Source: Acidimicrobiales bacterium
GTDB lineage: Bacteria; Actinomycetota; Acidimicrobiia; Acidimicrobiales; SZUA-35
Length of the DNA stretch: 64,000 bases
Direction of reading: 5' to 3'
Assembly (NCBI GenBank): GCA_028285495.1
Contig: JANQPB010000027.1
Location: forward strand, 148,239-212,238
A program made the position numbers and the translations under genes. Every line of letters begins with the position of its first letter. Within the stretch, counting starts at the first letter, position 1. A model generated the notes under the pieces. It saw nothing but the letters and a program-made list of their open reading frames with translations. It was not told the origin of the DNA and did no database searches. Shown in pieces: positions 1 through 64,000 of this stretch.

Positions 1-340
1 CGTCCAGGTCGAGGCCGTCCGGCAGGGTGAACACCTGGACGGCCGGGGCGAGGCACTCCTCGGCATAGGAGGCGGTCGTCCCCGCCGTCACCACCCGGTC
101 GCCGACCGACAGGCCGGCGACGCCGTCGCCGACCGCGGTGACCGTGCCCGCGCACTCCCGACCGAGGCCCATCGGCAGCGAGCCCGGGTAGACCCCGCTG
201 CGGAAGTAGGTGTCGATGAAGTTCAGCCCGGCGGCGGCGACCGCGATCCGCACCTGGCCCGGTCCTGGCTCGGGCGTCGGGAGATCGACGACCGTCATGA
301 CCTCCGGTCCCCCGGTCTCGGTGATCTGCACTGCCCGCAT
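1..340 (-). CDS. Zinc-type/quinone oxidoreductase, MDR superfamily (N-terminal part)
   Basis: This is the N-terminal 113 codons of a medium-chain dehydrogenase/reductase; the rest lies beyond the left edge. The reverse strand from the ATG at 340 reads MRAVQITETGGPEVMTVVDL, then a GLNFIDTYFRSGVYP segment and a GRECAGTVTAVGDGV segment. These are typical of NADPH:quinone reductase (QOR) proteins, which reduce quinones or enals with NAD(P)H in the cytoplasm. A strong GAGGAGG ribosome site lies just before the ATG. Nucleotide-binding and C-terminal parts are not visible, so substrate cannot be judged. The ORF track misses it because no stop occurs within the window. Confidence 0.85.
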   Translation of the reverse strand, partial: MRAVQITETGGPEVMTVVDLPTPEPGPGQVRIAVAAAGLNFIDTYFRSGVYPGSLPMGLGRECAGTVTAVGDGVAGLSVGDRVVTAGTTASYAEECLAPAVQVFTLPDGLDLD

Positions 341-445
341 TGGCCCTCCTCGGGTCGGTTCCGGCCAGCCATCATTCCCGAACGGGCTCGGCGACGCCAG
401 CCCCCGGGCCGACCGCCCGGTCGCTCGGCTGGCCGACGGCGACCG

Positions 446-1483
446 CTACGCCGGTTGCTCGACCCGCCCGTCGGCGTGGTTGGCGAAGCGCTCGGGCCGG
501 TGGCCGTGGACCGGGTCGTCGGCCGGCCACGGCCAGCCACCGAAGCCGGTCTGCTGGTAGTCGAGCATGGCCTGCCGGATGCCGTCCTCGTCGTTGAGCA
601 CGAACGGGCCGTACCGGGCCACGGGCTCACCGATCGGGCGGCCCTGGAGCACCAGCGCCTCCGAGCCACCCCCGATCGGGCCGCCGGCCGCACCGTTGGT
701 GCCGGTCGGGGCGCCGCCGACCAGCTCGACGGTGGCCGAGCCGTCGAGGACGACCCCGGTGTCGGCGTCGAGGTCGGTGCCGGCCACCGTCGTCGCGCCA
801 TCGAACAGGTAGAGCACCCGCGACGAGCCGGGCGCAGCCGGAGGCAGGGTCAGGCGACCGCCGGCGTCGAGGCGGACGTGCCAGATGGCCACGTCGTGAT
901 CGGCGTCGGCGGCCCACGAGTCGGGCGGTGGGGCCGGCGCCTCGGCGGCGTCGAGCCGGCCGGCGATGACCGTGACCTCGGCCCCGCCACCGGTGACGAC
1001 CGGCAGCTCGTGATGCCACAGCATCGAGAAGTACGGGTCGACCATCTTCGATGCGGCGGGCAGGTTCAACCAGATCTGGAAGAGGTGCAGGGTGTTGGAG
1101 CCCTCGGTGTCGAGCAGCGGGAACATCTCCGAGTGGACGATCCCGGCCCCGGCGGTGACCCATTGCACGTCCCCCTGCCCGAACCGGGCCCTGGCCCCCA
1201 GTGAGTCGGAGTGATCACACCAGCCCCGCCGCACGTAGGTCACCGTCTCGAAGCCGCGGTGGGGATGCTGGGGGAAGCCGGGCACGGTCGACCCGTGGTA
1301 CATGTTCCACCCGTCGACGCCGGCGAAGTCCATCCCGATGTCGCGCCCGTCGAGCGAGGCGGCCGGGGCCAGGGAACCGTCGCCGGCCGGGTAGCGGTCG
1401 AGGTGGTGGGCGCAGAACAGGAACGGGTCGAGGGTCGGCCACTGGGCCCCGAGGGGGACGGTCTGCAGGATGGGGCTGGTCAC
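446..1483 (-). CDS. Pirin family protein
   Basis: Cupin-fold pirin of about 345 residues. The pirin metal site is visible: HPHRG near residues 73-77 and HSEM near 117-120, giving two His, one His and one Glu as in human pirin and the quercetinase-like YhhW. The substrate is not predictable; family members act as redox-sensing regulators or flavonol dioxygenases. The track ORF begins at 1657, inside the upstream gene. I chose the GTG at 1483 because the family N-terminus follows and a TAGACT -10 hexamer sits 7 nt upstream, consistent with a leaderless transcript. The C-terminal half has Gly/Pro-rich insertions, making it longer than the usual 280-300 residues. Confidence 0.88.
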   Translation of the reverse strand: MTSPILQTVPLGAQWPTLDPFLFCAHHLDRYPAGDGSLAPAASLDGRDIGMDFAGVDGWNMYHGSTVPGFPQHPHRGFETVTYVRRGWCDHSDSLGARARFGQGDVQWVTAGAGIVHSEMFPLLDTEGSNTLHLFQIWLNLPAASKMVDPYFSMLWHHELPVVTGGGAEVTVIAGRLDAAEAPAPPPDSWAADADHDVAIWHVRLDAGGRLTLPPAAPGSSRVLYLFDGATTVAGTDLDADTGVVLDGSATVELVGGAPTGTNGAAGGPIGGGSEALVLQGRPIGEPVARYGPFVLNDEDGIRQAMLDYQQTGFGGWPWPADDPVHGHRPERFANHADGRVEQPA

Positions 1484-1490
1484 GCGTCCG

Positions 1491-1496
1491 AGTCTA
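1491..1496 (-). promoter_or_regulatory. Leaderless -10 hexamer for the pirin gene
   Basis: TAGACT lies 7 nt before the GTG at 1483. This spacing puts the predicted transcription start at or next to the start codon and supports that start. No clear -35 element is seen. Confidence 0.5.
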
Positions 1497-1553
1497 CGAG
1501 CGCAGGCACGGCCGGCCGGGATCGAGGGGGGCGCCCTCGCCCACCCGATGGGC

Positions 1554-2735
1554 TCAGGCGACGACCCGGCGCAGCTCCGGCGCCAGGTCTCCCCGGTCCT
1601 CGACGGCCACCTGGTCGAGCCCGAGCCAGCCGGCCATCTCCTCGAGCGAGCCGGCAAGCTCCCTGGCCACCCGGACCCGGTCGGCGCCGTCCTGGGTGTA
1701 GGAGCCCCGAACGCGCAGCACGCCGGCCTTGCGGTCGGCCTTCAGGTCGACCCGGCCAACCAGCTCCTCGTCGAGGAGGAACGGGAGCACGTAGTAGCCG
1801 TAGACCCGCTTCGGCTCGGGCACGTAGATCTCGATGCGGTAGTGGAAGTCCCACAACCGCTCGCCCCTCGGCCGGTACCAGACGACCGGGTCGAAAGGGC
1901 TGAGCAGCGCTCGGCCGGGCACCGACCGGGGCCGCTTGGCCTCGGGGTGGAGGTAGGCGGGCTCGCTCCAACCGGCCACGTCGACCTGGTGCAGGCGGCC
2001 CTGCTCGACCAGGCGGGCCAGGATCGGACGGATGGTGGTGACGTTGACCCGGAAGTAGTCGGCCAGGTCGGCGTCGGTGCCGATGCCGTGGCTGCGGGCG
2101 GCCAGCAGGGTGAGCTCGGTGACCGCCTCGTCGTCGGTCGGTGTCGGCCGGTCGAGCACGTCGGCCCGCAGGACCCGCTCGGGCAGGTCGTAGGAGGTGA
2201 CGAAGGCACGGTCACGGTTGTGGACGGCGAGGCGACCGGTGACGTAGAGGGCCTCCAGGGCGATCTTGCCCTTCGACAACCCCCACCACGGGCCGGTGCG
2301 GCCGCCGGGGTCGCTCAGCTCCTTGACCGACAGGGGACCGCTGGCCGCCACCTCCTCGTGGACCGCCTCGGCATAGCCGGGATGCTCGGCGTTCAACGTG
2401 TCGAGCCATCGCCGCCGCTTGCCCATCCGGTGGCGGAGCAAGGGCTGGAGTTCCTGGGACGTGATCGAGGCCTCGTGGCTGATGAACTCGAAGTGCTCGT
2501 CGCCGCGGTAGAGGTACCGGTCGAGCCGGTCGCGGTCGTACGGGCCGAGCCTGGCCAGGATCGGCAGGAAGTGGCTGCGGCAGACGACGTTGACCGAGTC
2601 GAGCTGCAGGACGGTCATCCGGTCCATGACCCGGCGCAGGTGGCGCACGTCGGCCTGCCCAGCCGGCTTGCGGTCGGTGAAGCCCTGGGCGGCCAGGGCG
2701 ATGCGGCGAGCCTGGGCGATCGAGAGCCGAGCCAC
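1554..2735 (-). CDS. HTH_42 winged-helix protein, YcaQ/AlkX-type DNA glycosylase
   Basis: About 393-residue member of the HTH_42 (YcaQ/AlkZ) family. E. coli YcaQ (AlkX) removes alkylated bases and unhooks interstrand crosslinks, and actinobacterial AlkZ unhooks azinomycin crosslinks. The catalytic QxD motif of the AlkX branch is present as QLD at residues 44-46 within LQLDSVNVVCRSHFLPI, so this is likely an active monofunctional glycosylase in base-excision repair. I chose the GTG at 2735 (VARLSIAQARRIALAAQGF) because the longer track start at 2792 overlaps the upstream small gene and adds only Pro/Arg-rich sequence. The gap to that gene is 16 nt, so the two probably share a transcript. Confidence 0.82.
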   Translation of the reverse strand: MARLSIAQARRIALAAQGFTDRKPAGQADVRHLRRVMDRMTVLQLDSVNVVCRSHFLPILARLGPYDRDRLDRYLYRGDEHFEFISHEASITSQELQPLLRHRMGKRRRWLDTLNAEHPGYAEAVHEEVAASGPLSVKELSDPGGRTGPWWGLSKGKIALEALYVTGRLAVHNRDRAFVTSYDLPERVLRADVLDRPTPTDDEAVTELTLLAARSHGIGTDADLADYFRVNVTTIRPILARLVEQGRLHQVDVAGWSEPAYLHPEAKRPRSVPGRALLSPFDPVVWYRPRGERLWDFHYRIEIYVPEPKRVYGYYVLPFLLDEELVGRVDLKADRKAGVLRVRGSYTQDGADRVRVARELAGSLEEMAGWLGLDQVAVEDRGDLAPELRRVVA

Positions 2736-2751
2736 GGCGGCGACCGCCCGA

Positions 2752-2940
2752 TCAGGCCTCGGCCGGCTCGGACGCTCCGGCGGCCGCCGCACCGGCGCCG
2801 TCGCCGACCATCGACTCGAGAACGTCGCGGAGGCCGCCGTGCTTGAGGTTCTTCAGCACCTCACCCGGGGTGGTCTCGCCTCGCTCCCACTCCATCCAGG
2901 AGGCCAACAGCTTGTTCGGGTCGGGCGGGGGACGGTCCAT
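2752..2940 (-). CDS. Small conserved actinobacterial protein
   Basis: 62 residues, acidic, with no membrane segment. The core LLASWMEWERGETTPGEVLK followed by NLKHGGLRDVLE resembles a small cytosolic protein family I have seen in many actinobacterial genomes; its function is unknown to me. The Ala/Gly-rich C-terminus looks disordered. A TAGTCT hexamer 6 nt before the ATG suggests a leaderless transcript that could continue into the YcaQ-type gene 16 nt downstream. It is divergent from the gene at 2979, with a shared promoter region of under 40 bp. Confidence 0.7.
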   Translation of the reverse strand: MDRPPPDPNKLLASWMEWERGETTPGEVLKNLKHGGLRDVLESMVGDGAGAAAAGASEPAEA

Positions 2941-2946
2941 GCCCGC

Positions 2947-2952
2947 AGACTA
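2947..2952 (-). promoter_or_regulatory. Leaderless -10 hexamer for the 62-aa gene
   Basis: TAGTCT is separated by 6 nt from the ATG at 2940. It fits the TANNNT pattern repeated at many first genes in this window. Confidence 0.45.
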
Positions 2953-2978
2953 CCGGCGGGATATGACACAGTGACCCG

Positions 2979-3782
2979 ATGGGATTGCGGGACATCGTCG
3001 AGCGGCTGCTCGCGTCGGCGACGGCGCCGGCGGGCGGGCAACGGCTGACCGGGCCACCCCCCTCCGGCAACGGGGCGTCGTCGTTCCATCTGGTCTGGGA
3101 CGCGCCCCCGGTGCCGCTGGCCGAGGCCGAGGTCACGATCGAGGTGATCGAGCCGCCGACGGTGTCCAAGCTGTACTTCTGGGCCATGCAGGTCAACTTC
3201 GAGCGTGGAGCCGGTCGGGTCGGCGGGGCCCACTTCGGCCTCCAGTACCACCCGGCCTATCCCGACGCCGGGGCGATCAACTGGGGCGGCTACGCCGACG
3301 TCGGCGGCGAGCTCGACGGCTCGGTCTCGACGCTGCCATCGGCGCTCGACAACATCAACACCAGGACCTACCACTGGGAGTCGGGCCGGCGCTACCGCTA
3401 CCGGGTGGCGCGCTCCCCCGAACGGGGCTGGCGTGGCTCGATCGTCGATCTGGCGACCGGCGCCGAGACGGTCGTCCGGGACCTCTGGATCGAGGCCGAC
3501 CACCTGACCGGTCCGATGGTGTGGAGCGAGGTGTTCGCCGACTGCGACCAACCGTCGACCGCCGTCCGCTGGACCGATCCGGTGGTCACCACGGTCGACG
3601 GCCAGCGGTTCGGCATCGAAGCGGTGCGTCTCAACTACCAGACCCACGGCGACGGCGGCTGCGCCAACACCGATACCACGGTCGACACGTCCGGTGGCAC
3701 GGTCGGCTTCGTGCAGCGCACGGCCACGGCCAGGACCAACCCGTCCGGCACCCGGCTGGTCCTGCCGACCAGCCGTCGCTAG
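2979..3782 (+). CDS. Hypothetical protein, probably beta-rich
   Basis: 267 residues without a recognisable catalytic motif, signal peptide or transmembrane helix. The central part is rich in aromatic and Gly residues (FHLVWDAPPVPLAEAEVTIE, YFWAMQVNFERG, GGAHFGLQYHP, INWGGYADVGG), suggesting a beta-sandwich similar to lectin or LamG-type folds. This is only an impression. It starts at the ATG at 2979, divergent from the 62-aa gene. The N-terminal LRDIVERLLASATAPAGGQ helix is probably cytosolic. I do not recognise the family. It precedes metA by about 60 bp on the same strand, but metA has its own promoter-like element. Confidence 0.65.
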   Translation: MGLRDIVERLLASATAPAGGQRLTGPPPSGNGASSFHLVWDAPPVPLAEAEVTIEVIEPPTVSKLYFWAMQVNFERGAGRVGGAHFGLQYHPAYPDAGAINWGGYADVGGELDGSVSTLPSALDNINTRTYHWESGRRYRYRVARSPERGWRGSIVDLATGAETVVRDLWIEADHLTGPMVWSEVFADCDQPSTAVRWTDPVVTTVDGQRFGIEAVRLNYQTHGDGGCANTDTTVDTSGGTVGFVQRTATARTNPSGTRLVLPTSRR

Positions 3783-3828
3783 CCCACCACCCCGGCCGCT
3801 CCGTCCTCCGCCCGGCCGGATGGCCGGT

Positions 3829-3834
3829 TAGCCT
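3829..3834 (+). promoter_or_regulatory. -10 hexamer upstream of metA
   Basis: TAGCCT lies 9 nt before the metA ATG, giving a leader of only a few nucleotides. There is no room for a SAM riboswitch in the 61-bp gap. Confidence 0.45.
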
Positions 3835-3843
3835 CGGGCCCCT

Positions 3844-4770
3844 ATGCCGATCCGACTCCCCGAGGAGCTGCCGGCCTTCGACACCCTCCGCGACGAGGGG
3901 GTCTACGTGATGAGCGAGCGGATGGCGGAGCGGCAGGACATCCGCCCCCTCCGTATCGCCCTGCTCAACCTGATGCCGAAGAAGATCGAGACCGAGACGC
4001 AGTTCAGCCGCCTCATCGGGGCGACGCCACTGCAGATCCAGCTGTCGCTCATCCGGCTCACCGACCACGAGCCCAAGAACACGCCGGTCAGCCACCTCGA
4101 GCAGTTCTACCGGACCTTCGAGCAGGTGGCGGGCGAGACGTTCGACGGGCTGATCATCACCGGGGCGCCGATCGAGACCCTGCCATACGAGCGGGTCAGC
4201 TACTGGAACGAGATGGTCGAGATCCTCGACTGGAGCGCCAGCCACGTGCACTCGACGATGGCGGTGTGCTGGGGTGGCATGGCCGCGCTGTACCACTTCC
4301 ACGGGGTGCCGAAGGAGGTGCTCGACCGCAAGCTGTTCGGCTGCTTCCCCCAGCAGAACCTGCGGCCGACCTCGCCCTACCTCCGGGGCGTGTCCGACGA
4401 GCTGGTGGTCCCGGTGAGCCGGTGGACCGAGATGCCGAGGGACGAGATCCTGCGGGTGCCCGAGCTCGACCTGCTGATCGACTCGGCCTGGTCCGGACCG
4501 TGCCTGGTCGAGGACCCGAGCCGGCGGCTGCTGGTCAATCTCAACCACTTCGAGTACGACGCCGGCACGCTGGCGGCCGAGTACGAGCGCGACCTGGCCA
4601 AGGACGAGCCGATCGACCTCCCGGTCGCGTACTACCCGGACGACGACCCGACGAGCACGCCTCAGAACCGGTGGAAGTCGTCGGCCCATCTGCTCTACGG
4701 CAACTGGATCAACGAGATCTACCAGACGACGCCGTTCGACCCGGTCCAGATCGGTCGGGACCGGGGCTGA
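3844..4770 (+). CDS. metA: Homoserine O-acetyltransferase, MetA family
   Basis: 308 residues of the MetA family, which acylates L-homoserine in the first committed step of methionine synthesis in the cytoplasm. The catalytic cysteine is at residue 142 ([10 protein letters not shown]). Residue 111 is Glu (ITGAPIE), the residue shown in Bacillus cereus MetA to favour acetyl-CoA, whereas succinyl-CoA enzymes carry Gly there. I therefore predict the acetyl donor despite the usual name homoserine O-succinyltransferase. The length fits the family. It ends 8 bp from the stop of the convergent DUF2087 gene. Many actinobacteria use the unrelated MetX instead, so MetA is worth noting. Confidence 0.93.
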
Positions 4771-4778
4771 CCTCGGTG

Positions 4779-5426
4779 TCAGCCCGGGTCGAAGGTGCCG
4801 CCGATGCGCCAGTACTCGCCATCGGCGCGGTCGAGCAGGCGCTCGTCGACGAGGTAGCGGCGCAACGCAGCGGTGTCGGCGTCGACCGATGACAGCATGG
4901 CGTTGACCTGGCGCTCGCTGTAGCGCATCCCCGGCTCGAAGCGCTGGGCGATGTGGTCGAGGACGACGAGCCGGCGGCTGTGCTTCGCCGGCATGGCCAC
5001 CAACCGGCCGTCCCGCAACGCCCGGTCGAGGACCCGGCGACGGTCCTCGGTCTCGTCGCCATGCTCGGACGGAGGGTCCGGCGGGGCCTCGCGGCGCGCC
5101 GCCATCTGGAAGGCCTCCTCCAACAGATGGAAGCGCGTTGCCTCGAGCCGCTCGACCAGGCCGCCGGACTCGAGGCGATCGAGCGCGGCGACGACCTCGC
5201 GGATGCCAAGGCCGACCTGGGCGGCGATCTCACCCGGCTCCGAGGCCCCGAGCAGGAGGCCGGCGACCACCAGACGTCGGTCGCGGTCGGCCAGCAGGCC
5301 GACCAGGGCCCGCGACGAGAGGGCGGCGGCGGGCCCTGCGTCGTTCGCCGCCGCTGCGTCGGCCGGCGGTGCGTCGGCGGGCGCTGTGGGATCGGGCGGC
5401 GTTCGGTGGTCGCGGGCGTCGTTCAC
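4779..5426 (-). CDS. Winged-helix regulator with DUF2087 domain
   Basis: About 215 residues. Residues roughly 50-105 form an HTH region (ALVGLLADRDRRLVVAGLLL, then a GEIAAQVGL recognition segment), as in ArsR-like regulators. Residues about 130-205 form a DUF2087 domain (LRDGRLVAMPAKHSRRLVVL, FEPGMRYSERQVNAMLSSVD). The first 45 residues are Ala/Pro-rich and likely disordered. The 783-aa track ORF running to 7130 is an artefact of open reading through the MocR gene. I chose the GTG at 5426, which has a CATACT hexamer 6 nt upstream. It lies 41 bp downstream of the MocR gene on the same strand. The target is unknown. Confidence 0.78.
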   Translation of the reverse strand: MNDARDHRTPPDPTAPADAPPADAAAANDAGPAAALSSRALVGLLADRDRRLVVAGLLLGASEPGEIAAQVGLGIREVVAALDRLESGGLVERLEATRFHLLEEAFQMAARREAPPDPPSEHGDETEDRRRVLDRALRDGRLVAMPAKHSRRLVVLDHIAQRFEPGMRYSERQVNAMLSSVDADTAALRRYLVDERLLDRADGEYWRIGGTFDPG

Positions 5427-5432
5427 GGGACC

Positions 5433-5438
5433 AGTATG
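5433..5438 (-). promoter_or_regulatory. Leaderless -10 hexamer for the DUF2087 gene
   Basis: CATACT is placed 6 nt before the GTG at 5426. It deviates from TANNNT only at the first base. Confidence 0.35.
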
Positions 5439-5467
5439 TCGGGCGGTCGCCGGCCGGTCGTCGGGAT

Positions 5468-6895
5468 TCAGCACCCCCCGACCGCGACCAGGCCGGCCCG
5501 GATGGCGGCGACGCCGTCGACGATCTGACCAGGGGTCAGGTGGGCGTACCCGAGCACCAACCCGGGCCTGGCCGGCTGCGACGGATCGCCCGCGTGCAGC
5601 CGATAGCGGGCGAGATCGGGCACGTTGACGCCGTCGGCGGCGGCTCGGGCGGCCACGGCCCCGACGTCGGTCGAGGTCGGGAGCCATGCCACCAGCTGGA
5701 GGCCGGCCGAGACGCCGGCCACCTCGACGCCATCGACACCGGCCAGCGCCTCGAGCAACAGGTCTCGCTTGGCCTGGTAGGCGGAGCGCATCGTCCGGAT
5801 GTGGCGGTCGTAGCGACCGGTCGACAGCAGCCGGGCCAGGGCCCGCTGGTCGAAGATCGACGGCCGGAGGTGCTCGGTCCGGATCCGCTCGGTCACCGGT
5901 TCGGTGGCGCTCGGCGGGACGACGAGCCAGCCGAGACCCAGGCTGGGCAGCAGCGACTTGCTGACCGAACCGCCCATCACGACCCGGTCGGGGGCGAGGC
6001 CCTGGACCGACCCGATCGGTGAGCGGTCGTAGCGGAACTCGGCGTCGTAGTCGTCCTCGACGATGAGGCGCCCGGGCGCGGCCCGCACCCAGTCGATCAC
6101 GTCGGCCCGGCGAGCGGGCGAGAGCACGGCGCCGGTCGGATACTGATGGGCCGGGGTCACGATGACGACGTCTGCGGTCGAAGCGGCCAGGCGGTCGACC
6201 CGCACGCCCTCGCCGTCGACCGGGACCGGAACGACGGCGACGCCGGCCGCCCGGAGGTTGTCCCGCTGCACGTACGGTCCGGGATCCTCGACCGCGACCG
6301 TCGAGTGCCCGTCGGCCCACAGTGCCCGGCCGAGCAGACCGAGCCCGTTGGTGAACCCGCCGACGATCCTGATGTCCTCCGCCCGGCAGTCGGCTCCGCG
6401 AACCCGCCCGAGATAGTCGGCCAGCTCGGCTCGGAGGACCTCGTCGCCCTCGGCGTCGCGGTAGGCCAACTCGGCGTCGGTCAGCTCGCCAGCGGCGGCC
6501 CGCACCGCTCTGGCCCACGTCGACCGGGGGAACGCAGCCAGGTCGGGGTTGCCTGGCTCGAAGTCGACCAGCCACCGACGAGCGGGTGGGTCTGGCGTCG
6601 GCGCCGACGGTCGGCCGGCCCGCCGACCGATCCCGTCGGCCACCCGGGTCCCCGAGCCCTGGCGACTGACGAGATAGCCCTCGGCCACCAGCTGGTCGTA
6701 GGCGTCGACCACCAGGCCCCGCGACAGGCCGAGGTCGGCGGCCAGCGATCGGGTGGACGGAAGGGTGGCGCCGGCGTCGAGGCGGCCAGACCGGATGCCG
6801 TCGCGCAGCGCACCGAGCAGGCGGTCGCGGCGCAGCCGCTCGGGGCGTCCCTCGAGCTCGAGGAGGAGATCCGAAGTGGTCCGGTTTCTCGACAC
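5468..6895 (-). CDS. MocR/PdxR-family transcriptional regulator (GntR HTH fused to aminotransferase-like domain)
   Basis: 475 residues with the two-part MocR architecture. Residues about 5-80 are a GntR winged helix (ALRDGIRSGRLDAGATLPST, SRGLVVDAYDQLVAEGYL). Residues about 110-475 are a fold-type I aminotransferase-like domain with the PLP lysine in GGSVSKSLLPSLGLGWLVVP. Such proteins (PdxR, GabR, TauR) sense PLP or amino compounds and control cofactor or amino-acid genes. No pdxST or gab genes are adjacent, so the regulon is unknown. The GTG at 6895 is used, although it lacks a clear ribosome site. Direct repeats CCGAAGTGG overlap the start and may be an autoregulatory operator. Confidence 0.88.
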   Translation of the reverse strand: MSRNRTTSDLLLELEGRPERLRRDRLLGALRDGIRSGRLDAGATLPSTRSLAADLGLSRGLVVDAYDQLVAEGYLVSRQGSGTRVADGIGRRAGRPSAPTPDPPARRWLVDFEPGNPDLAAFPRSTWARAVRAAAGELTDAELAYRDAEGDEVLRAELADYLGRVRGADCRAEDIRIVGGFTNGLGLLGRALWADGHSTVAVEDPGPYVQRDNLRAAGVAVVPVPVDGEGVRVDRLAASTADVVIVTPAHQYPTGAVLSPARRADVIDWVRAAPGRLIVEDDYDAEFRYDRSPIGSVQGLAPDRVVMGGSVSKSLLPSLGLGWLVVPPSATEPVTERIRTEHLRPSIFDQRALARLLSTGRYDRHIRTMRSAYQAKRDLLLEALAGVDGVEVAGVSAGLQLVAWLPTSTDVGAVAARAAADGVNVPDLARYRLHAGDPSQPARPGLVLGYAHLTPGQIVDGVAAIRAGLVAVGGC

Positions 6896-6906
6896 CGAAG
6901 TGGACC
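6871..6906. promoter_or_regulatory. Direct repeats CCGAAGTGG(A/T)CC over the MocR start, putative operator
   Basis: CCGAAGTGGTCC at 6871-6882 and CCGAAGTGGACC at 6895-6906 are direct repeats spaced 24 bp start to start. A weaker GGACC half-site follows at about 6913. MocR proteins such as GabR and PdxR bind pairs of direct repeats in their own promoter regions. One copy lies inside the first codons of the regulator. Confidence 0.4.
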
Positions 6907-6981
6907 TTCCCGATGGACCGGCTGTGGCGCAGTGTAGAGAGCAGGAACCGCGACGACGAGACGACAGCAGGAGGATCCGTC

Positions 6982-7149
6982 ATGTGGCACGAGCGTTGCC
7001 AGCACTGCGAGCAAGCCCAGTTCTTCGGGCTCCGGCGAGTGATCCGTCTGGAGAACCCGAGCAAGGGCGTGATCGAGATCGACTGGGTCTGTCGCAACTG
7101 CGACGGCGTCAACCAGCTCCGCACCGGCAAGGCCCTGGCCGCCGCCTGA
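6982..7149 (+). CDS. Small CxxC-CxxC zinc-ribbon protein
   Basis: 55 residues starting at the ATG at 6982, with an AGGAGG ribosome site 8 nt upstream; the track start at 6913 is too long. Two CxxC pairs (CQHC at 6-9, CRNC at 37-40) frame a 27-residue core typical of a treble-clef or rubredoxin-like knuckle, so a structural zinc is likely. No enzymatic residues are seen. It diverges from the MocR gene and is followed by a hairpin, so it is monocistronic. The role is unknown; partners such as RNA polymerase or the ribosome are possible but only a guess. Confidence 0.75.
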   Translation: MWHERCQHCEQAQFFGLRRVIRLENPSKGVIEIDWVCRNCDGVNQLRTGKALAAA

Positions 7150-7173
7150 GGATCGCCCAGGGCGGCAAACGGC

Positions 7174-7203
7174 GAGAGCCGGAGCCCGAAGGCCCCGGCT
7201 CTC
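7174..7203. terminator. Hairpin terminator between zinc-ribbon gene and groEL
   Basis: GAGAGCCGG pairs with CCGGCTCTC across a 12-nt loop. It lies between the convergent zinc-ribbon and groEL stops, so it can serve both strands. There is no T-tract, as usual in high-GC actinobacteria. Confidence 0.65.
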
Positions 7204-7233
7204 GTCGGTTCCGTGCGGGACGGACCTCGACAG

Positions 7234-9167
<1,934 letters not shown>

Positions 9168-9189
9168 GCGCGCAGCTCCATGTTGGGCG

Positions 9190-9216
9190 TTAGCACTCTC
9201 AGTGGACGAGTGCTAA
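9190..9216. promoter_or_regulatory. CIRCE operator (HrcA-binding inverted repeat)
   Basis: A perfect match to the CIRCE consensus TTAGCACTC-N9-GAGTGCTAA just upstream of groES. HrcA binds CIRCE and represses chaperone operons until heat shock. TACGCT, a -10-like hexamer, abuts the upstream edge. hrcA itself is not in the window. Confidence 0.95.
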
Positions 9217-9273
9217 GCGTAGGAGGCCCGCGAACCCCCGCCAACCTCTCCCCGGCGGTTTCTGTGGCCGATG

Positions 9274-9364
9274 CCACCGTGCCCCTGGGTGCCGAGCCAC
9301 GTGCCGATCGGTGCCGAGCCACCGTGCCCCTGGGTGCCGAGTCACCGTGTCGATCGGTGCCCGG
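9274..9364. repeat. Four 22-23 bp tandem units in an A-B-A-B' pattern
   Basis: Unit A (CCACCGTGCCCCTGGGTGCC plus GAG) occurs at 9274-9296 and 9319-9341. Unit B (CCACGTGCCGATCGGTGCCG plus AG) is at 9297-9318, and a diverged B' is at 9342-9364. The array fills most of the gap between the end of the PH-domain operon and the groES promoter. No protein explanation is apparent. Confidence 0.75.
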
Positions 9365-9387
9365 TCGCTCGACCGATCGGGCCGGGA

Positions 9388-10998
9388 TCACATCCAGGGC
9401 CGGTGGTCGCTCTCCACCCGGAACAGGGCCAGGTCGCGGGCCGCTTCGGCCTCGGCCAGCGGGATCAGGGGAACGGCCAGGTGGCCATCGGCGGTGTTGA
9501 AGCGGACGGTGGCGAGGCCCCGCCGGCGCTCGAAGAAGCTCTGGCGGACCTGCACGGTCTGGGCCTTCAGCAGCGGCACCTCCCCGGTGACCCGGTTGAC
9601 CAGCTCGAGCCGCTCGGACGCCAGGTCCCTGGTCAGGCCCCAGCGCCGCAGCCGCCACTGTCGCCTCGCCGTCAGCCACCGCAGCGGGACGGCCAGCAGC
9701 ACGAGCAGGCCCCACCACCCGAGGGTGGCGACGACGATCACCGTCACCGGTAGCAGGAACAGTGCCTGGTTGCGGACGGCCAGGAAGATGAAGGCCGGCG
9801 AGATGCGCCGATCGAGCACGATGTCGGGCACGGCGCCGGCGCCGCCTTCCGGTCGGCCGTCGAGCCCGGCGCGGGGGTCGCCGTTGAGGTCGCCGGCGGC
9901 CCGGACCGCCGGGGCGGCCTCCAGGGATCCGGCGAGCACGAGCTGGCGGATGTCGGCGCACTCCACCGGCGTGGCGCCGGGGACGACGAGGTCGCCCTGG
10001 CCGATCGTCGGCAGCGACAGGCGACCGAAGCCGAAGGCCCGCTGCATCGGCGTCTCCTCGACCCGGACGGCCTGGACCCGGCTGAGCGTCGATGCCCGAC
10101 TCGTCCGGCTGAACAGCCCGGCGGTCCGCCGGAGCCCGGTCGAGGTCCGCAGCAGCCGCAGCTCCCAGTCGGTCACGAGCTGACGGACGACCTGCAGGGC
10201 GATGCCGAGCAGGGCGCCGATCACCAGTCCGGCGACCACGAAGCCGACGATGGCAACCGCCTGGTCACGGCCGACCTCGTTCGGGACGTTGTCCTCGATC
10301 AGCGACTCACCGTCGATGTCGACCGGGAGCAGCTCCCCGATCTCGCCGGCGAAGGCGATCAGCGGCGCCAGTGCAGCCAGGCCGGCCCACGGCCACCGGG
10401 CCACCCCGATCCTGACCAGCTCGATCGGTGTCCTGGCCACGAGGGTCTCCTCGGGCTCGGCGGCCGCCGCCGTCACGCCGGCGCCGAAGGCCGAGCTCCC
10501 CTCGGCGGTGCGGGTCGCATCCCCCGTCGTCGCCCCCGCGGCCAGCCGCTGGAGGGCCTCGGCCCGCCGCCGGTCGACGGCGTCGATCTCGAGCTCGGCC
10601 TCGGAGCTGCCGGCGGTGTCGACCGAGACCGACACCAGTCCGATGACCCGATGGAGGAGCCGTTGGTCGATGGAGACGCTCTGGACCCGGTCGAGGGGGA
10701 TCGTGAGCCGCTCCTGGGCCACGACGCCCTTCGACACGAGCAGCTCGTCGCCCTCGACGGTGAAGACGAAGCGCCACCAGGCGAGGATCGTGAACACGAG
10801 CCCGACGACGGCGGCGAGGACCCCGATGCCGAGCAGGCCGCCCGAGAGCCGACCGCTGCCGATGACGACGAGGGCGACGACGATGTTGACCGCACCGAGG
10901 TTCCTCAGGAACCGCAGGGCGATGAAGATCACCGCCACCGGCGACTGACGGGTCGGGGTGGCGAGGAGCTGGCGGTCGTCGGTCGGGACGACGTTCAC
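9388..10998 (-). CDS. Membrane protein with multiple bacterial PH (bPH2) domains, YdbT-like
   Basis: About 536 residues. It resembles Bacillus YdbT: pairs of hydrophobic helices (VNIVVALVVIGSGRLSGGLLGIG; FLLPVTVIVVATLGWWGLLV) alternate with bPH2 domains showing LTIPLDRVQSVSIDQRLLHRV, RASTLSRVQAVRVEETPMQR and LKAQTVQVRQSFFERR, so about three PH repeats. Function in the family is unclear; YdbST has been linked to resistance to antimicrobial peptides. The start is the GTG at 10998, which overlaps the stop of the upstream PH gene by 4 nt (GTGA), so they are translationally coupled. The 1407-aa track ORF is an over-extension. Confidence 0.83.
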   Translation of the reverse strand: MNVVPTDDRQLLATPTRQSPVAVIFIALRFLRNLGAVNIVVALVVIGSGRLSGGLLGIGVLAAVVGLVFTILAWWRFVFTVEGDELLVSKGVVAQERLTIPLDRVQSVSIDQRLLHRVIGLVSVSVDTAGSSEAELEIDAVDRRRAEALQRLAAGATTGDATRTAEGSSAFGAGVTAAAAEPEETLVARTPIELVRIGVARWPWAGLAALAPLIAFAGEIGELLPVDIDGESLIEDNVPNEVGRDQAVAIVGFVVAGLVIGALLGIALQVVRQLVTDWELRLLRTSTGLRRTAGLFSRTSRASTLSRVQAVRVEETPMQRAFGFGRLSLPTIGQGDLVVPGATPVECADIRQLVLAGSLEAAPAVRAAGDLNGDPRAGLDGRPEGGAGAVPDIVLDRRISPAFIFLAVRNQALFLLPVTVIVVATLGWWGLLVLLAVPLRWLTARRQWRLRRWGLTRDLASERLELVNRVTGEVPLLKAQTVQVRQSFFERRRGLATVRFNTADGHLAVPLIPLAEAEAARDLALFRVESDHRPWM

Positions 10999-11837
10999 CT
11001 GGTGCCGTCGGTCGGGTCGGGAGGATCGACGGGGTGTCCGGTGGCCGGCGATGGCGGGTCGACCGGCAGCGGCTCGTCGACCGACGGCGGCGGGGCGTCC
11101 ACGGGAGGCGGCGACGCGACCGGCGGCGCGTTGGTCGGGGGCGGTGGGGCCATGACCGGCTGGCCGACCGGCGGTGGTGCGGTGGCGACGGGCTGACCGG
11201 TCGGTGGCGCCGGGGGCGGCGTCGACGGCCCCGCGCCCGCCTCGGTCGACGAGCCGCCGGCCGGGGCCCCGATCGGTGCCTGCTCCCCCAGCTCGTCGTC
11301 GGCGACGGCGGCGGCCCGATCGGCCACCAGGGCCTTGAGCCGGAGCGCCGTCTCGTGGCTCATGCCGGGAACGGTGAGCCCGCCACTGCCGGCGGTCCGC
11401 ATCTGCAGGGTGGCCAGCCCGTAGGCCCGGGCCAGCGGGCCACGGTCGATGCTGACGTGCTGGATCCGGGCGAAGGGCACGGTCACCACCGATCGGCTGA
11501 TGACGCCGGACCGGAACGAGAAGTCCTGGTCCCGGACGAGGTAGCCGAGCCGGCTGACCTCGAGCGCCTGCAGCCAGGCGATGAGCCCGATCAGGACCAG
11601 CAGCCCGGCGGCGGCCACGGCCGGGACCCATCGGGGCATCGGCGACGAGTCGGGCACGGTCAGCGTGATCACGGCGGCGACGACGATCACGATGGCGGCT
11701 GCGACGGCGCTCCCGGTCAGGCGGATCCGCAGGAACCGAGGGTCGAGCGGCTCGAACCGGTCGTCGGGCAACCGCGGGAGCCCGGCCACGTCGATCGGTT
11801 CGTTGACGAAGGGTTCGTCGGTTGCGGCCGGCTGCAT
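10995..11837 (-). CDS. Membrane protein with one bPH2 domain and proline-rich tail, YdbS-like
   Basis: 280 residues from the ATG at 11837, which has a GGAGG ribosome site. Two transmembrane helices (about 35-85) are followed by a bPH2 domain (LGYLVRDQDFSFRSGVISRS, PFARIQHVSIDRGPLARAYG), matching YdbS. The last 95 residues are an unusual Pro-rich, low-complexity tail (repeats such as PPPVGQPVMAPPPP) that standard YdbS lacks. It may bind SH3-like or WW-like partners or simply be a linker. First gene of a two-gene operon with the YdbT-like gene. Confidence 0.8.
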   Translation of the reverse strand: MQPAATDEPFVNEPIDVAGLPRLPDDRFEPLDPRFLRIRLTGSAVAAAIVIVVAAVITLTVPDSSPMPRWVPAVAAAGLLVLIGLIAWLQALEVSRLGYLVRDQDFSFRSGVISRSVVTVPFARIQHVSIDRGPLARAYGLATLQMRTAGSGGLTVPGMSHETALRLKALVADRAAAVADDELGEQAPIGAPAGGSSTEAGAGPSTPPPAPPTGQPVATAPPPVGQPVMAPPPPTNAPPVASPPPVDAPPPSVDEPLPVDPPSPATGHPVDPPDPTDGTR

Positions 11838-11937
11838 CTCGGCACCTCCAGACCCCAGTCTGCCCACGTCCGGCGCGTGTTGCCCCAACCGGCCGGTGTC
11901 GGGCCGGTCCGGGGTCGCTGTCGGAGGCGGTCGACCC

Positions 11938-11943
11938 CAGACT
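11938..11943 (+). promoter_or_regulatory. Leaderless -10-like hexamer in a CCCCAG-A-CTGGGG palindrome
   Basis: CAGACT sits 6 nt before the ATG of the HAD gene and is embedded in the 13-bp palindrome at 11935-11947. A related GACCCCAGTCTG motif lies about 90 bp upstream near the divergent PH operon start, so a shared operator is possible. Confidence 0.3.
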
Positions 11944-11949
11944 GGGGCC

Positions 11950-12681
11950 ATGGACGTTCCCCAAGCGGATGCAACGACGAGGTTCGATCCGGCCGCCGTG
12001 GCCGCCGTGGTGTTCGACATCGGCGGCGTGTTCACGTACCCCGACTACGTACCGGTCGAGCGCCGTCTCGGCGACCTCGGCGTGGCCGCCCCCGACGACG
12101 TCAGCGCCTACCGGCGGGCCCACCACGCCGGGGTCTTCGCCCTCACCGCCGCCGAGCGACCGACCCGCGAGCACCATCCCGACTTCTGGGAGGTCTACGA
12201 CGCCGCCTACGCCGCGACCCTGGGCGTGGCCGCCGCCGCCGTCGACGACTTCCGGGTCGCGATCCGCAACACCTGGAGCTGGGTCCACGACGACAACGTG
12301 GCCTCGTTCCACGGCCTGGCCGAGGCCGACCTGCCGCTTGCCATCGTCTCCAACAACGACGGCACCGCACCGCAGCAGATGCAGGACTTCGGCGTGTGCC
12401 AGGTCGGGACCGGCCCCCTGCCGTCGGTGGCCGCCATCGTGGACTCGACGATCGAGGGGGTGGCCAAGCCCGACCCGGCGATCTTCCGGCCGGCCCTCGA
12501 TGCGCTGGCGATCGAGCCGGAGCGGGTGCTGTACGTCGGCGACACGGTGCACGCCGACGTACGGGGGGCGACGGCGGCGGGCATGCAGGTCATCCAGCTC
12601 GACCCGTTCGACCACCACCGGGGCTTCGATCACGCCCGCTGCCGGGATCTGGCCGAGCTGCGGACCCTGCTGGGGCGCTGA
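11950..12681 (+). CDS. HAD-family hydrolase
   Basis: 243 residues with the four HAD motifs: I, AVVFDIGGVFT (Asp nucleophile, in the DxGG variant seen in YihX-like phosphatases); II, AIVSNND; III, the conserved Lys in VAKPDPAIF; IV, VLYVGDTVHADVRGA. The helical cap between motifs I and II suggests a small-molecule phosphatase or dehalogenase-like enzyme. The substrate is unknown. The track ORF begins too early; the ATG at 11950 follows a -10-like hexamer. It stands alone between the divergent PH operon and the downstream sigma-like gene. Confidence 0.85.
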   Translation: MDVPQADATTRFDPAAVAAVVFDIGGVFTYPDYVPVERRLGDLGVAAPDDVSAYRRAHHAGVFALTAAERPTREHHPDFWEVYDAAYAATLGVAAAAVDDFRVAIRNTWSWVHDDNVASFHGLAEADLPLAIVSNNDGTAPQQMQDFGVCQVGTGPLPSVAAIVDSTIEGVAKPDPAIFRPALDALAIEPERVLYVGDTVHADVRGATAAGMQVIQLDPFDHHRGFDHARCRDLAELRTLLGR

Positions 12682-12723
12682 GGCGCCGAGGCGCCGGCCG
12701 CCGACGGCGAAACGTGCATCCAA

Positions 12724-12758
12724 CCGTGAACCGAACCGTTGATCGGGCCGTGAACCGA
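12724..12758. repeat. Direct repeats CCGTGAACCGA upstream of the sigma-like gene
   Basis: CCGTGAACCGA occurs at 12724-12734 and 12748-12758, 24 bp apart, with extra AACCG copies between. The block ends 17 bp before the ATG at 12776, so it could be an operator for the downstream gene. Confidence 0.45.
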
Positions 12759-12775
12759 TCGGGTCGACTGGATCC

Positions 12776-13525
12776 ATGGGTGATCTGGTCGACGTCGACG
12801 AGTGGTGCCGCTGGCTGGCCAGCCGGCGCGGACGGCGGACGTTGGAGCGGTGGGCCGCCGAGCATCCGGTCCTGGGCCAGCGTCCGCCGTTCGGCGACGT
12901 GCGGGCGGGCGGGCTCGGCGAGGTCCGCTGGTCGCCGCTGGTCGACCGTCGCCAGGCCGCGCTCGTCGCCCTGACCCAGCGCGGCGACGGCCGTGCCGCC
13001 ATCACGCTGCTGGTGCAGCTCCGCCCCGGCCTCGGTCGCCTGGTCCGGTTGGAGCAGCGGCGGTGGGGGATCGGCCGGGCCGAGGCGGTCGACGAGGTCC
13101 GATCTGCGTTCTTCGAGACGGTGTGCGTGCACCCGCTCCACCACCGGCCCGATCGGATCGCGGCCAACCTGGTGCTCGACACCCGCCAACGACTGCGCCG
13201 CAGTGCGTGCGGCAGCCGGCGCCCGCCGCCGACCCGACGCCCGTTCGCCGGCGAGGCCACGGGCCGGCCTCCGCCGCCCGGCTCGGCGGCGCTCCCCTCG
13301 ATCGATCTCCTCGACGCCGTCGGCCGCGTGGTCCGGGCCCTGCCCGGCTCGGCGCACTCCCGGGCCGTCACGGCCACGGCTGCGTACCGGGCATGGGTGC
13401 TCGACCAGTCACACGGCGCCATCGCCGACGACCTCGGCCTCGATCGGGCGGCCGTTCGCCAGCGTCTGCATCGGCTCCGATCCGCCGTTCGCCACCAGTG
13501 GCACGACCACGACGAGGCGGCGTGA
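12776..13525 (+). CDS. Sigma-70-like / HTH protein of unknown role
   Basis: 249 residues. Residues about 75-145 (ALVALTQRGDGRAAITLLVQ through RPDRIAANLVLDTRQRL) look like a diverged sigma-70 region 2. Residues about 195-240 carry a region-4-like HTH (AIADDLGLDRAAVRQRLHRL). A Pro/Arg-rich linker joins them. I know similar orphan proteins from actinobacterial genomes annotated as hypothetical or sigma factor-like, but the region 2 promoter-melting motif is weak, so genuine sigma activity is uncertain. It has no anti-sigma partner, carries direct repeats upstream, and converges on the FtsX gene across a strong terminator. Confidence 0.6.
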   Translation: MGDLVDVDEWCRWLASRRGRRTLERWAAEHPVLGQRPPFGDVRAGGLGEVRWSPLVDRRQAALVALTQRGDGRAAITLLVQLRPGLGRLVRLEQRRWGIGRAEAVDEVRSAFFETVCVHPLHHRPDRIAANLVLDTRQRLRRSACGSRRPPPTRRPFAGEATGRPPPPGSAALPSIDLLDAVGRVVRALPGSAHSRAVTATAAYRAWVLDQSHGAIADDLGLDRAAVRQRLHRLRSAVRHQWHDHDEAA

Positions 13526-13588
13526 CCACCGGGTGCCCGCCAGGCGCCACGTTGGCATCGAGGCGATCGGCGGCGACGGGGACGCGCC

Positions 13589-13619
13589 GAGGCGCCGTGT
13601 CCAGCGGACACGGCGCCTC
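13589..13619. terminator. Perfect 14-bp hairpin, bidirectional terminator
   Basis: GAGGCGCCGTGTCC is followed by an AGC loop and its exact complement. It lies between the convergent sigma-like gene and the ABC permease gene. Confidence 0.8.
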
Positions 13620-13650
13620 ACCACCGGGCCAGGGCCGGAGCCCGGGTCGG

Positions 13651-16173
13651 TCAGCTGGCGATGGCGTCGAGCACCTTCAGCCGCCCGGCCCGCCTGGCCG
13701 GGCCCCAGGCCGCAACCAGGCCGGCCAGCCCTGCGATCGCGACCAGGATCGCGATCCGGGTGACGGGGATGGCCAGGGTGTCGGTGACCGTGGCCGGCAG
13801 GGCCGCAACCGCCGCCCAACCGAACAGCACGCCGACGGCCACGCCGAGGGCGGCACCGAACACGGCGACCAGGGCCGCCTCCAGGCGGATCATCCGCCGG
13901 AGCTGACGTCGGGTCATGCCGACCGCCCGCAGCAGGCCGAGCTCTCGCGTCCGCTCGAAGACCGAGAGGGCCAGGGTGTTGGCGATGCCGATGAGGGCGA
14001 TGACGACCGCCAGCACCACCATCACGTTGACCGCGGCCAGGGCCTGGTCGATCTGGCCCTCGATCGAGTCGACGAAGGCGTTCGTCGTCGACAGGTCCAT
14101 GCCGGGGAACTCCTCGGCGATCGGAGCGAAGACGGCGTCGGCCTGGCCCTCGGTGGTGCCATCGGTCAGGTTCATGGCCAGCCAGTCGTCGCCGGTGCTG
14201 GCCCCGACCGCGGCGAAGGTCGACAGGTCGACGAGGTAGTACTCCTCGATGACGGTGTTGTCCTCGAAGATGCCGATCACGGTCATGTCCCGGCTGGCGC
14301 CGCTCTCGAACGTCATCGGGATCGTGTCGCCGACGTCGATGCCGAGGGCGTCGGCCTCCTCGTTGGCCACGAGCACGGCGTCGGTCACCGTCGGGTCGGT
14401 GGCCACACCGGACGACACACCGATGTCGAACAGGACCTCGGTGGCAGCCAGATCGGAGCCCATCAGGGTCTGCTCGACGCCGTCGATGATGGCCCGGTCG
14501 TACCGGAAGCGGGTCAGGGTGTCGACCACGCCGGACTCGGTGAACCGCTCCGCCACCTCGGGCGGGAAGGTGGAGGCGTTCTCGATGGCCAGGTAGTCGG
14601 CCCGAACCGAGCTCTCCAGGGTCGAGCGGAACTGGGCCTTGACCGATTCGCCGACCGTCAGCGTCATCGCCACGACGGCCAGGCCGATCATGAGCGCCGC
14701 CGCGGTGGTGGCGGTCCGCTGCGGGTTGCGCCCGGCGTTCTGCTGGGCCAGGTGGCCAGAGGCGCCGAGCGCACGGCGAAGCGGCCAGCCGAGGGCCCGG
14801 GTGACCGGGACGGCGACCAGCGGGCTCAGCATGGTCACGCCGACGAACACGCCGATCGCACCGGCGGCGAGCAGCAGGATGATCGAGGTCGTGGTCGAGG
14901 CGACGAACAGCCCGACCGACCCGGCGGCGACGCCGGCTGCGGCCAGGAGGCCGCCGAGCGCCATCCGCAGGCGGGTGCTGGCCGATCCGGCGGCGGCGCC
15001 GTCACGGAGGGCGGCGACCGGGGGAACCCGAGAAGCCTTGCGGGCCGGGCCGATGGCCGAGAGCAGGGTGACGACGATGCCGATCCCGCAGGCGGCGACG
15101 ATCGTGCGGGTCGACAGGACCAGCGGCGAGTCGGGCAGGTCGGCGCCGATGAGGCCGAACAGGCCACGCAGGCCATAGGTCAGACCGAGACCGACCACGA
15201 TGCCGACGGCGGAGGCGACGACCCCGATGACGGCGGCCTCGCCGAGCACCGAGCGGCGGATCTGGGCCGGGTCGGCACCGACGGTCCGCATGAGCGCCAG
15301 CTCACGGGTCCGCTGCCCGAGCACGATCGAGAACGTGTTGTAGATGATGAAGATCGAGACGAACAGCGACACGCCGGCGAAGCCGAGCAGGATGTTGCCG
15401 AGGATGTTGATGCCCTGGTCGAACTCGGCCCGCTGCTCGGACTCGAGCGTGGCCTGGTCGACCACCTCGGTGCCGTCGACGAGCCCGGCCATCGTCACCT
15501 CGACCGTGCCCCGGTCGAACCCGGGCTCGACGGCGACGGCGATCGAGTCGTAGCCGTCCTGGCCGAGCAGGCCCTGCAGGGTGCTGGTCTCGAGGTGCAT
15601 CAGCGTGGCCCCGAGCGTGTCGTTGTCGGCCCCGAACCTGGTGAGGCCGGTCAGCTCCAGCCGGGTCGTGCCCGTCGGGGTGATGACGTCGTAGCTCTCG
15701 CCGAGGGCGAAGCCGTGCGTGGCGGCGGCGTCGAGGTCCATCGTGAACTCGCCGGCGGCCACCGGCGGCTCACCCTCGACGAGCGTCATCATCGACAGGC
15801 GGGGGTCGTCGATCCAGCCGAACGCCAGCTGGGGAGGGCCGTTGATCGAGATCGTCTCGCCGTTGGCGTTGACCGGTCGGATGGTCATCTCGGCCTCGAC
15901 GAAACCGGCGGCGGCGTCAACGCCGTCGATGGCACGGACGTCGTCGAGCGTCGAGGTCGGCAGCGTGTCGGCCTCCCCGAACCCGCCGACCGGGCGCAGC
16001 TCGAGGTCGGTGCCGGCGGTGATGTCCTCGGACAGGTCGCCGAAGCTGGAGCGGAGCCCGTCGGTCAGCACGAGGGCCGACACCACGAAGGCGACCGCCA
16101 GGACGACGGCGAAGGTGGTCAGGGCCAACCGGATGCGGTTGGCGGCGAGGTTCTTGATGGTCAAGCGGAGCAT
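13651..16173 (-). CDS. ABC transporter permease, FtsX/MacB type
   Basis: 840 residues with the double-FtsX architecture. An N-terminal helix (AANRIRLALTTFAVVLAVAFV) is followed by a large extracytoplasmic MacB-PCD region. The first FtsX core has FVSIFIIYNTFSIVLGQRTR; further helices and a second extracytoplasmic domain follow; the C-terminal FtsX core has VVLAVVIALIGIANTLALSV. Together with the ATPase it forms a mechanotransmitting exporter for peptides, lipids or lipoproteins. It lies 30 bp downstream of the ATPase gene, so the two form an operon. Such pairs often answer cell-envelope stress, but no sensor kinase is adjacent. Confidence 0.9.
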   Translation of the reverse strand: MLRLTIKNLAANRIRLALTTFAVVLAVAFVVSALVLTDGLRSSFGDLSEDITAGTDLELRPVGGFGEADTLPTSTLDDVRAIDGVDAAAGFVEAEMTIRPVNANGETISINGPPQLAFGWIDDPRLSMMTLVEGEPPVAAGEFTMDLDAAATHGFALGESYDVITPTGTTRLELTGLTRFGADNDTLGATLMHLETSTLQGLLGQDGYDSIAVAVEPGFDRGTVEVTMAGLVDGTEVVDQATLESEQRAEFDQGINILGNILLGFAGVSLFVSIFIIYNTFSIVLGQRTRELALMRTVGADPAQIRRSVLGEAAVIGVVASAVGIVVGLGLTYGLRGLFGLIGADLPDSPLVLSTRTIVAACGIGIVVTLLSAIGPARKASRVPPVAALRDGAAAGSASTRLRMALGGLLAAAGVAAGSVGLFVASTTTSIILLLAAGAIGVFVGVTMLSPLVAVPVTRALGWPLRRALGASGHLAQQNAGRNPQRTATTAAALMIGLAVVAMTLTVGESVKAQFRSTLESSVRADYLAIENASTFPPEVAERFTESGVVDTLTRFRYDRAIIDGVEQTLMGSDLAATEVLFDIGVSSGVATDPTVTDAVLVANEEADALGIDVGDTIPMTFESGASRDMTVIGIFEDNTVIEEYYLVDLSTFAAVGASTGDDWLAMNLTDGTTEGQADAVFAPIAEEFPGMDLSTTNAFVDSIEGQIDQALAAVNVMVVLAVVIALIGIANTLALSVFERTRELGLLRAVGMTRRQLRRMIRLEAALVAVFGAALGVAVGVLFGWAAVAALPATVTDTLAIPVTRIAILVAIAGLAGLVAAWGPARRAGRLKVLDAIAS

Positions 16174-16203
16174 TGGTCGGAGTCCTTCCCCTCGAAGTTC
16201 CGC

Positions 16204-16995
16204 TCAGTCGCCCAGACCGCGCATGCGGTCGAGCACCGAGTCGGCGGTCGGGTCGTGCAGCTCGGAGACGATGCGGCCGTCGGCCAGGAAGACCACACGA
16301 TCGGCGTAGGAGGCGGCGACGGGGTCGTGGGTGACCATGACGATGGTCTGGCCGAGCTCGGCGACGGCCCACTGCATGAAGCTGAGGATCTCACCCCCGG
16401 TGCGGGAGTCGAGGTTGCCGGTCGGCTCGTCGGCGAAGATGATCGCCGGGCGGCTGGCCAGGGCCCTGGCCACGGCGACCCGCTGCTGCTGGCCACCCGA
16501 GAGCTCGCTCGGACGGTGGCCGAGGCGGTCGCCGAGGCCGACGGTGTCGACCACGTGGGTCAGCCACTCGCGGTCGGGACGGGTGCCGGCCAGGTCCATC
16601 GGGAGGGTGATGTTCTCGATGGCGCTGAGGGTCGGGATCAGGTTGAAGGCCTGGAAGACGAAGCCGATCCGCTCCCGGCGGAGCCGGGTCAGCTGCTTCT
16701 CGTCGAGGTCGGACAGGTCGGTGTCGCCGATGACGGCCCGACCGCTGGTGAGGCGGTCGAGGCCGGCCAGGCACTGCATCAGCGTCGACTTGCCCGAGCC
16801 CGACGGGCCCATGATCGCGGTCATGCGGCCGGTCTCGAAGGCGACGTCGACCGAGGCCAGGGCGGTGACCTCGGTGTCGCCGGTTCCGTAGACCTTGGTG
16901 GCGCCGATCGCCGCTGCGGCGGCCGAGCCAACCCGGCGGCCGGCATCGATCGGGGCGGCCGTCGTGCCGGTGGAGGAGTCGAAGGTCATGGTCAT
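16204..16995 (-). CDS. ABC transporter ATPase, LolD/MacB type
   Basis: 263 residues. Walker A is GPSGSGKST, the signature is LSGGQQQR, Walker B is AIIFADEPTG, and the H-loop is MVTHDP. The motif EPTGNLDSRTG is typical of the LolD/MacB/FtsE branch. The N-terminal 30 residues are Ala/Gly-rich and non-conserved. It energises the FtsX-type permease encoded 30 bp downstream. The ATG at 16995 has a weak GAAAGAGA ribosome site. A 14-bp palindrome about 60 bp upstream is a candidate operator. Confidence 0.93.
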   Translation of the reverse strand: MTMTFDSSTGTTAAPIDAGRRVGSAAAAAIGATKVYGTGDTEVTALASVDVAFETGRMTAIMGPSGSGKSTLMQCLAGLDRLTSGRAVIGDTDLSDLDEKQLTRLRRERIGFVFQAFNLIPTLSAIENITLPMDLAGTRPDREWLTHVVDTVGLGDRLGHRPSELSGGQQQRVAVARALASRPAIIFADEPTGNLDSRTGGEILSFMQWAVAELGQTIVMVTHDPVAASYADRVVFLADGRIVSELHDPTADSVLDRMRGLGD

Positions 16996-17053
16996 CGTGG
17001 TCTCTTTCGGATCGTTTTCGCGTATGTCGACGACGCTAAGACCAGTGGTTTCG

Positions 17054-17067
17054 GCCCGATATCGGGC
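17054..17067. promoter_or_regulatory. 14-bp palindrome GCCCGATATCGGGC upstream of the ABC operon
   Basis: A perfect palindrome in the 216-bp gap between the chemoreceptor stop and the ABC ATPase start, 59 bp before the ATPase ATG. Symmetric sites of this length are typical TetR- or MarR-type operators. The regulator is not in the window. Confidence 0.4.
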
Positions 17068-17093
17068 GTCCTCCTGATCGGACCCCGGAACCC

Positions 17094-17108
17094 GACCCCG
17101 ACGGGGTC
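17094..17108. terminator. GC hairpin after the chemoreceptor gene
   Basis: GACCCC-GAC-GGGGTC lies about 100 bp beyond the chemoreceptor stop, in its direction of transcription and before the ABC promoter region. Confidence 0.35.
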
Positions 17109-17211
17109 AGGGTGCACGCCGGCCCTACTCAGGGTCGATCTCGGGGTTGCCCCTCAGGGTCGCCCCGGGCGGGCCGTGGCCCGATCGCAGCGCGGCGGTG
17201 CGGTGCGAGGG

Positions 17212-19320
17212 TCAGCTCCGGCCGACGACGACCTGCCGGAGAACCCCGGCGACCTCGGCCAGCGACTCGGAGGCGTCGGCGACGTCGGCGGCCAGATCGT
17301 TGGTCGACCGGACCGACTCGGCGGCCGACGACACGCTGGCGCTGATCTGGTCGACGGAGTTGCTGGCCGTCGTGGCCTGGTCGGCGATGTTCCTGGTCCG
17401 CTCGACCTGATGCTCGGTCTCGGCGGCGATGCCCGTCTGCAGTGCGCCGATGCTGCGGCTGGTGACGCTCTGTTCCTCCAGTGCACCGGAGATGCTGACC
17501 TGCAGCTCGCTGATGGAGCGGATGGTGTCGTCGATCCGCCCGATGGCCTCGGTGGCCTCACCGGTCTGGCTTCGCATGGCCTGCACCCGGGCGGCGATCT
17601 TCTCCGAGCTCACCGCCGTCTGCTCGGCCAGTTGCTTCACCTCGTTGGCCACGACGGCGAAACCCTTGCCCGACTCGCCGGCCCTGGCCGCCTCGATGGT
17701 GGCGTTGAGCGCCAGCAGCTTCGTCTGCTCGGTGATCGAGGCGATCAGCTCGACCACCTCCTCGACCTCGACGCTGGCCTCCGACAGCCGCTGGATCGTG
17801 GCCGTTGCCCGCCCCGCCTCGTCGACCGCCTGGTCGGCCACCGTGGCCGCCTGCGACGTGTTGTCGGCGATCTCGGCGATCGAGATCATCATCTGATCGA
17901 GGGCATCGGCCGACTCGCCAACCGAGCGGGCGATGGAGGCCATGCCGGTGTCCATCGACCCGATGGCCTGCTGGACCTCACGGACGCTGGTCCGGACCTC
18001 GTTGGCCGCGTCGGCCACCGTCACCGTCTCGGCCGACGCAGCGCTGGCAGCCGAGGCCAGCGCCGAGCTGGAGTCGGCCAGGCTCCGCTCGCCGGAGGCC
18101 ATGTCGGCGATCGAGCGGGTCTTGAGCAGCAGCGGTCGAGTCAGGCTTCGGCCGATCAGCCAGGCCAGGGCTGCGGTGACCAGCACCACGATGGCCGTGC
18201 CGGTGAGCAGCATGTTGCGCATCTGGGTCCGCCCGGCGGCCAGCTTGTCGGCCACGCCGGCCGAGTCGGCCCTCGCTGCGTTGACGACGATCACCCAGTC
18301 CCATGGCTGGAAGTAGGCGAAGTGGGCGTCGATGACGCGGCCGTCGTCGAGGACGTACTCGGCGCTCCCGACTCCGCCGTCGCCGAGGACGATCGCCTCC
18401 TCGACGATCCGCTCGACGTAGCGCCGGCCGTCCGCGTCGACCGTGTCGAGGGCGTTCTCGCCGTCGAGCGATCCGTCGGCGCTGAACACGTAGTCGCCCC
18501 GCTGGGCCCCCGTCGCCCGGAGCACGGTCATGAAGCCGTTCGGTCCGACGTCGACGTTGACGACCGAGTCCCTGAGCTCGTCGACCGCGTCCTGCGGCAG
18601 GCCGACGAAGAACGAGCCGATGACGGCTCCCCTGGCGTCGAAGATCGGGGCGTAGGCGGTGATGTACCAGCGGTTGACGACAAACGCCGTGCCGAGGAAC
18701 GTCTCGCCGTCGAGCAGGGTGTTGACCACGGCGTTCGGGCTGCCGTCCGGGTTGGTGGCCGGGATGTAGGTACCGATGGCCCTGGTGCCGTCGGCCTTGG
18801 CCACGTTGGTCGCCACCCGGAGCATGTCGCCGTCGTCGTTCATCCGCTGGAAGACGGTCGAGATGGCGCCGACCTGGCGCAGCACCTCGTCGACCAGGAC
18901 GGCCTCGTCGTCCGGATCGTCGACCTGCCCGAGCCACTGGTCCCCGACCCGCATCTGGGGAAGCGAGAGCGGCGTCGTCGAGAGGTCGAACTGGTTGACG
19001 GCCGACCACGGCACCAACGCCTCGTCCGAGGTGTTGAAGCCGCCCATCTGCTCGGCCAGGTTCTCCCCGACCCGCACGTCGGCGGCGAGCTTCTGCCGCA
19101 ACGTCGCATCGGTGGTGGCCACGATGTCCTCGGTGCTGGCGGCGATCGAGTCGAGCCTCGCGTACTCCAGCTCGACCGCCTCGGCGGTGGCGGCGTCGGC
19201 GAAGCCGCCGGCCTGCACGATACCGATCGTCATCGTCGTCACTCCGGCCGCCATGGCCGCGACCACGGCCACGAGCACGACCTTGGTGGTGATGGCAACC
19301 CGATTGATCAACGAGAACAT
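17212..19320 (-). CDS. Methyl-accepting chemotaxis protein with Cache-type sensor
   Basis: 702 residues. A signal-anchor helix (about 10-35) precedes a large extracytoplasmic sensor (about 36-385). The segment [20 protein letters not shown] and then [16 protein letters not shown] indicates a Cache_3/Cache_2-type domain. TM2 is [20 protein letters not shown]. The conserved signalling tip is present ([20 protein letters not shown]). A full HAMP domain is missing: only the first half ([20 protein letters not shown]) precedes the signalling helices. No che or flagellar genes are in the window, so it probably feeds a remote CheA. It is monocistronic, with tsaD 49 bp upstream. Confidence 0.9.
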
Positions 19321-19369
19321 GCCTCTTTGGGTCGGAGGTTTCGCCTCGCGACCTGAGCGGGTTCGCCGG

Positions 19370-20389
19370 TCAGGCGACCACCGGGAGGCGCAGCGAGGGG
19401 TCGGCTCCCCCGTCGAGGGGCGTCGGGCCGTCGGCCGCCAGTCGGTGGTGGGCGGCGGCGGCGATCATGGCTGCGTTGTCGGTGCAGAAGGCCCGATCGG
19501 GCACCAGGTGGGCGAGCCCGGCGGCCTCGGCCGCGGCGGCGAACCGGGCCCGCAGCCGTGAATTGGCAGCCACCCCGCCGCCGAGGCACACCGTGCGGGC
19601 GCCGACCCGGTCAGCCGCCACGAGCGTCTTGGTCACCAGCACGTCGACCACCGCCTCCTGGAACGACGCGGCCACGTCGGCGTTGGCGACGTCGGGGTGG
19701 CGGCGGACGTGGTTGACGACGGCCGTCTTCAGGCCGCTGAACGAGAAGTCGAGGCCGATCCGGTCGCGGTCGCCGTCCATCATCGCCCGGGGGAAGCGGA
19801 TGGCCTCGGGGTCGCCGTCGGCGGCCAGCCGGTCGATGATCGGGCCGCCCGGGTAGCCGAGGCCGAGGTAGCGGGCGACCTTGTCGAAGGCCTCACCGGC
19901 CGCATCGTCGATCGTTGCCCCGAGGTAGCGGTACCGGCCGGGCTCGGCCACCTCGACGATCATCGTGTGGCCGCCCGAGACGAGCAGCACCACCAGCGGC
20001 AGCTCGAGATCGGGACGCTCGAGGAACGTGGCGAACAGGTGGCCCTCCATGTGGTTCACGCCGACGTAGGGCACGTCCCAGGCGACGGCCAGGGACTTGG
20101 CGGTGCTGACGCCGATGAGCAGGGCGCCGATCAGGCCGGGGCCGCAGGTCGCAGCGACGGCGTCGACGTCGCTCGGGGTCACCTCGGCCTCGTCCATCGC
20201 CTGGGCCAGCACGGCCTCCATCCGCTCGAGGTGGGCCCGGCTGGCCACCTCGGGGACCACGCCGCCGTACACCGCGTGCAGGTCGATCTGGCTCGACACG
20301 ACGTTGGACAGGACCCGGTGGCCGTCGGCGACGACGGCGACCGAGGTCTCGTCGCAGCTGGTCTCGATGGCGAGGATGCGAGCGGTCAT
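19370..20389 (-). CDS. tsaD: tRNA N6-adenosine threonylcarbamoyltransferase TsaD
   Basis: 339 residues of the Kae1/TsaD family. It transfers threonylcarbamoyl to A37 of ANN-decoding tRNAs, working with TsaB and TsaE. It begins [20 protein letters not shown]; the metal-binding NHMEGH motif and the VSGGHT motif are intact. The track ORF to 21070 reads through the two upstream genes. The ATG at 20389 overlaps the rimI stop by 4 nt (ATGA), so translation is coupled. Last gene of tsaE-tsaB-rimI-tsaD. Confidence 0.97.
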
Positions 20390-20904
20390 TCGAGGCCTCC
20401 GAGCGTGCGCAGCCGGGCCCGGACGTCGGGGCGGTACAGACCGTGACACCACATGATCTCGGCGTCGGCGCCGTCCGCGTAGTACCGGGGTCGGCGCCCG
20501 GCCACCTCGAACCCGAATCGGCGGTAGAGCTCGATGGCGGCGACGTTGTCGGTCCGGACCTCGAGCGTGGCCGCCGTCGCTCCCCGATCGCCGGCGGCGA
20601 GCAACAGCGAGGCCAGCAGGCGACTGGCCACCCGCCGGCGCCGCTGGCCGGGCGCGACCACCAGGTTCATCACGTGGACGTCGTCGACGACGAGCAGGAC
20701 CCCGCCGAAGCCGACGATCCGGCGCCGGCGACCCCGCCCGACGGCGGCGACCAGCCACAGCCGGTCGGCGCGATCGCCGTCGAGCTCGCCGGCCAGGAGC
20801 TCGCGGCTCCAGGGGTCGGGCGAGCTGTCGATCTCGAGACCGTGGACGGCGTCGAGGTCGCCGGGGCTGAGGGCGCTCAGCTCGACCGTCGTCGCCGCGC
20901 TCAC
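20386..20904 (-). CDS. rimI: Ribosomal-protein-alanine N-acetyltransferase RimI (GNAT)
   Basis: 172 residues of the GNAT fold. The acetyl-CoA loop appears as VVAPGQRRRRVASRLLASLL, followed by EVRTDNVAAIELYRRFGFEV. RimI acetylates the N-terminus of ribosomal protein S18 in E. coli and is commonly fused or adjacent to TsaB/TsaD genes in actinobacteria. The start GTG overlaps the tsaB stop (GTGA), and its own stop overlaps tsaD. The C-terminal 15 residues are an extension beyond the family core. Confidence 0.9.
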   Translation of the reverse strand: MSAATTVELSALSPGDLDAVHGLEIDSSPDPWSRELLAGELDGDRADRLWLVAAVGRGRRRRIVGFGGVLLVVDDVHVMNLVVAPGQRRRRVASRLLASLLLAAGDRGATAATLEVRTDNVAAIELYRRFGFEVAGRRPRYYADGADAEIMWCHGLYRPDVRARLRTLGGLE

Positions 20905-21638
20905 GACGCCGCCACCTCGGGCCGGGTGCGGACATTGGCCACGGCGTCCGGCTCCCGCAGGTACAAGGGCCGGATGGCGGTCCCCGGGCCGGCCGGGCGG
21001 CGGGCGGCCAGCGCCAGCAGGTCGGCGGCCCGCGGATGCCGTCCGTCGAGGCCGACGACGTCGACGCCACCCGGGTCGGTGCGGGGTCGCAGGTAGAGAT
21101 CTCGGTAGCGGTCGAAGCCGTCGCCGAGCACCGCGCCGGCGGCCTCGACCGCCAGCTCCTCCGGCCGACCGACTCGGGCCTCGCCGTCGGGCACGCCGTC
21201 GACGAAGCGCTGCTGGAACACCTCCTGGCGCCGGGCGTCGATGACGGCGGTGGCCGGGCCGACCGACGCCCCGGCGGCCAGGACCTCGAGGCTCGTGACG
21301 CCGACGACCGGGATCCCGATGGCGAACGCCAGGCCCCGCACCGTGGCCAGGCCGACCCGGAGGCCGGTGAACCGACCGGGGCCGACGTCGACCGCGAGCC
21401 AGCCGAGCTCGCTCGCGGCCAGGCCGGCCCGATCGAGAAGCTCGGCCAGGCGCGGGGTCAGCTCCTCGGCGTGGCGGCGCTCGGTGGCCACCTCGACGTC
21501 GATGACCGACTCGACGCTGTCGGGCCCGCCGGCCGCCACCGCCCGGCCGACGGCGAGCCCCATGACCCCGGTCGATGACGTGACCGCCAGGCCGGCGGTT
21601 CCGGCGGCGGGACGGGTGGGGACGGCGGGGACGGTCAT
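20901..21638 (-). CDS. tsaB: tRNA threonylcarbamoyladenosine biosynthesis protein TsaB
   Basis: 245 residues of the ASKHA fold. The conserved VDVGPGRFTGLRVGLATVRG segment identifies TsaB, the non-catalytic partner that dimerises with TsaD. The ATG at 21638 overlaps the tsaE stop by 4 nt; the longer track start (21860) lies inside tsaE. The first 25 residues are Ala/Pro-rich compared with typical TsaB. Confidence 0.93.
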   Translation of the reverse strand: MTVPAVPTRPAAGTAGLAVTSSTGVMGLAVGRAVAAGGPDSVESVIDVEVATERRHAEELTPRLAELLDRAGLAASELGWLAVDVGPGRFTGLRVGLATVRGLAFAIGIPVVGVTSLEVLAAGASVGPATAVIDARRQEVFQQRFVDGVPDGEARVGRPEELAVEAAGAVLGDGFDRYRDLYLRPRTDPGGVDVVGLDGRHPRAADLLALAARRPAGPGTAIRPLYLREPDAVANVRTRPEVAAS

Positions 21639-22201
21639 CGGCGACCGCCGGCCTCGGACACCGCCGGGTCGACCCAGCCGGCGAGCAACCGGTCGAGCCC
21701 CCGCTCCCCCACCGGTCCGGTCACGTCGATCACCCGACGGTCCAGCGCGGCGCCCGCCACGGAGCCATCGTCGGCTCGACCGTCGTCGTCGAGCTCGGCG
21801 TAGCGGAAGGCCAGGTGCAGCCGGTCGGATGGCAGCAGCCCGGCGATCCGATCGCCCCACTCGATGACGGTGACGCCGGTCTCCTGCAGCTCGTCGAGCG
21901 CCAGGTCGGCCGCGTCGGCCTCACCATCGAGCCGGTAGGCGTCGAGGTGGTGGAGCACGATGCGGCCCGCGTAGCGGTTGGCCAGGGTGAAGGTCGGGCT
22001 GGTGATCGGCTCGTCGACCCCGAGGGCCCGCCCGAGACCCTGGGTGAAACAGGTCTTGCCCGCCCCGAGGTCGCCGGTCAGCACCAGCACGTCGCCGACC
22101 GCCAGCACCGGGGCCAGCGCGGCGCCGATTGCCTGGGTGTGGTCCGGGCCGTCGCTGCGCAGCCGCAGCGAACGGGTCGGGGTGACGGGGTCGATGGACA
22201 T
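21635..22201 (-). CDS. tsaE: tRNA threonylcarbamoyladenosine biosynthesis ATPase TsaE
   Basis: 188 residues of a P-loop protein. Walker A is GDLGAGKTCFTQGL, followed by the diagnostic ITSPTFTLANRY and HLDAYRL. TsaE hydrolyses ATP to reset the TsaB-TsaD complex. First gene of the t6A operon; a TAGCCT hexamer 7 nt before its ATG suggests leaderless transcription. The C-terminal 45 residues are extra. It diverges from the PLP gene at 22284. Confidence 0.95.
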   Translation of the reverse strand: MSIDPVTPTRSLRLRSDGPDHTQAIGAALAPVLAVGDVLVLTGDLGAGKTCFTQGLGRALGVDEPITSPTFTLANRYAGRIVLHHLDAYRLDGEADAADLALDELQETGVTVIEWGDRIAGLLPSDRLHLAFRYAELDDDGRADDGSVAGAALDRRVIDVTGPVGERGLDRLLAGWVDPAVSEAGGRR

Positions 22202-22208
22202 CCACTTC

Positions 22209-22214
22209 AGGCTA
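22209..22214 (-). promoter_or_regulatory. Leaderless -10 hexamer for the tsaE operon
   Basis: TAGCCT on the minus strand lies 7 nt from the tsaE ATG. Confidence 0.5.
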
Positions 22215-22271
22215 ACGCTGAGCGGCCCCGGCCCTGCCGGGCCGAGGCGGACGGTCGAGGCCGGCGGTTGT

Positions 22272-22277
22272 TACGGT
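22272..22277 (+). promoter_or_regulatory. Leaderless -10 hexamer for the PLP dehydratase gene
   Basis: TACGGT lies 6 nt before the GTG at 22284 and supports that start over the longer track ORF. Confidence 0.5.
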
Positions 22278-22283
22278 GGCCCG

Positions 22284-23282
22284 GTGACCGAGACCGCTCG
22301 TCCGGCCGATGCGCCGGCGCTGACCCCCGACCGGGTGGAGGCGGCCGCCGCCACGCTGGCCGGACGAATCCGGACCACGCCGATCCTGACCGTCGACGGG
22401 CGGGAGCTCGGCGTCGAGGGAACGGTGACCCTCAAGCTCGAGCTGCTGCAGCACTCCGGCACCTTCAAGGCTCGCGGCGCACTCAACTTCCTGTCGACCA
22501 ACCCGGTGGCGGACGCCGGCGTGACCGCCGCCTCGGGCGGCAACCACGGCGTCGCCGTCGCCTGGGCGGCGGCCCGGCTCGGCCATCGGGCCACGATCTT
22601 CGTGCCGACCATCTCCGCCCCGGCCAAGGTGGCCCGGCTCCGAGCCCTCGGCGCCGAGGTGGTGCAGACGGGCGACGTCTACGCCGACGCCCTGGCCGCC
22701 TGCCGGGAGCACCAGGCCACCACCGGGGCCACGTCGGTCCACGCCTACGAGGCGGTCGACGTCATGGCCGGCGCCGGGACGACGGCAAGGGAGCTGGAGG
22801 CCCAGGTCGCGGCCGCCGGGCTGCCGCCGATCGACTCGGTGCTGGTGGCCTGCGGCGGCGGTGGGCTGTCCGGGGGGATCGCCGGCTGGCTCGGCGACCG
22901 GGCCGAGGTCGTCGCCGGCGAGACCGACGGCACGGCGGCCTGGGCCCGGGCCCGCGAGGCCGGGCGGCCCGTCGACGTCGACGTGAGCGGGATCGCCGCC
23001 GACGCGCTCGGCGCCACCCGACTCGGCCAGTTGGCCTTCGACACCCTCGCCGGGGCCGGGGCGGCCAGCGTCGTCGTCGACGACGAGGCCACGATCGCCG
23101 CCCGCCGGTTCCTGTGGGCCGAGTTCCGCCTGGCCGTCGAGGCGTCGGCCGCGGTGCCGGTGGCCGCACTCGTGACCGGAGCGTGGCGGCCACCGTCCGG
23201 GAGCCACACCGCCGTCGTCGTGTGCGGCGCCAACACCTCGCCGGCCGACCTCGATCCCGACCCGGAGCGCCAGACCCCGTGA
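22284..23282 (+). CDS. Threonine/serine dehydratase family PLP enzyme
   Basis: 332 residues of PLP fold type II. The Schiff-base lysine is in HSGTFKARGALN, the amino-acid carboxylate loop is SGGNHGVAVAW, and the phosphate-binding glycine loop is ACGGGGLSGG. It is short, with no C-terminal ACT domain, as in catabolic threonine dehydratase or serine racemase. Deamination of Thr/Ser or racemisation are both possible. The GTG at 22284 is supported by a leaderless -10. Its stop overlaps the next GTG (GTGA), coupling it to a class V aminotransferase-like enzyme. Confidence 0.85.
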   Translation: MTETARPADAPALTPDRVEAAAATLAGRIRTTPILTVDGRELGVEGTVTLKLELLQHSGTFKARGALNFLSTNPVADAGVTAASGGNHGVAVAWAAARLGHRATIFVPTISAPAKVARLRALGAEVVQTGDVYADALAACREHQATTGATSVHAYEAVDVMAGAGTTARELEAQVAAAGLPPIDSVLVACGGGGLSGGIAGWLGDRAEVVAGETDGTAAWARAREAGRPVDVDVSGIAADALGATRLGQLAFDTLAGAGAASVVVDDEATIAARRFLWAEFRLAVEASAAVPVAALVTGAWRPPSGSHTAVVVCGANTSPADLDPDPERQTP

Positions 23283-24580
23283 CCGACCCGAACCCGACCC
23301 CGGCGACCGAGCTCGACGTCGACCACGTCCGGGCCCAGTTCCCGGCCATCGCGACAACCGACGGCCCCGAGCCCTGGATCCACCTGGAGAACGCCGGCGG
23401 CAGCCACCTGCCCCGGCACGTCATCGACCTCACCACGAGCTACCTGTCGCACCACCGGGTCCAGCCGAACGCCCCGGCCGGCCCCGCCCGCACCGCCGGC
23501 GATCTGATGGAGCGCGGGTTGGCTGCGGCCGCCGCCACCTTCGACGCCGACCGCACCGGCCGGACCGACCGGGACGGCGATGTCGGCGACGTGCACATCG
23601 GCCCGTCGACCAGTCAGAACACCTACGTCCTGGCCCAGGCCATCGCAGCGACGCTCCGACCGGGCGACGGGATCGTCGTCACCAACCAGGACCACGAGGC
23701 CAACATCGGGGCCTGGCGCCGCCTGGCCGATCGGGGAGCCACGATCCGGCAGTGGTCGGTCGACTCCGACCGGGGCCTGCTCGACCCGGCCGACCTGGAG
23801 GCCCTGGTCGACGATCGGACCAGGGTCATCTGTGTGACCCACGCCTCGAACCTGGCGGCCACGATCAACCCGATCGCCGAGGTGGCCGAGGTGGCCGGCG
23901 CCGTCGGGGCGATGCTGGTGGTCGACGGCGTCTCGTGGGCGCCGCACGCCGCGATCGACGTCGCCGACCTCGGCTGCGACGTCTACCTCTACAGCACCTA
24001 CAAGACCTACGGCCCCCACCAGGGCCTGATGTGGACCCGGGCCGGCCTGGCCGACGAGCTGACCAACCAGGGCCACTGGTTCAATGCCAGGCGGTCGCTG
24101 GCCCGCCTCACCCCGGCCGGGCCCGATCACGCCTCCGTCGCCGCCATCGCCGGGATGGTCGACTACTACGACGAGTTGTTCCGGCACCACTTCGGGTCGA
24201 CCGAGCCAGCCAAGCTGCGCCGCTGGCAGCGGATCGCCCGGGTCTACGACCTGGTCGCAACCCATGAGGAGCGGCTGATGACGCCGCTGCTCGACTTCCT
24301 CACCGGGCGGGGCGTCCGCATCGTCGGATCGACCAGCACGTCACGAGCCGAGCGGGCGCCGACGATCGCCTTCGACCCGGGGCCCGTCGGTGGTGCCGCG
24401 GTGGTCGAGGCCCTGGCCGGTGCCGGGATCGGGGTCGGGCACGGCCACTTCTACGCCCGCCGACTGGTCGACGCCATCGGCATCACCGACCCGGAGGGCA
24501 TCGTCCGGATCTCGGCCGTGCACTACAACACGGTCGACGAGATCGAGCGGACGATCGAGGCCCTCGACCGCGTCCTGTAG
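23279..24580 (+). CDS. Cysteine desulfurase-like aminotransferase class V protein
   Basis: 433 residues of PLP fold type I. IHLENAGGSHLP at the N-terminus and TSQNTYVLAQAI match the cysteine desulfurase-like (SufS/Csd/selenocysteine lyase) superfamily. The probable PLP lysine is in YLYSTYKTYGPHQG, after LVVDGVSWAPHAAIDV. The C-terminal loop that usually carries the sulfur-accepting Cys shows no obvious Cys, so sulfur transfer is doubtful; lyase or aminotransferase-like chemistry is equally plausible. It overlaps the upstream dehydratase gene by 4 nt. Confidence 0.83.
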   Translation: MTDPNPTPATELDVDHVRAQFPAIATTDGPEPWIHLENAGGSHLPRHVIDLTTSYLSHHRVQPNAPAGPARTAGDLMERGLAAAAATFDADRTGRTDRDGDVGDVHIGPSTSQNTYVLAQAIAATLRPGDGIVVTNQDHEANIGAWRRLADRGATIRQWSVDSDRGLLDPADLEALVDDRTRVICVTHASNLAATINPIAEVAEVAGAVGAMLVVDGVSWAPHAAIDVADLGCDVYLYSTYKTYGPHQGLMWTRAGLADELTNQGHWFNARRSLARLTPAGPDHASVAAIAGMVDYYDELFRHHFGSTEPAKLRRWQRIARVYDLVATHEERLMTPLLDFLTGRGVRIVGSTSTSRAERAPTIAFDPGPVGGAAVVEALAGAGIGVGHGHFYARRLVDAIGITDPEGIVRISAVHYNTVDEIERTIEALDRVL

Positions 24581-24593
24581 CCGGGCAGGAGCC

Positions 24594-24607
24594 CCGGACC
24601 AGTCCGG
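24594..24607. terminator. Short hairpin between convergent genes
   Basis: CCGGAC-CA-GTCCGG lies in the 37-bp gap between the aminotransferase-like gene and the P1 peptidase gene and can act on both strands. Confidence 0.4.
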
Positions 24608-24617
24608 TCGAGCCCGG

Positions 24618-25532
24618 TCAGGGAGCGACGGAGCGGACGGCGGCGGCCACCGCCGCCTGGGTCAGGAGCCGCAGGTGGGCCAGGTCGACGGGGCCGTGCG
24701 GGTTGTCCGGCTCGGGATCGATCTCGCCGGTGGCCGCAGCGACGATGGCATCACCGTCGGCGGCGGTGTGGGCCGGCAGCAGCGACCTGGCCAGGCCATC
24801 GTGGGCGCTCTGGGCCAGCAGGTGGCAGCCCACCTTGTCGAGCCGGGCGTTGGTGACCACGATCCCGATCGTCGTGTTGGTGGCGGTGTCGCCGGCGTCG
24901 GAACCGGCGGCCGCGGCCCCGCCGTCGTCCGGTTCGATCTCGGGACGCTTCGGGGGGCCGATGTCGTCGACCGACGTGCCGTCGTCGACGAAGCCGTAGG
25001 CGTTGACGGCGATCAGCGCCGACACGGTGAACGGGCCGGACCGGCGGGTGGCGGCGCCGATGCCGCCGGGCTGCGGTTCGCCTCCCCACTTGCCGACGGT
25101 GGCCCCGGTTCCGGCCCCGACCAGGCCGACGGCGTGGTCGTCGGTGGTGGCGGCATCGAGGGCCAGGCGCCCCTCGACCGGTCCCGGGCGCACCGTGGCG
25201 TCGCCGACCGCCAGGTCGAACAGCGACAGGCCGACCACGATCGGCACCACGCCGACCCGGGTCTCGAAGCCACGGCCCTGCGCCTCGAGCGCCGGCATGA
25301 CCCCGTCGGCGGCGGCCAGCCCGAAGGCCGACCCACCGCTGAGAACGACGGCGTCGACCGTGGCGACCGTCCGCACCGGGTCGAGCAGGGCCAGCTCCCG
25401 GCTGGCCGGCGCCCCGCCCCTCACCTCACCGGAGGCGACGGTCCCCGGCGGCAGCACGACCACGGTACAGCCGGTTCTGGCCTCCTCGTCGGTCCAGTGG
25501 CCGACGGCCACCCCGGTCACGTCGGTGAGCAC
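24618..25532 (-). CDS. P1 family peptidase (DmpA/NylC-like N-terminal nucleophile hydrolase)
   Basis: 304 residues. The family opens with LTDVTGVAVGHWTDEEARTG and contains VVLSGGSAFGLAAADGVM. The autocleavage site is at NTTIGIVVTNARLDKVG, where the second subunit would begin with the nucleophilic Thr. Relatives include the L-aminopeptidase DmpA, beta-peptidyl aminopeptidase BapA and nylon hydrolase NylC. The natural substrate is unknown. A Gly/Ala/Asp-rich linker (about 210-225) precedes the cleavage site. The GTG at 25532 has a TACGAT hexamer 6 nt upstream. Confidence 0.88.
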   Translation of the reverse strand: MLTDVTGVAVGHWTDEEARTGCTVVVLPPGTVASGEVRGGAPASRELALLDPVRTVATVDAVVLSGGSAFGLAAADGVMPALEAQGRGFETRVGVVPIVVGLSLFDLAVGDATVRPGPVEGRLALDAATTDDHAVGLVGAGTGATVGKWGGEPQPGGIGAATRRSGPFTVSALIAVNAYGFVDDGTSVDDIGPPKRPEIEPDDGGAAAAGSDAGDTATNTTIGIVVTNARLDKVGCHLLAQSAHDGLARSLLPAHTAADGDAIVAAATGEIDPEPDNPHGPVDLAHLRLLTQAAVAAAVRSVAP

Positions 25533-25538
25533 GGGCCG

Positions 25539-25544
25539 ATCGTA
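25539..25544 (-). promoter_or_regulatory. Leaderless -10 hexamer for the P1 peptidase gene
   Basis: TACGAT lies 6 nt before the GTG at 25532. Confidence 0.5.
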
Positions 25545-25589
25545 GCCTCGCCCCGCCGGGCGGGAACGCCTCCCGCCCGGGACGCGTCC

Positions 25590-26726
25590 CTACGCCGCGG
25601 CCAGGCGGGACTGGACGGCGGCCAGCCGATCGTCGTAGATCTGGCCGACCGAGCCCCAGTCGTAACGCCCCATCGACTCGGCCAGCCCGATCGTCTCGTT
25701 GCGAAGCTCACCGATCCGCTTCACCGCATCGACCAGCCGGGTGCCGAACGTGCCGGGCTCGTAGAGCACGGTGCGATGCCAGGGCGGTCGGATGAGCTCG
25801 GGATAGCTGAGCGCGTCGGGCAGCAGGGGCACGCAGCCGGCGGCCACGGCCTCGACCACGGCGACGCCGAAGAACTCGTGGCGGGCGCAGCTGACCACGA
25901 GGTCGGCCTCGACGAGGTGCCGGAGATAGGTGTCGCGATCGAAGTCGCCGGAGGCCACGATGTGGTCGGCGAAGTCCTTCTCGGCCCGCTCCCGTTCCTC
26001 GGTTGCCATCGTCGATCCGCTCGGCGGGTCCTGACCGGCCAGCACCAGACCGAAGTCGAGCCCCGCATCGCGGACCTTGTCGAGGGCGGTGAGGAACGCA
26101 CCCGGATCCTTGTCCCGCTCCCAGCGATGGGGCCACAGGATGATCGGCCGGTCCTCTCGCTCGGCCCGGGCCCGGCGATCACCGCCGGCCGGGATCGGAC
26201 CGAGATCGACGCCGACCGGGAACACCTCGAACTTGGACAGCACGTTCTCGATCGACGGCTGGTGGGTGTCGTCCGGCAGCGACCGGATGAACCCGGGGAG
26301 GGCGCTGGTGACCGCCCGCAGGTGGTGGTAGCTGTTGAACAGCACGAGGTCGGCGGCACACCACGACATCCAGTTGCGGAGGGCAGCCCCGTTGTCGAAG
26401 TTGCCCTCGGCCACCGGGTAGACCAGCTGGCTCTCGTGCTGGTAGATGACCACGCCGGCATCGGGCGACAGGTTGCGGCGGGCCAGGCCGAGCAGCTCGG
26501 CCACGTCGACGAGACCGGAGACGAGGAGCAGGTCGGGCTGGCCGTTTCGGTCGATCCAGTTGGTGATCGACTCGGCCAGCGGCAGGGCGCCGCCTCGGAG
26601 GCGCCAGCGCCAGAGCTGCCCGGGCAGGCCGACGACGTCGACGTCGTGTCCCGAGCTGGCCCGGTACCCCTCGGCCCAGGCCCGATGGGACCCGCTCAAC
26701 CACGGCTCGACCAGCAAGATTTTCAT
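25590..26726 (-). CDS. DUF3524 GT-B glycosyltransferase, tRNA-queuosine mannosyltransferase (QTMAN/GTDC1)-like
   Basis: 378 residues. The N-terminus MKILLVEPWLSGSHRAWAEG, then LPGQLWRWRLRGGA and YQHESQLVYP, matches the DUF3524 / GTDC1 family. Its mammalian member QTMAN adds mannose to queuosine in tRNA-Asp. The C-terminal GT-B donor half shows ILWPHRWERDKDP and CARHEFFGVAVVEAVAAGCVPLLPDAL, with the E(x7)E nucleotide-sugar signature. I predict a glycosyltransferase acting on tRNA or another small acceptor. I used the ATG at 26726, which has a GGAG ribosome site, rather than the track start 18 nt earlier. tRNA-modification genes (tsa) lie a few kb away, but no queuosine genes are in the window. 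Confidence 0.8.
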   Translation of the reverse strand: MKILLVEPWLSGSHRAWAEGYRASSGHDVDVVGLPGQLWRWRLRGGALPLAESITNWIDRNGQPDLLLVSGLVDVAELLGLARRNLSPDAGVVIYQHESQLVYPVAEGNFDNGAALRNWMSWCAADLVLFNSYHHLRAVTSALPGFIRSLPDDTHQPSIENVLSKFEVFPVGVDLGPIPAGGDRRARAEREDRPIILWPHRWERDKDPGAFLTALDKVRDAGLDFGLVLAGQDPPSGSTMATEERERAEKDFADHIVASGDFDRDTYLRHLVEADLVVSCARHEFFGVAVVEAVAAGCVPLLPDALSYPELIRPPWHRTVLYEPGTFGTRLVDAVKRIGELRNETIGLAESMGRYDWGSVGQIYDDRLAAVQSRLAAA

Positions 26727-26788
26727 CGCCACTCCAATGATCAATCCGCCGGCGAACTGTTACAGACCGCTCGCGACGACCATCGTAG

Positions 26789-26805
26789 ACCCCCACGGTG
26801 GGGGT
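26789..26805. terminator. Hairpin terminator after nnr
   Basis: ACCCCCAC and GTGGGGGT pair almost back to back, so the practical stem is ACCCCC/GGGGGT. It follows the nnr stop in the direction of transcription and precedes the glycosyltransferase gene. Confidence 0.5.
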
Positions 26806-26825
26806 ATCGGGCGACTCGGGAGGGA

Positions 26826-28289
26826 TCACCCCCCGGTCCGGACCTCCGAGAGCAGCTCGGCCACCAGGACCGGCAGGTCCGAGGCGACCAGGCCGACGGC
26901 GTGACCTCGCCCGGCGGCCCGGCCGTGGACCTCGGCGGCCAGCCCGGCGGCCAGCAGCGGCTCCAGCCCGGCGGCCAGGCCGGCGGCGACGATGCCGGAG
27001 AGCACGTCGCCGGTGCCGGCGGTGGCCAGGCGGGCATCGCCCGCGGTCGACAGCAGGACCTCGCCACCCGGTTCGGCGACGACGGTTGTCGGGCCCTTGA
27101 TCAGGACGACGGCACCGAGGTGGGCCGCAAGCGAGCGGGCCTCGGCGATGCGATCGGGCCCGGGCCGCCGGCCGAGCAGGCGGGCGAGCTCGCCCTCGTG
27201 TGGTGTGAGGACGCGGGCCGCGCCCGGTTGCGGCCAGGGTGGGCCGATGGCGACCAGCGCCGTGAGCGCCCCGGCATCGAAGACGGTCGGCACGGGAGCC
27301 TCGGCCCACCACCGGCCGACCTGCTCGCGATTGGGCTGGTGGTCGGCGAGGCCGGGGCCGACGACGGCGGCACCGAACCGGTCGAGCCGGTCGGCCAGGT
27401 CCTCGGCCCACCGCTCGCCGACCGGAGAGCCGACCGCCTCGATCGGGCCTGCGCCAACCGAGCCGGCACCGATCGAATCGGTCTCGGGGCCCGACGTCGG
27501 GGGCGACGGGGCCGAGCCGGGTATCGAGATCGTGGCGTAGCCGGCGCCGGCCCGGAGGGCGCCGACGGCGGCCAGGCCGGGAGCGCCGGTCATCCCCGGC
27601 CCGCCGCCGACGACGGCGACGGCTCGGCGCCACTTGTGGTCGTCGACGGAACGGCCCGGCCAGCGCCGCAGATCGGCGGCTTCGACGTGGTGGATCGTGG
27701 CCCGGGAGCAGTCGAGCCCGATGTCGGCCACGATGAGCCGCCCGACCCGGCTGCGGCCCGGTTCGAGCAGGAGGCCCGGCTTGGCCGCGGCGAACGTGAC
27801 GGTGGCCGTGGCCGACAGCGGGTGGTCCCGCAGCTCGCCGGTGGCGCCGTCGACCCCGGACGGGATGTCGACGGCGAGGATCGGCGTGTCGCCGACCTCG
27901 ATCGGCAGGGTCCGGGCGTCGAACGGTCGGCGGAGTCCGGTGCCGTAGCAGGCGTCGACGATCAGGTCGGGTGGCTCGGGTCGGAGGCGGGCCGCCGACC
28001 GGGAGGATGGCGGACCGGCGGCTCCCTCGGGCGACATCGCCCGGTCGCCGATGTCGACGACCTCGCCGTTGACCCCGGCCCGGCGCAGGTGGCGAACGGC
28101 GGAGCGCCCGTCTGCCCCGTTGTTGCCCTTGCCGGCGAGGACGACCACCCGCGACCCGTAGGGTCGGTCGAGCAGCTCGATGGCGGCCCGAGCCGTGGCC
28201 CAACCGGCCCGCTCGATCAGCTCCTCGACCGGCTCGGGGGCCTCGGCGTCGATGGCCGCCATCTCGGTCGGCGTCACGACGGGCCGCAT
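26826..28289 (-). CDS. nnr: Bifunctional NAD(P)H-hydrate epimerase / ADP-dependent dehydratase
   Basis: 487 residues that repair hydrated NADH and NADPH. The N-terminal YjeF_N epimerase (about 1-200) has AGKGNNGADGRSAVRHL and AVDIPSGVDGATGEL. The C-terminal ribokinase-like dehydratase (about 210-487) has VVGGGPGMTGAPGLAAVGAL, VLTPHEGELARLLG and ATAGTGDVLSGIVAAGLAAG. The ATG at 28289 is 28 codons inside the track ORF and avoids overlap with the upstream gene. The fused architecture matches E. coli YjeF. Neighbours acpS and glmS are commonly linked to it in actinobacteria. Confidence 0.93.
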   Translation of the reverse strand: MRPVVTPTEMAAIDAEAPEPVEELIERAGWATARAAIELLDRPYGSRVVVLAGKGNNGADGRSAVRHLRRAGVNGEVVDIGDRAMSPEGAAGPPSSRSAARLRPEPPDLIVDACYGTGLRRPFDARTLPIEVGDTPILAVDIPSGVDGATGELRDHPLSATATVTFAAAKPGLLLEPGRSRVGRLIVADIGLDCSRATIHHVEAADLRRWPGRSVDDHKWRRAVAVVGGGPGMTGAPGLAAVGALRAGAGYATISIPGSAPSPPTSGPETDSIGAGSVGAGPIEAVGSPVGERWAEDLADRLDRFGAAVVGPGLADHQPNREQVGRWWAEAPVPTVFDAGALTALVAIGPPWPQPGAARVLTPHEGELARLLGRRPGPDRIAEARSLAAHLGAVVLIKGPTTVVAEPGGEVLLSTAGDARLATAGTGDVLSGIVAAGLAAGLEPLLAAGLAAEVHGRAAGRGHAVGLVASDLPVLVAELLSEVRTGG

Positions 28290-28317
28290 CAGCCCCCCAC
28301 CGCGCCGGAACGGTCCA

Positions 28318-28962
28318 TCAGCCGAGCAGCCGGTCGAGGACGTCGCCGAGCATGCCGTCGCCGAGGTGGACACCGCCGACCAGGGTCAGGCCGGTGACCA
28401 CGGGCTCGGTCCTGGCCCAGGCCAGGACCTGCCTGGCCTCGTCCTCCTTGCCGGTCCAGGCCGGCCCGCTCAGCCCGTCTGGGCCGCCGAGCACGACTTC
28501 GGACAGGTGGACGGCACCGGGCCCGTCGAGCTCGTCGAGCCAGGGGCCGAGCCAGCGGACCATCGGGGCACCGAAGCCGACGATCACGCCGAGCACCACC
28601 TCGGGCCGGTAGGGCTCCGGGTGCTCACCGGGGTGTCGCCTGAGGGTCTCGAGCCACCAGGCGTCGAGGGCCTCCCCAACCGCAACCCGCTCGGCCGGCT
28701 CCCAGCCGTGGCCACCGAACCGTTCGACCACGGCTGCGGCGTCGGCCACGTCGAGGGTCTGGGTCACGGTCAGCTCGACCAGGCGGGGCGTGGCGGCGAC
28801 CAGCTCGCCCCGGTCGGCCCTGGCCAGCAGCGCGTCGAGGGCGAGGTCGGGCAGGAGGCCGTAGTCGTCGGCCATGAGGGACCACAGGTCGCCGATGGCG
28901 GCGTCGAGCCGGGCGCTGCGACCGATCGGTGCCGGGCCGTCGAGGGGACCGGGGTCGGTCAT
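28318..28962 (-). CDS. Hypothetical protein between acpS and nnr
   Basis: 214 residues with no recognisable domain, signal peptide or membrane helix. Two segments stand out: a helical, acidic N-terminal part with ADDYGLLPDLALDALLARAD, and a C-terminal part with RPEVVLGVIVGFGAPMVRWLG and EVVLGGPDGLSGPAWTGKED. Its ATG overlaps the acpS stop (ATGA), and nnr begins 28 bp downstream, so it belongs to the acpS-nnr transcript. A role near CoA/ACP or cofactor metabolism is only guilt by association. Confidence 0.6.
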   Translation of the reverse strand: MTDPGPLDGPAPIGRSARLDAAIGDLWSLMADDYGLLPDLALDALLARADRGELVAATPRLVELTVTQTLDVADAAAVVERFGGHGWEPAERVAVGEALDAWWLETLRRHPGEHPEPYRPEVVLGVIVGFGAPMVRWLGPWLDELDGPGAVHLSEVVLGGPDGLSGPAWTGKEDEARQVLAWARTEPVVTGLTLVGGVHLGDGMLGDVLDRLLG

Positions 28963-29357
28963 CCTGCGGCCCCCGATGGCGGCCGGCCGGGGCCGAGGGC
29001 GGCGACGAAGGCCTGGGCCAGGTGCTCGGAGTGGGTGATGGTCAGGAGCCAGCGGTCGATGCCGAGCTCGGCCGCCCGCTCGGCGGCTCGGCCGGTGATC
29101 CGCAGGATCGGCTGACCGCTGTCGAGGCGGACGACCTCGATGTCGGCGAAGTCGGCCCCGCCGAGTCCGGTGCCGAGCGCCTTCAGGACGGCCTCCTTGG
29201 CCGCGAACCGGGCGGCGTAGCGCTCGGCCGGGTCCCGGCGGCGCTCGCAGTAGTCGCGCTCGCCGTCGGTGTACACCCGGCCGACGAATCCGGGTTGGCG
29301 CTCGATGACCTGTCGGATGCGGTCGATGTCGACCAGGTCGGTGCCGATGGCGACCAC
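28959..29357 (-). CDS. acpS: Holo-[acyl-carrier-protein] synthase
   Basis: About 132 residues. It transfers 4'-phosphopantetheine from CoA to ACP. The magnesium-binding Asp is in VAIGTDLVDIDRIRQ and the Glu in AARFAAKEAVLKALGTGLGG, both diagnostic of AcpS. The track ORF reads from 31583 through glmS, so the start must be set by hand. I chose the GTG at 29357, one codon before the conserved VAIGTDLVDI, but no good ribosome site is seen. A rare CTG nearer the glmS stop (about 29479) would add about 40 Gly/Pro-rich residues. Confidence 0.85.
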   Translation of the reverse strand: MVAIGTDLVDIDRIRQVIERQPGFVGRVYTDGERDYCERRRDPAERYAARFAAKEAVLKALGTGLGGADFADIEVVRLDSGQPILRITGRAAERAAELGIDRWLLTITHSEHLAQAFVAALGPGRPPSGAAG

Positions 29358-29476
29358 CGGCTGCCCGATCAGGCCGTCGACGGCGCCGATGGCGTCGCCG
29401 GTCGTCGCCCCGTCGGCCGCGGCGCGATCGACGGCACCAGGACCGGGCCCGGGGCCGTCGCCCCCTCCGCCGGCGC

Positions 29477-32400
29477 TCAGGCGGCGTCCCACCGGGCGGC
29501 CACGTCGGAGATCGGGGCGGTGAGCAGCTCGACGGTCGGGACCTCGGCCAGCAGGTCCTCCCGGAACGACGGCTCTCGCTCGGTCACGACGTCGACGAGC
29601 TGGCGGTACCGGTTGCGGTAGCCCTGGAGGACCGCTCGGGCCGCCGGCGCCCCGAGCCCGTCGCGGAGCTGGACGTGGCACAACGTCAGGCCGGTGGTCT
29701 GGGCGTCCTTGACCTCGGGCACGATCAGCACCACCCGGCCGTCGGTTCCGACGGTGACGAACGGCTCGCGCTCGACCGACACCCGGTGCTTGGTTCCCCG
29801 CAGCGTCGGATCGCGCTCGACCCGGGAGGCGATGCCGGTGGCGATCCCTCCCTTGTCGACGACGTGGAGCTGGGCACCCCGCCCGTGATCGACCCCGGGC
29901 TCGCCCTCCAGCCGGTAGCGGGTGTACCCGGTGATCTCGCCGATGGCCGGGGTGATGGCGGCCAGCGTGCGCAGGGTCCGGTAGCTGAGTCGGTCGCGGG
30001 GGCAACCGGTGGCCAGGACGCCCTGGATGAGGGCGCCCTGGAGGAGGCTCTCGTCGGCCCGGCTGATCCCGACGGTGACGGTCTTGGCCTGGTGCTTGAT
30101 GGCGTCGACGGGCCGGGTCAGCTCCTCGATGGCCGCCGTGAGGGCCAGGGCCAGGTCCTCGACGACGACGCCGGGGGTGCCGACCTTGCCGAACTCGCCC
30201 TGGTAGGCCTCGATCGGCACGGCGCCGGTGGCGAAGCGGAGCAGGGCCGACAGCCGGGTCGCGGTCGAGGCCTCGAGGTGGCCGTTGTAGGTGCCGGACC
30301 GGAGCCCGTCGACGAACGTGGTGGCGTGGGGGGCGAGGTCGCGGCCGAACCGGGCGAACCAGTCGTCGGTGGCCGGGCCGGTGACGGCGGCACCGACGTA
30401 GGTCTCGATGATGCCCCTCGCCTCTCGCAGCGGGCGGGCGGAGCCGTCGATGGCCAGCGCGGCCTCGTAGCCGAACAGGTGGCCGACCACGGTGGAGAGC
30501 ACGAAGGCGAGCTCGGGGTGCACGGCCGGGACGCCGAGCACCTCCAGGGCGGCCGAGAACCGGTGCTCGCCCTCGGTGGCGATCACGATCGGGGCCGCCT
30601 TGTGGGCCCGGAAGATCGCCACCTCCTTGGCCACGTCGTCGGCGTTGGAGCCGCTCAGGCCGGCGGCGCAGATCAGGATCATCGGCTCGGACGAGAGGTC
30701 GATGTGCTTCTTGTCCTCGGTGACGTCGCAGGCGATCGACTTGTAGCAGAGCTCCGACAGCTTGATCCGCAGCTCCCGGGCCGCCACCAGGTTGGCGCCG
30801 TTGCCGACCATGGCCCAGTAGCGCCGGCTGGGGGCGTGGCGGGCGGCGGCGACGCCGATCTCGGGCCGCTTGGCCACCGTGTCGGCCATCGCCGCCGGCA
30901 GGTTGCGGAGCCCGTCGAGCAGGGCCTGCCGGTGGTCCTCGTCGACGGTGGTCCCGGGGAGGCGCTGGGCCAGCCCGTCGGCCAGGAGGAAGCCGGCGGC
31001 GATCTGGGAGTAGAAGGCCTTGGTCGAGGCGACGCTCATCTCGACGTCTCGACCGTCGGACGTGTACAGCACCCCGTCGGACTTGTCGACGAGATCGCTG
31101 CCCCGCCGGTTGACGATGGCGACCACGGCGGCACCACGGGCCCGGCACAGGTCGACGGTGCGATTGGTGTCGGTGGTGGTGCCGGACTGGCTGACGGCGA
31201 CGACGAGCGTGTCGGACATGTCGGCGCCGAGGTGGAAGCCGGACAGCTCGGTTGCGGTGATCGCCTCGACCGGGACCCTGGCCCCGTCGGCCCCGCCGTC
31301 GAGGGCCCGGGTGATGGCGGCGGCGATGGCCTGCCCGGCCACCGCCGCGGTGCCCTGGCCGATGACGAGGACCCGGCTGATGGTGCCGGCCCGGAGCCGC
31401 TTGTCGACCGACTCGACGATCGTCTCGTCCGGCAGCCGGACCGTCAGGGCGCCGTCGCGCTCGATCAGCCGTCCGCGGAGGGTCTTGCGGAACGACGACG
31501 GCGACTCGCCGATCTCCTTGAGCAGGAAGTGGGGGGCGTCGCCCCGGTCGATGTCGCGGGTGGTGACCGACGGCTGCTTCCACTCGTCGGCACCGATCGG
31601 CAGCTCGGTGCCGTCGTAGGAGAGCCGGGTCACGCCCTTCCTGGTGCCGGCCATCGCTCCCCGCAGGCGGATGATCTGGCCCTGACTGCCGGACGGGTTG
31701 TCGGGGTCGGACGGGGTCTCACCGTCCATCCTGAGGTAGACGTCGGAGTCCTCGACCACGCCGTAGGGCTCGGAGGCGACGACGAAGGCGTCCTCGGCCA
31801 GCCCGACGTACACCCCCTGCCCGCTGCCCCGGAGGGCCAGGTGCACGTCGTCGGGTCGCTCGGCGGTGCTGATGCCGATGGCGACCGAGCCCTCGAACTG
31901 GGCGACCGCCGAGCGGACGGCCTCGTCGAGGTCGAGCCCGTCGGTCAGGCCCCGGCTGACCATCGTCGGGATGACCTTGGCGTCGGTGGTGATCTCGGGG
32001 GCGATGGCCAGGCTGTCGGCCGCGATCAGGTCGGCGAAGTTGTCGACGTCGCCGTTGAGGGCGGCGGTGACGTACGGACCCGACCGGTCGCCCACCTCCT
32101 CGGAGTTGACCGGATGGGCGTTCGGCTGGCTGATGATGCCGACCGACGCCCAGCGGGTGTGGGCCAGCACGGTGGCCTCGCCGTCGGCGCCGGCCAGGGC
32201 CCGGTGCAGCAGCCGGTCGGCGGCGATGGCCGCCCGCATCGAGGCCGTGTTGTCGCCGAGCTCACCGATCTCGGCTGCGGCCTTGTAGACGAACCCGAGG
32301 TGGCCGTCGACGATCCGGACCGACCGGTCGATGAACAGCGGGTCGTTGGTCCGGTCGGTGAGGAGATCGGCCACGTCCCCCGAGCCGAGGTCGAGCCCGT

Positions 32401-32974
32401 GGTTGCCGACGAGCACGTGGAGACCGGCCGAGTCGCGGCCCCGGACCTCGAGCCGATCGAGGTTGCTGAGGGCCTGCTGGATGCTGAACAGCGAGGCCAG
32501 CGCCGACGGCGTGAGCTCGCCGGGGCCGCCGGCCGGCGGCGCGCCGTCGGCGAGGGGCCCGGCCAGGTCGACGACCTCGCCGGCGGCGCGGAGCCGGTCG
32601 CGCTCCAACGACCAGGCCGCGTCCTTCAGGGCGACGAGGGCGCCGTTGACCGCCTCGAGATCCGGCACCGTGTCGCCACGGGCCTCGAGCTCACCCTCGA
32701 TGGCGCCGATGCGCTCGTCGATCTGCCCGACGGTGGCGGCGGTGGCGGCGACGAAGGTCGGCGCCGCCACCATGGCGACCAGGCCGGCCTCGCCCCGCAG
32801 CTCCCGGTCGACGGCGGCCAGTCGCTCGCCGGCGTCGAGCAGGCGGGCGGCCAGGTCGGCCTCGGTGCCGGCCGGCACGGCGGCCAACGCGTCGGCGAGG
32901 GCGGCCGACAGGGCGTCGACGTCGGGGATCGGACGGTCGCTGCGGCGCCGGACGATGGCGATGATTCCACACAT
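29477..32974 (-). CDS. Giant GlmS-like glucosamine-6-phosphate synthase (SIS/glutamine amidotransferase)
   Basis: 1165 residues against about 610 for ordinary GlmS, which makes glucosamine-6-phosphate from fructose-6-phosphate and glutamine for cell-wall synthesis. The nucleophile Cys2 is present (MCGIIAIV). About 165 residues of mostly helical insert then precede the rest of the amidotransferase: RGRDSAG (178), AHTRWAS (271), NAHPVNSE (285), LNGDVDNF (306). SIS1 spans about 530-680 (VAVSQSGTTTDTN, SVASTKAF) and SIS2 about 710-850 (CDVTEDKKHIDLSSEPMILI). About 305 C-terminal residues form an extra domain, and the canonical C-terminal SVTVE tail is absent. It follows glmM, so a role in amino-sugar synthesis is likely. 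Confidence 0.85.
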   Translation of the reverse strand: MCGIIAIVRRRSDRPIPDVDALSAALADALAAVPAGTEADLAARLLDAGERLAAVDRELRGEAGLVAMVAAPTFVAATAATVGQIDERIGAIEGELEARGDTVPDLEAVNGALVALKDAAWSLERDRLRAAGEVVDLAGPLADGAPPAGGPGELTPSALASLFSIQQALSNLDRLEVRGRDSAGLHVLVGNHGLDLGSGDVADLLTDRTNDPLFIDRSVRIVDGHLGFVYKAAAEIGELGDNTASMRAAIAADRLLHRALAGADGEATVLAHTRWASVGIISQPNAHPVNSEEVGDRSGPYVTAALNGDVDNFADLIAADSLAIAPEITTDAKVIPTMVSRGLTDGLDLDEAVRSAVAQFEGSVAIGISTAERPDDVHLALRGSGQGVYVGLAEDAFVVASEPYGVVEDSDVYLRMDGETPSDPDNPSGSQGQIIRLRGAMAGTRKGVTRLSYDGTELPIGADEWKQPSVTTRDIDRGDAPHFLLKEIGESPSSFRKTLRGRLIERDGALTVRLPDETIVESVDKRLRAGTISRVLVIGQGTAAVAGQAIAAAITRALDGGADGARVPVEAITATELSGFHLGADMSDTLVVAVSQSGTTTDTNRTVDLCRARGAAVVAIVNRRGSDLVDKSDGVLYTSDGRDVEMSVASTKAFYSQIAAGFLLADGLAQRLPGTTVDEDHRQALLDGLRNLPAAMADTVAKRPEIGVAAARHAPSRRYWAMVGNGANLVAARELRIKLSELCYKSIACDVTEDKKHIDLSSEPMILICAAGLSGSNADDVAKEVAIFRAHKAAPIVIATEGEHRFSAALEVLGVPAVHPELAFVLSTVVGHLFGYEAALAIDGSARPLREARGIIETYVGAAVTGPATDDWFARFGRDLAPHATTFVDGLRSGTYNGHLEASTATRLSALLRFATGAVPIEAYQGEFGKVGTPGVVVEDLALALTAAIEELTRPVDAIKHQAKTVTVGISRADESLLQGALIQGVLATGCPRDRLSYRTLRTLAAITPAIGEITGYTRYRLEGEPGVDHGRGAQLHVVDKGGIATGIASRVERDPTLRGTKHRVSVEREPFVTVGTDGRVVLIVPEVKDAQTTGLTLCHVQLRDGLGAPAARAVLQGYRNRYRQLVDVVTEREPSFREDLLAEVPTVELLTAPISDVAARWDAA

Positions 32975-33063
32975 GGTGTTGCGCTCTCGGTCGATGGGCG
33001 ACGGTGCGGGCTCATGGTATTCAGCGAGATCGATCTTCAGGGTTCCCCGGTCGAGCCCGCGAC

Positions 33064-33108
33064 GTTCGCCGGAGGCGAACTCGGGGTTCCGGTGCTCCGC
33101 ACCGGAAC
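33064..33108. terminator. Two tandem perfect hairpins in the glmM-glmS gap
   Basis: GTTCGCC-GGA-GGCGAAC (33064-33080) and GTTCCGGTGC-TCC-GCACCGGAAC (33086-33108) sit side by side in the 249-bp gap after glmM. Both have 3-nt loops. They could terminate or attenuate glmM transcription or protect an RNA end. No glmS ribozyme core was recognised. Confidence 0.55.
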
Positions 33109-33223
33109 ACTCAGTGTAGGACGGGCGCCGGCGCCGTTTGGGGGCGGCCGGGGCCCGGCGGCACGAGGGTTTCGCCCGGCGGCGACAACGGTGGGTCGCC
33201 TGGTGCGGGGCCCGGGACGGCCG

Positions 33224-34576
33224 CTAGGGGGAACGGTCGGCCGGGTACGCAGCCTCGGCGGCGGCGACCAGCTCGGCGCAGGCCCGGTCGGCGATGTCGG
33301 GGTCGAGGTGCTCGACCATGATCCGCAGCAGTGGCTCGGTGCCGGATGGCCGGACGAGCACCCGCCCGTCGTCGCCGAACTCGCCCTCCACGGCGGTCAC
33401 CCGGTCGGCGATGGCGGCGGCCGGGTCGTCGACCGGACCGGGGAGACGCACGTTGCGCAGGACCTGGGGGACCCGGTCCATGCTGGCCTCCGCCAGCTCG
33501 GCCAGCGGACGGCCGGAGCGAGCCACGGCGTCGAGGAGCTGCACGCCGGTGAGCACGCCGTCGCCGGTGGTGGCCAGGTCGCGGCAGATCACGTGACCGG
33601 ACTGCTCGCCGCCGAGCGAGAGGCCTCCCGACTCGATGGCCTCCAGGACGTACCGGTCGCCGACCTTGGTCGCCACCACATCGATGCCCTTGGCCGCCAT
33701 GGCCCGATGGAAGCCGAGGTTGGTCATGACGGTGACCACGACGGTGTTGCCCCGGAGCCGCCCCGACCGCGCCCAGTCGGCGGCCAGGAGGGCCAGGACC
33801 CGGTCGCCGTCGACCACCAGACCGGCGTCGTCGACGGCGATCAGCCGATCGGCGTCGCCGTCGAAGGCGAGGCCGGCGGCCGCGCCCTCGGCCACGACGG
33901 CGGTCTGGAGGGCTGCGGTGTCGGTCGATCCGAAACCGGCGTTGATGTTGCGGCCGTCCGGCTGGTCGCCGATCACGACGACATCGGCCCCGAGCCGCCG
34001 GAAGGGCTCGGGCCCGAGCTCGGAGGCGGCGCCGTTGGCGCAGTCGATGACCAACCGCATGCCGCCGAGGGCGTCGGGACCGACCGAGCCGGCGACGAGG
34101 TCGAGCCAGCCGGCCACGCCATGCGAGCTGCGAACGGTGCCGACGTCGGCACCGGCCGCCTGGCCGGACGATCCGGCGCCGAGCAGCTCCAGATACCGGG
34201 CCTCCAGTGCCGCCTGCTCGTCGTCGCCGAGCTTCATGCCACCGGGGGCGAAGATCTTGATCCCGTTGTCGCCGAACGGGTTGTGGGACGCCGAGATCAT
34301 GGCCGCAGCCGCCTTGCGGTCGGCGGCGGCCCAGGCGACGGCGGGCGTCGGCACGACGCCGAGCGGCTCGACGTCGGCGCCGGCCGAGCAGACACCGGCG
34401 GTCAGGGCGCCCTCCAGCATCGGACCGGAGCGGCGCGGATCGCAGCCGACGACGACCAGGTCGCCGCCGAGCACGTCGACGGTGGCCCGGCCGAGGGCCA
34501 GGGCGACCTCGGGGGTCAGCTCGGCGTTGGCCGAGCCCCGGATGCCGTCGGTGCCGAACCGGGGTGCGTCGACCAC
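33224..34576 (-). CDS. glmM: Phosphoglucosamine mutase
   Basis: 450 residues. It interconverts glucosamine-6-phosphate and glucosamine-1-phosphate on the way to UDP-GlcNAc. The catalytic serine loop is MISASHNPFGDNGIKIF, the metal loop is AFDGDADRLIAVD, the sugar-binding loop is GGEQSGHVI, and the phosphate loop is RPSGTEPLLRIMVE. The GTG at 34576 (V-V-D-A-P-R-FGTDGIRG) begins 17 bp after rpsI, whose transcript probably continues into it. The track ORF to 35041 is an over-extension through rpsI. Confidence 0.96.
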   Translation of the reverse strand: MVDAPRFGTDGIRGSANAELTPEVALALGRATVDVLGGDLVVVGCDPRRSGPMLEGALTAGVCSAGADVEPLGVVPTPAVAWAAADRKAAAAMISASHNPFGDNGIKIFAPGGMKLGDDEQAALEARYLELLGAGSSGQAAGADVGTVRSSHGVAGWLDLVAGSVGPDALGGMRLVIDCANGAASELGPEPFRRLGADVVVIGDQPDGRNINAGFGSTDTAALQTAVVAEGAAAGLAFDGDADRLIAVDDAGLVVDGDRVLALLAADWARSGRLRGNTVVVTVMTNLGFHRAMAAKGIDVVATKVGDRYVLEAIESGGLSLGGEQSGHVICRDLATTGDGVLTGVQLLDAVARSGRPLAELAEASMDRVPQVLRNVRLPGPVDDPAAAIADRVTAVEGEFGDDGRVLVRPSGTEPLLRIMVEHLDPDIADRACAELVAAAEAAYPADRSP

Positions 34577-34593
34577 CGTGCCGGGCCGGCGGG

Positions 34594-34980
34594 TTACCGC
34601 TTCGAGTACTGCGGCGCCTTGCGGGCCTTCTTCAGCCCGTACTTCTTGGACTCCTTCTTCCGGGGATCCCGGGTGAGGAGGCCGGCCGACTTCACGTTGG
34701 GTCGGTCTTCGGGGTTCATCTCGACGAGGGCCCGGGTGATACCGAGCCGGAAGGCCCCGGCCTGGCCCGAGAGACCGCCACCGTCGAGGGTGACCGAGAT
34801 GTCGTAGGTCTCCTCGTTGTCGGTGAGGCGGAGCGGCTCGGTGATCAGCGTGCGGTGCACCGCCGACGGGAAGTAGTCCTCGAACTCGCGGCCGTTCGCC
34901 GTGATCTTGCCGGTACCGGGGGTGACCCGGACCCGGGCGATGGCCCGCTTGCGGCGACCGGTTGCCTGAACGCTCGTCAT
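34594..34980 (-). CDS. rpsI: 30S ribosomal protein S9
   Basis: 128 residues, with the [19 protein letters not shown] opening and the basic C-terminal tail ending [12 protein letters not shown] that reaches the decoding centre and contacts P-site tRNA. It sits 35 bp downstream of rplM, the near-universal rplM-rpsI pair, and leads into glmM. Confidence 0.97.
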
Positions 34981-35015
34981 CGTGATCGGTTCCTCTCGAA
35001 GGTGGCGCAGGGCGC

Positions 35016-35471
35016 TCAGTCGGCCTCGACCCGGCGGGCACCGGGGATCTCGAGGGGTTCGGGCTTCTGGGCGGCGTGTGGATGGGTCGGGCCGGCGTAG
35101 ATCTTGAGCTTGCGGGCCTGCTGGCGACCGAGCCGGTTCTTTGGCAGCATCCCGACGATCGACGACCGCACGGCGTCGGCCGGGCGGCGGGTCAGGAAGT
35201 CGCCGTAGGTCTCGCTCTTGAGGCCGCCGGGGTAGCCGGAGTGGCGGTAGACCTGCTTGCGGTCGGCCTTGTTGGAGGTCAGGACCACCTTGTCGGCGTT
35301 GACGATCACGACGTGGTCGCCGGTGTCGAGGTACGGGGCGAACGTCGGCTTGTGCTTGCCCCGCAGCACGCGGGCGACCTCGGTGGCCATGCGGCCGAGC
35401 GTGAGGCCCTCGGCATCGACGACGTACCAGCTGCGCTCGATCTCGGAAGCTTTGGGGGCGTAGGTCTTCAC
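35016..35471 (-). CDS. rplM: 50S ribosomal protein L13
   Basis: 151 residues. Typical segments are [34 protein letters not shown] and [19 protein letters not shown]. The GTG at 35471 ([20 protein letters not shown]) is chosen over the longer track start. An early assembly protein of the 50S subunit. First gene of rplM-rpsI, 64 bp after truA. Confidence 0.96.
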
Positions 35472-35535
35472 GGTGATCCTCGGGATCGGGTTTGGGCGTG
35501 CGAGGTGGGCGGCGAGAACACGCCGACCAGCTAGT

Positions 35536-36387
35536 TTACGGGCGTCCGGGTACCCGCTCCAACGTCTGACGCGGCGTCTGTTCCCCATAGTCGACCCGCC
35601 ACAGGGTCAGCCCGTGCGGGGGCGCCGGCTGCTCGGCCGCGGCCCGGTCGCGGGCGGCCAGGACGGCCGGGATCTCGTCGGCTCGACGCTTGCCGGCGCC
35701 GACGGCGACGAGGAAGCCGACGATGCTGCGGACCATCTGGTGGCAGAACGCCGACCCCCCGATCTCGAACCGCAGCAGGCCCTGTTCGTCGTTGTCGTCG
35801 CCCGGATCCGGCCGCTCCGACAGCTCGACGAAGCGGGCCTCGGTGATCCGGCGGACCAGCGACGGCTCGGGCTGGCCGTCGGTCACCTTGGGGCGGCGAC
35901 AGAACGACGAGAAGTCGTGCTCGCCGACGAAGCCGGCCGCCGCCTCCGACATCGCTGCGACGTCGAGCGGCCTGGTCACCCACCAGGCCATGCGGGCCAG
36001 GAACGGATCCGGCGTGTCGCGGTTGACGATCAGGTAGCGGTAGCGCCGACCGGTGGCCGAGAACCGGGCGCTGAAGTCGTCGTCGACGACGTCGATCGAC
36101 CGCAGCACGACCTCGGGTCCGAGCCGGGCGTTGACCGACTTCTGGATCCGGTCGAGGTCGAGGGCGTCGCCGCCGGCGGCGCCGTCGTGGGCGATCGACA
36201 GGACCTGGCCCCAGGCGTGCACGCCGGCGTCGGTCCGCCCGGCCATGACGACCTCGGGGACGCCACCGAGCAAGGGCTCCAGGACCCGTTGCAGCTCCCC
36301 GACCACCGTTCGGACCCCCTCGTTCGGGGCCAGGCCGCGGAAGTCGGTGCCGTCGTAGGCGACGAGGAGCCGAAGGTTGGTGGCCAC
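35536..36387 (-). CDS. truA: tRNA pseudouridine(38-40) synthase TruA
   Basis: 283 residues. The catalytic Asp is in [16 protein letters not shown], and RRYRYLI and [16 protein letters not shown] are family markers. It isomerises uridines 38-40 in the anticodon arm of many tRNAs. Its place after rplQ is conserved in actinobacteria. The ATG at 36387 lies 57 bp past the rplQ stop. Confidence 0.96.
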
Positions 36388-36444
36388 GTGGCTGCGACGT
36401 CTCGGCGGAACCGAACCCGAGGTCGCCGCTTCGGGCCGCGGGAC

Positions 36445-36798
36445 CTAGACCAGCTCGATGCGAGCCATCGGGGCGTTGTCGCCCTTGCGTGGCCCGAGCT
36501 TCAGCACCCGGGTGTAGCCCCCGGGGCGGGTCTTGTACCGGGGGGCCACGTCCTCGAACAGCTTCGTCGTCATCTCGACGTCGCCGAGGTAGGCCAGGAC
36601 CTGCCTGAAGTTGTGCAGGTCGTCCTTGCGGGCCTTGGTGATCAGCCGCTCGGCCACCGGGCGCATGGCCTTGGCCTTGGCCTCGGTGGTGACGATGCCC
36701 TCGGCCGCGATCAGCGAGGCGACGAGGTTGGCCATCATCAGCTTCTGGTGCTGGGCCGACCCACCGAACCGGCGGGCCTGACGGGGACGTCCTGGCAT
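36445..36798 (-). CDS. rplQ: 50S ribosomal protein L17
   Basis: 117 residues, opening MPGRPRQARRFGGSAQHQKL. It is short, without the long Ala/Glu-rich C-terminal extension common in other actinobacteria. It is the last gene of the alpha block and is separated from rpoA by a 73-bp gap with two perfect GAA-loop hairpins. Confidence 0.95.
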   Translation of the reverse strand: MPGRPRQARRFGGSAQHQKLMMANLVASLIAAEGIVTTEAKAKAMRPVAERLITKARKDDLHNFRQVLAYLGDVEMTTKLFEDVAPRYKTRPGGYTRVLKLGPRKGDNAPMARIELV

Positions 36799-36824
36799 GG
36801 TTCTCTACTCCTAGAAGGTGCGAC

Positions 36825-36867
36825 GTTTCGGCGAAGCCGAAACTCGAGGTGACGGCGAAGCCGTCAC
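36825..36867. other. Twin perfect GAA-triloop hairpins between rpoA and rplQ
   Basis: GTTTCGGC-GAA-GCCGAAAC (36825-36843) and GTGACGGC-GAA-GCCGTCAC (36849-36867) share the core CGGCGAAGCCG. They lie in the mRNA between the rpoA stop and rplQ. Attenuation or RNA processing are possible roles. Confidence 0.65.
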
Positions 36868-36871
36868 ACGG

Positions 36872-37813
36872 CTACCGAGCGCCGCGGAGGCTCAGGCCCC
36901 GCTCGTCCAGCTTGGCGATGACCTCGTCGAGCGACTTCTGGCCGAAGTTGGTGATCGCCAGCAGGTCGTCGGCGTTCTTGGTCAGCAGCTCGCCGATCGT
37001 GTTGACCTGGGCCCGCTTCAGGCAGTTGCGGGGGCGCTCGGAGAGGTCGAGGTCCTCGATCGGCAGGTCGAGGTCGGGCGAGCCGGAGGCGGCGGCCGGG
37101 GCCTCGCCGAGGGTCAGGCCCTCGGGCTCCTCGCTCATCTCCTCGACGAGCTGGAACAGCGACCGAACGGTGGCGCCGGCCGAGGCCAGCGCGTCACGGG
37201 GAGCGATCGAGCCGTCGGTCTCGATGTCGAGGATCAGCCGGTCGAAGTTGGTCGACTGGTCCACCCGGGTCGGCTCGACCGAGATCGAGACCCGGCGGAC
37301 CGGTGAGAACACCGCGTCGATCGGGATCACGCCGATGGTGGTCGACTCGTTGGCCCGGGAGCTGGCCGGGGTCCAGGCCCGGCCCCGCTCGACGGTGAGG
37401 TCGACGGCGAGGCGGCCCTGATCGTTGAGGGTGGCGACGAGCGAGTCGCGGTTGAGGATCTCGACCTCGGGCGGGCACGAGATGTCGCCGGCGGTGACCG
37501 AGCCGGGGCCGCGGGCGTCGAGCCGCAGCACGACGGGCTCCTCGGACTCGCTGGTCAGCACGACGTCCTTGAGGTTGAGGATGATGTCGGTGACGTCTTC
37601 GGTGACACCGTTGATGGTGTCGAACTCATGCAGGGCGTCGTCGAAGCGGACCGACACGATGGCGGCGCCGGGCACCGACGACAGGAGGGCTCGCCGAAGC
37701 GAGGTTCCCAGGGTGTGGCCGAAGCCGGGCTCCAGGGGGCCGACGGCGAACTTGCCTCGGGTCGACTCGCCGTCGTCGAGCTGCTCGACGGTGGGACGCT
37801 GAATGACGAGCAT
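36872..37813 (-). CDS. rpoA: DNA-directed RNA polymerase subunit alpha
   Basis: 313 residues. The alpha-NTD (about 1-230) contains VGPLEPGFGHTLGTSLRRAL, which nucleates polymerase assembly. A linker of about 25 residues leads to the alpha-CTD (RPRNCLKRAQVNTIGELL, NFGQKSLDEVIAKL), which binds UP elements and activators. The ATG at 37813 (MLVIQRPTVEQ) fits the family; a GTG 6 nt upstream, closer to an AAGGAAG ribosome site, is an alternative. Confidence 0.96.
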   Translation of the reverse strand: MLVIQRPTVEQLDDGESTRGKFAVGPLEPGFGHTLGTSLRRALLSSVPGAAIVSVRFDDALHEFDTINGVTEDVTDIILNLKDVVLTSESEEPVVLRLDARGPGSVTAGDISCPPEVEILNRDSLVATLNDQGRLAVDLTVERGRAWTPASSRANESTTIGVIPIDAVFSPVRRVSISVEPTRVDQSTNFDRLILDIETDGSIAPRDALASAGATVRSLFQLVEEMSEEPEGLTLGEAPAAASGSPDLDLPIEDLDLSERPRNCLKRAQVNTIGELLTKNADDLLAITNFGQKSLDEVIAKLDERGLSLRGAR

Positions 37814-37898
37814 GGGCACGCTTCCTTGGTACGAGGTGGGTGGCGGGGACGGGGACGGATTCGTTCGATGGTCGGGCCGCAAGGACCGGACCGGGGCT

Positions 37899-37915
37899 GC
37901 GGGCGACGAGCCCGC
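37899..37915. other. Hairpin between rpsD and rpoA
   Basis: GCGGGC-GACGA-GCCCGC lies 10 bp past the rpsD stop, within the 112-bp gap before rpoA. It may tune rpoA relative to the ribosomal genes. Confidence 0.4.
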
Positions 37916-37925
37916 CGCACGACGA

Positions 37926-38546
37926 CTACTTGGAGTAGAGCTCGACGATCAGCTGCTCACGCAGCGGGACGTCGATCTGCTCACGGAGCGGCTCGGCGTA
38001 GACCTTGATCTGGAAGTCGTGGTCGCCCCGCTCGAGCCAGGCCGGCGGCGTGCGGTCGAGCACGTCGCTGTTCCACTGGACGATCGGGTTGGTTCGGGTC
38101 TTCTCCTTGACCTCGATCTGGTCGCCCTTGCGAACCCGATACGAGGGGACGTTGACCCGCTTGCCGTTGACCAGGACGTGGCCGTGGGACACGAACTGGC
38201 GGGCCTGGGGCCGGGTCGAGGCCCAGCCGGCCCGGTAGATCACGTTGTCGAGGCGGAGCTCGAGCGACCGGAGCATGTTCTCGCCGGTGACGCCGTCCTT
38301 GCGGGACGCCTCCTCGTAGACCTTGCGGAACTGGCGCTCGTTGAGGCCGTAGGTGAACCGGGCCTTCTGCTTCTCCTGCAGCTGGACCAGGTACTCGGAG
38401 TTGTTGTTGCCCCGGCGGCGGGTTCGCCCGTGGATGCCGGGGGGATACGGCCGCTTCTCGAGGGCGTTGGTCTCGCCCCTGGTGCCGAAGATGTTGGTGC
38501 CGAGACGGCGGGAGACGCGGGCCCGGGGGCCGGTGTAGCGGGACAT
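37926..38546 (-). CDS. rpsD: 30S ribosomal protein S4
   Basis: 206 residues. A primary 16S rRNA binder with S4 domain SLELRLDNVIYRAGWASTRP and QFVSHGHVLVNGKRVNVPSY. The zinc-binding cysteines of the C+ form are absent, so this is the C- form. It lies 13 bp downstream of rpsK. S4 is the autoregulator of the alpha operon in E. coli. Confidence 0.97.
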   Translation of the reverse strand: MSRYTGPRARVSRRLGTNIFGTRGETNALEKRPYPPGIHGRTRRRGNNNSEYLVQLQEKQKARFTYGLNERQFRKVYEEASRKDGVTGENMLRSLELRLDNVIYRAGWASTRPQARQFVSHGHVLVNGKRVNVPSYRVRKGDQIEVKEKTRTNPIVQWNSDVLDRTPPAWLERGDHDFQIKVYAEPLREQIDVPLREQLIVELYSK

Positions 38547-38559
38547 GTCTGACTTCCTC

Positions 38560-38958
38560 CTACACGCGCCGACGCTTCGGCGGGCGGCAACCGTTGTGCG
38601 GGACCGGGGTGACGTCCTTGATGCCCGTCACCTCGATGCCGGCGTTCTGGATCGAGCGGATGGCGGTCTCGCGGCCCGAGCCAGGGCCCTTGACCTGCAC
38701 GTCGACCTTGCGGACCCCGTGCTCCATCGCTCGGCGGGCCGCGGCCTCGGCGGCCATCTGGGCGGCGTACGGGGTGGACTTGCGGGAGCCCTTGAACCCG
38801 ACGTTGCCGGCCGACGACCAGGCGAGGACGTGGCCCTCCTGGTCGGTGATGGCGATGATCGTGTTGTTGAAGCTCGACTTGATGTGGGCGACGCCGTGGG
38901 TGACGTTCTTCCGCTCACGCCGACGGGGACGACGGCCCCCTGCACTTGGCTTTGCCAT
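38560..38958 (-). CDS. rpsK: 30S ribosomal protein S11
   Basis: 132 residues. The core [20 protein letters not shown] and the C-terminal [15 protein letters not shown] are diagnostic; S11 forms the platform of the 30S subunit. Its ATG overlaps the rpsM stop by one base (TAATG), indicating translational coupling. Confidence 0.97.
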
Positions 38959-39335
38959 TACTTGGTGACCTTCTTCTTGCCGGCGACGGTCTTCTTCGGG
39001 CCCTTGCGGGTGCGGGCGTTGGTCTGGGTGCGCTGACCCCGGACCGGGAGGCCCTTGCGGTGGCGGATGCCCTGGTGGCAGCCGATCTCCATCTTGCGCT
39101 TGATGTCCTGCGACACCTCGCGCCGGAGGTCACCCTCGGTCTTGAGGTTCGAGTCGATCCACGCCCGGATCCGCAGCACCTCGTCGTCGGTCAGGTCCTT
39201 GACCCGGGTGCTCGGGTCGATGCCGGTGGCATCGGCGATCGTGCGGGCGGTCGAGCGACCGATCCCGAAGACGTAGGTGAGGGCGATCTCGGTCCGCTTG
39301 TCGCGGGGGATGTCAACGCCGGCGATACGAGCCAT
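38958..39335 (-). CDS. rpsM: 30S ribosomal protein S13
   Basis: 125 residues. It opens [26 protein letters not shown] and has the [25 protein letters not shown] tail that contacts tRNA and the A/P sites. It begins one base after the rpmJ stop. Confidence 0.97.
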
Positions 39336-39336
39336 G

Positions 39337-39450
39337 TCAGCCTTGCCTCTGCTTGTGTCGAGGGTTCTCGCAGATGACCCGGATCGTGCGGTTCCGGCGG
39401 ATCACCTTGCATTTCTCACACATTGGTCGGACGCTTGGGCGAACCTTCAT
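39337..39450 (-). CDS. rpmJ: 50S ribosomal protein L36
   Basis: 37 residues, too short for the ORF track. The reverse strand reads [20 protein letters not shown] and ends [11 protein letters not shown]. The zinc ligands of the C+ form are Cys11, Cys14, Cys27 and His32. It sits between infA and rpsM in the standard infA-rpmJ-rpsM-rpsK-rpsD-rpoA-rplQ order. Confidence 0.97.
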
Positions 39451-39626
39451 CGGAGTACCTGTCGATCGGTGGGTCGGTGTGGGGGTGGATGATTCGGGAG
39501 CGCAGCGGACCCTGCCAAGCGTTGCCGCTCGCTCGTGCTTGTTCGGTTTCGGCGCCGGGCCGATCGTCGGATGGCGGGTCGGCTCCGGGTTCCGGGCCGC
39601 CGGCCGGAGGCGGGCGGCCCGTCGAC

Positions 39627-39851
39627 TTACTTGTAGCGGTAGGTGATGCGACCCCGGGTCAAGTCGTACGGGGTGAGCTCGACCTGGACCTTGTCGCCGG
39701 GAAGGATGCGGATGTAGTGGCGCCGCATCTTTCCGGAGATGTGACCGAGGACGTTGTGCCCATTCTCGAGCTCGACCCGGAACATGGCGTTCGGGAGCGA
39801 CTCGGTGATGGTGCCCTCGAGCACGATGGCGTCTTCTTTGTGCTTTGGCAG
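39627..39851 (-). CDS. infA: Translation initiation factor IF-1, probable CTG start
   Basis: 74 residues of an OB-fold protein ([40 protein letters not shown]). It binds the 30S A site during initiation. The track starts at an internal GTG (39824), which would remove the conserved N-terminal strand. Upstream in frame the codons read [15 protein letters not shown], matching the usual MxKKxDxIxxEG start, and an AAAGG ribosome site lies 7 nt before the CTG. An in-frame TGA lies six codons further upstream and no ATG or TTG intervenes. I therefore assign CTG at 39851, a rare start codon. Confidence 0.85.
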
Positions 39852-40057
39852 GATACGGCCTTTCGTTCAGCCTGGGACCGGTCCCCCGGGCCCACTTCTC
39901 ACGGGCCGCCCGGCGGCCCGATCTCGTTCGGGCCGGTCACCCGGCCTGATTGGACAACGGTCGACCCTGGTGCGAACCTCACGCAGCGGTTCGATCAGGA
40001 GCCTCCGCACCTGCGACCACGGAATGTGGCCGAAATGCGAAGGCAGACCAACAATCC

Positions 40058-40086
40058 ATGCTAGAGGCCAGACCGACGGCCTCCAA
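40058..40086 (-). promoter_or_regulatory. Promoter for infA-rpmJ-rpsM-rpsK-rpsD-rpoA-rplQ
   Basis: TTGGAG-N17-TAGCAT on the minus strand resembles the housekeeping consensus (4 of 6 bases at each box, optimal spacing). It lies in the 291-bp gap between the HTH_42 gene and infA and predicts a leader of about 200 nt. The gap contains no other gene. Confidence 0.55.
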
Positions 40087-40142
40087 CGTTGGGGAACCCG
40101 GGCCTGGAGCTTCGTCCGACCGTCACGGACCGCAGTCGGCGG

Positions 40143-41450
40143 TCATCGCTCCGACAGCTCCCGCTGCAGCGGCGTCGGGAACGACGGGCGGACCACCACC
40201 GGGCCGACGAAGTCCTGGATCCGCCGGCGTTCGGCCTCGATCAGTCGCCGTTCGTCCGCCTCGATCTCCTCGAGCAGCGACACGACGACCTCGCCGTCCG
40301 GCCGCTGGGACCAGCCGCCGACGATGCGCCCGTCGACCCACACCGTCGGCCCGACGTTGCCGTTGCGATCGAACAACGGCCCCTGGTGGCCGCCCAGGTA
40401 CCAGCGGCGTTGCTTCCACCCCATCGGCGTCGGGTCGAGCGAGGGCAGCAGGGCGGCCCATGGCTCGGGCGCCTCGACCGGATCGGCGTCGTCGGCCAGG
40501 AGGAGTCCCGGCTCCTCGCCGACCCCACCGCCGGGGACCTCGCCATCGATCTCGACCTCGACGGTCTCGAACGTGGCCAGCGCCGCTCGGGTCTGGGTCT
40601 TCGTCCAGCCGGTCCACCACACCAGGTCGGTCAGCGTCGCCGGGCCGAAGCGTCGGAGGTAGCCGTCGAGCACACGACCCCTGGCGGCGTCGCCATCGGC
40701 CTCGGGGACCGGCCCGGCTCCGCCGTCCCACCACCGGTCCCGGCGGTACCAGCGGTACTGGCGCCCGGTCCAGGTCGTCGTCGGCCGGCCGCGGACGAGG
40801 AGTCCCTCGACCGCCATGAGCCCGAGCACCCGCGAGGTGGCGGCCAGCTCCATCTCCTGGCGCGTTCCCTTGCCGGCGATGAGCTTGGTCGTCAGCGCCG
40901 GGACGTCGGCGGTCAGCTGGCGGGCGGTCCGCCCGCCACGATCGTCGGACTCCGCGCCGCCCCGTCCATCCGCCTCCTGGCCGAGCCCGCCCGGTCCCAC
41001 TCCCGGCCCGTCGAGGGCCGCCAGCACCCGGCCGAACACGGCGGCCAGCCACGCCGCCGGCTCGGGGGGCAGACCGTCGAGCTGCGCAGCCGACAGCTCG
41101 GTGTCGCCGAGGAACTTCTCCAGCCGCTTGCGCTCGGACCGGGCAACCGCCGGGGCCGAGGCGCCCTCGATGTCGGGGCCGAGGTCGGTGGTGCAGACGA
41201 ACAGCGTCCGGCGCATCACCATCGTGCGATAGAGGCTGCGGCGTGCGAACAGGGCGTCGTCGACGTCGGCCGGCGTGGTCCCGGGTCGGCGGGCCCCGAC
41301 GGACAGGTAGATCGTGGCCGGATCGGTGGCGTGCAGCACCAGCAGCCGGTCGACCAGCTCCTCGACCGAGCCGGCAGCCCGGGGCTCGAGGACCTGACGG
41401 CGCCCGAGGCGAGCTCGACGCTCGGCATCGGTGACCAGGCGGCGGCTCAT
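40143..41450 (-). CDS. HTH_42 winged-helix DNA-binding protein (AlkZ/YcaQ superfamily, variant active site)
   Basis: 435 residues. The fold markers are VEELVDRLLVLHATDPATIY, FARRSLYRTMVMRRTLFVCT and a C-terminal block with WKQRRWYLGGHQGPLFDRNG and GRIVGGW. The active-site QxQ or QxD of AlkZ/YcaQ is replaced by HAT(D) in LHATDPATIYLS, so glycosylase activity is uncertain. This variant is common in an actinobacterial subfamily annotated only as winged-helix DNA-binding protein. A Gly/Asp-rich insert occupies about residues 150-175. It takes the position between adk and infA where map normally lies. Confidence 0.8.
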   Translation of the reverse strand: MSRRLVTDAERRARLGRRQVLEPRAAGSVEELVDRLLVLHATDPATIYLSVGARRPGTTPADVDDALFARRSLYRTMVMRRTLFVCTTDLGPDIEGASAPAVARSERKRLEKFLGDTELSAAQLDGLPPEPAAWLAAVFGRVLAALDGPGVGPGGLGQEADGRGGAESDDRGGRTARQLTADVPALTTKLIAGKGTRQEMELAATSRVLGLMAVEGLLVRGRPTTTWTGRQYRWYRRDRWWDGGAGPVPEADGDAARGRVLDGYLRRFGPATLTDLVWWTGWTKTQTRAALATFETVEVEIDGEVPGGGVGEEPGLLLADDADPVEAPEPWAALLPSLDPTPMGWKQRRWYLGGHQGPLFDRNGNVGPTVWVDGRIVGGWSQRPDGEVVVSLLEEIEADERRLIEAERRRIQDFVGPVVVRPSFPTPLQRELSER

Positions 41451-41520
41451 GCCCGAGCGGTCCGGGCGATCGGTGCCGCGGCTGGCGGGGGCCGGTCGGA
41501 GCCCGGCGGGCGGCTGCCGC

Positions 41521-42120
41521 TCAGCGGCCGGCCAGGGCCTTGTCGATGGCGTCGGTCATCCGCTCGGCGACCTCGTCCTCGCTGCCGAGCCCGTCGACGG
41601 TGACGACGAGGCCCCGCTCCCGGAACCAGTCGATGGTCGGCACGGTCTCGGTGTCGTAGAGGGCCAACCGCTTGGCGATGCTCTCGTCGGTGTCGTCCTC
41701 GCGGGCCCTGGCCTTCATCCGGTTGGTCACCTCGTCGAGCGGCACCTCGAGCTCGATGACGGCGTGCAGGCCGCCGTCGCCGAGCATGGCGAGCAGCGCC
41801 TCGGCCTGGGCCGGCGTGCGGGGGAAGCCGTCGAGGACGAAGCCGTCGGCGACGATGTCGTCGGCCGCCAGCCGCTCCCGGACGATGGCGATCGTCAGCT
41901 CGTCGGAGACCAGGCCACCGGACTCCATGATCGGGCCGACCTGCTGACCGAGCTCGGTACCGTCGGCCACCGCCGCCCGGAACATGTCACCGGTGCTCAG
42001 GTGGATCACGCCGTAGTGCTCGACGAGCCGGGCCGCCTGCGTGCCCTTGCCGGCGCCCTGTCGGCCGAAGATGACCAGTCGGGTCGCCGCCGGCCCGTCG
42101 TGATCCACTGCGTCGCTCAT
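41521..42120 (-). CDS. adk: Adenylate kinase
   Basis: 199 residues from the ATG at 42120. It catalyses ATP + AMP = 2 ADP. The P-loop is LVIFGRQGAGKGTQAARL (GRQ instead of the usual GPP), the NMP-binding region has HLSTGDMFRAAV, and FVLDGFPRTPAQAEAL follows. The LID is short (ARAREDDTDESIAKRL) without zinc cysteines. The track start at 42213, 5 bp after secY, would add a 31-residue Ala/Glu-rich extension. The inner ATG has a GGAG ribosome site, so I prefer it. Confidence 0.92.
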   Translation of the reverse strand: MSDAVDHDGPAATRLVIFGRQGAGKGTQAARLVEHYGVIHLSTGDMFRAAVADGTELGQQVGPIMESGGLVSDELTIAIVRERLAADDIVADGFVLDGFPRTPAQAEALLAMLGDGGLHAVIELEVPLDEVTNRMKARAREDDTDESIAKRLALYDTETVPTIDWFRERGLVVTVDGLGSEDEVAERMTDAIDKALAGR

Positions 42121-42218
42121 TGGCGTTGTCTCCGATCGTGCCTCTGATGCGGGACCTTCGGCTCGAGCCTGGGCCATGTCGGCCACGGCGTCCTCAGCGG
42201 CTCGAATCACCATGGTCC

Positions 42219-43556
42219 CTACTTCAAGAATCCTTCGTAGTTCCTCGCCATCAGCTGGGAATTGATCTGCTTCATGATCTCGAGCGACACGCCGACCCCG
42301 ATGAGGATCGAGATGCCCGAGAAGCCGAGCAGGCCGAGGTTGTTGCCGCCGCTACCCAGCAGCTGGAACAGCAGCGCCGACGGGATGAGGGCGATGGCGG
42401 CCAGGAAGAGCGACCCGGGCAGGGTGATCCGGTTGAGGATCTTGGCCAGGTGACGCTCGGTCTGCGGGCCGGGGCGGACACCGGTGATGAAACCACCGGA
42501 CTTGCGGAGCTCGTCGGCTCGGCGGGCCGGGTCGAAGGCGATCGCATTGTAGAAGTAGGCGAAGCCGACGATGAGCAGGCCGAACAGGATGATGTAGGCC
42601 GGGTCGGTCGGGGTGAAGAGCCGGTTCTGGATGAACTCCCGCACGTTGTCACCCCAGTTGGGGTCGAGCGGGTTGCCGCTGGTCGGCAGGCTGGTGGCGA
42701 TGAGGCTCGGGAGCGTCAACAGGGAGCTGGCGAAGATCACCGGGATCACGCCGGCCTGGTTGACCTTCAGTGGGATGTAGGTCTTGTTGCCGCCGTACTG
42801 GCGACGACCGACGACCCGCTTGGGGAAGTTGATCGGGATCCGACGCTGACCCTGCTCGATGAAGATGATGCCGAGGCACAGCAGCACCAGGACCGCCAGC
42901 GCCACGATGAGCCAGATCACGCCTCGCAGCTGGTAAATCTGCACCCCGACGACCGGCAGGCCGGCGACCACCGAGGCGAAGATCAGGACCGACATGCCGT
43001 TGCCGATCCCCTTCTCGGTGATGAGCTCGCCCATCCACATCAACAGGGCGGTTCCGACGGTCACACACAGGACGGCGAGCAGCATCCGGCCGATCGATCC
43101 GTCCGGGAAGAGGCCGGGGTCGTAGCCGAAGATCTGCTCGGGGCTCCGGCTGATGAGGAAGGTCAGGCTGGAGGCCTGGACCAGCGCGAGGGCGATCGTG
43201 ACGTAGCGGGTCCACTGCGTGATCTTCCGCTGGCCGACCGCGCCCTGCGACTGCCACTCCTCCAGCTTCGGAACGGCGACCGTGAGGATCTGCATCACGA
43301 TCGACGCCGTGATGTAGGGCAGGATGCCGAGCCCGAACAGGTTGAGCACGGCGCCCGAGCCGGTGAAGAGGGCCAGGTACCCGAAGACGCCGCCCTGGTT
43401 CTCGTCGGCCGAGTCGCGCAGGGCCTGGATGCCGTCGAGGCTCACGCCCGGGGCCGGGATCTGGGCCCCGAGGCGGTACAGGATGATGATGAAGATCGTG
43501 AACAGGATCTTGTTCCGAAGCTCCGTCGTCCTCAGAACGTTCAACAGTGTCTGCAC
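42219..43556 (-). CDS. secY: Protein translocase subunit SecY
   Basis: 445 residues with ten transmembrane helices. It opens QTLLNVLRTTELRNKILFTI, has the plug/TM2 region GILPYITASIVMQIL, and a cytoplasmic loop GQRRIPINFPKRVVGRRQYG that binds SecA and ribosomes. Central channel for protein export. The start is a GTG at 43556 with an AGGA ribosome site. A strong hairpin and a TAGCCT hexamer in the 106-bp gap before it suggest an independent promoter for secY-adk. Confidence 0.97.
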   Translation of the reverse strand: MQTLLNVLRTTELRNKILFTIFIIILYRLGAQIPAPGVSLDGIQALRDSADENQGGVFGYLALFTGSGAVLNLFGLGILPYITASIVMQILTVAVPKLEEWQSQGAVGQRKITQWTRYVTIALALVQASSLTFLISRSPEQIFGYDPGLFPDGSIGRMLLAVLCVTVGTALLMWMGELITEKGIGNGMSVLIFASVVAGLPVVGVQIYQLRGVIWLIVALAVLVLLCLGIIFIEQGQRRIPINFPKRVVGRRQYGGNKTYIPLKVNQAGVIPVIFASSLLTLPSLIATSLPTSGNPLDPNWGDNVREFIQNRLFTPTDPAYIILFGLLIVGFAYFYNAIAFDPARRADELRKSGGFITGVRPGPQTERHLAKILNRITLPGSLFLAAIALIPSALLFQLLGSGGNNLGLLGFSGISILIGVGVSLEIMKQINSQLMARNYEGFLK

Positions 43557-43586
43557 GAATGGTCCTGACTCTTCGCCGAGTACTCC

Positions 43587-43592
43587 AGGCTA
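43587..43592 (-). promoter_or_regulatory. -10 hexamer upstream of secY
   Basis: TAGCCT lies about 30 nt before the secY GTG, after a 12-bp hairpin that could terminate the rplO-side transcript. No convincing -35 is seen. Confidence 0.35.
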
Positions 43593-43610
43593 CCGGGCCT
43601 GCACAGGTGG

Positions 43611-43636
43611 CGAGTTTCGGCCCCGGCCGAAACTCG
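43611..43636. terminator. Perfect 12-bp hairpin between rplO and secY
   Basis: CGAGTTTCGGCC-CC-GGCCGAAACTCG is a perfect inverted repeat 26 bp past the rplO stop. It shares the GTTTCGGC/GCCGAAAC arms with the rpoA-rplQ hairpin. It may terminate or attenuate the spc transcript. Confidence 0.6.
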
Positions 43637-43662
43637 GGGCGGCGGGGCGGGCCCGCCGGCGG

Positions 43663-44148
43663 CTACCGGTTGGTGTGGGCGTTGCCCTTGGCCGGCGGGC
43701 GGACCTTGAACGGCAGGTCGAGCTTCTCGACCGTGCCGCCGGCGCCGGTGATGGCGGCCTCGGCCGACTTCGAGAAGGCGTGGGCCTTCACGGTGACGGC
43801 CGAGCTCAGCTCACCCCGACCGAGGATCTTGACCAGTGCGCCCTTGCCGACGAGGCCCTTCTCGAGCAGCGACTCGGGTGTGACCTCGGTCAGGCCGGAC
43901 TCGGCGATCGTGTCGAGGTTGATCGCCTGGTACTCGACCCGGAACGGATTGGTGAAGCCCCGCAGCTTCGGCAGGCGCTGCTGCAGCGGCAGCTGGCCAC
44001 CCTCGAAGCCGATCGGGACGGTGCCGCGGGCCCGTTGGCCCTTGGTACCGCGGCCTGCGGTCTTGCCGCCCTTGCCACCGATACCGCGACCCTTGCGCTT
44101 GCGCCGGGTCCGAGAGCCCTCGGCCGGCTTGAGATCGTGAACCTTCAT
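43663..44148 (-). CDS. rplO: 50S ribosomal protein L15
   Basis: 161 residues. It opens [20 protein letters not shown] with the Gly/Arg-rich [20 protein letters not shown] extension that penetrates the 50S core. Its ATG overlaps the rpmD stop (TGATG). It is followed by a hairpin before secY. Confidence 0.96.
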
Positions 44149-44353
44149 CAGGCGTCCTCGCTGTGATTCTGGGCGTCACCTGCGGGCGACACCTCAACCA
44201 GATGGGGGACCCGGGCGATCATGCCCCGGATCTCGGCCCGGTCGGGCAGGACGTTGGAGCGGCCGATGCGGCCGAGGCCAAGCGCCCGCAGCGTGCCCCG
44301 CTGCTTCGGCTTCGACCCGATGGCCGAGCGGACCTGCGTCACCTTGATGGCGC

Positions 44354-44357
<4 letters not shown>
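44148..44357 (-). CDS. rpmD: 50S ribosomal protein L30
   Basis: 69 residues: [20 protein letters not shown], then [17 protein letters not shown]. The acidic C-terminal tail ([13 protein letters not shown]) is slightly longer than usual. The track gives only an over-long ORF; the ATG at 44357 overlaps the rpsE stop by 4 nt. Confidence 0.95.
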
Positions 44358-44947
<590 letters not shown>

Positions 44948-44980
44948 CTGATTCCTCGAATCGTCTCTCGTGGCAGGGGA

Positions 44981-45352
44981 CTAGAACTTGAGCCCGGCGT
45001 CGCGGGCGGCGTCGGCCAGGGCGGCGACCCGACCGTGGTAGCGGTTGCCACCCCGATCGAACACGACGGTGTCGACCCCGGCGGCGGAGGCCCGCTCGCC
45101 GATCGCCGTGCCGACCACCTTGGCCGCCGCGACCGAACCGGTCCCGCCCTCGTCGGTCGAGCACGCCGACTCGTAGGTCGACGCTGCGGCCATGGTCTGG
45201 CCGGTCGAATCGTCGATCAGCTGGACGCTGATGTGCTTGTTGGACCGGTAGACGGCCAGGCGGGGACGCTCGGTGGTGCCGACCACCTTCTTGCGGACCC
45301 GGCGCTGGCGCCGGCTGCGGGCGGCCTCCCGCCCCTTGGCACGTGTGGCCAT
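44981..45352 (-). CDS. rplR: 50S ribosomal protein L18
   Basis: 123 residues. [40 protein letters not shown] and [20 protein letters not shown] identify L18, a 5S rRNA binder. The ATG at 45352 is 2 nt after a 16-codon mini-ORF that begins on the rplF stop. Confidence 0.96.
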
Positions 45353-45354
45353 CG

Positions 45355-45405
45355 CTACTTCCCTGCCTTTCCGGCGTCGTTCTCGGGGCCGTGCAGGCGG
45401 GCCAT
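45355..45405 (-). CDS. 16-residue mini-ORF bridging rplF and rplR
   Basis: [16 protein letters not shown]. The ATG overlaps the rplF stop (TGATG), and the TAG is 2 nt before the rplR ATG. Its last residues repeat the rplF C-terminus (KAGKAGK), and the DNA around both stops is similar (GCCGGAAAGGC, then AAG and a stop). A small tandem duplication that left a coupling peptide is a likely origin. Expression is not proven. Confidence 0.4.
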
Positions 45406-45944
45406 CACTTGCCCGCCTTTCCGGCCTTGCGGATGATCCGCTCGCCGGCGTATCGGACACCCTTGCCCTTGTAGGGCTCGGGCTTGCGGTAGGCCCGGAT
45501 CTCGGCTGCGACCTGGCCGACGACCTGCTTGTCGATGCCGATGACACCGATCTTGGTCGGCTCGGGCACGTCGAATTCGATGCCATCGGGGGCCTTGACC
45601 TGGACCGAGTGGCTGAAGCCGAGGGCCAGCTCGAGGGCGTCCTTGCCCTTGGCGTTGGCCCGGTAGCCGACGCCGACGATCTCGAGGTCCTTCCGGAACC
45701 CCTCGCTGACGCCGATGATCATGTTGTTCAGCAGCGACCGGGTCAGCCCGTGCAGGGCCTTGGTCTGCCGCTCGTCGTTCGCCCGCTCGACCGTGGCCTT
45801 GCCGTCTTCGACGGTGAGGCTGACGAGGTCGGGGATCGTGTGCTCCAGGGTCCCCTTCGGGCCCTTGACCGTCACGTCGAGGCCCGAGACCGAGATCTCG
45901 ACGCCGGACGGGACGGTGATGGGGGCGTTGCCGACTCGTGACAT
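45405..45944 (-). CDS. rplF: 50S ribosomal protein L6
   Basis: 179 residues with the duplicated L6 fold. It opens [20 protein letters not shown] and has the C-terminal [20 protein letters not shown] near the sarcin-ricin loop. The ATG at 45944 is 10 bp after the rpsH stop; the longer track start is rejected. Confidence 0.97.
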
Positions 45945-45954
45945 GGCTGCTCTC

Positions 45955-46359
45955 CTACCAGACGTAGCAAAGGACCTCGCCGCCGACGCGGGCCTTGCGG
46001 GCCGCACGGTCGGTCAGGAGTCCGTTGCTGGTCGAGAGAACGGCGACACCGAGGCCACCCAGCACGCGGGGGATCTCGTTGTTCTTCGAGTAGACCCGCA
46101 GCCCGGGCTTCGACACCCGCTTCAGGCCGCTGATCACCCGCTTCCGTTCGGGCGAATACCGCATGGTGATGGTCAGGGTCTGGCCGGGGCGGTCGCCGTT
46201 GTCGGCGGCCGCGAAGTCGTCGATGTAGCCCTCGGACTTCAGCACCTCGGCCAGCGCCACCTTCAGCTTCGACGATGGCATCGAGACCTCGTCGTGCATG
46301 GCGGTGTTGGCGTTCCGGATGCGGGTCAGCATGTCGGCGATGGGATCGGTCATGGTCAT
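45955..46359 (-). CDS. rpsH: 30S ribosomal protein S8
   Basis: 134 residues. [20 protein letters not shown] and the conserved ILSTS-like segment [20 protein letters not shown] are diagnostic. A 16S central-domain binder and, in E. coli, the spc operon repressor. The start could be the Met at 46359 or 46353. Confidence 0.97.
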
Positions 46360-46377
46360 TGCTGCATCACCTCCCGA

Positions 46378-46563
46378 TCACCAGCTGGCCTTGGTCAGCC
46401 CGGGGATCTCCCCGTTGTGGGCCATCGTGCGCAGGCAGACGCGGCACAGGTTGAACTTGCGGTACACCGCTCGGGGCCGGCCGCAGTTCACACAGCGGGT
46501 GTAGCTCCGCACCTTGAACTTCGGCGTCTGCTGCTGCTTGATCTTGAGTGCCTTCTTCGCCAT
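46378..46563 (-). CDS. rpsN: 30S ribosomal protein S14, type Z
   Basis: 61 residues with a zinc ribbon: CVNC and CRVC motifs in [20 protein letters not shown] and [23 protein letters not shown]. This is the short zinc-binding S14 usual in the spc operon of Gram-positive bacteria. It begins 2 bp after the rplE stop. Confidence 0.97.
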
Positions 46564-46565
46564 TG

Positions 46566-47150
46566 CTACTGAGCCTGCCCTTCGCGCCGGAACGGGAAAT
46601 TGAAGGCTTCGAGGAGGGCCCGGCCTTCGTCGTCGGTCTTCGCGGTCGTCACGATCGTGATGTCCATGCCTCGTGAGGTGTCGACGGTGTCGTAGTCGAT
46701 CTCCGGGAACACCAGCTGCTCGCTGAGCCCGAAGGTGTAGTTGCCGTTGCCGTCGAACGACCGCGGGTTGAGGCCACGGAAGTCACGGATTCGGGGGATG
46801 GCGAGGGTGATCAGGCGGTCGAAGAACTCCCACATCTGATCGCCCCGAAGCGTCACCTTGCACCCGATGGCGTTGCCCTGGCGCAGCTTGAAGCTGGCCA
46901 ACGACTTCTTGGCCCGGGTGGCGATCGGCTTCTGGCCGGCGATGATCGTGAGGTCGTTCATGGCCGACTCGAGGTGCTTCGAGTTCAGCAGGGCCTCACC
47001 GACCCCGATGTTGACCACGATCTTGTCCATCCGGGGGACCTGCATGATGTTGCCGAGCTCGAGGTCGGCCTTCAGCTGGTCGCGGATCTGCTCGTTGTAG
47101 ACGGTCTTCAGGCGGGGCCGGGGCCGAGCCTGGGTTGCGGTGTCAGACAT
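46566..47150 (-). CDS. rplE: 50S ribosomal protein L5
   Basis: 194 residues. Segments [40 protein letters not shown] and [20 protein letters not shown] identify L5, which anchors 5S rRNA in the central protuberance. Its start overlaps the rplX stop by one base. Confidence 0.97.
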
Positions 47151-47470
47151 CAGTCCTCGACCTCCGGGATCTTCTCGCCCGTTCGCTTGCAGACACGGAT
47201 CTTCTCGTCGCCGTCCCAGGCGTAGCCGACGCGGGTCGGCTTGCCGTCCTTCGGGCTGAGCACGGCGACGTTGGACACGTCCATCGGCATGTCCTTGTCG
47301 ATGATGCCGCCCGGCTCGTCGGCCGAGCGGGGCTTGGTGTGGCGCCTGGCCACGTTGTAGCCCTCGACGACGACCTTGCCGGTCGCCGGGAAGGCGACGG
47401 AGATCACGCCTTCGCGACCCCGGTCCTTGCCGGCCAGGATCCGGACGCGGTCACCCTTGCGGATCTTCAT
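47150..47470 (-). CDS. rplX: 50S ribosomal protein L24
   Basis: 106 residues with the KOW motif in [20 protein letters not shown]. An assembly initiator for the 50S subunit. One-base overlaps with rplN upstream and rplE downstream indicate coupling. Confidence 0.97.
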
Positions 47471-47838
47471 CAGATGACCTCCGGGGCGAGGGAGACGATG
47501 CGCATGAACCGCTTGTCGCGCAGCTCACGGCCGACCGGGCCGAAGATGCGGGTACCGCGGGGCTCGCGGTTCTCGTTGATGAGGACCGCCGCGTTCTCGT
47601 CGAAGCGGATGTAGGACCCGTCGGGCCGGCGGCGCTCCTTGGCCGTCCGGACCACGACGCACTTGACCACGTCGCCCTTCTTGACCTGGGCGCCCGGCAT
47701 GGCCTCCTTGACGGTGGCGACGAAGATGTCGCCGATGCCGGCGTAGCGGACCCGGGACCCGCCCAGGACCTTGATGCACAGGACCTCGCGGGCGCCGGAG
47801 TTGTCGGCGACGCGAAGCCTGGATTCCTGCTGGATCAT
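47470..47838 (-). CDS. rplN: 50S ribosomal protein L14
   Basis: 122 residues: [20 protein letters not shown], then [20 protein letters not shown]. It forms intersubunit bridges. The ATG at 47838 overlaps the rpsQ stop by 4 nt; the longer track ORF is rejected. Confidence 0.97.
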
Positions 47839-48110
47839 CGGGCACGCTCCAGGATCTCGAGCAGCCGCCAGCGCTTCTTCTTCGACATCGGCCGGGTCTC
47901 GACGATCCGGACCCGGTCGCCCTCGTTGAGGGTGTTCTCCTCGTCGTGGGCGTAGTAGCGCTTGCTCTGCTGCACGGTCTTGCCGTACTGGGGGTGCCGG
48001 GACCGACGCACGATCTCCACGACCGCGGTCTTGTCCATCTTGGTCGACACCACGATGCCCTCGCGGACCTTGCGGGTGGTCGAGCGGTCCTTGAGCTCGG
48101 TCTCGCTCAT
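47835..48110 (-). CDS. rpsQ: 30S ribosomal protein S17
   Basis: 91 residues. [20 protein letters not shown] and [20 protein letters not shown] mark the OB-fold S17. It is coupled to rpmC (TGATG) and rplN (ATGA). Confidence 0.97.
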
Positions 48111-48340
48111 CAGGCTTCTCCTTCGCGTGCGGCGGCGATCGCCTCGGCGGCTGCGATCTCACGGGACCGCATCTCGGTCTTGGCCCTGGCCACGTCCTTG
48201 CGGACCTGGCCGAGACGGGCGGTGTTGTCGAGCTGGCCGGTGGCCAGCTGGAACCGGAGGTTGAAGAGCTCGCGCTTGGCGTCGTCGTGCATCTTCACCA
48301 GCTCGGCGTCGCTGATGTCGGTGATCGCTGCGTCAGCCAT
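48110..48340 (-). CDS. rpmC: 50S ribosomal protein L29
   Basis: 76 residues, helical hairpin: [20 protein letters not shown] and [20 protein letters not shown]. It lies at the polypeptide exit tunnel. It overlaps the rplP end by 8 nt. Confidence 0.96.
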
Positions 48341-48755
48341 CGAATCCCTGCTCCCTGGTGATGATGCGGGCCTTGACCGGCAGCTTCTGGATGGCCCGGT
48401 TCATCGCCGCCTTTGCGGTCGGCTCGTCCGGGTACGACAGCTCGAACACGACCCGGCCGGGCTTGACCACGGCGACCCAGCGCTCGGGGTTGCCCTTGCC
48501 CGAGCCCATGCGGGTCTCGGCCGGCTTGGCCGTGACCGGCTTGTCGGGGAAGACGTTGATCCAGACCTTGCCACCACGGCGGACGTGACGGGTCATGGCC
48601 ACACGGGCGGCCTCGATCTGGCGGGCGGTGATCCACCCCGGCTCCAGGACCTGGATGCCGTAGTCGCCGTAGTTGACGGTGGTGGCGCCCTTGGCCTGGC
48701 CGTTCATGCGACCGCGGTGGTGCTTGCGGTGCTTGACCTTCTTCGGCATCAACAT
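48333..48755 (-). CDS. rplP: 50S ribosomal protein L16
   Basis: 140 residues. [20 protein letters not shown], then [20 protein letters not shown] and [20 protein letters not shown]. It organises the A-site tRNA region. The Met at 48755 or 48749 may be the start. Confidence 0.97.
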
Positions 48756-48758
48756 GTG

Positions 48759-49673
48759 CTAATCACCGTCCTCTGGGCGGAAGGCGAGGTCCTCGGACTG
48801 GCCCTTGCCCTGCAGCGACTGCTCGATGGCCTCTTCCTCGGCCAGCAGGCGCTCGAACTCGGGGTCGGCCTCCTTGACCAGCGGCGCCGGGTCCTCGGTG
48901 GTCTCGGCCGGGGCCTCGGTCACCTCGGCCGGGCGGGGCCGGCGGGAGGAGGAGACCACGGTTCGGGGAACGTCGGCGGCGCCGGCGGCCTCGCCGACGG
49001 CCATCGCCGCCTCGCGGGTGGCCTTGTCGTTGGTGGCCTTGTACGGGAGGATGTCGCCCTTGTAGAGCCACACCTTCACGCCGATGCGGCCGTAGGTGGT
49101 GTGGGCCTCACGGAGGCCGTAGTCGATGTCGGCCCGGAGGGTGTGGAGGGGCACCCGCCCCTCGCGGTACCACTCGGTCCGGCCCATCTCGGCGCCGCCG
49201 AGGCGGCCGGACGACTGGATCCGGACCCCCTTGGCGCCGGCCTTCATCGCGTTCTGCATCGCCCGCTTCATCGCCCGGCGGAAGGCCATCCGGCCCATCA
49301 GCTGGTCGGCGACGCCCTGGGCGATCAGGGCGGCGTCGAGCTCGGGCTGCTTGATCTCGACGATGTTGAGCTTGATCCTGGCGTTGCCGGTCAGCTTGGT
49401 CAGCCCGGCCCGGAGCCGGTCGGCCTCGGAGCCCTTTCGGCCGATGACGATGCCGGGGCGGGCGGTGTGCACGTCGACCTGGAGCTTGTCACGGGTCCGC
49501 TCGACCTCGATGCGGCTGATCGCCGCGTTGGGCAGCTGGCCCATGAGGTAGCGGCGGATCGCTGCGTCCTCGGCCAGGTAGTCGCGATACTCCTGGCGGT
49601 CGGCGATCCAGCGCGACTTCCAGTCGGTGGTGACCCCCAGTCGGAACCCGTACGGGTGGATCTTCTGGCCCAT
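48759..49673 (-). CDS. rpsC: 30S ribosomal protein S3 with acidic C-terminal extension
   Basis: 304 residues against about 210-230 in most bacteria. The KH domain is in the first half ([20 protein letters not shown]), followed by the conserved S3-C region ([40 protein letters not shown]). Beyond about residue 215 comes a low-complexity, acidic tail ([20 protein letters not shown] and later [16 protein letters not shown]). S3 forms the mRNA entry helicase site. One-base overlap with rplV. Confidence 0.96.
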
Positions 49674-50452
49674 CAGTTCTTGTCTCCAGCGTCATCGCCG
49701 TCAGCGTCCTCGGTGGCCACCTCGTCGGTGGCACCCTCCTCGGTCGCCTCGGCATCGGAGTCGGTCTCGTCGGTGTCGTCTGCTGCCATGGCTTCCGCAT
49801 CACCCTCGTCGGCGGCGTCAACGTCGGTGCTGCCGTCGGCCGAGTCGTCGGTCGCCTCGGGTGTGGTGTCGTCGGCGTCGGTGGCGTCGACCTGGTCACC
49901 CTCGACCTGGTTCTCGGCCACCTGATCGTCGGTCTGGTCCTCGGCCTCGTCGGCGTCGGCCGCCTCGGCCGCACGGGACCTGGCCACCCGCCTGGCCCGA
50001 TCGCCGCCGCCCGAGCTCCGGCTCGACGACCGCTTCTGGCGGCCCTCGTCCTTGAGCTCGTTGCGCCTGCGGGCCTCGTCGAGCTCGTCGTCGGTGTAGC
50101 GGGCGACCTCGATCGTGAGGTGGCAGGTCTGCTTGTTGATCCGCCCGGCCCGACCGCGGGCCCGGGGACGGAACCGCTTGAGGGTCGGTCCCTCATCCGC
50201 GTAGCAGGCCGAGATGAACAGCTCCTCGGCCACCAGGTCCTCGTTGTGCTGGGCGTTGGCAACGGCCGAGTTCAGGCACTTGCCGATCGGCTCGGCGGCC
50301 AGGCGCTCGGTGAAGGCGAGGATCTCGGACGCCTCGGCCACGCTCTTGCCCCGGATCAGCTTCAGCACGACGCGGGCCTTCGAGGCCGACATCCGCACGT
50401 AGCGGACCTTGGCCCTGGTGCCCGGACGATCGACGGCGGTCGCGGCGGCCAT
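49673..50452 (-). CDS. rplV: 50S ribosomal protein L22 with long basic-acidic tail
   Basis: 259 residues, about twice the usual 110-120. The core (1-125) has [20 protein letters not shown] and the tunnel hairpin [21 protein letters not shown] basic Ser/Arg stretch (about 140-160, [20 protein letters not shown]) precedes about 99 residues that are strongly acidic (Asp, Glu, Ala, Thr). L22 lines the exit tunnel; the extension would protrude at the surface. It overlaps rpsS and rpsC by one base each. Confidence 0.95.
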
Positions 50453-50730
50453 CAGCGACGACCTCCCCGCTCCTGGCCGGCGTGGAACTTGAAGGTCCTG
50501 GTCGGTGAGAACTCACCGAGCTTGTGACCGACCATCGACTCGGTGATGTACACCGGCACGTGCTTGCGCCCGTCGTGGACGGCCACGGTGTGGCCGACCA
50601 TGTCGGGGATGATGGTCGAGCGACGGGACCAGGTCTTGATGACCCGCTTCTCGTTCTTCTCGTTGAGCTCGTCGACCTTCTTCAGCAGGTGCTCGTCGAC
50701 GAATGCACCCTTCTTGAGACTCCGCGGCAT
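50452..50730 (-). CDS. rpsS: 30S ribosomal protein S19
   Basis: 92 residues. [40 protein letters not shown] and [16 protein letters not shown] are diagnostic. It sits in the 30S head with S13. It begins 2 bp after rplB. Confidence 0.97.
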
Positions 50731-50732
50731 AG

Positions 50733-51569
50733 CTACCTCCGACCGCCACGCTTCCGCCGACGGCGGATGATCAGATCATCTGACTTCTTGCCCTTCTTGC
50801 GGGTCCGCCCCTCGGGCTGACCCCAGGGCGACACCGGGTGACGGCCACCCGAGGTCTTGCCCTCGCCGCCACCGTGGGGGTGGTCGACCGGGTTCATGGC
50901 CACGCCCCGGGTCTGGGGGCGCTTGCCCTTCCAGCGGGAGCGGCCGGCCTTGCCGACCTTGATCAGCTCGGCCTCGGCGTTGCCGACCTCACCGACGGTG
51001 GCCCGGCAATCGATGGACACCCGCCGCATCTCGGTCGATGGCAGCCGCAGGGTTGCGGTCATGCCCTCCCGGGCGACCAGCTGGACGCTGGTGCCGGCCG
51101 AGCGACCCATCTTGGCCCCGCCACCCGGCTGCAGCTCGACGGCGTGCACGGTGGTGCCGACCGGGATGTAGCGCAACGGCAGCGCGTTGCCCGGGCGGAT
51201 GTCGGACCCCGGGCCCGAGGACACCCGGTCCCCGACCTTCAGGTCGCGGGGGGCGAGGATGTAGCGCTTCTCGCCGTCGTGGTAGTGCAGCAGGGCGATC
51301 CGGCAGTTGCGGTTCGGGTCGTACTCGATCGAGGCGACGGTGGCGGGCACGCCGTCCTTGTTTCGCCGGAAGTCGACCACCCGGTAGCGGCGCTTGTGAC
51401 CGCCGCCCCGGTGTCGGGAGGTCTTGCGCCCGTCGTTGTTGCGGCCGCCGGTCGAGTGCTGGGGGGCCAGCAGCGACTTCTCGGGCCGGTTCGTGGTGAG
51501 GTCCGAGAAGTCCGAGCTGGTCTGGAACCGGCGGCCCGGGCTGGTCGGCTTGCGCTTGCGGATGGCCAT
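50733..51569 (-). CDS. rplB: 50S ribosomal protein L2
   Basis: 278 residues. The peptidyl-transferase-associated His is in [40 protein letters not shown] is also typical. The ATG at 51569 ([20 protein letters not shown]) is used; the track start is 13 codons too early. Confidence 0.97.
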
Positions 51570-51582
51570 GGTGCTCTCTGCC

Positions 51583-51876
51583 TCAGTTCGAGTACAGGTC
51601 GATCTCACCCTCGGCGAGGGTGACGATGGCCCGCTTGGTCGTCGGTCGGAAGCTGGTGGTGTTGCGTCGCCGGTCGCGGACGCGCTTGCCCTTGCGGGTC
51701 AGGGTGTTGACCTTGGCCACCTTCACGCCGTCGAACATGGCCTCGACGGCGTCGGAGATCTCCGGCTTCGAGGCGTTGGGGGCGACGATGAAGGTGTAGG
51801 CGTTGAGGTCTTCGGCGGTGGTGAAGGACTTCTCCGAGATCACCGGCTCGATGATCACGTCGCTCGGGTCACGCAT
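51583..51876 (-). CDS. rplW: 50S ribosomal protein L23
   Basis: 97 residues. [20 protein letters not shown] and [20 protein letters not shown] identify L23, the exit-tunnel docking site for trigger factor and SRP. It begins 2 bp after rplD. Confidence 0.96.
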
Positions 51877-51878
51877 GG

Positions 51879-52508
51879 TCAGTCGGTCCCTTCAGCGGAG
51901 GCGGCGCCCGGCATGCTGTGCCGGGCGAAGATCACGTAGTCGCTGACCAGCACGTCGTAGGTGTTGAGCTGGTCGGCGACCAGGGTGTGGACCTCGGGCA
52001 GGTTGCGGAAGCTCTTGGCTGCCGTCTCGTCCTCGCGGCCGAGCACGACGAGCACCCGACCATCGACGTCGAGCGCCTCGAGCACCGACCTGGCCTGCTT
52101 GGTGCTGGGGGCCTCGAAGTTCCAGTCCTCGACGATCCGGACCTTGTCGTCGGCCGCCCGGTCGGACAGGGCCGAGCGCAGGGCCAGCTTGATCATCTTC
52201 TTGTTGGTCCGCTCGGAGTAGTCGCGAGGCTTCGGCCCGTGGGCGATGCCGCCACCGATCCAGATCGGCGACCGGGTCGAACCGGCCCTGGCCCGACCGG
52301 TGCCCTTCTGCTTCCACGGCTTGGCCCCACCGCCCCGGACCTCGGCCCGGGTCTTGGTCGAGTGGGTGCCGGCACGGCGGGCGGCCAGCTGGGCGTTGAC
52401 GACCTGGTGCATGACCGGAACGTTCGGCTCGATGCCGAACGTGGCGTCGTCGAGATCGACCGAGCCGCTGTCGGAGCCGGTCAGCGTCTTCACGGCAACG
52501 GAGACCAT
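51879..52508 (-). CDS. rplD: 50S ribosomal protein L4
   Basis: 209 residues. The tunnel loop is TRAEVRGGGAKPWKQKGTGR followed by ARAGSTRSPIWIGGG. In E. coli L4 represses the S10 operon through the leader upstream of rpsJ; here the leader-like region is upstream of rplC. The ATG overlaps the rplC stop by one base. Confidence 0.97.
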   Translation of the reverse strand: MVSVAVKTLTGSDSGSVDLDDATFGIEPNVPVMHQVVNAQLAARRAGTHSTKTRAEVRGGGAKPWKQKGTGRARAGSTRSPIWIGGGIAHGPKPRDYSERTNKKMIKLALRSALSDRAADDKVRIVEDWNFEAPSTKQARSVLEALDVDGRVLVVLGREDETAAKSFRNLPEVHTLVADQLNTYDVLVSDYVIFARHSMPGAASAEGTD

Positions 52509-53167
52509 CAGCCCTCACTCCCGTTGTCGGTGCCGCGCTTGACGGCGTTGCGGATGATGACGGTGCCGCCCTTCGGGCCGGGCACCGAGCCACGGACCAG
52601 GACGACGTTCTTCTCGGCGTCGGCCTGCACGACCCGCAGGCTCTGGGTGGTGACCCGCTCGCCGCCCATGCGGCCGGCCATCCTGGTGCCCTTGAAGACC
52701 CGGGCCGGGGTGGCGCACTGGCCGACCGAGCCGGGCATCCGGTGGATCAGGTGGGCGCCGTGCGAGGCCTTCTGGCCGGAGAAGTTGTGGCGCTTCATGA
52801 CGCCGGCGAAGCCCTTGCCCTTGCTGGTGCCGATGGCGTCGACCATGTCGCCGGGGGAGAACGTGTCGGCGCCGAACTCGTGGCCGACCGGGTACTCGGA
52901 GGTGTCGTCGACCCGGAGCTCGACCAGCTCGGTGCCGGGCTCGACGCCGGCGGCGGCGTAGTGGCCGGCGGCCGGCTTGGAGAGCTTCCGGGCCTCCTTG
53001 TTGCCGACGGTGACCTGGATTGCCGAGTAGCCGTCGTTCTCCGGGGTCTTGACCTGGACGACCCGGCAGGGGGTGACCTTCACGACGGTGACGGGCACGA
53101 TCTTGTTGTCGTCGTCCCAGACCTGTGTCATGCCGACCTTCTCGCCGACAATCGCCTTCTGAACCAT
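52508..53167 (-). CDS. rplC: 50S ribosomal protein L3
   Basis: 219 residues. MVQKAIVGEKVGMTQVWDDD and the loop SGQKASHGAHLIHRMPGSVG, which reaches the peptidyl transferase centre, are diagnostic. In this genome it is the first gene of the remaining S10 block, because rpsJ lies 10.4 kb away with intervening genes, some on the opposite strand. It therefore needs its own promoter. Confidence 0.97.
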   Translation of the reverse strand: MVQKAIVGEKVGMTQVWDDDNKIVPVTVVKVTPCRVVQVKTPENDGYSAIQVTVGNKEARKLSKPAAGHYAAAGVEPGTELVELRVDDTSEYPVGHEFGADTFSPGDMVDAIGTSKGKGFAGVMKRHNFSGQKASHGAHLIHRMPGSVGQCATPARVFKGTRMAGRMGGERVTTQSLRVVQADAEKNVVLVRGSVPGPKGGTVIIRNAVKRGTDNGSEG

Positions 53168-53604
53168 GATGCTGTCTGTCTCTTTCCCGTCAGAGGGCTG
53201 TGGTGCCGTGTGGCGACACCAGGCCGTTCACGCGAACGCTCCGCTTGCGGATTCCCACAGCGAGCGGAGCGGATTCGGTTGTGCCGTGCGGTTCCTCGGC
53301 GGGCCGAGGCCTTCGCGGACGTCGATTCGCAGTCATCCTCGGCTCGGGGGGCCGGGCCGGAGGCCGTTGCAGTGGTGTCGAGGACCGGAGCGTCGAGCCG
53401 GGGGACTCGACCTGTCGTCAGGTTTGCATCAGGTCCTCGAACCAGGACCCTACGAGCCTAGCTCGGCGCCCCGCTGGTTCCACCCGAGGGCGGCTGCTCG
53501 AGCGGACTCGCCGTCGCCGCGGCTGAGGCTGCGGCCGACGTCGTGGCCGGAACCGAGGGAAGCAGGTCATTGACGCCATCCGTGTTCCGGGGTTGGCTTG
53601 CTCC
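53168..53604. promoter_or_regulatory. 437-bp intergenic region: structured leader of rplC and upstream region of the GlxA gene
   Basis: No gene is seen here. On the minus strand GTGGAA-N17-TAGGCT (53455-53483) is a candidate promoter giving an rplC leader of about 280 nt. That leader would begin with the hairpin GGTCCT-CGAACC-AGGACC (53432-53449), then ACCTG-TCGT-CAGGT (53410-53423), and a longer stem CGCTCCGCT/AGCGGAGCG (53237-53245 with 53263-53271). It could host ribosomal-protein autoregulation. No clear promoter was found for the plus-strand regulator gene. Confidence 0.45.
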
Positions 53605-54606
53605 ATGCGGCACGTGGCGATCACCTGCTTCCCCGGGTTCCAGCCCCTCGACATCACCGGACCCCACGAGGTGCTCGCCGGGGCGAACGATGCGATGGAC
53701 CACCTCGGCCGGAGTGGGCCCCGCTACCGGATCGACCTCGTGGCGGCCGATCCCGGCCCGGTGGTGGCGCAGTCTGGTCTGCCGCTCGTGGCCACCCATC
53801 CCCTCCGGACCGGCGGCGACCCCTACGACACGATCGTCGTGCCGGGCGGCGGCGGGACCCGCCGCCCCGATGCCCGCCTGATCCGTTGGCTCGAGGCCGA
53901 GGGGCCGAGGGCCAGGCGGCTGGCGTCGGTGTGCACCGGGGCCTTCGTGGTGGCGGCTGCCGGCCTGTGCGACGGCCGGCGGGTCACCACCCACTGGGCC
54001 TACGCCGCCGAGCTGGCCGCCGCCCACCCCGGCTGCGTGGTCGACCCCGACCCGATCTACCAGTGCGACGGCGCGCTGTGGACCTCGGCCGGCGTGACCG
54101 CCGGGATCGACCTCACCCTGGCCCTGGTCGAGCAGGACTGCGGGCCGGCCGTTGCCCAGCTCGTCGCCCGCCACCTCGTCGTGTACCTCCGCCGGCCGGG
54201 CAACCAGTCGCAGTTCGGCTCGGCCGTGTGGGCCGAGGCAACCGAGCTGGCTCCGGTCCGGGCCGCCTGCGAGCTGGTCCACGAGGCCCCGGCCGCCGAC
54301 CTCGGGGTCGAGGCGCTGGCCGCCCACGTCGGTCTGTCACCGCGGCACTTCGCCAGGGTGTTCCGGGCCGAGGTCGGCGAGTCGCCCGCCCGCTATGTCG
54401 AGCGGGTCCGGGTCGAGGCCGCAAGGGCCATCCTCGAGCGGGAGCCGGTCGGCCTCGCCCAGGTGGCCGAGCGCTGCGGCTTCGGGACGACCGAGACGTT
54501 GCGCCGGGCCTTCCACCGTCGCCTCGGCATCTCCCCCGCCGCCTACCGCCGGCAGGCCGTGTCGACCTCGCCGGCGGTGTCCGGGCCGAGTCAGGCAGCG
54601 ACGTGA
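53605..54606 (+). CDS. GlxA-family transcriptional regulator (DJ-1/PfpI domain plus AraC HTH)
   Basis: 333 residues. Residues 1-180 are a DJ-1/PfpI-like amidase fold (VAITCFPGFQPLDITGPHEV, VVPGGGGTRRP, ASVCTGAFVVAAAGLCDGRR), keeping the Cys nucleophile-elbow position. Residues about 205-320 are an AraC-type double HTH (ADLGVEALAAHVGLSPRHFA, VAERCGFGTTETLRRAFHRR). Such regulators control amine, betaine or nitrile-related catabolism. The ATG at 53605 is preferred over the TTG at 53593. The next gene encodes a related stand-alone DJ-1 enzyme, its probable target. Confidence 0.9.
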   Translation: MRHVAITCFPGFQPLDITGPHEVLAGANDAMDHLGRSGPRYRIDLVAADPGPVVAQSGLPLVATHPLRTGGDPYDTIVVPGGGGTRRPDARLIRWLEAEGPRARRLASVCTGAFVVAAAGLCDGRRVTTHWAYAAELAAAHPGCVVDPDPIYQCDGALWTSAGVTAGIDLTLALVEQDCGPAVAQLVARHLVVYLRRPGNQSQFGSAVWAEATELAPVRAACELVHEAPAADLGVEALAAHVGLSPRHFARVFRAEVGESPARYVERVRVEAARAILEREPVGLAQVAERCGFGTTETLRRAFHRRLGISPAAYRRQAVSTSPAVSGPSQAAT

Positions 54607-54653
54607 GCCGGCCGACGAGACCGCCGGCCACATCGCCGTCCGCTGCCACCGTG

Positions 54654-54689
54654 CAACCCATCCAACCCATCCGACCCATCCAACCCATC
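54654..54689. repeat. Four 9-bp tandem repeats (CAACCCATC) in a 5' untranslated region
   Basis: CAACCCATC occurs at 54654, 54663, 54672 (as CGACCCATC) and 54681. The array ends 17 nt before the DJ-1 gene start, just upstream of its AGGAG ribosome site. Confidence 0.75.
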
Positions 54690-54706
54690 CACAGGAGACC
54701 CGAACC

Positions 54707-55345
54707 ATGCAGATAGCCGTCCTCCTCTTCGATCGGCTCACGGCCCTCGACGCCATCGGCCCCTACGAGACGCTCCAACGCCTCCCCGGAGCCACGGTCA
54801 CCTTCGTGGCCGAGAAGCCGGGCGAGTACCGCACCGACAACGGCTTCCTCGGCCTCATGGCCGACGCATCGCTGGACGAGGTGACCAGCCCCGACGTCGT
54901 CGTCGTGCCCGGTGGCGTCGGCACCAGGCAACTCCTCGACGACGGGCCCGTCCACGACTGGATCCGCGCCGTCCACGCCGGCAGCCGCTACACCACCTCG
55001 GTCTGCACCGGGTCGCTGCTGCTGGCTGCGGCCGGCCTGCTGGACGGCCTCACCGCGACCACCCACTGGGGGGCCTACGACAAGTTGAAGGAGCTCGGTG
55101 CGATCCCGACCGGCGACCGGGTGGTCGAGCACCTCGACCAGCGGATCATCACCGCCGCCGGGGTGTCGTCCGGGATCGACATGGCGCTGCGACTCTCCGA
55201 GCTGCTGGTCGACGACGTTGCCGCCAAGGCCATGCAGCTGATGGTCGAGTACGACCCACAGCCGCCGTTCGACGCCGGCAGCGTCGACAAGGCCGGACCC
55301 GATGTGATGGAGCGCCTCATCTCCTACACCGCCGACAAGTCCTGA
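54707..55345 (+). CDS. DJ-1/PfpI family protein, isonitrile hydratase-like
   Basis: 212 residues. MQIAVLLFDRLTALDAIGPY, VVVPGGVGTRQLL and the nucleophile elbow TSVCTGSLLLAAAGLLDG resemble isonitrile hydratase (InhA), which converts isonitriles to N-formamides, and other ThiJ/PfpI enzymes. The motif THWGAYDKLKELGA is also shared with the hydratase group. Substrate assignment is by similarity only. AGGAG ribosome site 8 nt before the ATG. Probably controlled by the GlxA-type regulator just upstream. Confidence 0.85.
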   Translation: MQIAVLLFDRLTALDAIGPYETLQRLPGATVTFVAEKPGEYRTDNGFLGLMADASLDEVTSPDVVVVPGGVGTRQLLDDGPVHDWIRAVHAGSRYTTSVCTGSLLLAAAGLLDGLTATTHWGAYDKLKELGAIPTGDRVVEHLDQRIITAAGVSSGIDMALRLSELLVDDVAAKAMQLMVEYDPQPPFDAGSVDKAGPDVMERLISYTADKS

Positions 55346-55410
55346 GCCCCCTGGCGGCGTGGCCGCCGACCGGGAGCCTCGGCGATTCCGGCGAACGGCG
55401 GCCCCGTCGC

Positions 55411-55416
55411 TAGTGT
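55411..55416 (+). promoter_or_regulatory. -10 hexamer upstream of the AEC transporter gene
   Basis: TAGTGT lies 8 nt before the GTG at 55425. Confidence 0.4.
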
Positions 55417-55424
55417 CATCCGGC

Positions 55425-56327
55425 GTGTCGCTGGCCAACGTCCTGCTCAACGTCCTGGGACCGGTTGCGATGCTGGTCGCCCTCGGGGCGATCGTCGGGC
55501 CCCGGTTGGCCATCGACTCGGGCTCGCTGTCCCGGCTCGCCTACTGGGTCTTCGGTCCTGCCTTCGTGTTCGGCCTGCTGGCCGAGGCCGACCTGGAGCG
55601 GTCGGTGGTCGTCGGACTCGTCGTTGCCGCGCTGGCCGGCATGCTGGCCGCGCTGGCGGTGACCGGCGCCTTCGCCGTCACGACCGGCGCCGGTTACGAG
55701 GCCGGCGCCGCCATCGGCATGACGAGCATGTGGGGCAACGTCGGCAACGCCGGGCTGGCCATCGTCGCCTTCGCCCTCGGTGACGACGCCCTCCCGGTCG
55801 CCGGGGTGCTGATGGTGACGATCAACTTCGTCTCGCTCGTCGTCGGCGTCGGGATGGCCCAGGCCAGGGATGCGTCCATCGGCGCCGCCGTGATCCGGGC
55901 CCTCCGGGCGCCGATGGCCATCGCCGGCATGGTGGCCCTCGTGGTCAACCTGGCCGACCTCGACGTGCCCCTGGTGGCCGACCGCTCGATCGGGCTCCTG
56001 GCCGACGCCCTGATCCCGGTCATGCTGTTCGGGCTCGGTCTGCAGCTGATCGACTCGGGCCGACCACGCTGGTCGGCCGACCTCGGCACGGTGGCGCTGG
56101 CCAAGCTGGCGGTGGCCCCGGCGGTCGCCGCCGTCGTGGCCGTGGCCATTGGCCTCGAGGGTGACGCCAGGGCGGCCGTGGTGATCCAGTCGGCGATGCC
56201 GCCCGCGGTGTTCTGCTCGGTCGTCGCTGCGGAGTACGACCTGCTCCCCGACCGGGTGACCGCCGCCGTCGTTTCGACGACGGCCCTGTCGATCGTGACC
56301 CTGCCGGTGGTGCTGCTCACGGTCTGA
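55425..56327 (+). CDS. AEC (auxin efflux carrier) family transporter
   Basis: 300 residues with about ten hydrophobic helices in the two-bundle AEC/BART arrangement. The conserved GMTSMWGNVGNAGLAIVAFA segment and the C-terminal VVIQSAMPPAVFCSVVAAEY match malonate/auxin carrier-type permeases. It may export or import organic anions. The GTG at 55425 follows a leaderless -10 element; the track ORF starts too early. No substrate can be assigned; the neighbouring PEP-mutase-like lyase hints at a small organic acid. Confidence 0.88.
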   Translation: MSLANVLLNVLGPVAMLVALGAIVGPRLAIDSGSLSRLAYWVFGPAFVFGLLAEADLERSVVVGLVVAALAGMLAALAVTGAFAVTTGAGYEAGAAIGMTSMWGNVGNAGLAIVAFALGDDALPVAGVLMVTINFVSLVVGVGMAQARDASIGAAVIRALRAPMAIAGMVALVVNLADLDVPLVADRSIGLLADALIPVMLFGLGLQLIDSGRPRWSADLGTVALAKLAVAPAVAAVVAVAIGLEGDARAAVVIQSAMPPAVFCSVVAAEYDLLPDRVTAAVVSTTALSIVTLPVVLLTV

Positions 56328-56423
56328 GCGCCGTCCGACGGCCGCGGGACGGCCGGCCAGCCGGGCGGCGGATCGTCCGACGGCTGCGGCCGAAAGCCGC
56401 CGGCACGATCGACGGGTGGTTCC

Positions 56424-56429
56424 TAGACT
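56424..56429 (+). promoter_or_regulatory. Leaderless -10 hexamer for the PEP-mutase-like gene
   Basis: TAGACT lies exactly 6 nt before the ATG at 56436. Confidence 0.55.
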
Positions 56430-56435
56430 CGCCCC

Positions 56436-57287
56436 ATGAGCGACCCGTCGACCGACACCGCCGGAGCCCGGTTCCGGGCCCTCCACCGCCCGGGCCAACC
56501 GTTCGTGCTGGCCAACGCCTGGGACGTCGGATCGGCCAGGATGCTGGCCGCCCTCGGGGCCGAGGCGATCGGCACCTCGTCGGCGGCCCACGCCTTCACC
56601 CTCGGTCGGCCCGACATGGGCGGCGTCAGCCGCGATGAGGCCATCGCCCATGCCGAGACGTTGGTTGCGGCCACACCGCTCCCGGTGTCGGGCGACTTCG
56701 AGAACGGCTTCGGGCCCGAGCCCGAGACGGTGGCCGAGACCGTCCGCCTGGCCGCCGAGGCCGGGCTGGCCGGCATCTCGATCGAGGACACCGACCTGCC
56801 GGGCACCGGCGCCTACGAGTTCGAGCTCGCGGTCGACCGGATCCGGGCCGGGGTCGAGGCGGCCCGAGCGCTCGACGACGACTTCGTGCTCCTGGCCAGG
56901 GCCGACGGCGTGCTCAACCGGTCGTACGACGTCGACGAGGGCATCCGCCGCCTCCTGGCCTACGAGGGGGTCGGGGCCGATGCGCTGTACCTCCCGCTGC
57001 CCCCGGACCTCGACTCGCTCAGGCGGATCTGCGAGTCGGTGTCGACCCCGGTCAACGCCCTGGTGGCCGGGCCCTTCACCCGGCACTCGCGCCAGGAGCT
57101 GGCCGACGCCGGGGTCGCCCGCATCTCGCTCGGCTCCAGCCTGGCCAGGGCCACCCACCGGGTCATCGCCGAGGCGGCCAGGGCGATGTTCTCCGACGGC
57201 GACTTCACCCCACTGGCCAACGGCATCGGCGGCTCCGAGGTCGATCGGCTGCTGGAGGAGGGGGCCGGCACCGCCACACGACCGTGA
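56436..57287 (+). CDS. Isocitrate lyase / PEP mutase superfamily protein
   Basis: 283 residues of a TIM barrel. Markers are LANAWDVGSARMLAALGAEA, TSSAAHAFTLGRPD, the metal-site segment VSGDFENGFG, and GISIEDTDLPG. The family cleaves or forms C-C or C-P bonds in 2-hydroxy or phosphono acids (2-methylisocitrate lyase, oxaloacetate decarboxylase, PEP mutase, carboxyvinyl-carboxyphosphonate mutase). The KKCGH catalytic Cys loop of methylisocitrate lyase is absent, so this is likely a hydrolase- or decarboxylase-type member. It has its own leaderless promoter. Confidence 0.85.
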   Translation: MSDPSTDTAGARFRALHRPGQPFVLANAWDVGSARMLAALGAEAIGTSSAAHAFTLGRPDMGGVSRDEAIAHAETLVAATPLPVSGDFENGFGPEPETVAETVRLAAEAGLAGISIEDTDLPGTGAYEFELAVDRIRAGVEAARALDDDFVLLARADGVLNRSYDVDEGIRRLLAYEGVGADALYLPLPPDLDSLRRICESVSTPVNALVAGPFTRHSRQELADAGVARISLGSSLARATHRVIAEAARAMFSDGDFTPLANGIGGSEVDRLLEEGAGTATRP

Positions 57288-57379
57288 CCGACCGGGGTTA
57301 ACGCTCCGGCAACCCCGACAACCGACACTTCGATCATCCGCATCCACACCGCACAGCCGGTCGAGCAGGAGGAGGGGCG

Positions 57380-59917
57380 ATGAGCGGAGGGATCGCCACC
57401 GTGACCGCAGCGCAGGAAACCGACGACGGGACGACGCCGGTGCTGGCCGGCCTCGAGGCGCTGCGCTGGCAACCGCGCCCCGAGCGCCGCGACCTGACGA
57501 TCGAGCGGGTCGAGGACATCGCCTTCACCCCGATGCCGGCCCGGGTCCGCAACGAGCTGATCACCCGCACCTACGGCGACCTCGCCCAGGCCATGGGAGA
57601 CCTGTTCGGCACCGGCGACGCCACCTGGACGGTGCTCGGTCAGTGGGCGAGCCACACGGTCGGCGATGCGCTGACGCTGCCGATCCCCGGTCTCGACCTG
57701 ATCATCACCCGGGCCTTCGGCGACGGCAACCGCGACGTCTTCGCCGACATCGCCAGAGCCCACGTCGCCTTCCTCGACACCGTCGGCCGGGCGGGGCCGG
57801 GCGACGACCCCGACGAGGTCTGGTCGACCTGCGAGCGGGCGCTGCGGGCCAACCTGATCAGCCCGCCGGGAACGCCCGGTGGTGGGACCGGCGGCTCGAT
57901 GGCGGCGTGGCTTTCCGATCCACGCAACCGGGAGCTGCCCCGATTCGAGATGCCGCTCGTGCTCGGCTTCCGGGCCTACCACCAGGCCATGCAGACCGAC
58001 GATCCCGAGCGGCGATCACGCCACATCCTGCTCGGCAACTGCCTCCTGGCGCTGCACGAGCAACGGCTCGTGGCGGCGGCCCTGACCATCGGCTTCCGCT
58101 CGTGGCTCCGGACGCTCACCACGCCATGGCGCTTCATGCAGTCGCGCCACGGCTGGCGGCTCCACGACCCCGGGCGGCTCAGGCTCTGGCTCGAGCACCG
58201 CTGGATCCGGTTCGCCACCCGCTTCCTCGTCGGCGTCGAGACGCCGGTCGGGACGATCAAGGCCGGTCGACCGGTCCCGGCGGGCGAGTCCCCGATCAAC
58301 GTCGACCGGCGGGCCGGCCCCGTCGGGCCATGGCGGATCGATCGCATGGAGGCGATGGACGCCGAGCAGCTCCTCCCCCGCGTCCTCGGCGACCTCGACG
58401 TCGACGGGCGGGCGTCGGTCTGCTGGAACGACCTGCGGGACCGGGTGGCGTTCATCGCCGCGCTGTTCGTCGAGCACCAGCGGGCGAGCTTCTGGTTCGA
58501 CGACGACCGGGTCGTGCGGCCCGAGCCGTGGCACGGTCTCGACGACGGGCTCGCCGCACTGCGACAGCGGCTCGACGCCGTCGCCGGCGCCGGACCCGGC
58601 GCCGAGACCGGTTCGACGACGGGCCCGGGTGCGGCGGCGCAGCCGGCGTCGGCTCCGGCCAGCGTCGCCGGCTGGACCGACGAGCGCCTCGACGAGCTGC
58701 GGCTGCGCCCCGCCCACCCCCGGCTCGACCTGCCGCCCGACCTCCGCTTCAACCGGCTCACCGACCCCGAGTTCGACCATCACTTCGAGCCGGTGGCGGA
58801 CGAGCTGAACGAGCGCCTGGCCTTCATCACCAAGCCCGGGCGTCACCTCGACCCGGACACCTGCCGCCGAGCCAGGCGACTGTTCCAGCGCTCCCCCACG
58901 ATCGGCTTCTTCGGCCTGCTGTTCCGGAGCCTGCCCGACAGCTACGCCGCCGCCCCCGGGGCGCTGGTCCTCGGTCGGGGCTCGCGGCTCACCGACGACC
59001 CGTTCCGCCGGGCCGGCGAGACCGCCCAGTTCGTGATGGATCTGCTGGAGCGCTCGGCCGGCTGGGACGACGGCGTGCTGGTGCCCGGCGGGGCGGCCCA
59101 CGGGTCGGTGCTCGGGGTGCACAAGCTGCACGCCATGGTCGCCCACCACCTGGCCCGCCATCGTTGGGTCGACCGGGGCCTCGGTGTCGCCTTCAACCAG
59201 GAGGACATGCTCGGCGCGGCGCTGACCTTCGCCGTCCCGCCGCTCGAGATGATGATCGAGCTCGGGATAGCGCCAGGCGACGACGACTGCGACGCCTATC
59301 TCCGGTTCTGGCTCGGCATCGGCTACCTGCTCGGTGCGCCGTGGGAGGCGATCACCGTCGACGGTCGACCGCTGCGGGCCGACGAGGCAACGGCGCTGGC
59401 CGAGCTGATCCGGCGGCGCCATCGGGCCAGGTCGTTCGACGGCGTCCGGCTCGGCGAGGCGCTCGTCGAGGGCATCGCCGATGGCTTCCCCCGGTTCCTC
59501 GTCTGGATGGTGACCGGGTTCTTCCAGATCGTCGGCGACGACGAGGTGACCGGCACGCTGCTGATCGCCGACGGCCACGGCCGGCGGCGGGCGGCGGCGA
59601 TGACGGCGGTGTTCCAGTTCCTCGTCCGGTGGCGCCTCACCCGGTGGCCGACCGTTGCCCTCACCCGGGTGCTCGGCCACCGCTTCCTGCGACCGTTCCG
59701 CGAGCAGGGCCGGACCCGGCCCTACCGGCGGCCGCTCGACGCCATCGATCGCCGACGGCTCGGGCGTGAGGACCGCCGGGTCGACGTCTGGCCCATCAAC
59801 TGCGGGGCTCGACGGGGTCCGGCCCGAGGGCCCGGGTCACGGCGGCGGCGAGTCCGGTCAGGGGGTCGGCGGCGACGCCTGCGCCGGAGCCGGTGGTGGG
59901 CTCGGGCCGGGGACTGA
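57380..59917 (+). CDS. Two-domain protein with C-terminal MpaB/latex-clearing (ER_B') oxygenase domain
   Basis: 845 residues. The C-terminal half (about 475-790) is the MpaB/Lcp fold (formerly DUF2236): RRARRLFQRSPTIGFFGLLF, VLGVHKLHAMVAHHLARHRW and FNQEDMLGAALTF, with the His near KLHAM and HH as candidate haem ligands. Related proteins include the rubber oxygenase Lcp. The N-terminal half (about 55-400) is a domain I do not recognise, marked by ITRTYGDLAQAMGDLFG and WTVLGQWASHTVGDAL. A Pro/Ala/Gly linker joins them. GGAGGAGG ribosome site. The last 37 codons are Arg-rich and overlap the convergent SARP gene, suggesting a lost stop codon. Confidence 0.78.
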   Translation: MSGGIATVTAAQETDDGTTPVLAGLEALRWQPRPERRDLTIERVEDIAFTPMPARVRNELITRTYGDLAQAMGDLFGTGDATWTVLGQWASHTVGDALTLPIPGLDLIITRAFGDGNRDVFADIARAHVAFLDTVGRAGPGDDPDEVWSTCERALRANLISPPGTPGGGTGGSMAAWLSDPRNRELPRFEMPLVLGFRAYHQAMQTDDPERRSRHILLGNCLLALHEQRLVAAALTIGFRSWLRTLTTPWRFMQSRHGWRLHDPGRLRLWLEHRWIRFATRFLVGVETPVGTIKAGRPVPAGESPINVDRRAGPVGPWRIDRMEAMDAEQLLPRVLGDLDVDGRASVCWNDLRDRVAFIAALFVEHQRASFWFDDDRVVRPEPWHGLDDGLAALRQRLDAVAGAGPGAETGSTTGPGAAAQPASAPASVAGWTDERLDELRLRPAHPRLDLPPDLRFNRLTDPEFDHHFEPVADELNERLAFITKPGRHLDPDTCRRARRLFQRSPTIGFFGLLFRSLPDSYAAAPGALVLGRGSRLTDDPFRRAGETAQFVMDLLERSAGWDDGVLVPGGAAHGSVLGVHKLHAMVAHHLARHRWVDRGLGVAFNQEDMLGAALTFAVPPLEMMIELGIAPGDDDCDAYLRFWLGIGYLLGAPWEAITVDGRPLRADEATALAELIRRRHRARSFDGVRLGEALVEGIADGFPRFLVWMVTGFFQIVGDDEVTGTLLIADGHGRRRAAAMTAVFQFLVRWRLTRWPTVALTRVLGHRFLRPFREQGRTRPYRRPLDAIDRRRLGREDRRVDVWPINCGARRGPARGPGSRRRRVRSGGRRRRLRRSRWWARAGD

Positions 59918-62783
59918 CCGGCGAGCGGCCGATCAGCTCGTCGATGCGGGCCTGGTCACCCGGTGGCATCGGGTGGAGGCGGTCGGCCAACGCCAGGCGG
60001 GCGACGAGCTCGCCGGCCGCGTCGGTCGGACCCCGATCGTCGAGCAGGAGGATCGCCTCCTGGCAGCAACGCCAGAGCTGGGCGACGTTGCGGGACCGGT
60101 CCCACCGACCGACCACCTCGGCCAGCAGCTGGGTGGCCGCCGCCGAGCGACCGCCGGCCCGCAGTGCCGTGGCCAGCCCGGTCAGGGCCATGCCGTCGAC
60201 CCAGTGATTGCGCACCGAGCGGGCCAGCCGGCTGGCGGCCGAGAACGACCGGGCGGCCTGCCCTGGATCGGCGGTGAGCTGCGAGGAACCGAGGCCGACC
60301 ATGGCCCACGACACCGAGGTCGGGTTGCCGGTCGCCGTGGCCAGGGCGACGCTGCGGTCGGCGGCCGCAGCGGCCTCGTCGACGGCACCGACCTGGGCCA
60401 GGCCCATCGCCACCGAGACCAGCACGTCGGCCCGATCGCGGTCGGTCCCCCGTTCCTGGGCCGCAACCGCCAGCTCGTCGAGCCGGGCTGCGGCCTCGTC
60501 GAGACGACCCTCCTGCGCGGCGATGTTGACCCTGGTCTTCAGTGCGGCGAGCGGTGGCGGTCGATCACGCTCGGCGGCGGCGGTCTCGGCCGCGGCGGCC
60601 AGGGCCATCGCCGCCGGGAACCGGTCGCGGGCCCAGGCGGCCAGCGCGGCCTGGGCCAGCAAATCGTCGTGGTCGGCCACCTGCTCGATGCCCGGCAGGT
60701 CGAGGACCTCGTCGAGCCAGTGGTAGTGCTGGTAGTGCTGGCGGAAGAAGTTGTACTCCCACATGCCCAGGCCGAAGGCGGTCGCCGGCTCGACCGACGC
60801 GTCGGCCACGAGGCGGGCGTGGGTGGCCCTGAGCTGGTCGAACGAGCGGCTCAGCCGATCGACGGCCACGTCCTCGGCCGGCCCGAGCAGCTCGGGTCCG
60901 AGCCGGCCGACGAGGGCGACGTGGCGGGCCGCCTGGGCCCGCTCCAGATCGTCGAGTCGGCCCCGGTCCCGCAGCCGCGTCCTGGCGTGGGTCCTGACCG
61001 TGTTCAGCTGCCGCCACCGCTGGCGCCCGTCGGTCTCGACCACCGACCGGAGCAGACCGCCGGCGGCCAGTCGGGCCAGGGCCGGCTCGACGGCGTCGAC
61101 CGGACGGTCGACGACCTCGGCTGCGTCTCGCCCGGTGAAGGCGCCGGCCAGGACGGCGATGGCGTCGAACAGCTCCCGATCGTCGTCGGCCAGCAGGTCG
61201 ATCGACCAGTCGATGGCCGAGCGGATCGACCGGTGGCGCCGGTCTGGCCGGCCCCGCCCCTCGGCCGCATCCAGCGTGGCCTCGAGCCGCTCCCGCAGGA
61301 TCCGGGGCGAGGTGACCTGCAGCAGCGGCGCGGCCAGCTCGATGGCGAGCGGCGAGCCGTCGAGCTGTCTGACCAACTCGGCCAGCTGGTCCCGGTCGTC
61401 GGCCATCGGGTGACCGAACGCCCGCTCGGCCACCAACCGGACCCCGTGCTCGACCGCGAGCGGGCCGAGGTCGAGGCGCGTCTCCGACGGCGAGGCCAGG
61501 GCCAGGCGGCTCGTGACGAGGATCCGCATCGTCGGGTCGGCGGCAAGCGAGGACTCGGCGAGGTCGGCCACCACCTCGGGCAGGTGCTCGGCGTTGTCGA
61601 GCACGAGCAGCTGGCGGCCGGTCATGGCCGCCGCCAACGCCTCCCCCGGTTCACGATCGCCGAGCCGGACCCCGAGTGCGCCGAGCAGCTCGACGGCAAG
61701 CCGGTCCGGTGGGAAGCCGACGAGGTCGAGCCAGGCCACCGTGCCGTCCGGCAGGCCGGCGGCGTGGCGGGCGGCGAGGCGGGTCTTGCCGACGCCCGGC
61801 CCGCCGACGATGGTCACCAGCCTGGACCGGCCGAGGGCCTCGGCCAGCCGCTCCTCGTCGGCCGCTCGACCCCGGAAGCTGTCGTCGCTGCGGGGGACGG
61901 CGGTCGCCCGGACCGGCGGCGACCCGGCGGCCCGAACGGCGTCGCCGTCGGCCGGCTCCCGCTCGGGGGTGCGGCCACCGGTCGCGGCCGTCGAGGGTGG
62001 CGGGGCGTCGAGCTCGGGGACCTGGTTGAGGATGTCGGACTCGAGTGCCCGAAGCCCCGGCCCCGGCTCGATCCCGAGCTCGTCGCGCAGCGTGGCGGCC
62101 GCCCGCTGGCCGGTGCGCACGGCCTCGGCCTGGCGCCCGGCCCGGTAGAGGGCCAGCATCAGCTGCTCCCACCGCCGCTCGCGGTACGGCTCGGTCTCGA
62201 CGAGCCCGGTGGCCCACGTCGCCGCGGCCTCGGCCCTCCCGGACCGGAGCAGGGCGTCGACGAGCAGCTCCTCGGCCTGGCGGCGGCGCTCCTCGAGCGG
62301 GCCGGCGGCGACGGCGAGGCCACCGTGACGCCCGAAGGGCTGGTAGGCCTCACCCCGCCACAGCTCCAGGCCGCGGGTGGCCTGATCGGCCGAAACGGCG
62401 GGGTCGGTCTCCAGCCCGCGCTCGGCCTCGTCGATCAGCCGCTGGAACCGGACGGCGTCGATCCGTTCGTCGTCGAGGTCGAGGCGGTAGCCGCCACCGT
62501 CGTGCACGATGCCCGCTCCCCCGTCGGCGTCGAGGCGACCGCGGAGCCTGGTCATCACGACCCGCAGCCCGGTGCGGGCCGACCGGGGGGCCCGATCGGG
62601 CCAGAGCTCGTCGATCAGCGTGTCGCTCGACACCGCATTCGGGTGGGCGGCGACGAGGTGGCTGAGCACCTGGCCCTGCTGCCCGGCCACGCCATGCACC
62701 CCGGCGGCGTCGGCCGTCGCCGGCGGGCCGAGCACGAGCACCTGGGTGGTGGACTCGGCGGGGTGGTCGGCCGGCGCTCCCAC
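59796..62783 (-). CDS. SARP/AfsR-like transcriptional regulator with BTAD and STAND ATPase
   Basis: 995 residues. The winged helix (about 10-95: GQVLSHLVAAHPNAVSSDTL, RSARTGLRVVMTRLRGRL) is followed by a BTAD domain (about 110-260, ELGIEPGPGLRALE). The NB-ARC/STAND ATPase comes next (Walker A VGGPGVGKTRLAARHA, Walker B LLVLDNAEHL, RILVTSRLAL), then C-terminal TPR-like repeats (from about 640). This is the AfsR-type layout that activates secondary-metabolism or local genes in actinobacteria. The GTG at 62783 has TACGCT 6 nt upstream. It converges on the MpaB-fusion gene and overlaps it by 122 nt. Confidence 0.9.
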   Translation of the reverse strand: MGAPADHPAESTTQVLVLGPPATADAAGVHGVAGQQGQVLSHLVAAHPNAVSSDTLIDELWPDRAPRSARTGLRVVMTRLRGRLDADGGAGIVHDGGGYRLDLDDERIDAVRFQRLIDEAERGLETDPAVSADQATRGLELWRGEAYQPFGRHGGLAVAAGPLEERRRQAEELLVDALLRSGRAEAAATWATGLVETEPYRERRWEQLMLALYRAGRQAEAVRTGQRAAATLRDELGIEPGPGLRALESDILNQVPELDAPPPSTAATGGRTPEREPADGDAVRAAGSPPVRATAVPRSDDSFRGRAADEERLAEALGRSRLVTIVGGPGVGKTRLAARHAAGLPDGTVAWLDLVGFPPDRLAVELLGALGVRLGDREPGEALAAAMTGRQLLVLDNAEHLPEVVADLAESSLAADPTMRILVTSRLALASPSETRLDLGPLAVEHGVRLVAERAFGHPMADDRDQLAELVRQLDGSPLAIELAAPLLQVTSPRILRERLEATLDAAEGRGRPDRRHRSIRSAIDWSIDLLADDDRELFDAIAVLAGAFTGRDAAEVVDRPVDAVEPALARLAAGGLLRSVVETDGRQRWRQLNTVRTHARTRLRDRGRLDDLERAQAARHVALVGRLGPELLGPAEDVAVDRLSRSFDQLRATHARLVADASVEPATAFGLGMWEYNFFRQHYQHYHWLDEVLDLPGIEQVADHDDLLAQAALAAWARDRFPAAMALAAAAETAAAERDRPPPLAALKTRVNIAAQEGRLDEAAARLDELAVAAQERGTDRDRADVLVSVAMGLAQVGAVDEAAAAADRSVALATATGNPTSVSWAMVGLGSSQLTADPGQAARSFSAASRLARSVRNHWVDGMALTGLATALRAGGRSAAATQLLAEVVGRWDRSRNVAQLWRCCQEAILLLDDRGPTDAAGELVARLALADRLHPMPPGDQARIDELIGRSPVSPRPEPTTGSGAGVAADPLTGLAAAVTRALGPDPVEPRS

Positions 62784-62789
62784 CGCGCC

Positions 62790-62795
62790 AGCGTA
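62790..62795 (-). promoter_or_regulatory. Leaderless -10 hexamer for the SARP regulator
   Basis: TACGCT is 6 nt before the GTG at 62783. Confidence 0.5.
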
Positions 62796-62867
62796 CCCGT
62801 CCCCCTCTCCGCCGTCATGCGAACAACGGGCTGCCCCGGACCCGGCGGGCTCGGCCGCGGGCGGGCG

Positions 62868-63452
62868 TCAGTGGTCGGTGGCGTCGAGGTAGGCCCGGCC
62901 CCGGGGTGAGAGCTCGTAGCCGATGCGGAGGCTGATCGTCAGTCCGAGGTTCTTGAGCTTGCGAACGTCGAGCTTGAACGGGGCGGTCTCCCGTCCGACG
63001 ATCTCGGCCAGGTCGGGGGCCCGGCGACCGGGATGCTCACCGACGAGCCGGAGGGTCGCCCGGGTCCACGGCCCGAAGCTCGACGCCCGGTCGAGGCGGT
63101 CGAGGCGGGCGTCGATCTCGGCGATGGCGTCATCGTCGAGGTCGTCGGCGTCGGCCAGCTGCTGGCGGGGATCGGGCTCGTCGAGCCGTCGGAACTCGAC
63201 CCGGTAGAGCTGTCGCCCGCCGTCGGTCCGCACCGCGGCGAGGGCCTCGGCCGGCGACTCGTGGCCCGCCCGCACCGCGTCGGCGTCGGTCACGGCGCCG
63301 GGCTCGATGGCCTCGACCGACAGCACCTCGATCCGGCCGCCACCGGTCCGGTAGGCCCGGCCGGCCACCACCGTCGGCCGGTTCCAGCCTCGGTAGGCCA
63401 CGGTGATCCGCCCGTCCGCGATCCCGTCCCAGAACGGCTTGGTGAAGCGCAT
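62868..63452 (-). CDS. ASCH-domain (PUA-like) protein
   Basis: 194 residues. The N-terminal 110 residues look like an ASCH domain: [40 protein letters not shown], and the helix ITDADA-like segment [20 protein letters not shown]. The C-terminal 70 residues are probably a winged helix ([40 protein letters not shown]). ASCH proteins bind RNA or nucleosides; the role here is unknown. A TAGGTT hexamer 7 nt before the ATG indicates a leaderless transcript. Confidence 0.8.
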
Positions 63453-63459
63453 CGCGCCG

Positions 63460-63465
63460 AACCTA
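63460..63465 (-). promoter_or_regulatory. Leaderless -10 hexamer for the ASCH gene
   Basis: TAGGTT is 7 nt before the ATG at 63452, just past the rpsJ terminator, so the ASCH gene is transcribed independently of rpsJ. Confidence 0.5.
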
Positions 63466-63488
63466 TCGCAGCCGCGGCGCCGGGCGCG

Positions 63489-63521
63489 ACGGAGCCCGGG
63501 CCACTCGGACCCGGGCTCCGT
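63489..63521. terminator. Strong hairpin terminator after rpsJ
   Basis: ACGGAGCCCGGG-N9-CCCGGGCTCCGT, a perfect 12-bp stem 46 bp past the rpsJ stop. It separates rpsJ from the accessory island. Confidence 0.75.
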
Positions 63522-63541
63522 TCCGTTCAGACCGAGGTGGC

Positions 63542-63561
63542 ACCGGGACCGCAGCCCCGGT
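63542..63561. terminator. Second hairpin next to the rpsJ stop
   Basis: ACCGGG-N8-CCCGGT lies 6 bp past the rpsJ stop and may work with the stronger hairpin that follows. Confidence 0.4.
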
Positions 63562-63567
63562 CGGCCC

Positions 63568-63885
63568 CTACACCTCTTGGATCTTGAGCTCGATGTCGAC
63601 GCCGGCCGGCAGCTCGAGCCGCTGGAGGGAGTCGACGGTCTTGGGGTTCGGCTCGAGGATGTCGATGAGCCGCTTGTGGATCCGCATCTCGAAGTGCTCG
63701 CGGGAGTCCTTGTCCTTGTGGGGTGACCGGATCACGCAGAACCGATGCTTCTCGGTTGGCAGTGGGATCGGGCCCCGGAACTCGGCGTTGGTCCGAGCGA
63801 CGGTCTCCACGATCTTCTTGGTCGACTGGTCGACGATCTCGTGGTCGTAGGCCTTGAGCCGGATGCGGATCTTCTGCTTGCTCAT
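63568..63885 (-). CDS. rpsJ: 30S ribosomal protein S10
   Basis: 105 residues: [20 protein letters not shown], then [20 protein letters not shown] and [20 protein letters not shown]. It is part of the 30S head and, as NusE, of antitermination complexes. Normally the first gene of the S10 operon and directly followed by rplC; here it is followed by two hairpins and a 10-kb island. It lies 16 bp after tuf. Confidence 0.97.
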
Positions 63886-63901
63886 CAGTGTCTCGAATCT
63901 G

Positions 63902-64000
63902 CTACTTGATGATCTTGGTGACCCGGCCGGCGCCGACGGTGCGACCACCCTCACGGATGGCGAACCGCAGACCCTCGTCCATGGCGATCGGGTTGATCAA
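63902..64000 (-). CDS. tuf: Elongation factor Tu, C-terminal end
   Basis: The last 32 codons of EF-Tu: [20 protein letters not shown], then [12 protein letters not shown] and TAG. This is the highly conserved domain III end. The rest lies beyond the right edge. tuf-rpsJ adjacency is standard. Confidence 0.96.

Follow-up and report, generated by a model that had tools for sequence, protein, structure and literature searches.

A nearly double-length probable GlmS of Acidimicrobiia with a predicted internal catalytic tail

Here, we present an analysis of a glmS-type locus in an Acidimicrobiales bacterium, based on a window of 64,000 nucleotides (the whole stretch of DNA analysed; contig JANQPB010000027.1). 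The reverse strand carries a single unbroken ORF that runs from ATG to stop and encodes a protein of 1165 amino acids (Table 1). It is preceded upstream by glmM and followed downstream by acpS and a gene for a fused NnrE/NnrD protein, and it occupies the actinobacterial glmS locus, rpsI-glmM-X-acpS. The normal glmS genes of members of the same order and class lie in the order rpsI-glmM-glmS-(acpS, nnrD)-alr-tsaE, i.e., in the same place as the long form. We found no Rfam match to a glmS ribozyme or another RNA element within the window. Also on the reverse strand, a 214-aa ORF without a Pfam match lies between acpS and the nnrE/nnrD fusion (28318-28962); a predicted tRNA-queuosine alpha-mannosyltransferase (25590-26744; QTMAN_N and glycosyltransferase group 1) is located near the glmM-glmS-acpS-nnr group; and positions 24618-25532 encode a peptidase family S58 (DmpA-type) protein.

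Table 1. Positions of the long glmS-type gene, its predicted protein regions, and its neighbors in the window
Feature	Position	Strand	Basis
glmM (phosphoglucosamine mutase), upstream neighbor, start approximate	33224..34594	-	PGM_PMM I-IV
Long GlmS-type gene, predicted glutamine:fructose-6-phosphate amidotransferase, 1165 aa	29477..32974	-	ORF; glmS profile; GFAT/GlmS folds
aa 1-15: start, catalytic C2 (= Cys1 of the mature protein), first glutaminase strand	32930..32974	-	C2 in 98/98; strand 3-9
aa 16-163: helical insert within glutaminase domain	32486..32929	-	Model helices; no Pfam match
aa 164-405: remaining glutaminase domain (Arg26, Arg73, Trp74, His86, Asn98, Gly99, Asp123 equivalents)	31760..32485	-	Alignments
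aa 406-476: glutaminase-isomerase linker, extended by ~22 residues relative to E. coli	31547..31759	-	Alignments
aa 477-842: two SIS domains, isomerase	30449..31546	-	Alignments; fold TMt up to 0.86
aa 843-953: helical segment, last SIS helix to C-tail	30116..30448	-	Model helices; no Pfam/PDB sequence match
aa 954-975: predicted internal catalytic C-tail, RPVDAIKHQAKTVTVGISRADE, K964 = Lys603	30050..30115	-	Profile, conservation; low pLDDT at 964-976
aa 976-1165: C-terminal alpha/beta domain, PAS/GAF-like element order, plus terminal helices	29477..30049	-	Model; weak folds
acpS (holo-ACP synthase), downstream neighbor, start approximate	28959..29354	-	ACPS Pfam

A chance ORF is excluded because 38 relatives can be aligned with the protein from end to end, at 57-78% identity, and the protein is kept at full length in many Acidimicrobiia-type genomes. 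A scan of a sequence collection with the long GlmS gave at least 524 relatives, of which the best 80 were retained; the titles of these best 80 of at least 524 are nearly all Acidimicrobiia or other actinobacterial. Records with a long GlmS that are titled Bifidobacterium breve, Acidobacteria, or Thermoanaerobacterales (L054, L056, L044, L067) look mislabelled. Against the NCBIfam glmS profile (TIGR01135), the protein scored 197.7 bits over residues 267-841, compared with a curated cut-off of 418.05. This cut-off is missed by all long forms, and they are therefore filed as a GlmS variant rather than as plain members. In a sequence search of the PDB, E. coli GlmS matched the same residues, 267-841, with an E value of 5e-25, and Pfam recognised one SIS domain in the whole protein. 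An AlphaFold2 model of the full-length monomer (mean pLDDT 85.9, pTM 0.79) had human GFAT-1 and E. coli GlmS as its best fold matches in the PDB, with TMt values of up to 0.86 for the isomerase domain. A SIS-type glucosamine-6-phosphate (GlcN6P) deaminase was also considered and rejected: the protein reached 53.5 of 430 bits with the NagB-II profile and 10.6 of 580 with that for GlmD, and its glutaminase domain is intact. The hallmarks listed in the initial annotation, Cys2 (here within MCGI), RGRDSAG, HTRWAS, NGD, and both SIS domains, were all found in the 1165-aa ORF. Based on these sequence and fold comparisons, we predict that the protein is a glutamine:fructose-6-phosphate amidotransferase and consider it very probable that it is catalytically active.

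The additional length relative to E. coli GlmS, counted by hand from alignments, is distributed along the protein. Between the equivalents of Cys1 and Arg26 (E. coli numbering), the long form has 151 extra residues, at approximately 16-163, in agreement with the approximately 150 residues first estimated to lie past the first strand; an insert was indeed present here, but not directly after the catalytic Cys as had also been stated, the strand at 3-9 and the residues up to approximately 15 coming first. A further 49 residues are added between Arg26 and His71, approximately 110 more separate the C-tail from the last SIS helix, and the tail lysine is followed by 201 residues vs 5 in E. coli. The insert at 16-163 is modelled as helices (19-32, 41-59, 61-70, 72-102, and 106-137), mostly at high pLDDT; it has no match in a Pfam search and the lowest conservation in the protein (mean top-residue frequency 0.51). 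The segment at 843-953 is likewise modelled as helices (847-865, 872-892, 902-916, 921-928, and 934-952).

Modelled alone, residues 843-1165 gave a pLDDT of 94 and a pTM of 0.67, and we found no sequence match to this region in Pfam or the PDB. The top fold match of this model in the PDB was a large glutamate dehydrogenase (7jsr; E 0.014), with nothing at E <= 0.001, and many of the weak matches were of the PAS, GAF, LOV, or CACHE type. Comparison with the viral library BFVD gave several GAF proteins, again as weak matches. At 998-1133, the modelled order of elements is helix-two strands-helices-three strands-helix, which we take to fit a PAS/GAF topology. These model comparisons weakly support a PAS/GAF-like fold for residues 976-1165.

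Among 98 relatives, all were invariant for the glutaminase residues Cys1, Arg26, Arg73, Trp74, His86, Asn98, Gly99, and Asp123 and for the isomerase residues Ser347, Gln348, Ser349, Thr352, Val399, Ser401, Lys485, Glu488, Lys503, and His504 (E. coli numbering); Ser347, Gln348, Ser349, Thr352, Lys485, Glu488, and His504 correspond to residues 595, 596, 597, 600, 738, 741, and 757 of the long form. Glu488, His504, and Lys603 have catalytic roles in GlmS (PMC9272926), and the ammonia channel of GlmS is formed by the C-tail together with Trp74 (PMC7948480). Near the active sites, the long form differs from E. coli GlmS by Tyr28Arg, Thr76Ser, His77Val/Ile, Cys300Gln, and Ser303Ala and, in most sequences, by His97Leu. 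Because positions near the active sites are altered in all relatives, the substrate or the kinetics could differ.

In E. coli GlmS, the C-tail is a free chain end, and canonical GlmS proteins of the same phylum terminate in VDxPRNLAK[ST]VTVE. In the long form, residues 954-968 (RPVDAIKHQAKTVTV) fit this motif, including the position of Lys603, and residues 956-969 (PVDAIKHQAKTVTVG) are the counterpart of the canonical tail. When a profile of the canonical tail was slid along the long-form alignment, position 954 scored highest, with a z of 6.2 compared with 3.4 for the runner-up, and its score was reached in 5 of 5000 column permutations. No other 15-mer of the long GlmS is as highly conserved as the tail block (0.995), and the motif is present at 80/80 loci (the best 80 of at least 524 relatives). 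K964, which corresponds to Lys603, is present in 98/98 relatives, and the equivalent of Ala602 is likewise invariant. The initial annotation had held that the SVTVE tail was replaced by an unrelated domain; the motif at 954-968 with its invariant lysine argues that this is wrong and that the tail has become internal. We conclude from the sequence comparisons that the catalytic tail is very probably retained as an internal segment. The low-confidence segments of the model include residues 745-761, i.e., the loop with the His504 equivalent, and residues 964-976 of the tail, and we suggest that these may be mobile parts of the catalytic machinery.

The source genome has a size of 6.75 Mb and is rated 98.8% complete, and no canonical glmS was found in it; the one additional amidotransferase-type match is PurF, encoded beside purC. 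Of the 296 class genomes analysed, 135 had the long form only, 153 the normal form only, none both, and 8 neither, where normal was scored as above the glmS cut-off and long by the C-terminal domain of the long form, with the lists compared by hand; these states follow family lines, and the genomes are therefore not independent counts. Similarly, among 37 chosen genomes, 24 of the 25 with the long form lacked a canonical glmS above the cut-off, which was present in 12 of the 12 without the long form. The sole genome with a long and a normal GlmS (G043, contigs C313 and C155) is a 6.5-Mb bin with 5% contamination and could be mixed. For two genomes of long-form families (G400 and G497), neither GlmS type was found, maybe due to assembly gaps; G400 has a NagB above the cut-off. 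NagB is unlikely to be a general source of GlcN6P in these bacteria; it had no match in many long-form genomes, including five other members of the family of the source genome, although the source genome itself has one NagB above the cut-off. The suggestion that the long protein is the working GlmS is supported by its position beside glmM, the lack of a canonical glmS in the genome, the 0/296 co-occurrence, and the invariant catalytic residues. Accepting these comparative data, the long protein is very probably the working GlmS of the cell.

In a tree built from 601 shared columns of 41 long and 9 normal proteins, the long and normal GlmS form the two sides of one branch, with a support of 100 and a very long distance between them. 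The two oddly titled proteins L054 and L067 group with Acidimicrobiia, and the long forms of three families outside the class (f20, f27, and f50) are nested among those of Acidimicrobiia. In f50, the long gene is located away from glmM; a normal glmS was not found in four f50 genomes and is present in a sister genus. Apparently, this family acquired the long gene horizontally, after which it replaced the normal glmS; such a transfer with replacement is evidence for an equivalent function of the long and normal GlmS. An extra AKSVTV upstream of the long gene in one locus (L139) lies in a chance frame and is no glmS remnant, and a search of plasmids with the C-terminal part gave no match.

Compared with known systems, the long form resembles GlmS/GFAT (TIGR01135; E. 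coli 2j6h) in the order of a glutaminase and two SIS domains, the catalytic Cys, the Trp74 gate, the Glu488/His504/Lys603 set, the tail motif, and the locus beside glmM. It differs in its length of 1165 aa vs the 589-716 aa of GlmS/GFAT subunits (PMC9272926), as well as in having inserts at four places, an internal tail, an extra C-terminal domain, and a profile score under the cut-off. Human GFAT-1 and GFAT-2 also consist of the GlmS core with an extra segment that was proposed to be regulatory; however, this segment is an internal loop of approximately 46 residues (Lys211-Val256 of hGFAT2; PMC7948480), while the long form carries its helical insert after the first strand and a further domain after the tail. 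L-GDH180 of Mycobacterium (7jsr) is similarly a giant form of a small metabolic enzyme, and its PAS/ACT-type and helical additions were proposed to act as metabolic sensors (PMC8175468); its catalytic core is unrelated, and the weak fold match (E 0.014) does not establish a common origin. The C-terminal domain agrees with PAS/GAF sensor domains in the modelled order of elements and has many weak fold matches to domains of this type, but it has no Pfam sequence match to them and no fold match at E <= 0.001.

We propose that the glutaminase half, with its N-terminal Cys, would hydrolyse glutamine, that the two-SIS isomerase half would receive the ammonia through a Trp74-type gate, and that fructose-6-phosphate would there be aminated and isomerised by the Glu488/His504/Lys603 set (here E741, H757, and K964). 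The tail (954-975) would be held between the helical segment (843-953) and the PAS/GAF-like domain (976-1165), and these added domains may govern its opening and closing and, in this way, ammonia transfer and activity. The trigger could be a metabolite or a partner that binds to the C-terminal domain; the added domains may also shape the oligomer. Taken as a whole, an account in which the protein is the GlmS of the cell, with the added domains controlling the closure of an internal tail, appears likely to us. As to its parts, that the added domains control the enzyme is possible to likely. More tentatively, we speculate that the tail is a built-in switch in which a PAS/GAF-like sensor and the helical segment, on a metabolite signal, gate the ammonia channel, which would place amino-sugar synthesis under direct allosteric control across a large lineage of actinobacteria.

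It is similarly conceivable, and for now just as tentative, that the extra domains of this GlmS have a purely structural role, be it in forming a larger oligomer, in stability, or in docking to GlmM or another protein, and exert no allosteric control. The poorly conserved helical insert at 16-163 and the C-terminal fold without a confident match would fit such a role, as would the precedent of the large glutamate dehydrogenase, whose C-terminal domain makes intersubunit contacts (PMC8175468). However, conservation of the C-terminal domain that follows the tail is close to that of the catalytic parts (top-residue frequency 0.68 vs 0.71-0.76), and the added domains flank the mobile tail exactly, on both sides. 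That the protein is instead a related aminotransferase-isomerase acting on another sugar phosphate or making another product is improbable: the very long branch to normal GlmS and the Cys300Gln and Ser303Ala changes adjoining the sugar site could be read in this way, but the long form never occurs with a normal GlmS in the class sample, lies beside glmM, is encoded in many genomes in which no other GlcN6P source (GlmS or NagB) was found, and has an invariant SQSG-T phosphate-site motif along with the three invariant isomerase residues. Least probable by our reckoning is that the internal AKTVTV is coincidental and the role of the tail is taken over by PLREAR (848-853, straight behind SIS2) or lost, with altered ammonia channelling; PLREAR competes for the tail position in the profile alignment, and the global alignment sets the canonical tail on 848-857, but this alignment is no test of the tail position because a jump of 110 residues is penalised, the PLREAR position has a Lys in 1/98 sequences, and the 954 position has a much higher score, the same VD-5-AK[ST]VTV spacing, and is invariant. 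With Trp74 and a tail with its lysine both kept, the initial suggestion of altered channelling through loss of the tail is not supported; the altered regulation suggested alongside it is plausible.

GlmS is an essential and well-studied enzyme and a drug target. What is new in the long GlmS is the architecture, in which the tail is internal and flanked by added domains; a search of open-access papers gave no earlier description of such a protein, although this does not prove that there is none. Because standard profiles miss the long form, automatic metabolic reconstructions could wrongly score GlmS as absent. Altogether, our findings suggest that a wide lineage of environmental bacteria, well represented among the uncultured actinobacteria, apparently depends on a GlmS of nearly double length for making the cell-wall sugar GlcN6P. 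The long GlmS offers a test case for the question of how an enzyme can accept domains before and after its mobile catalytic tail and bring that tail under control, and it hints at a new control of a known antibiotic target.
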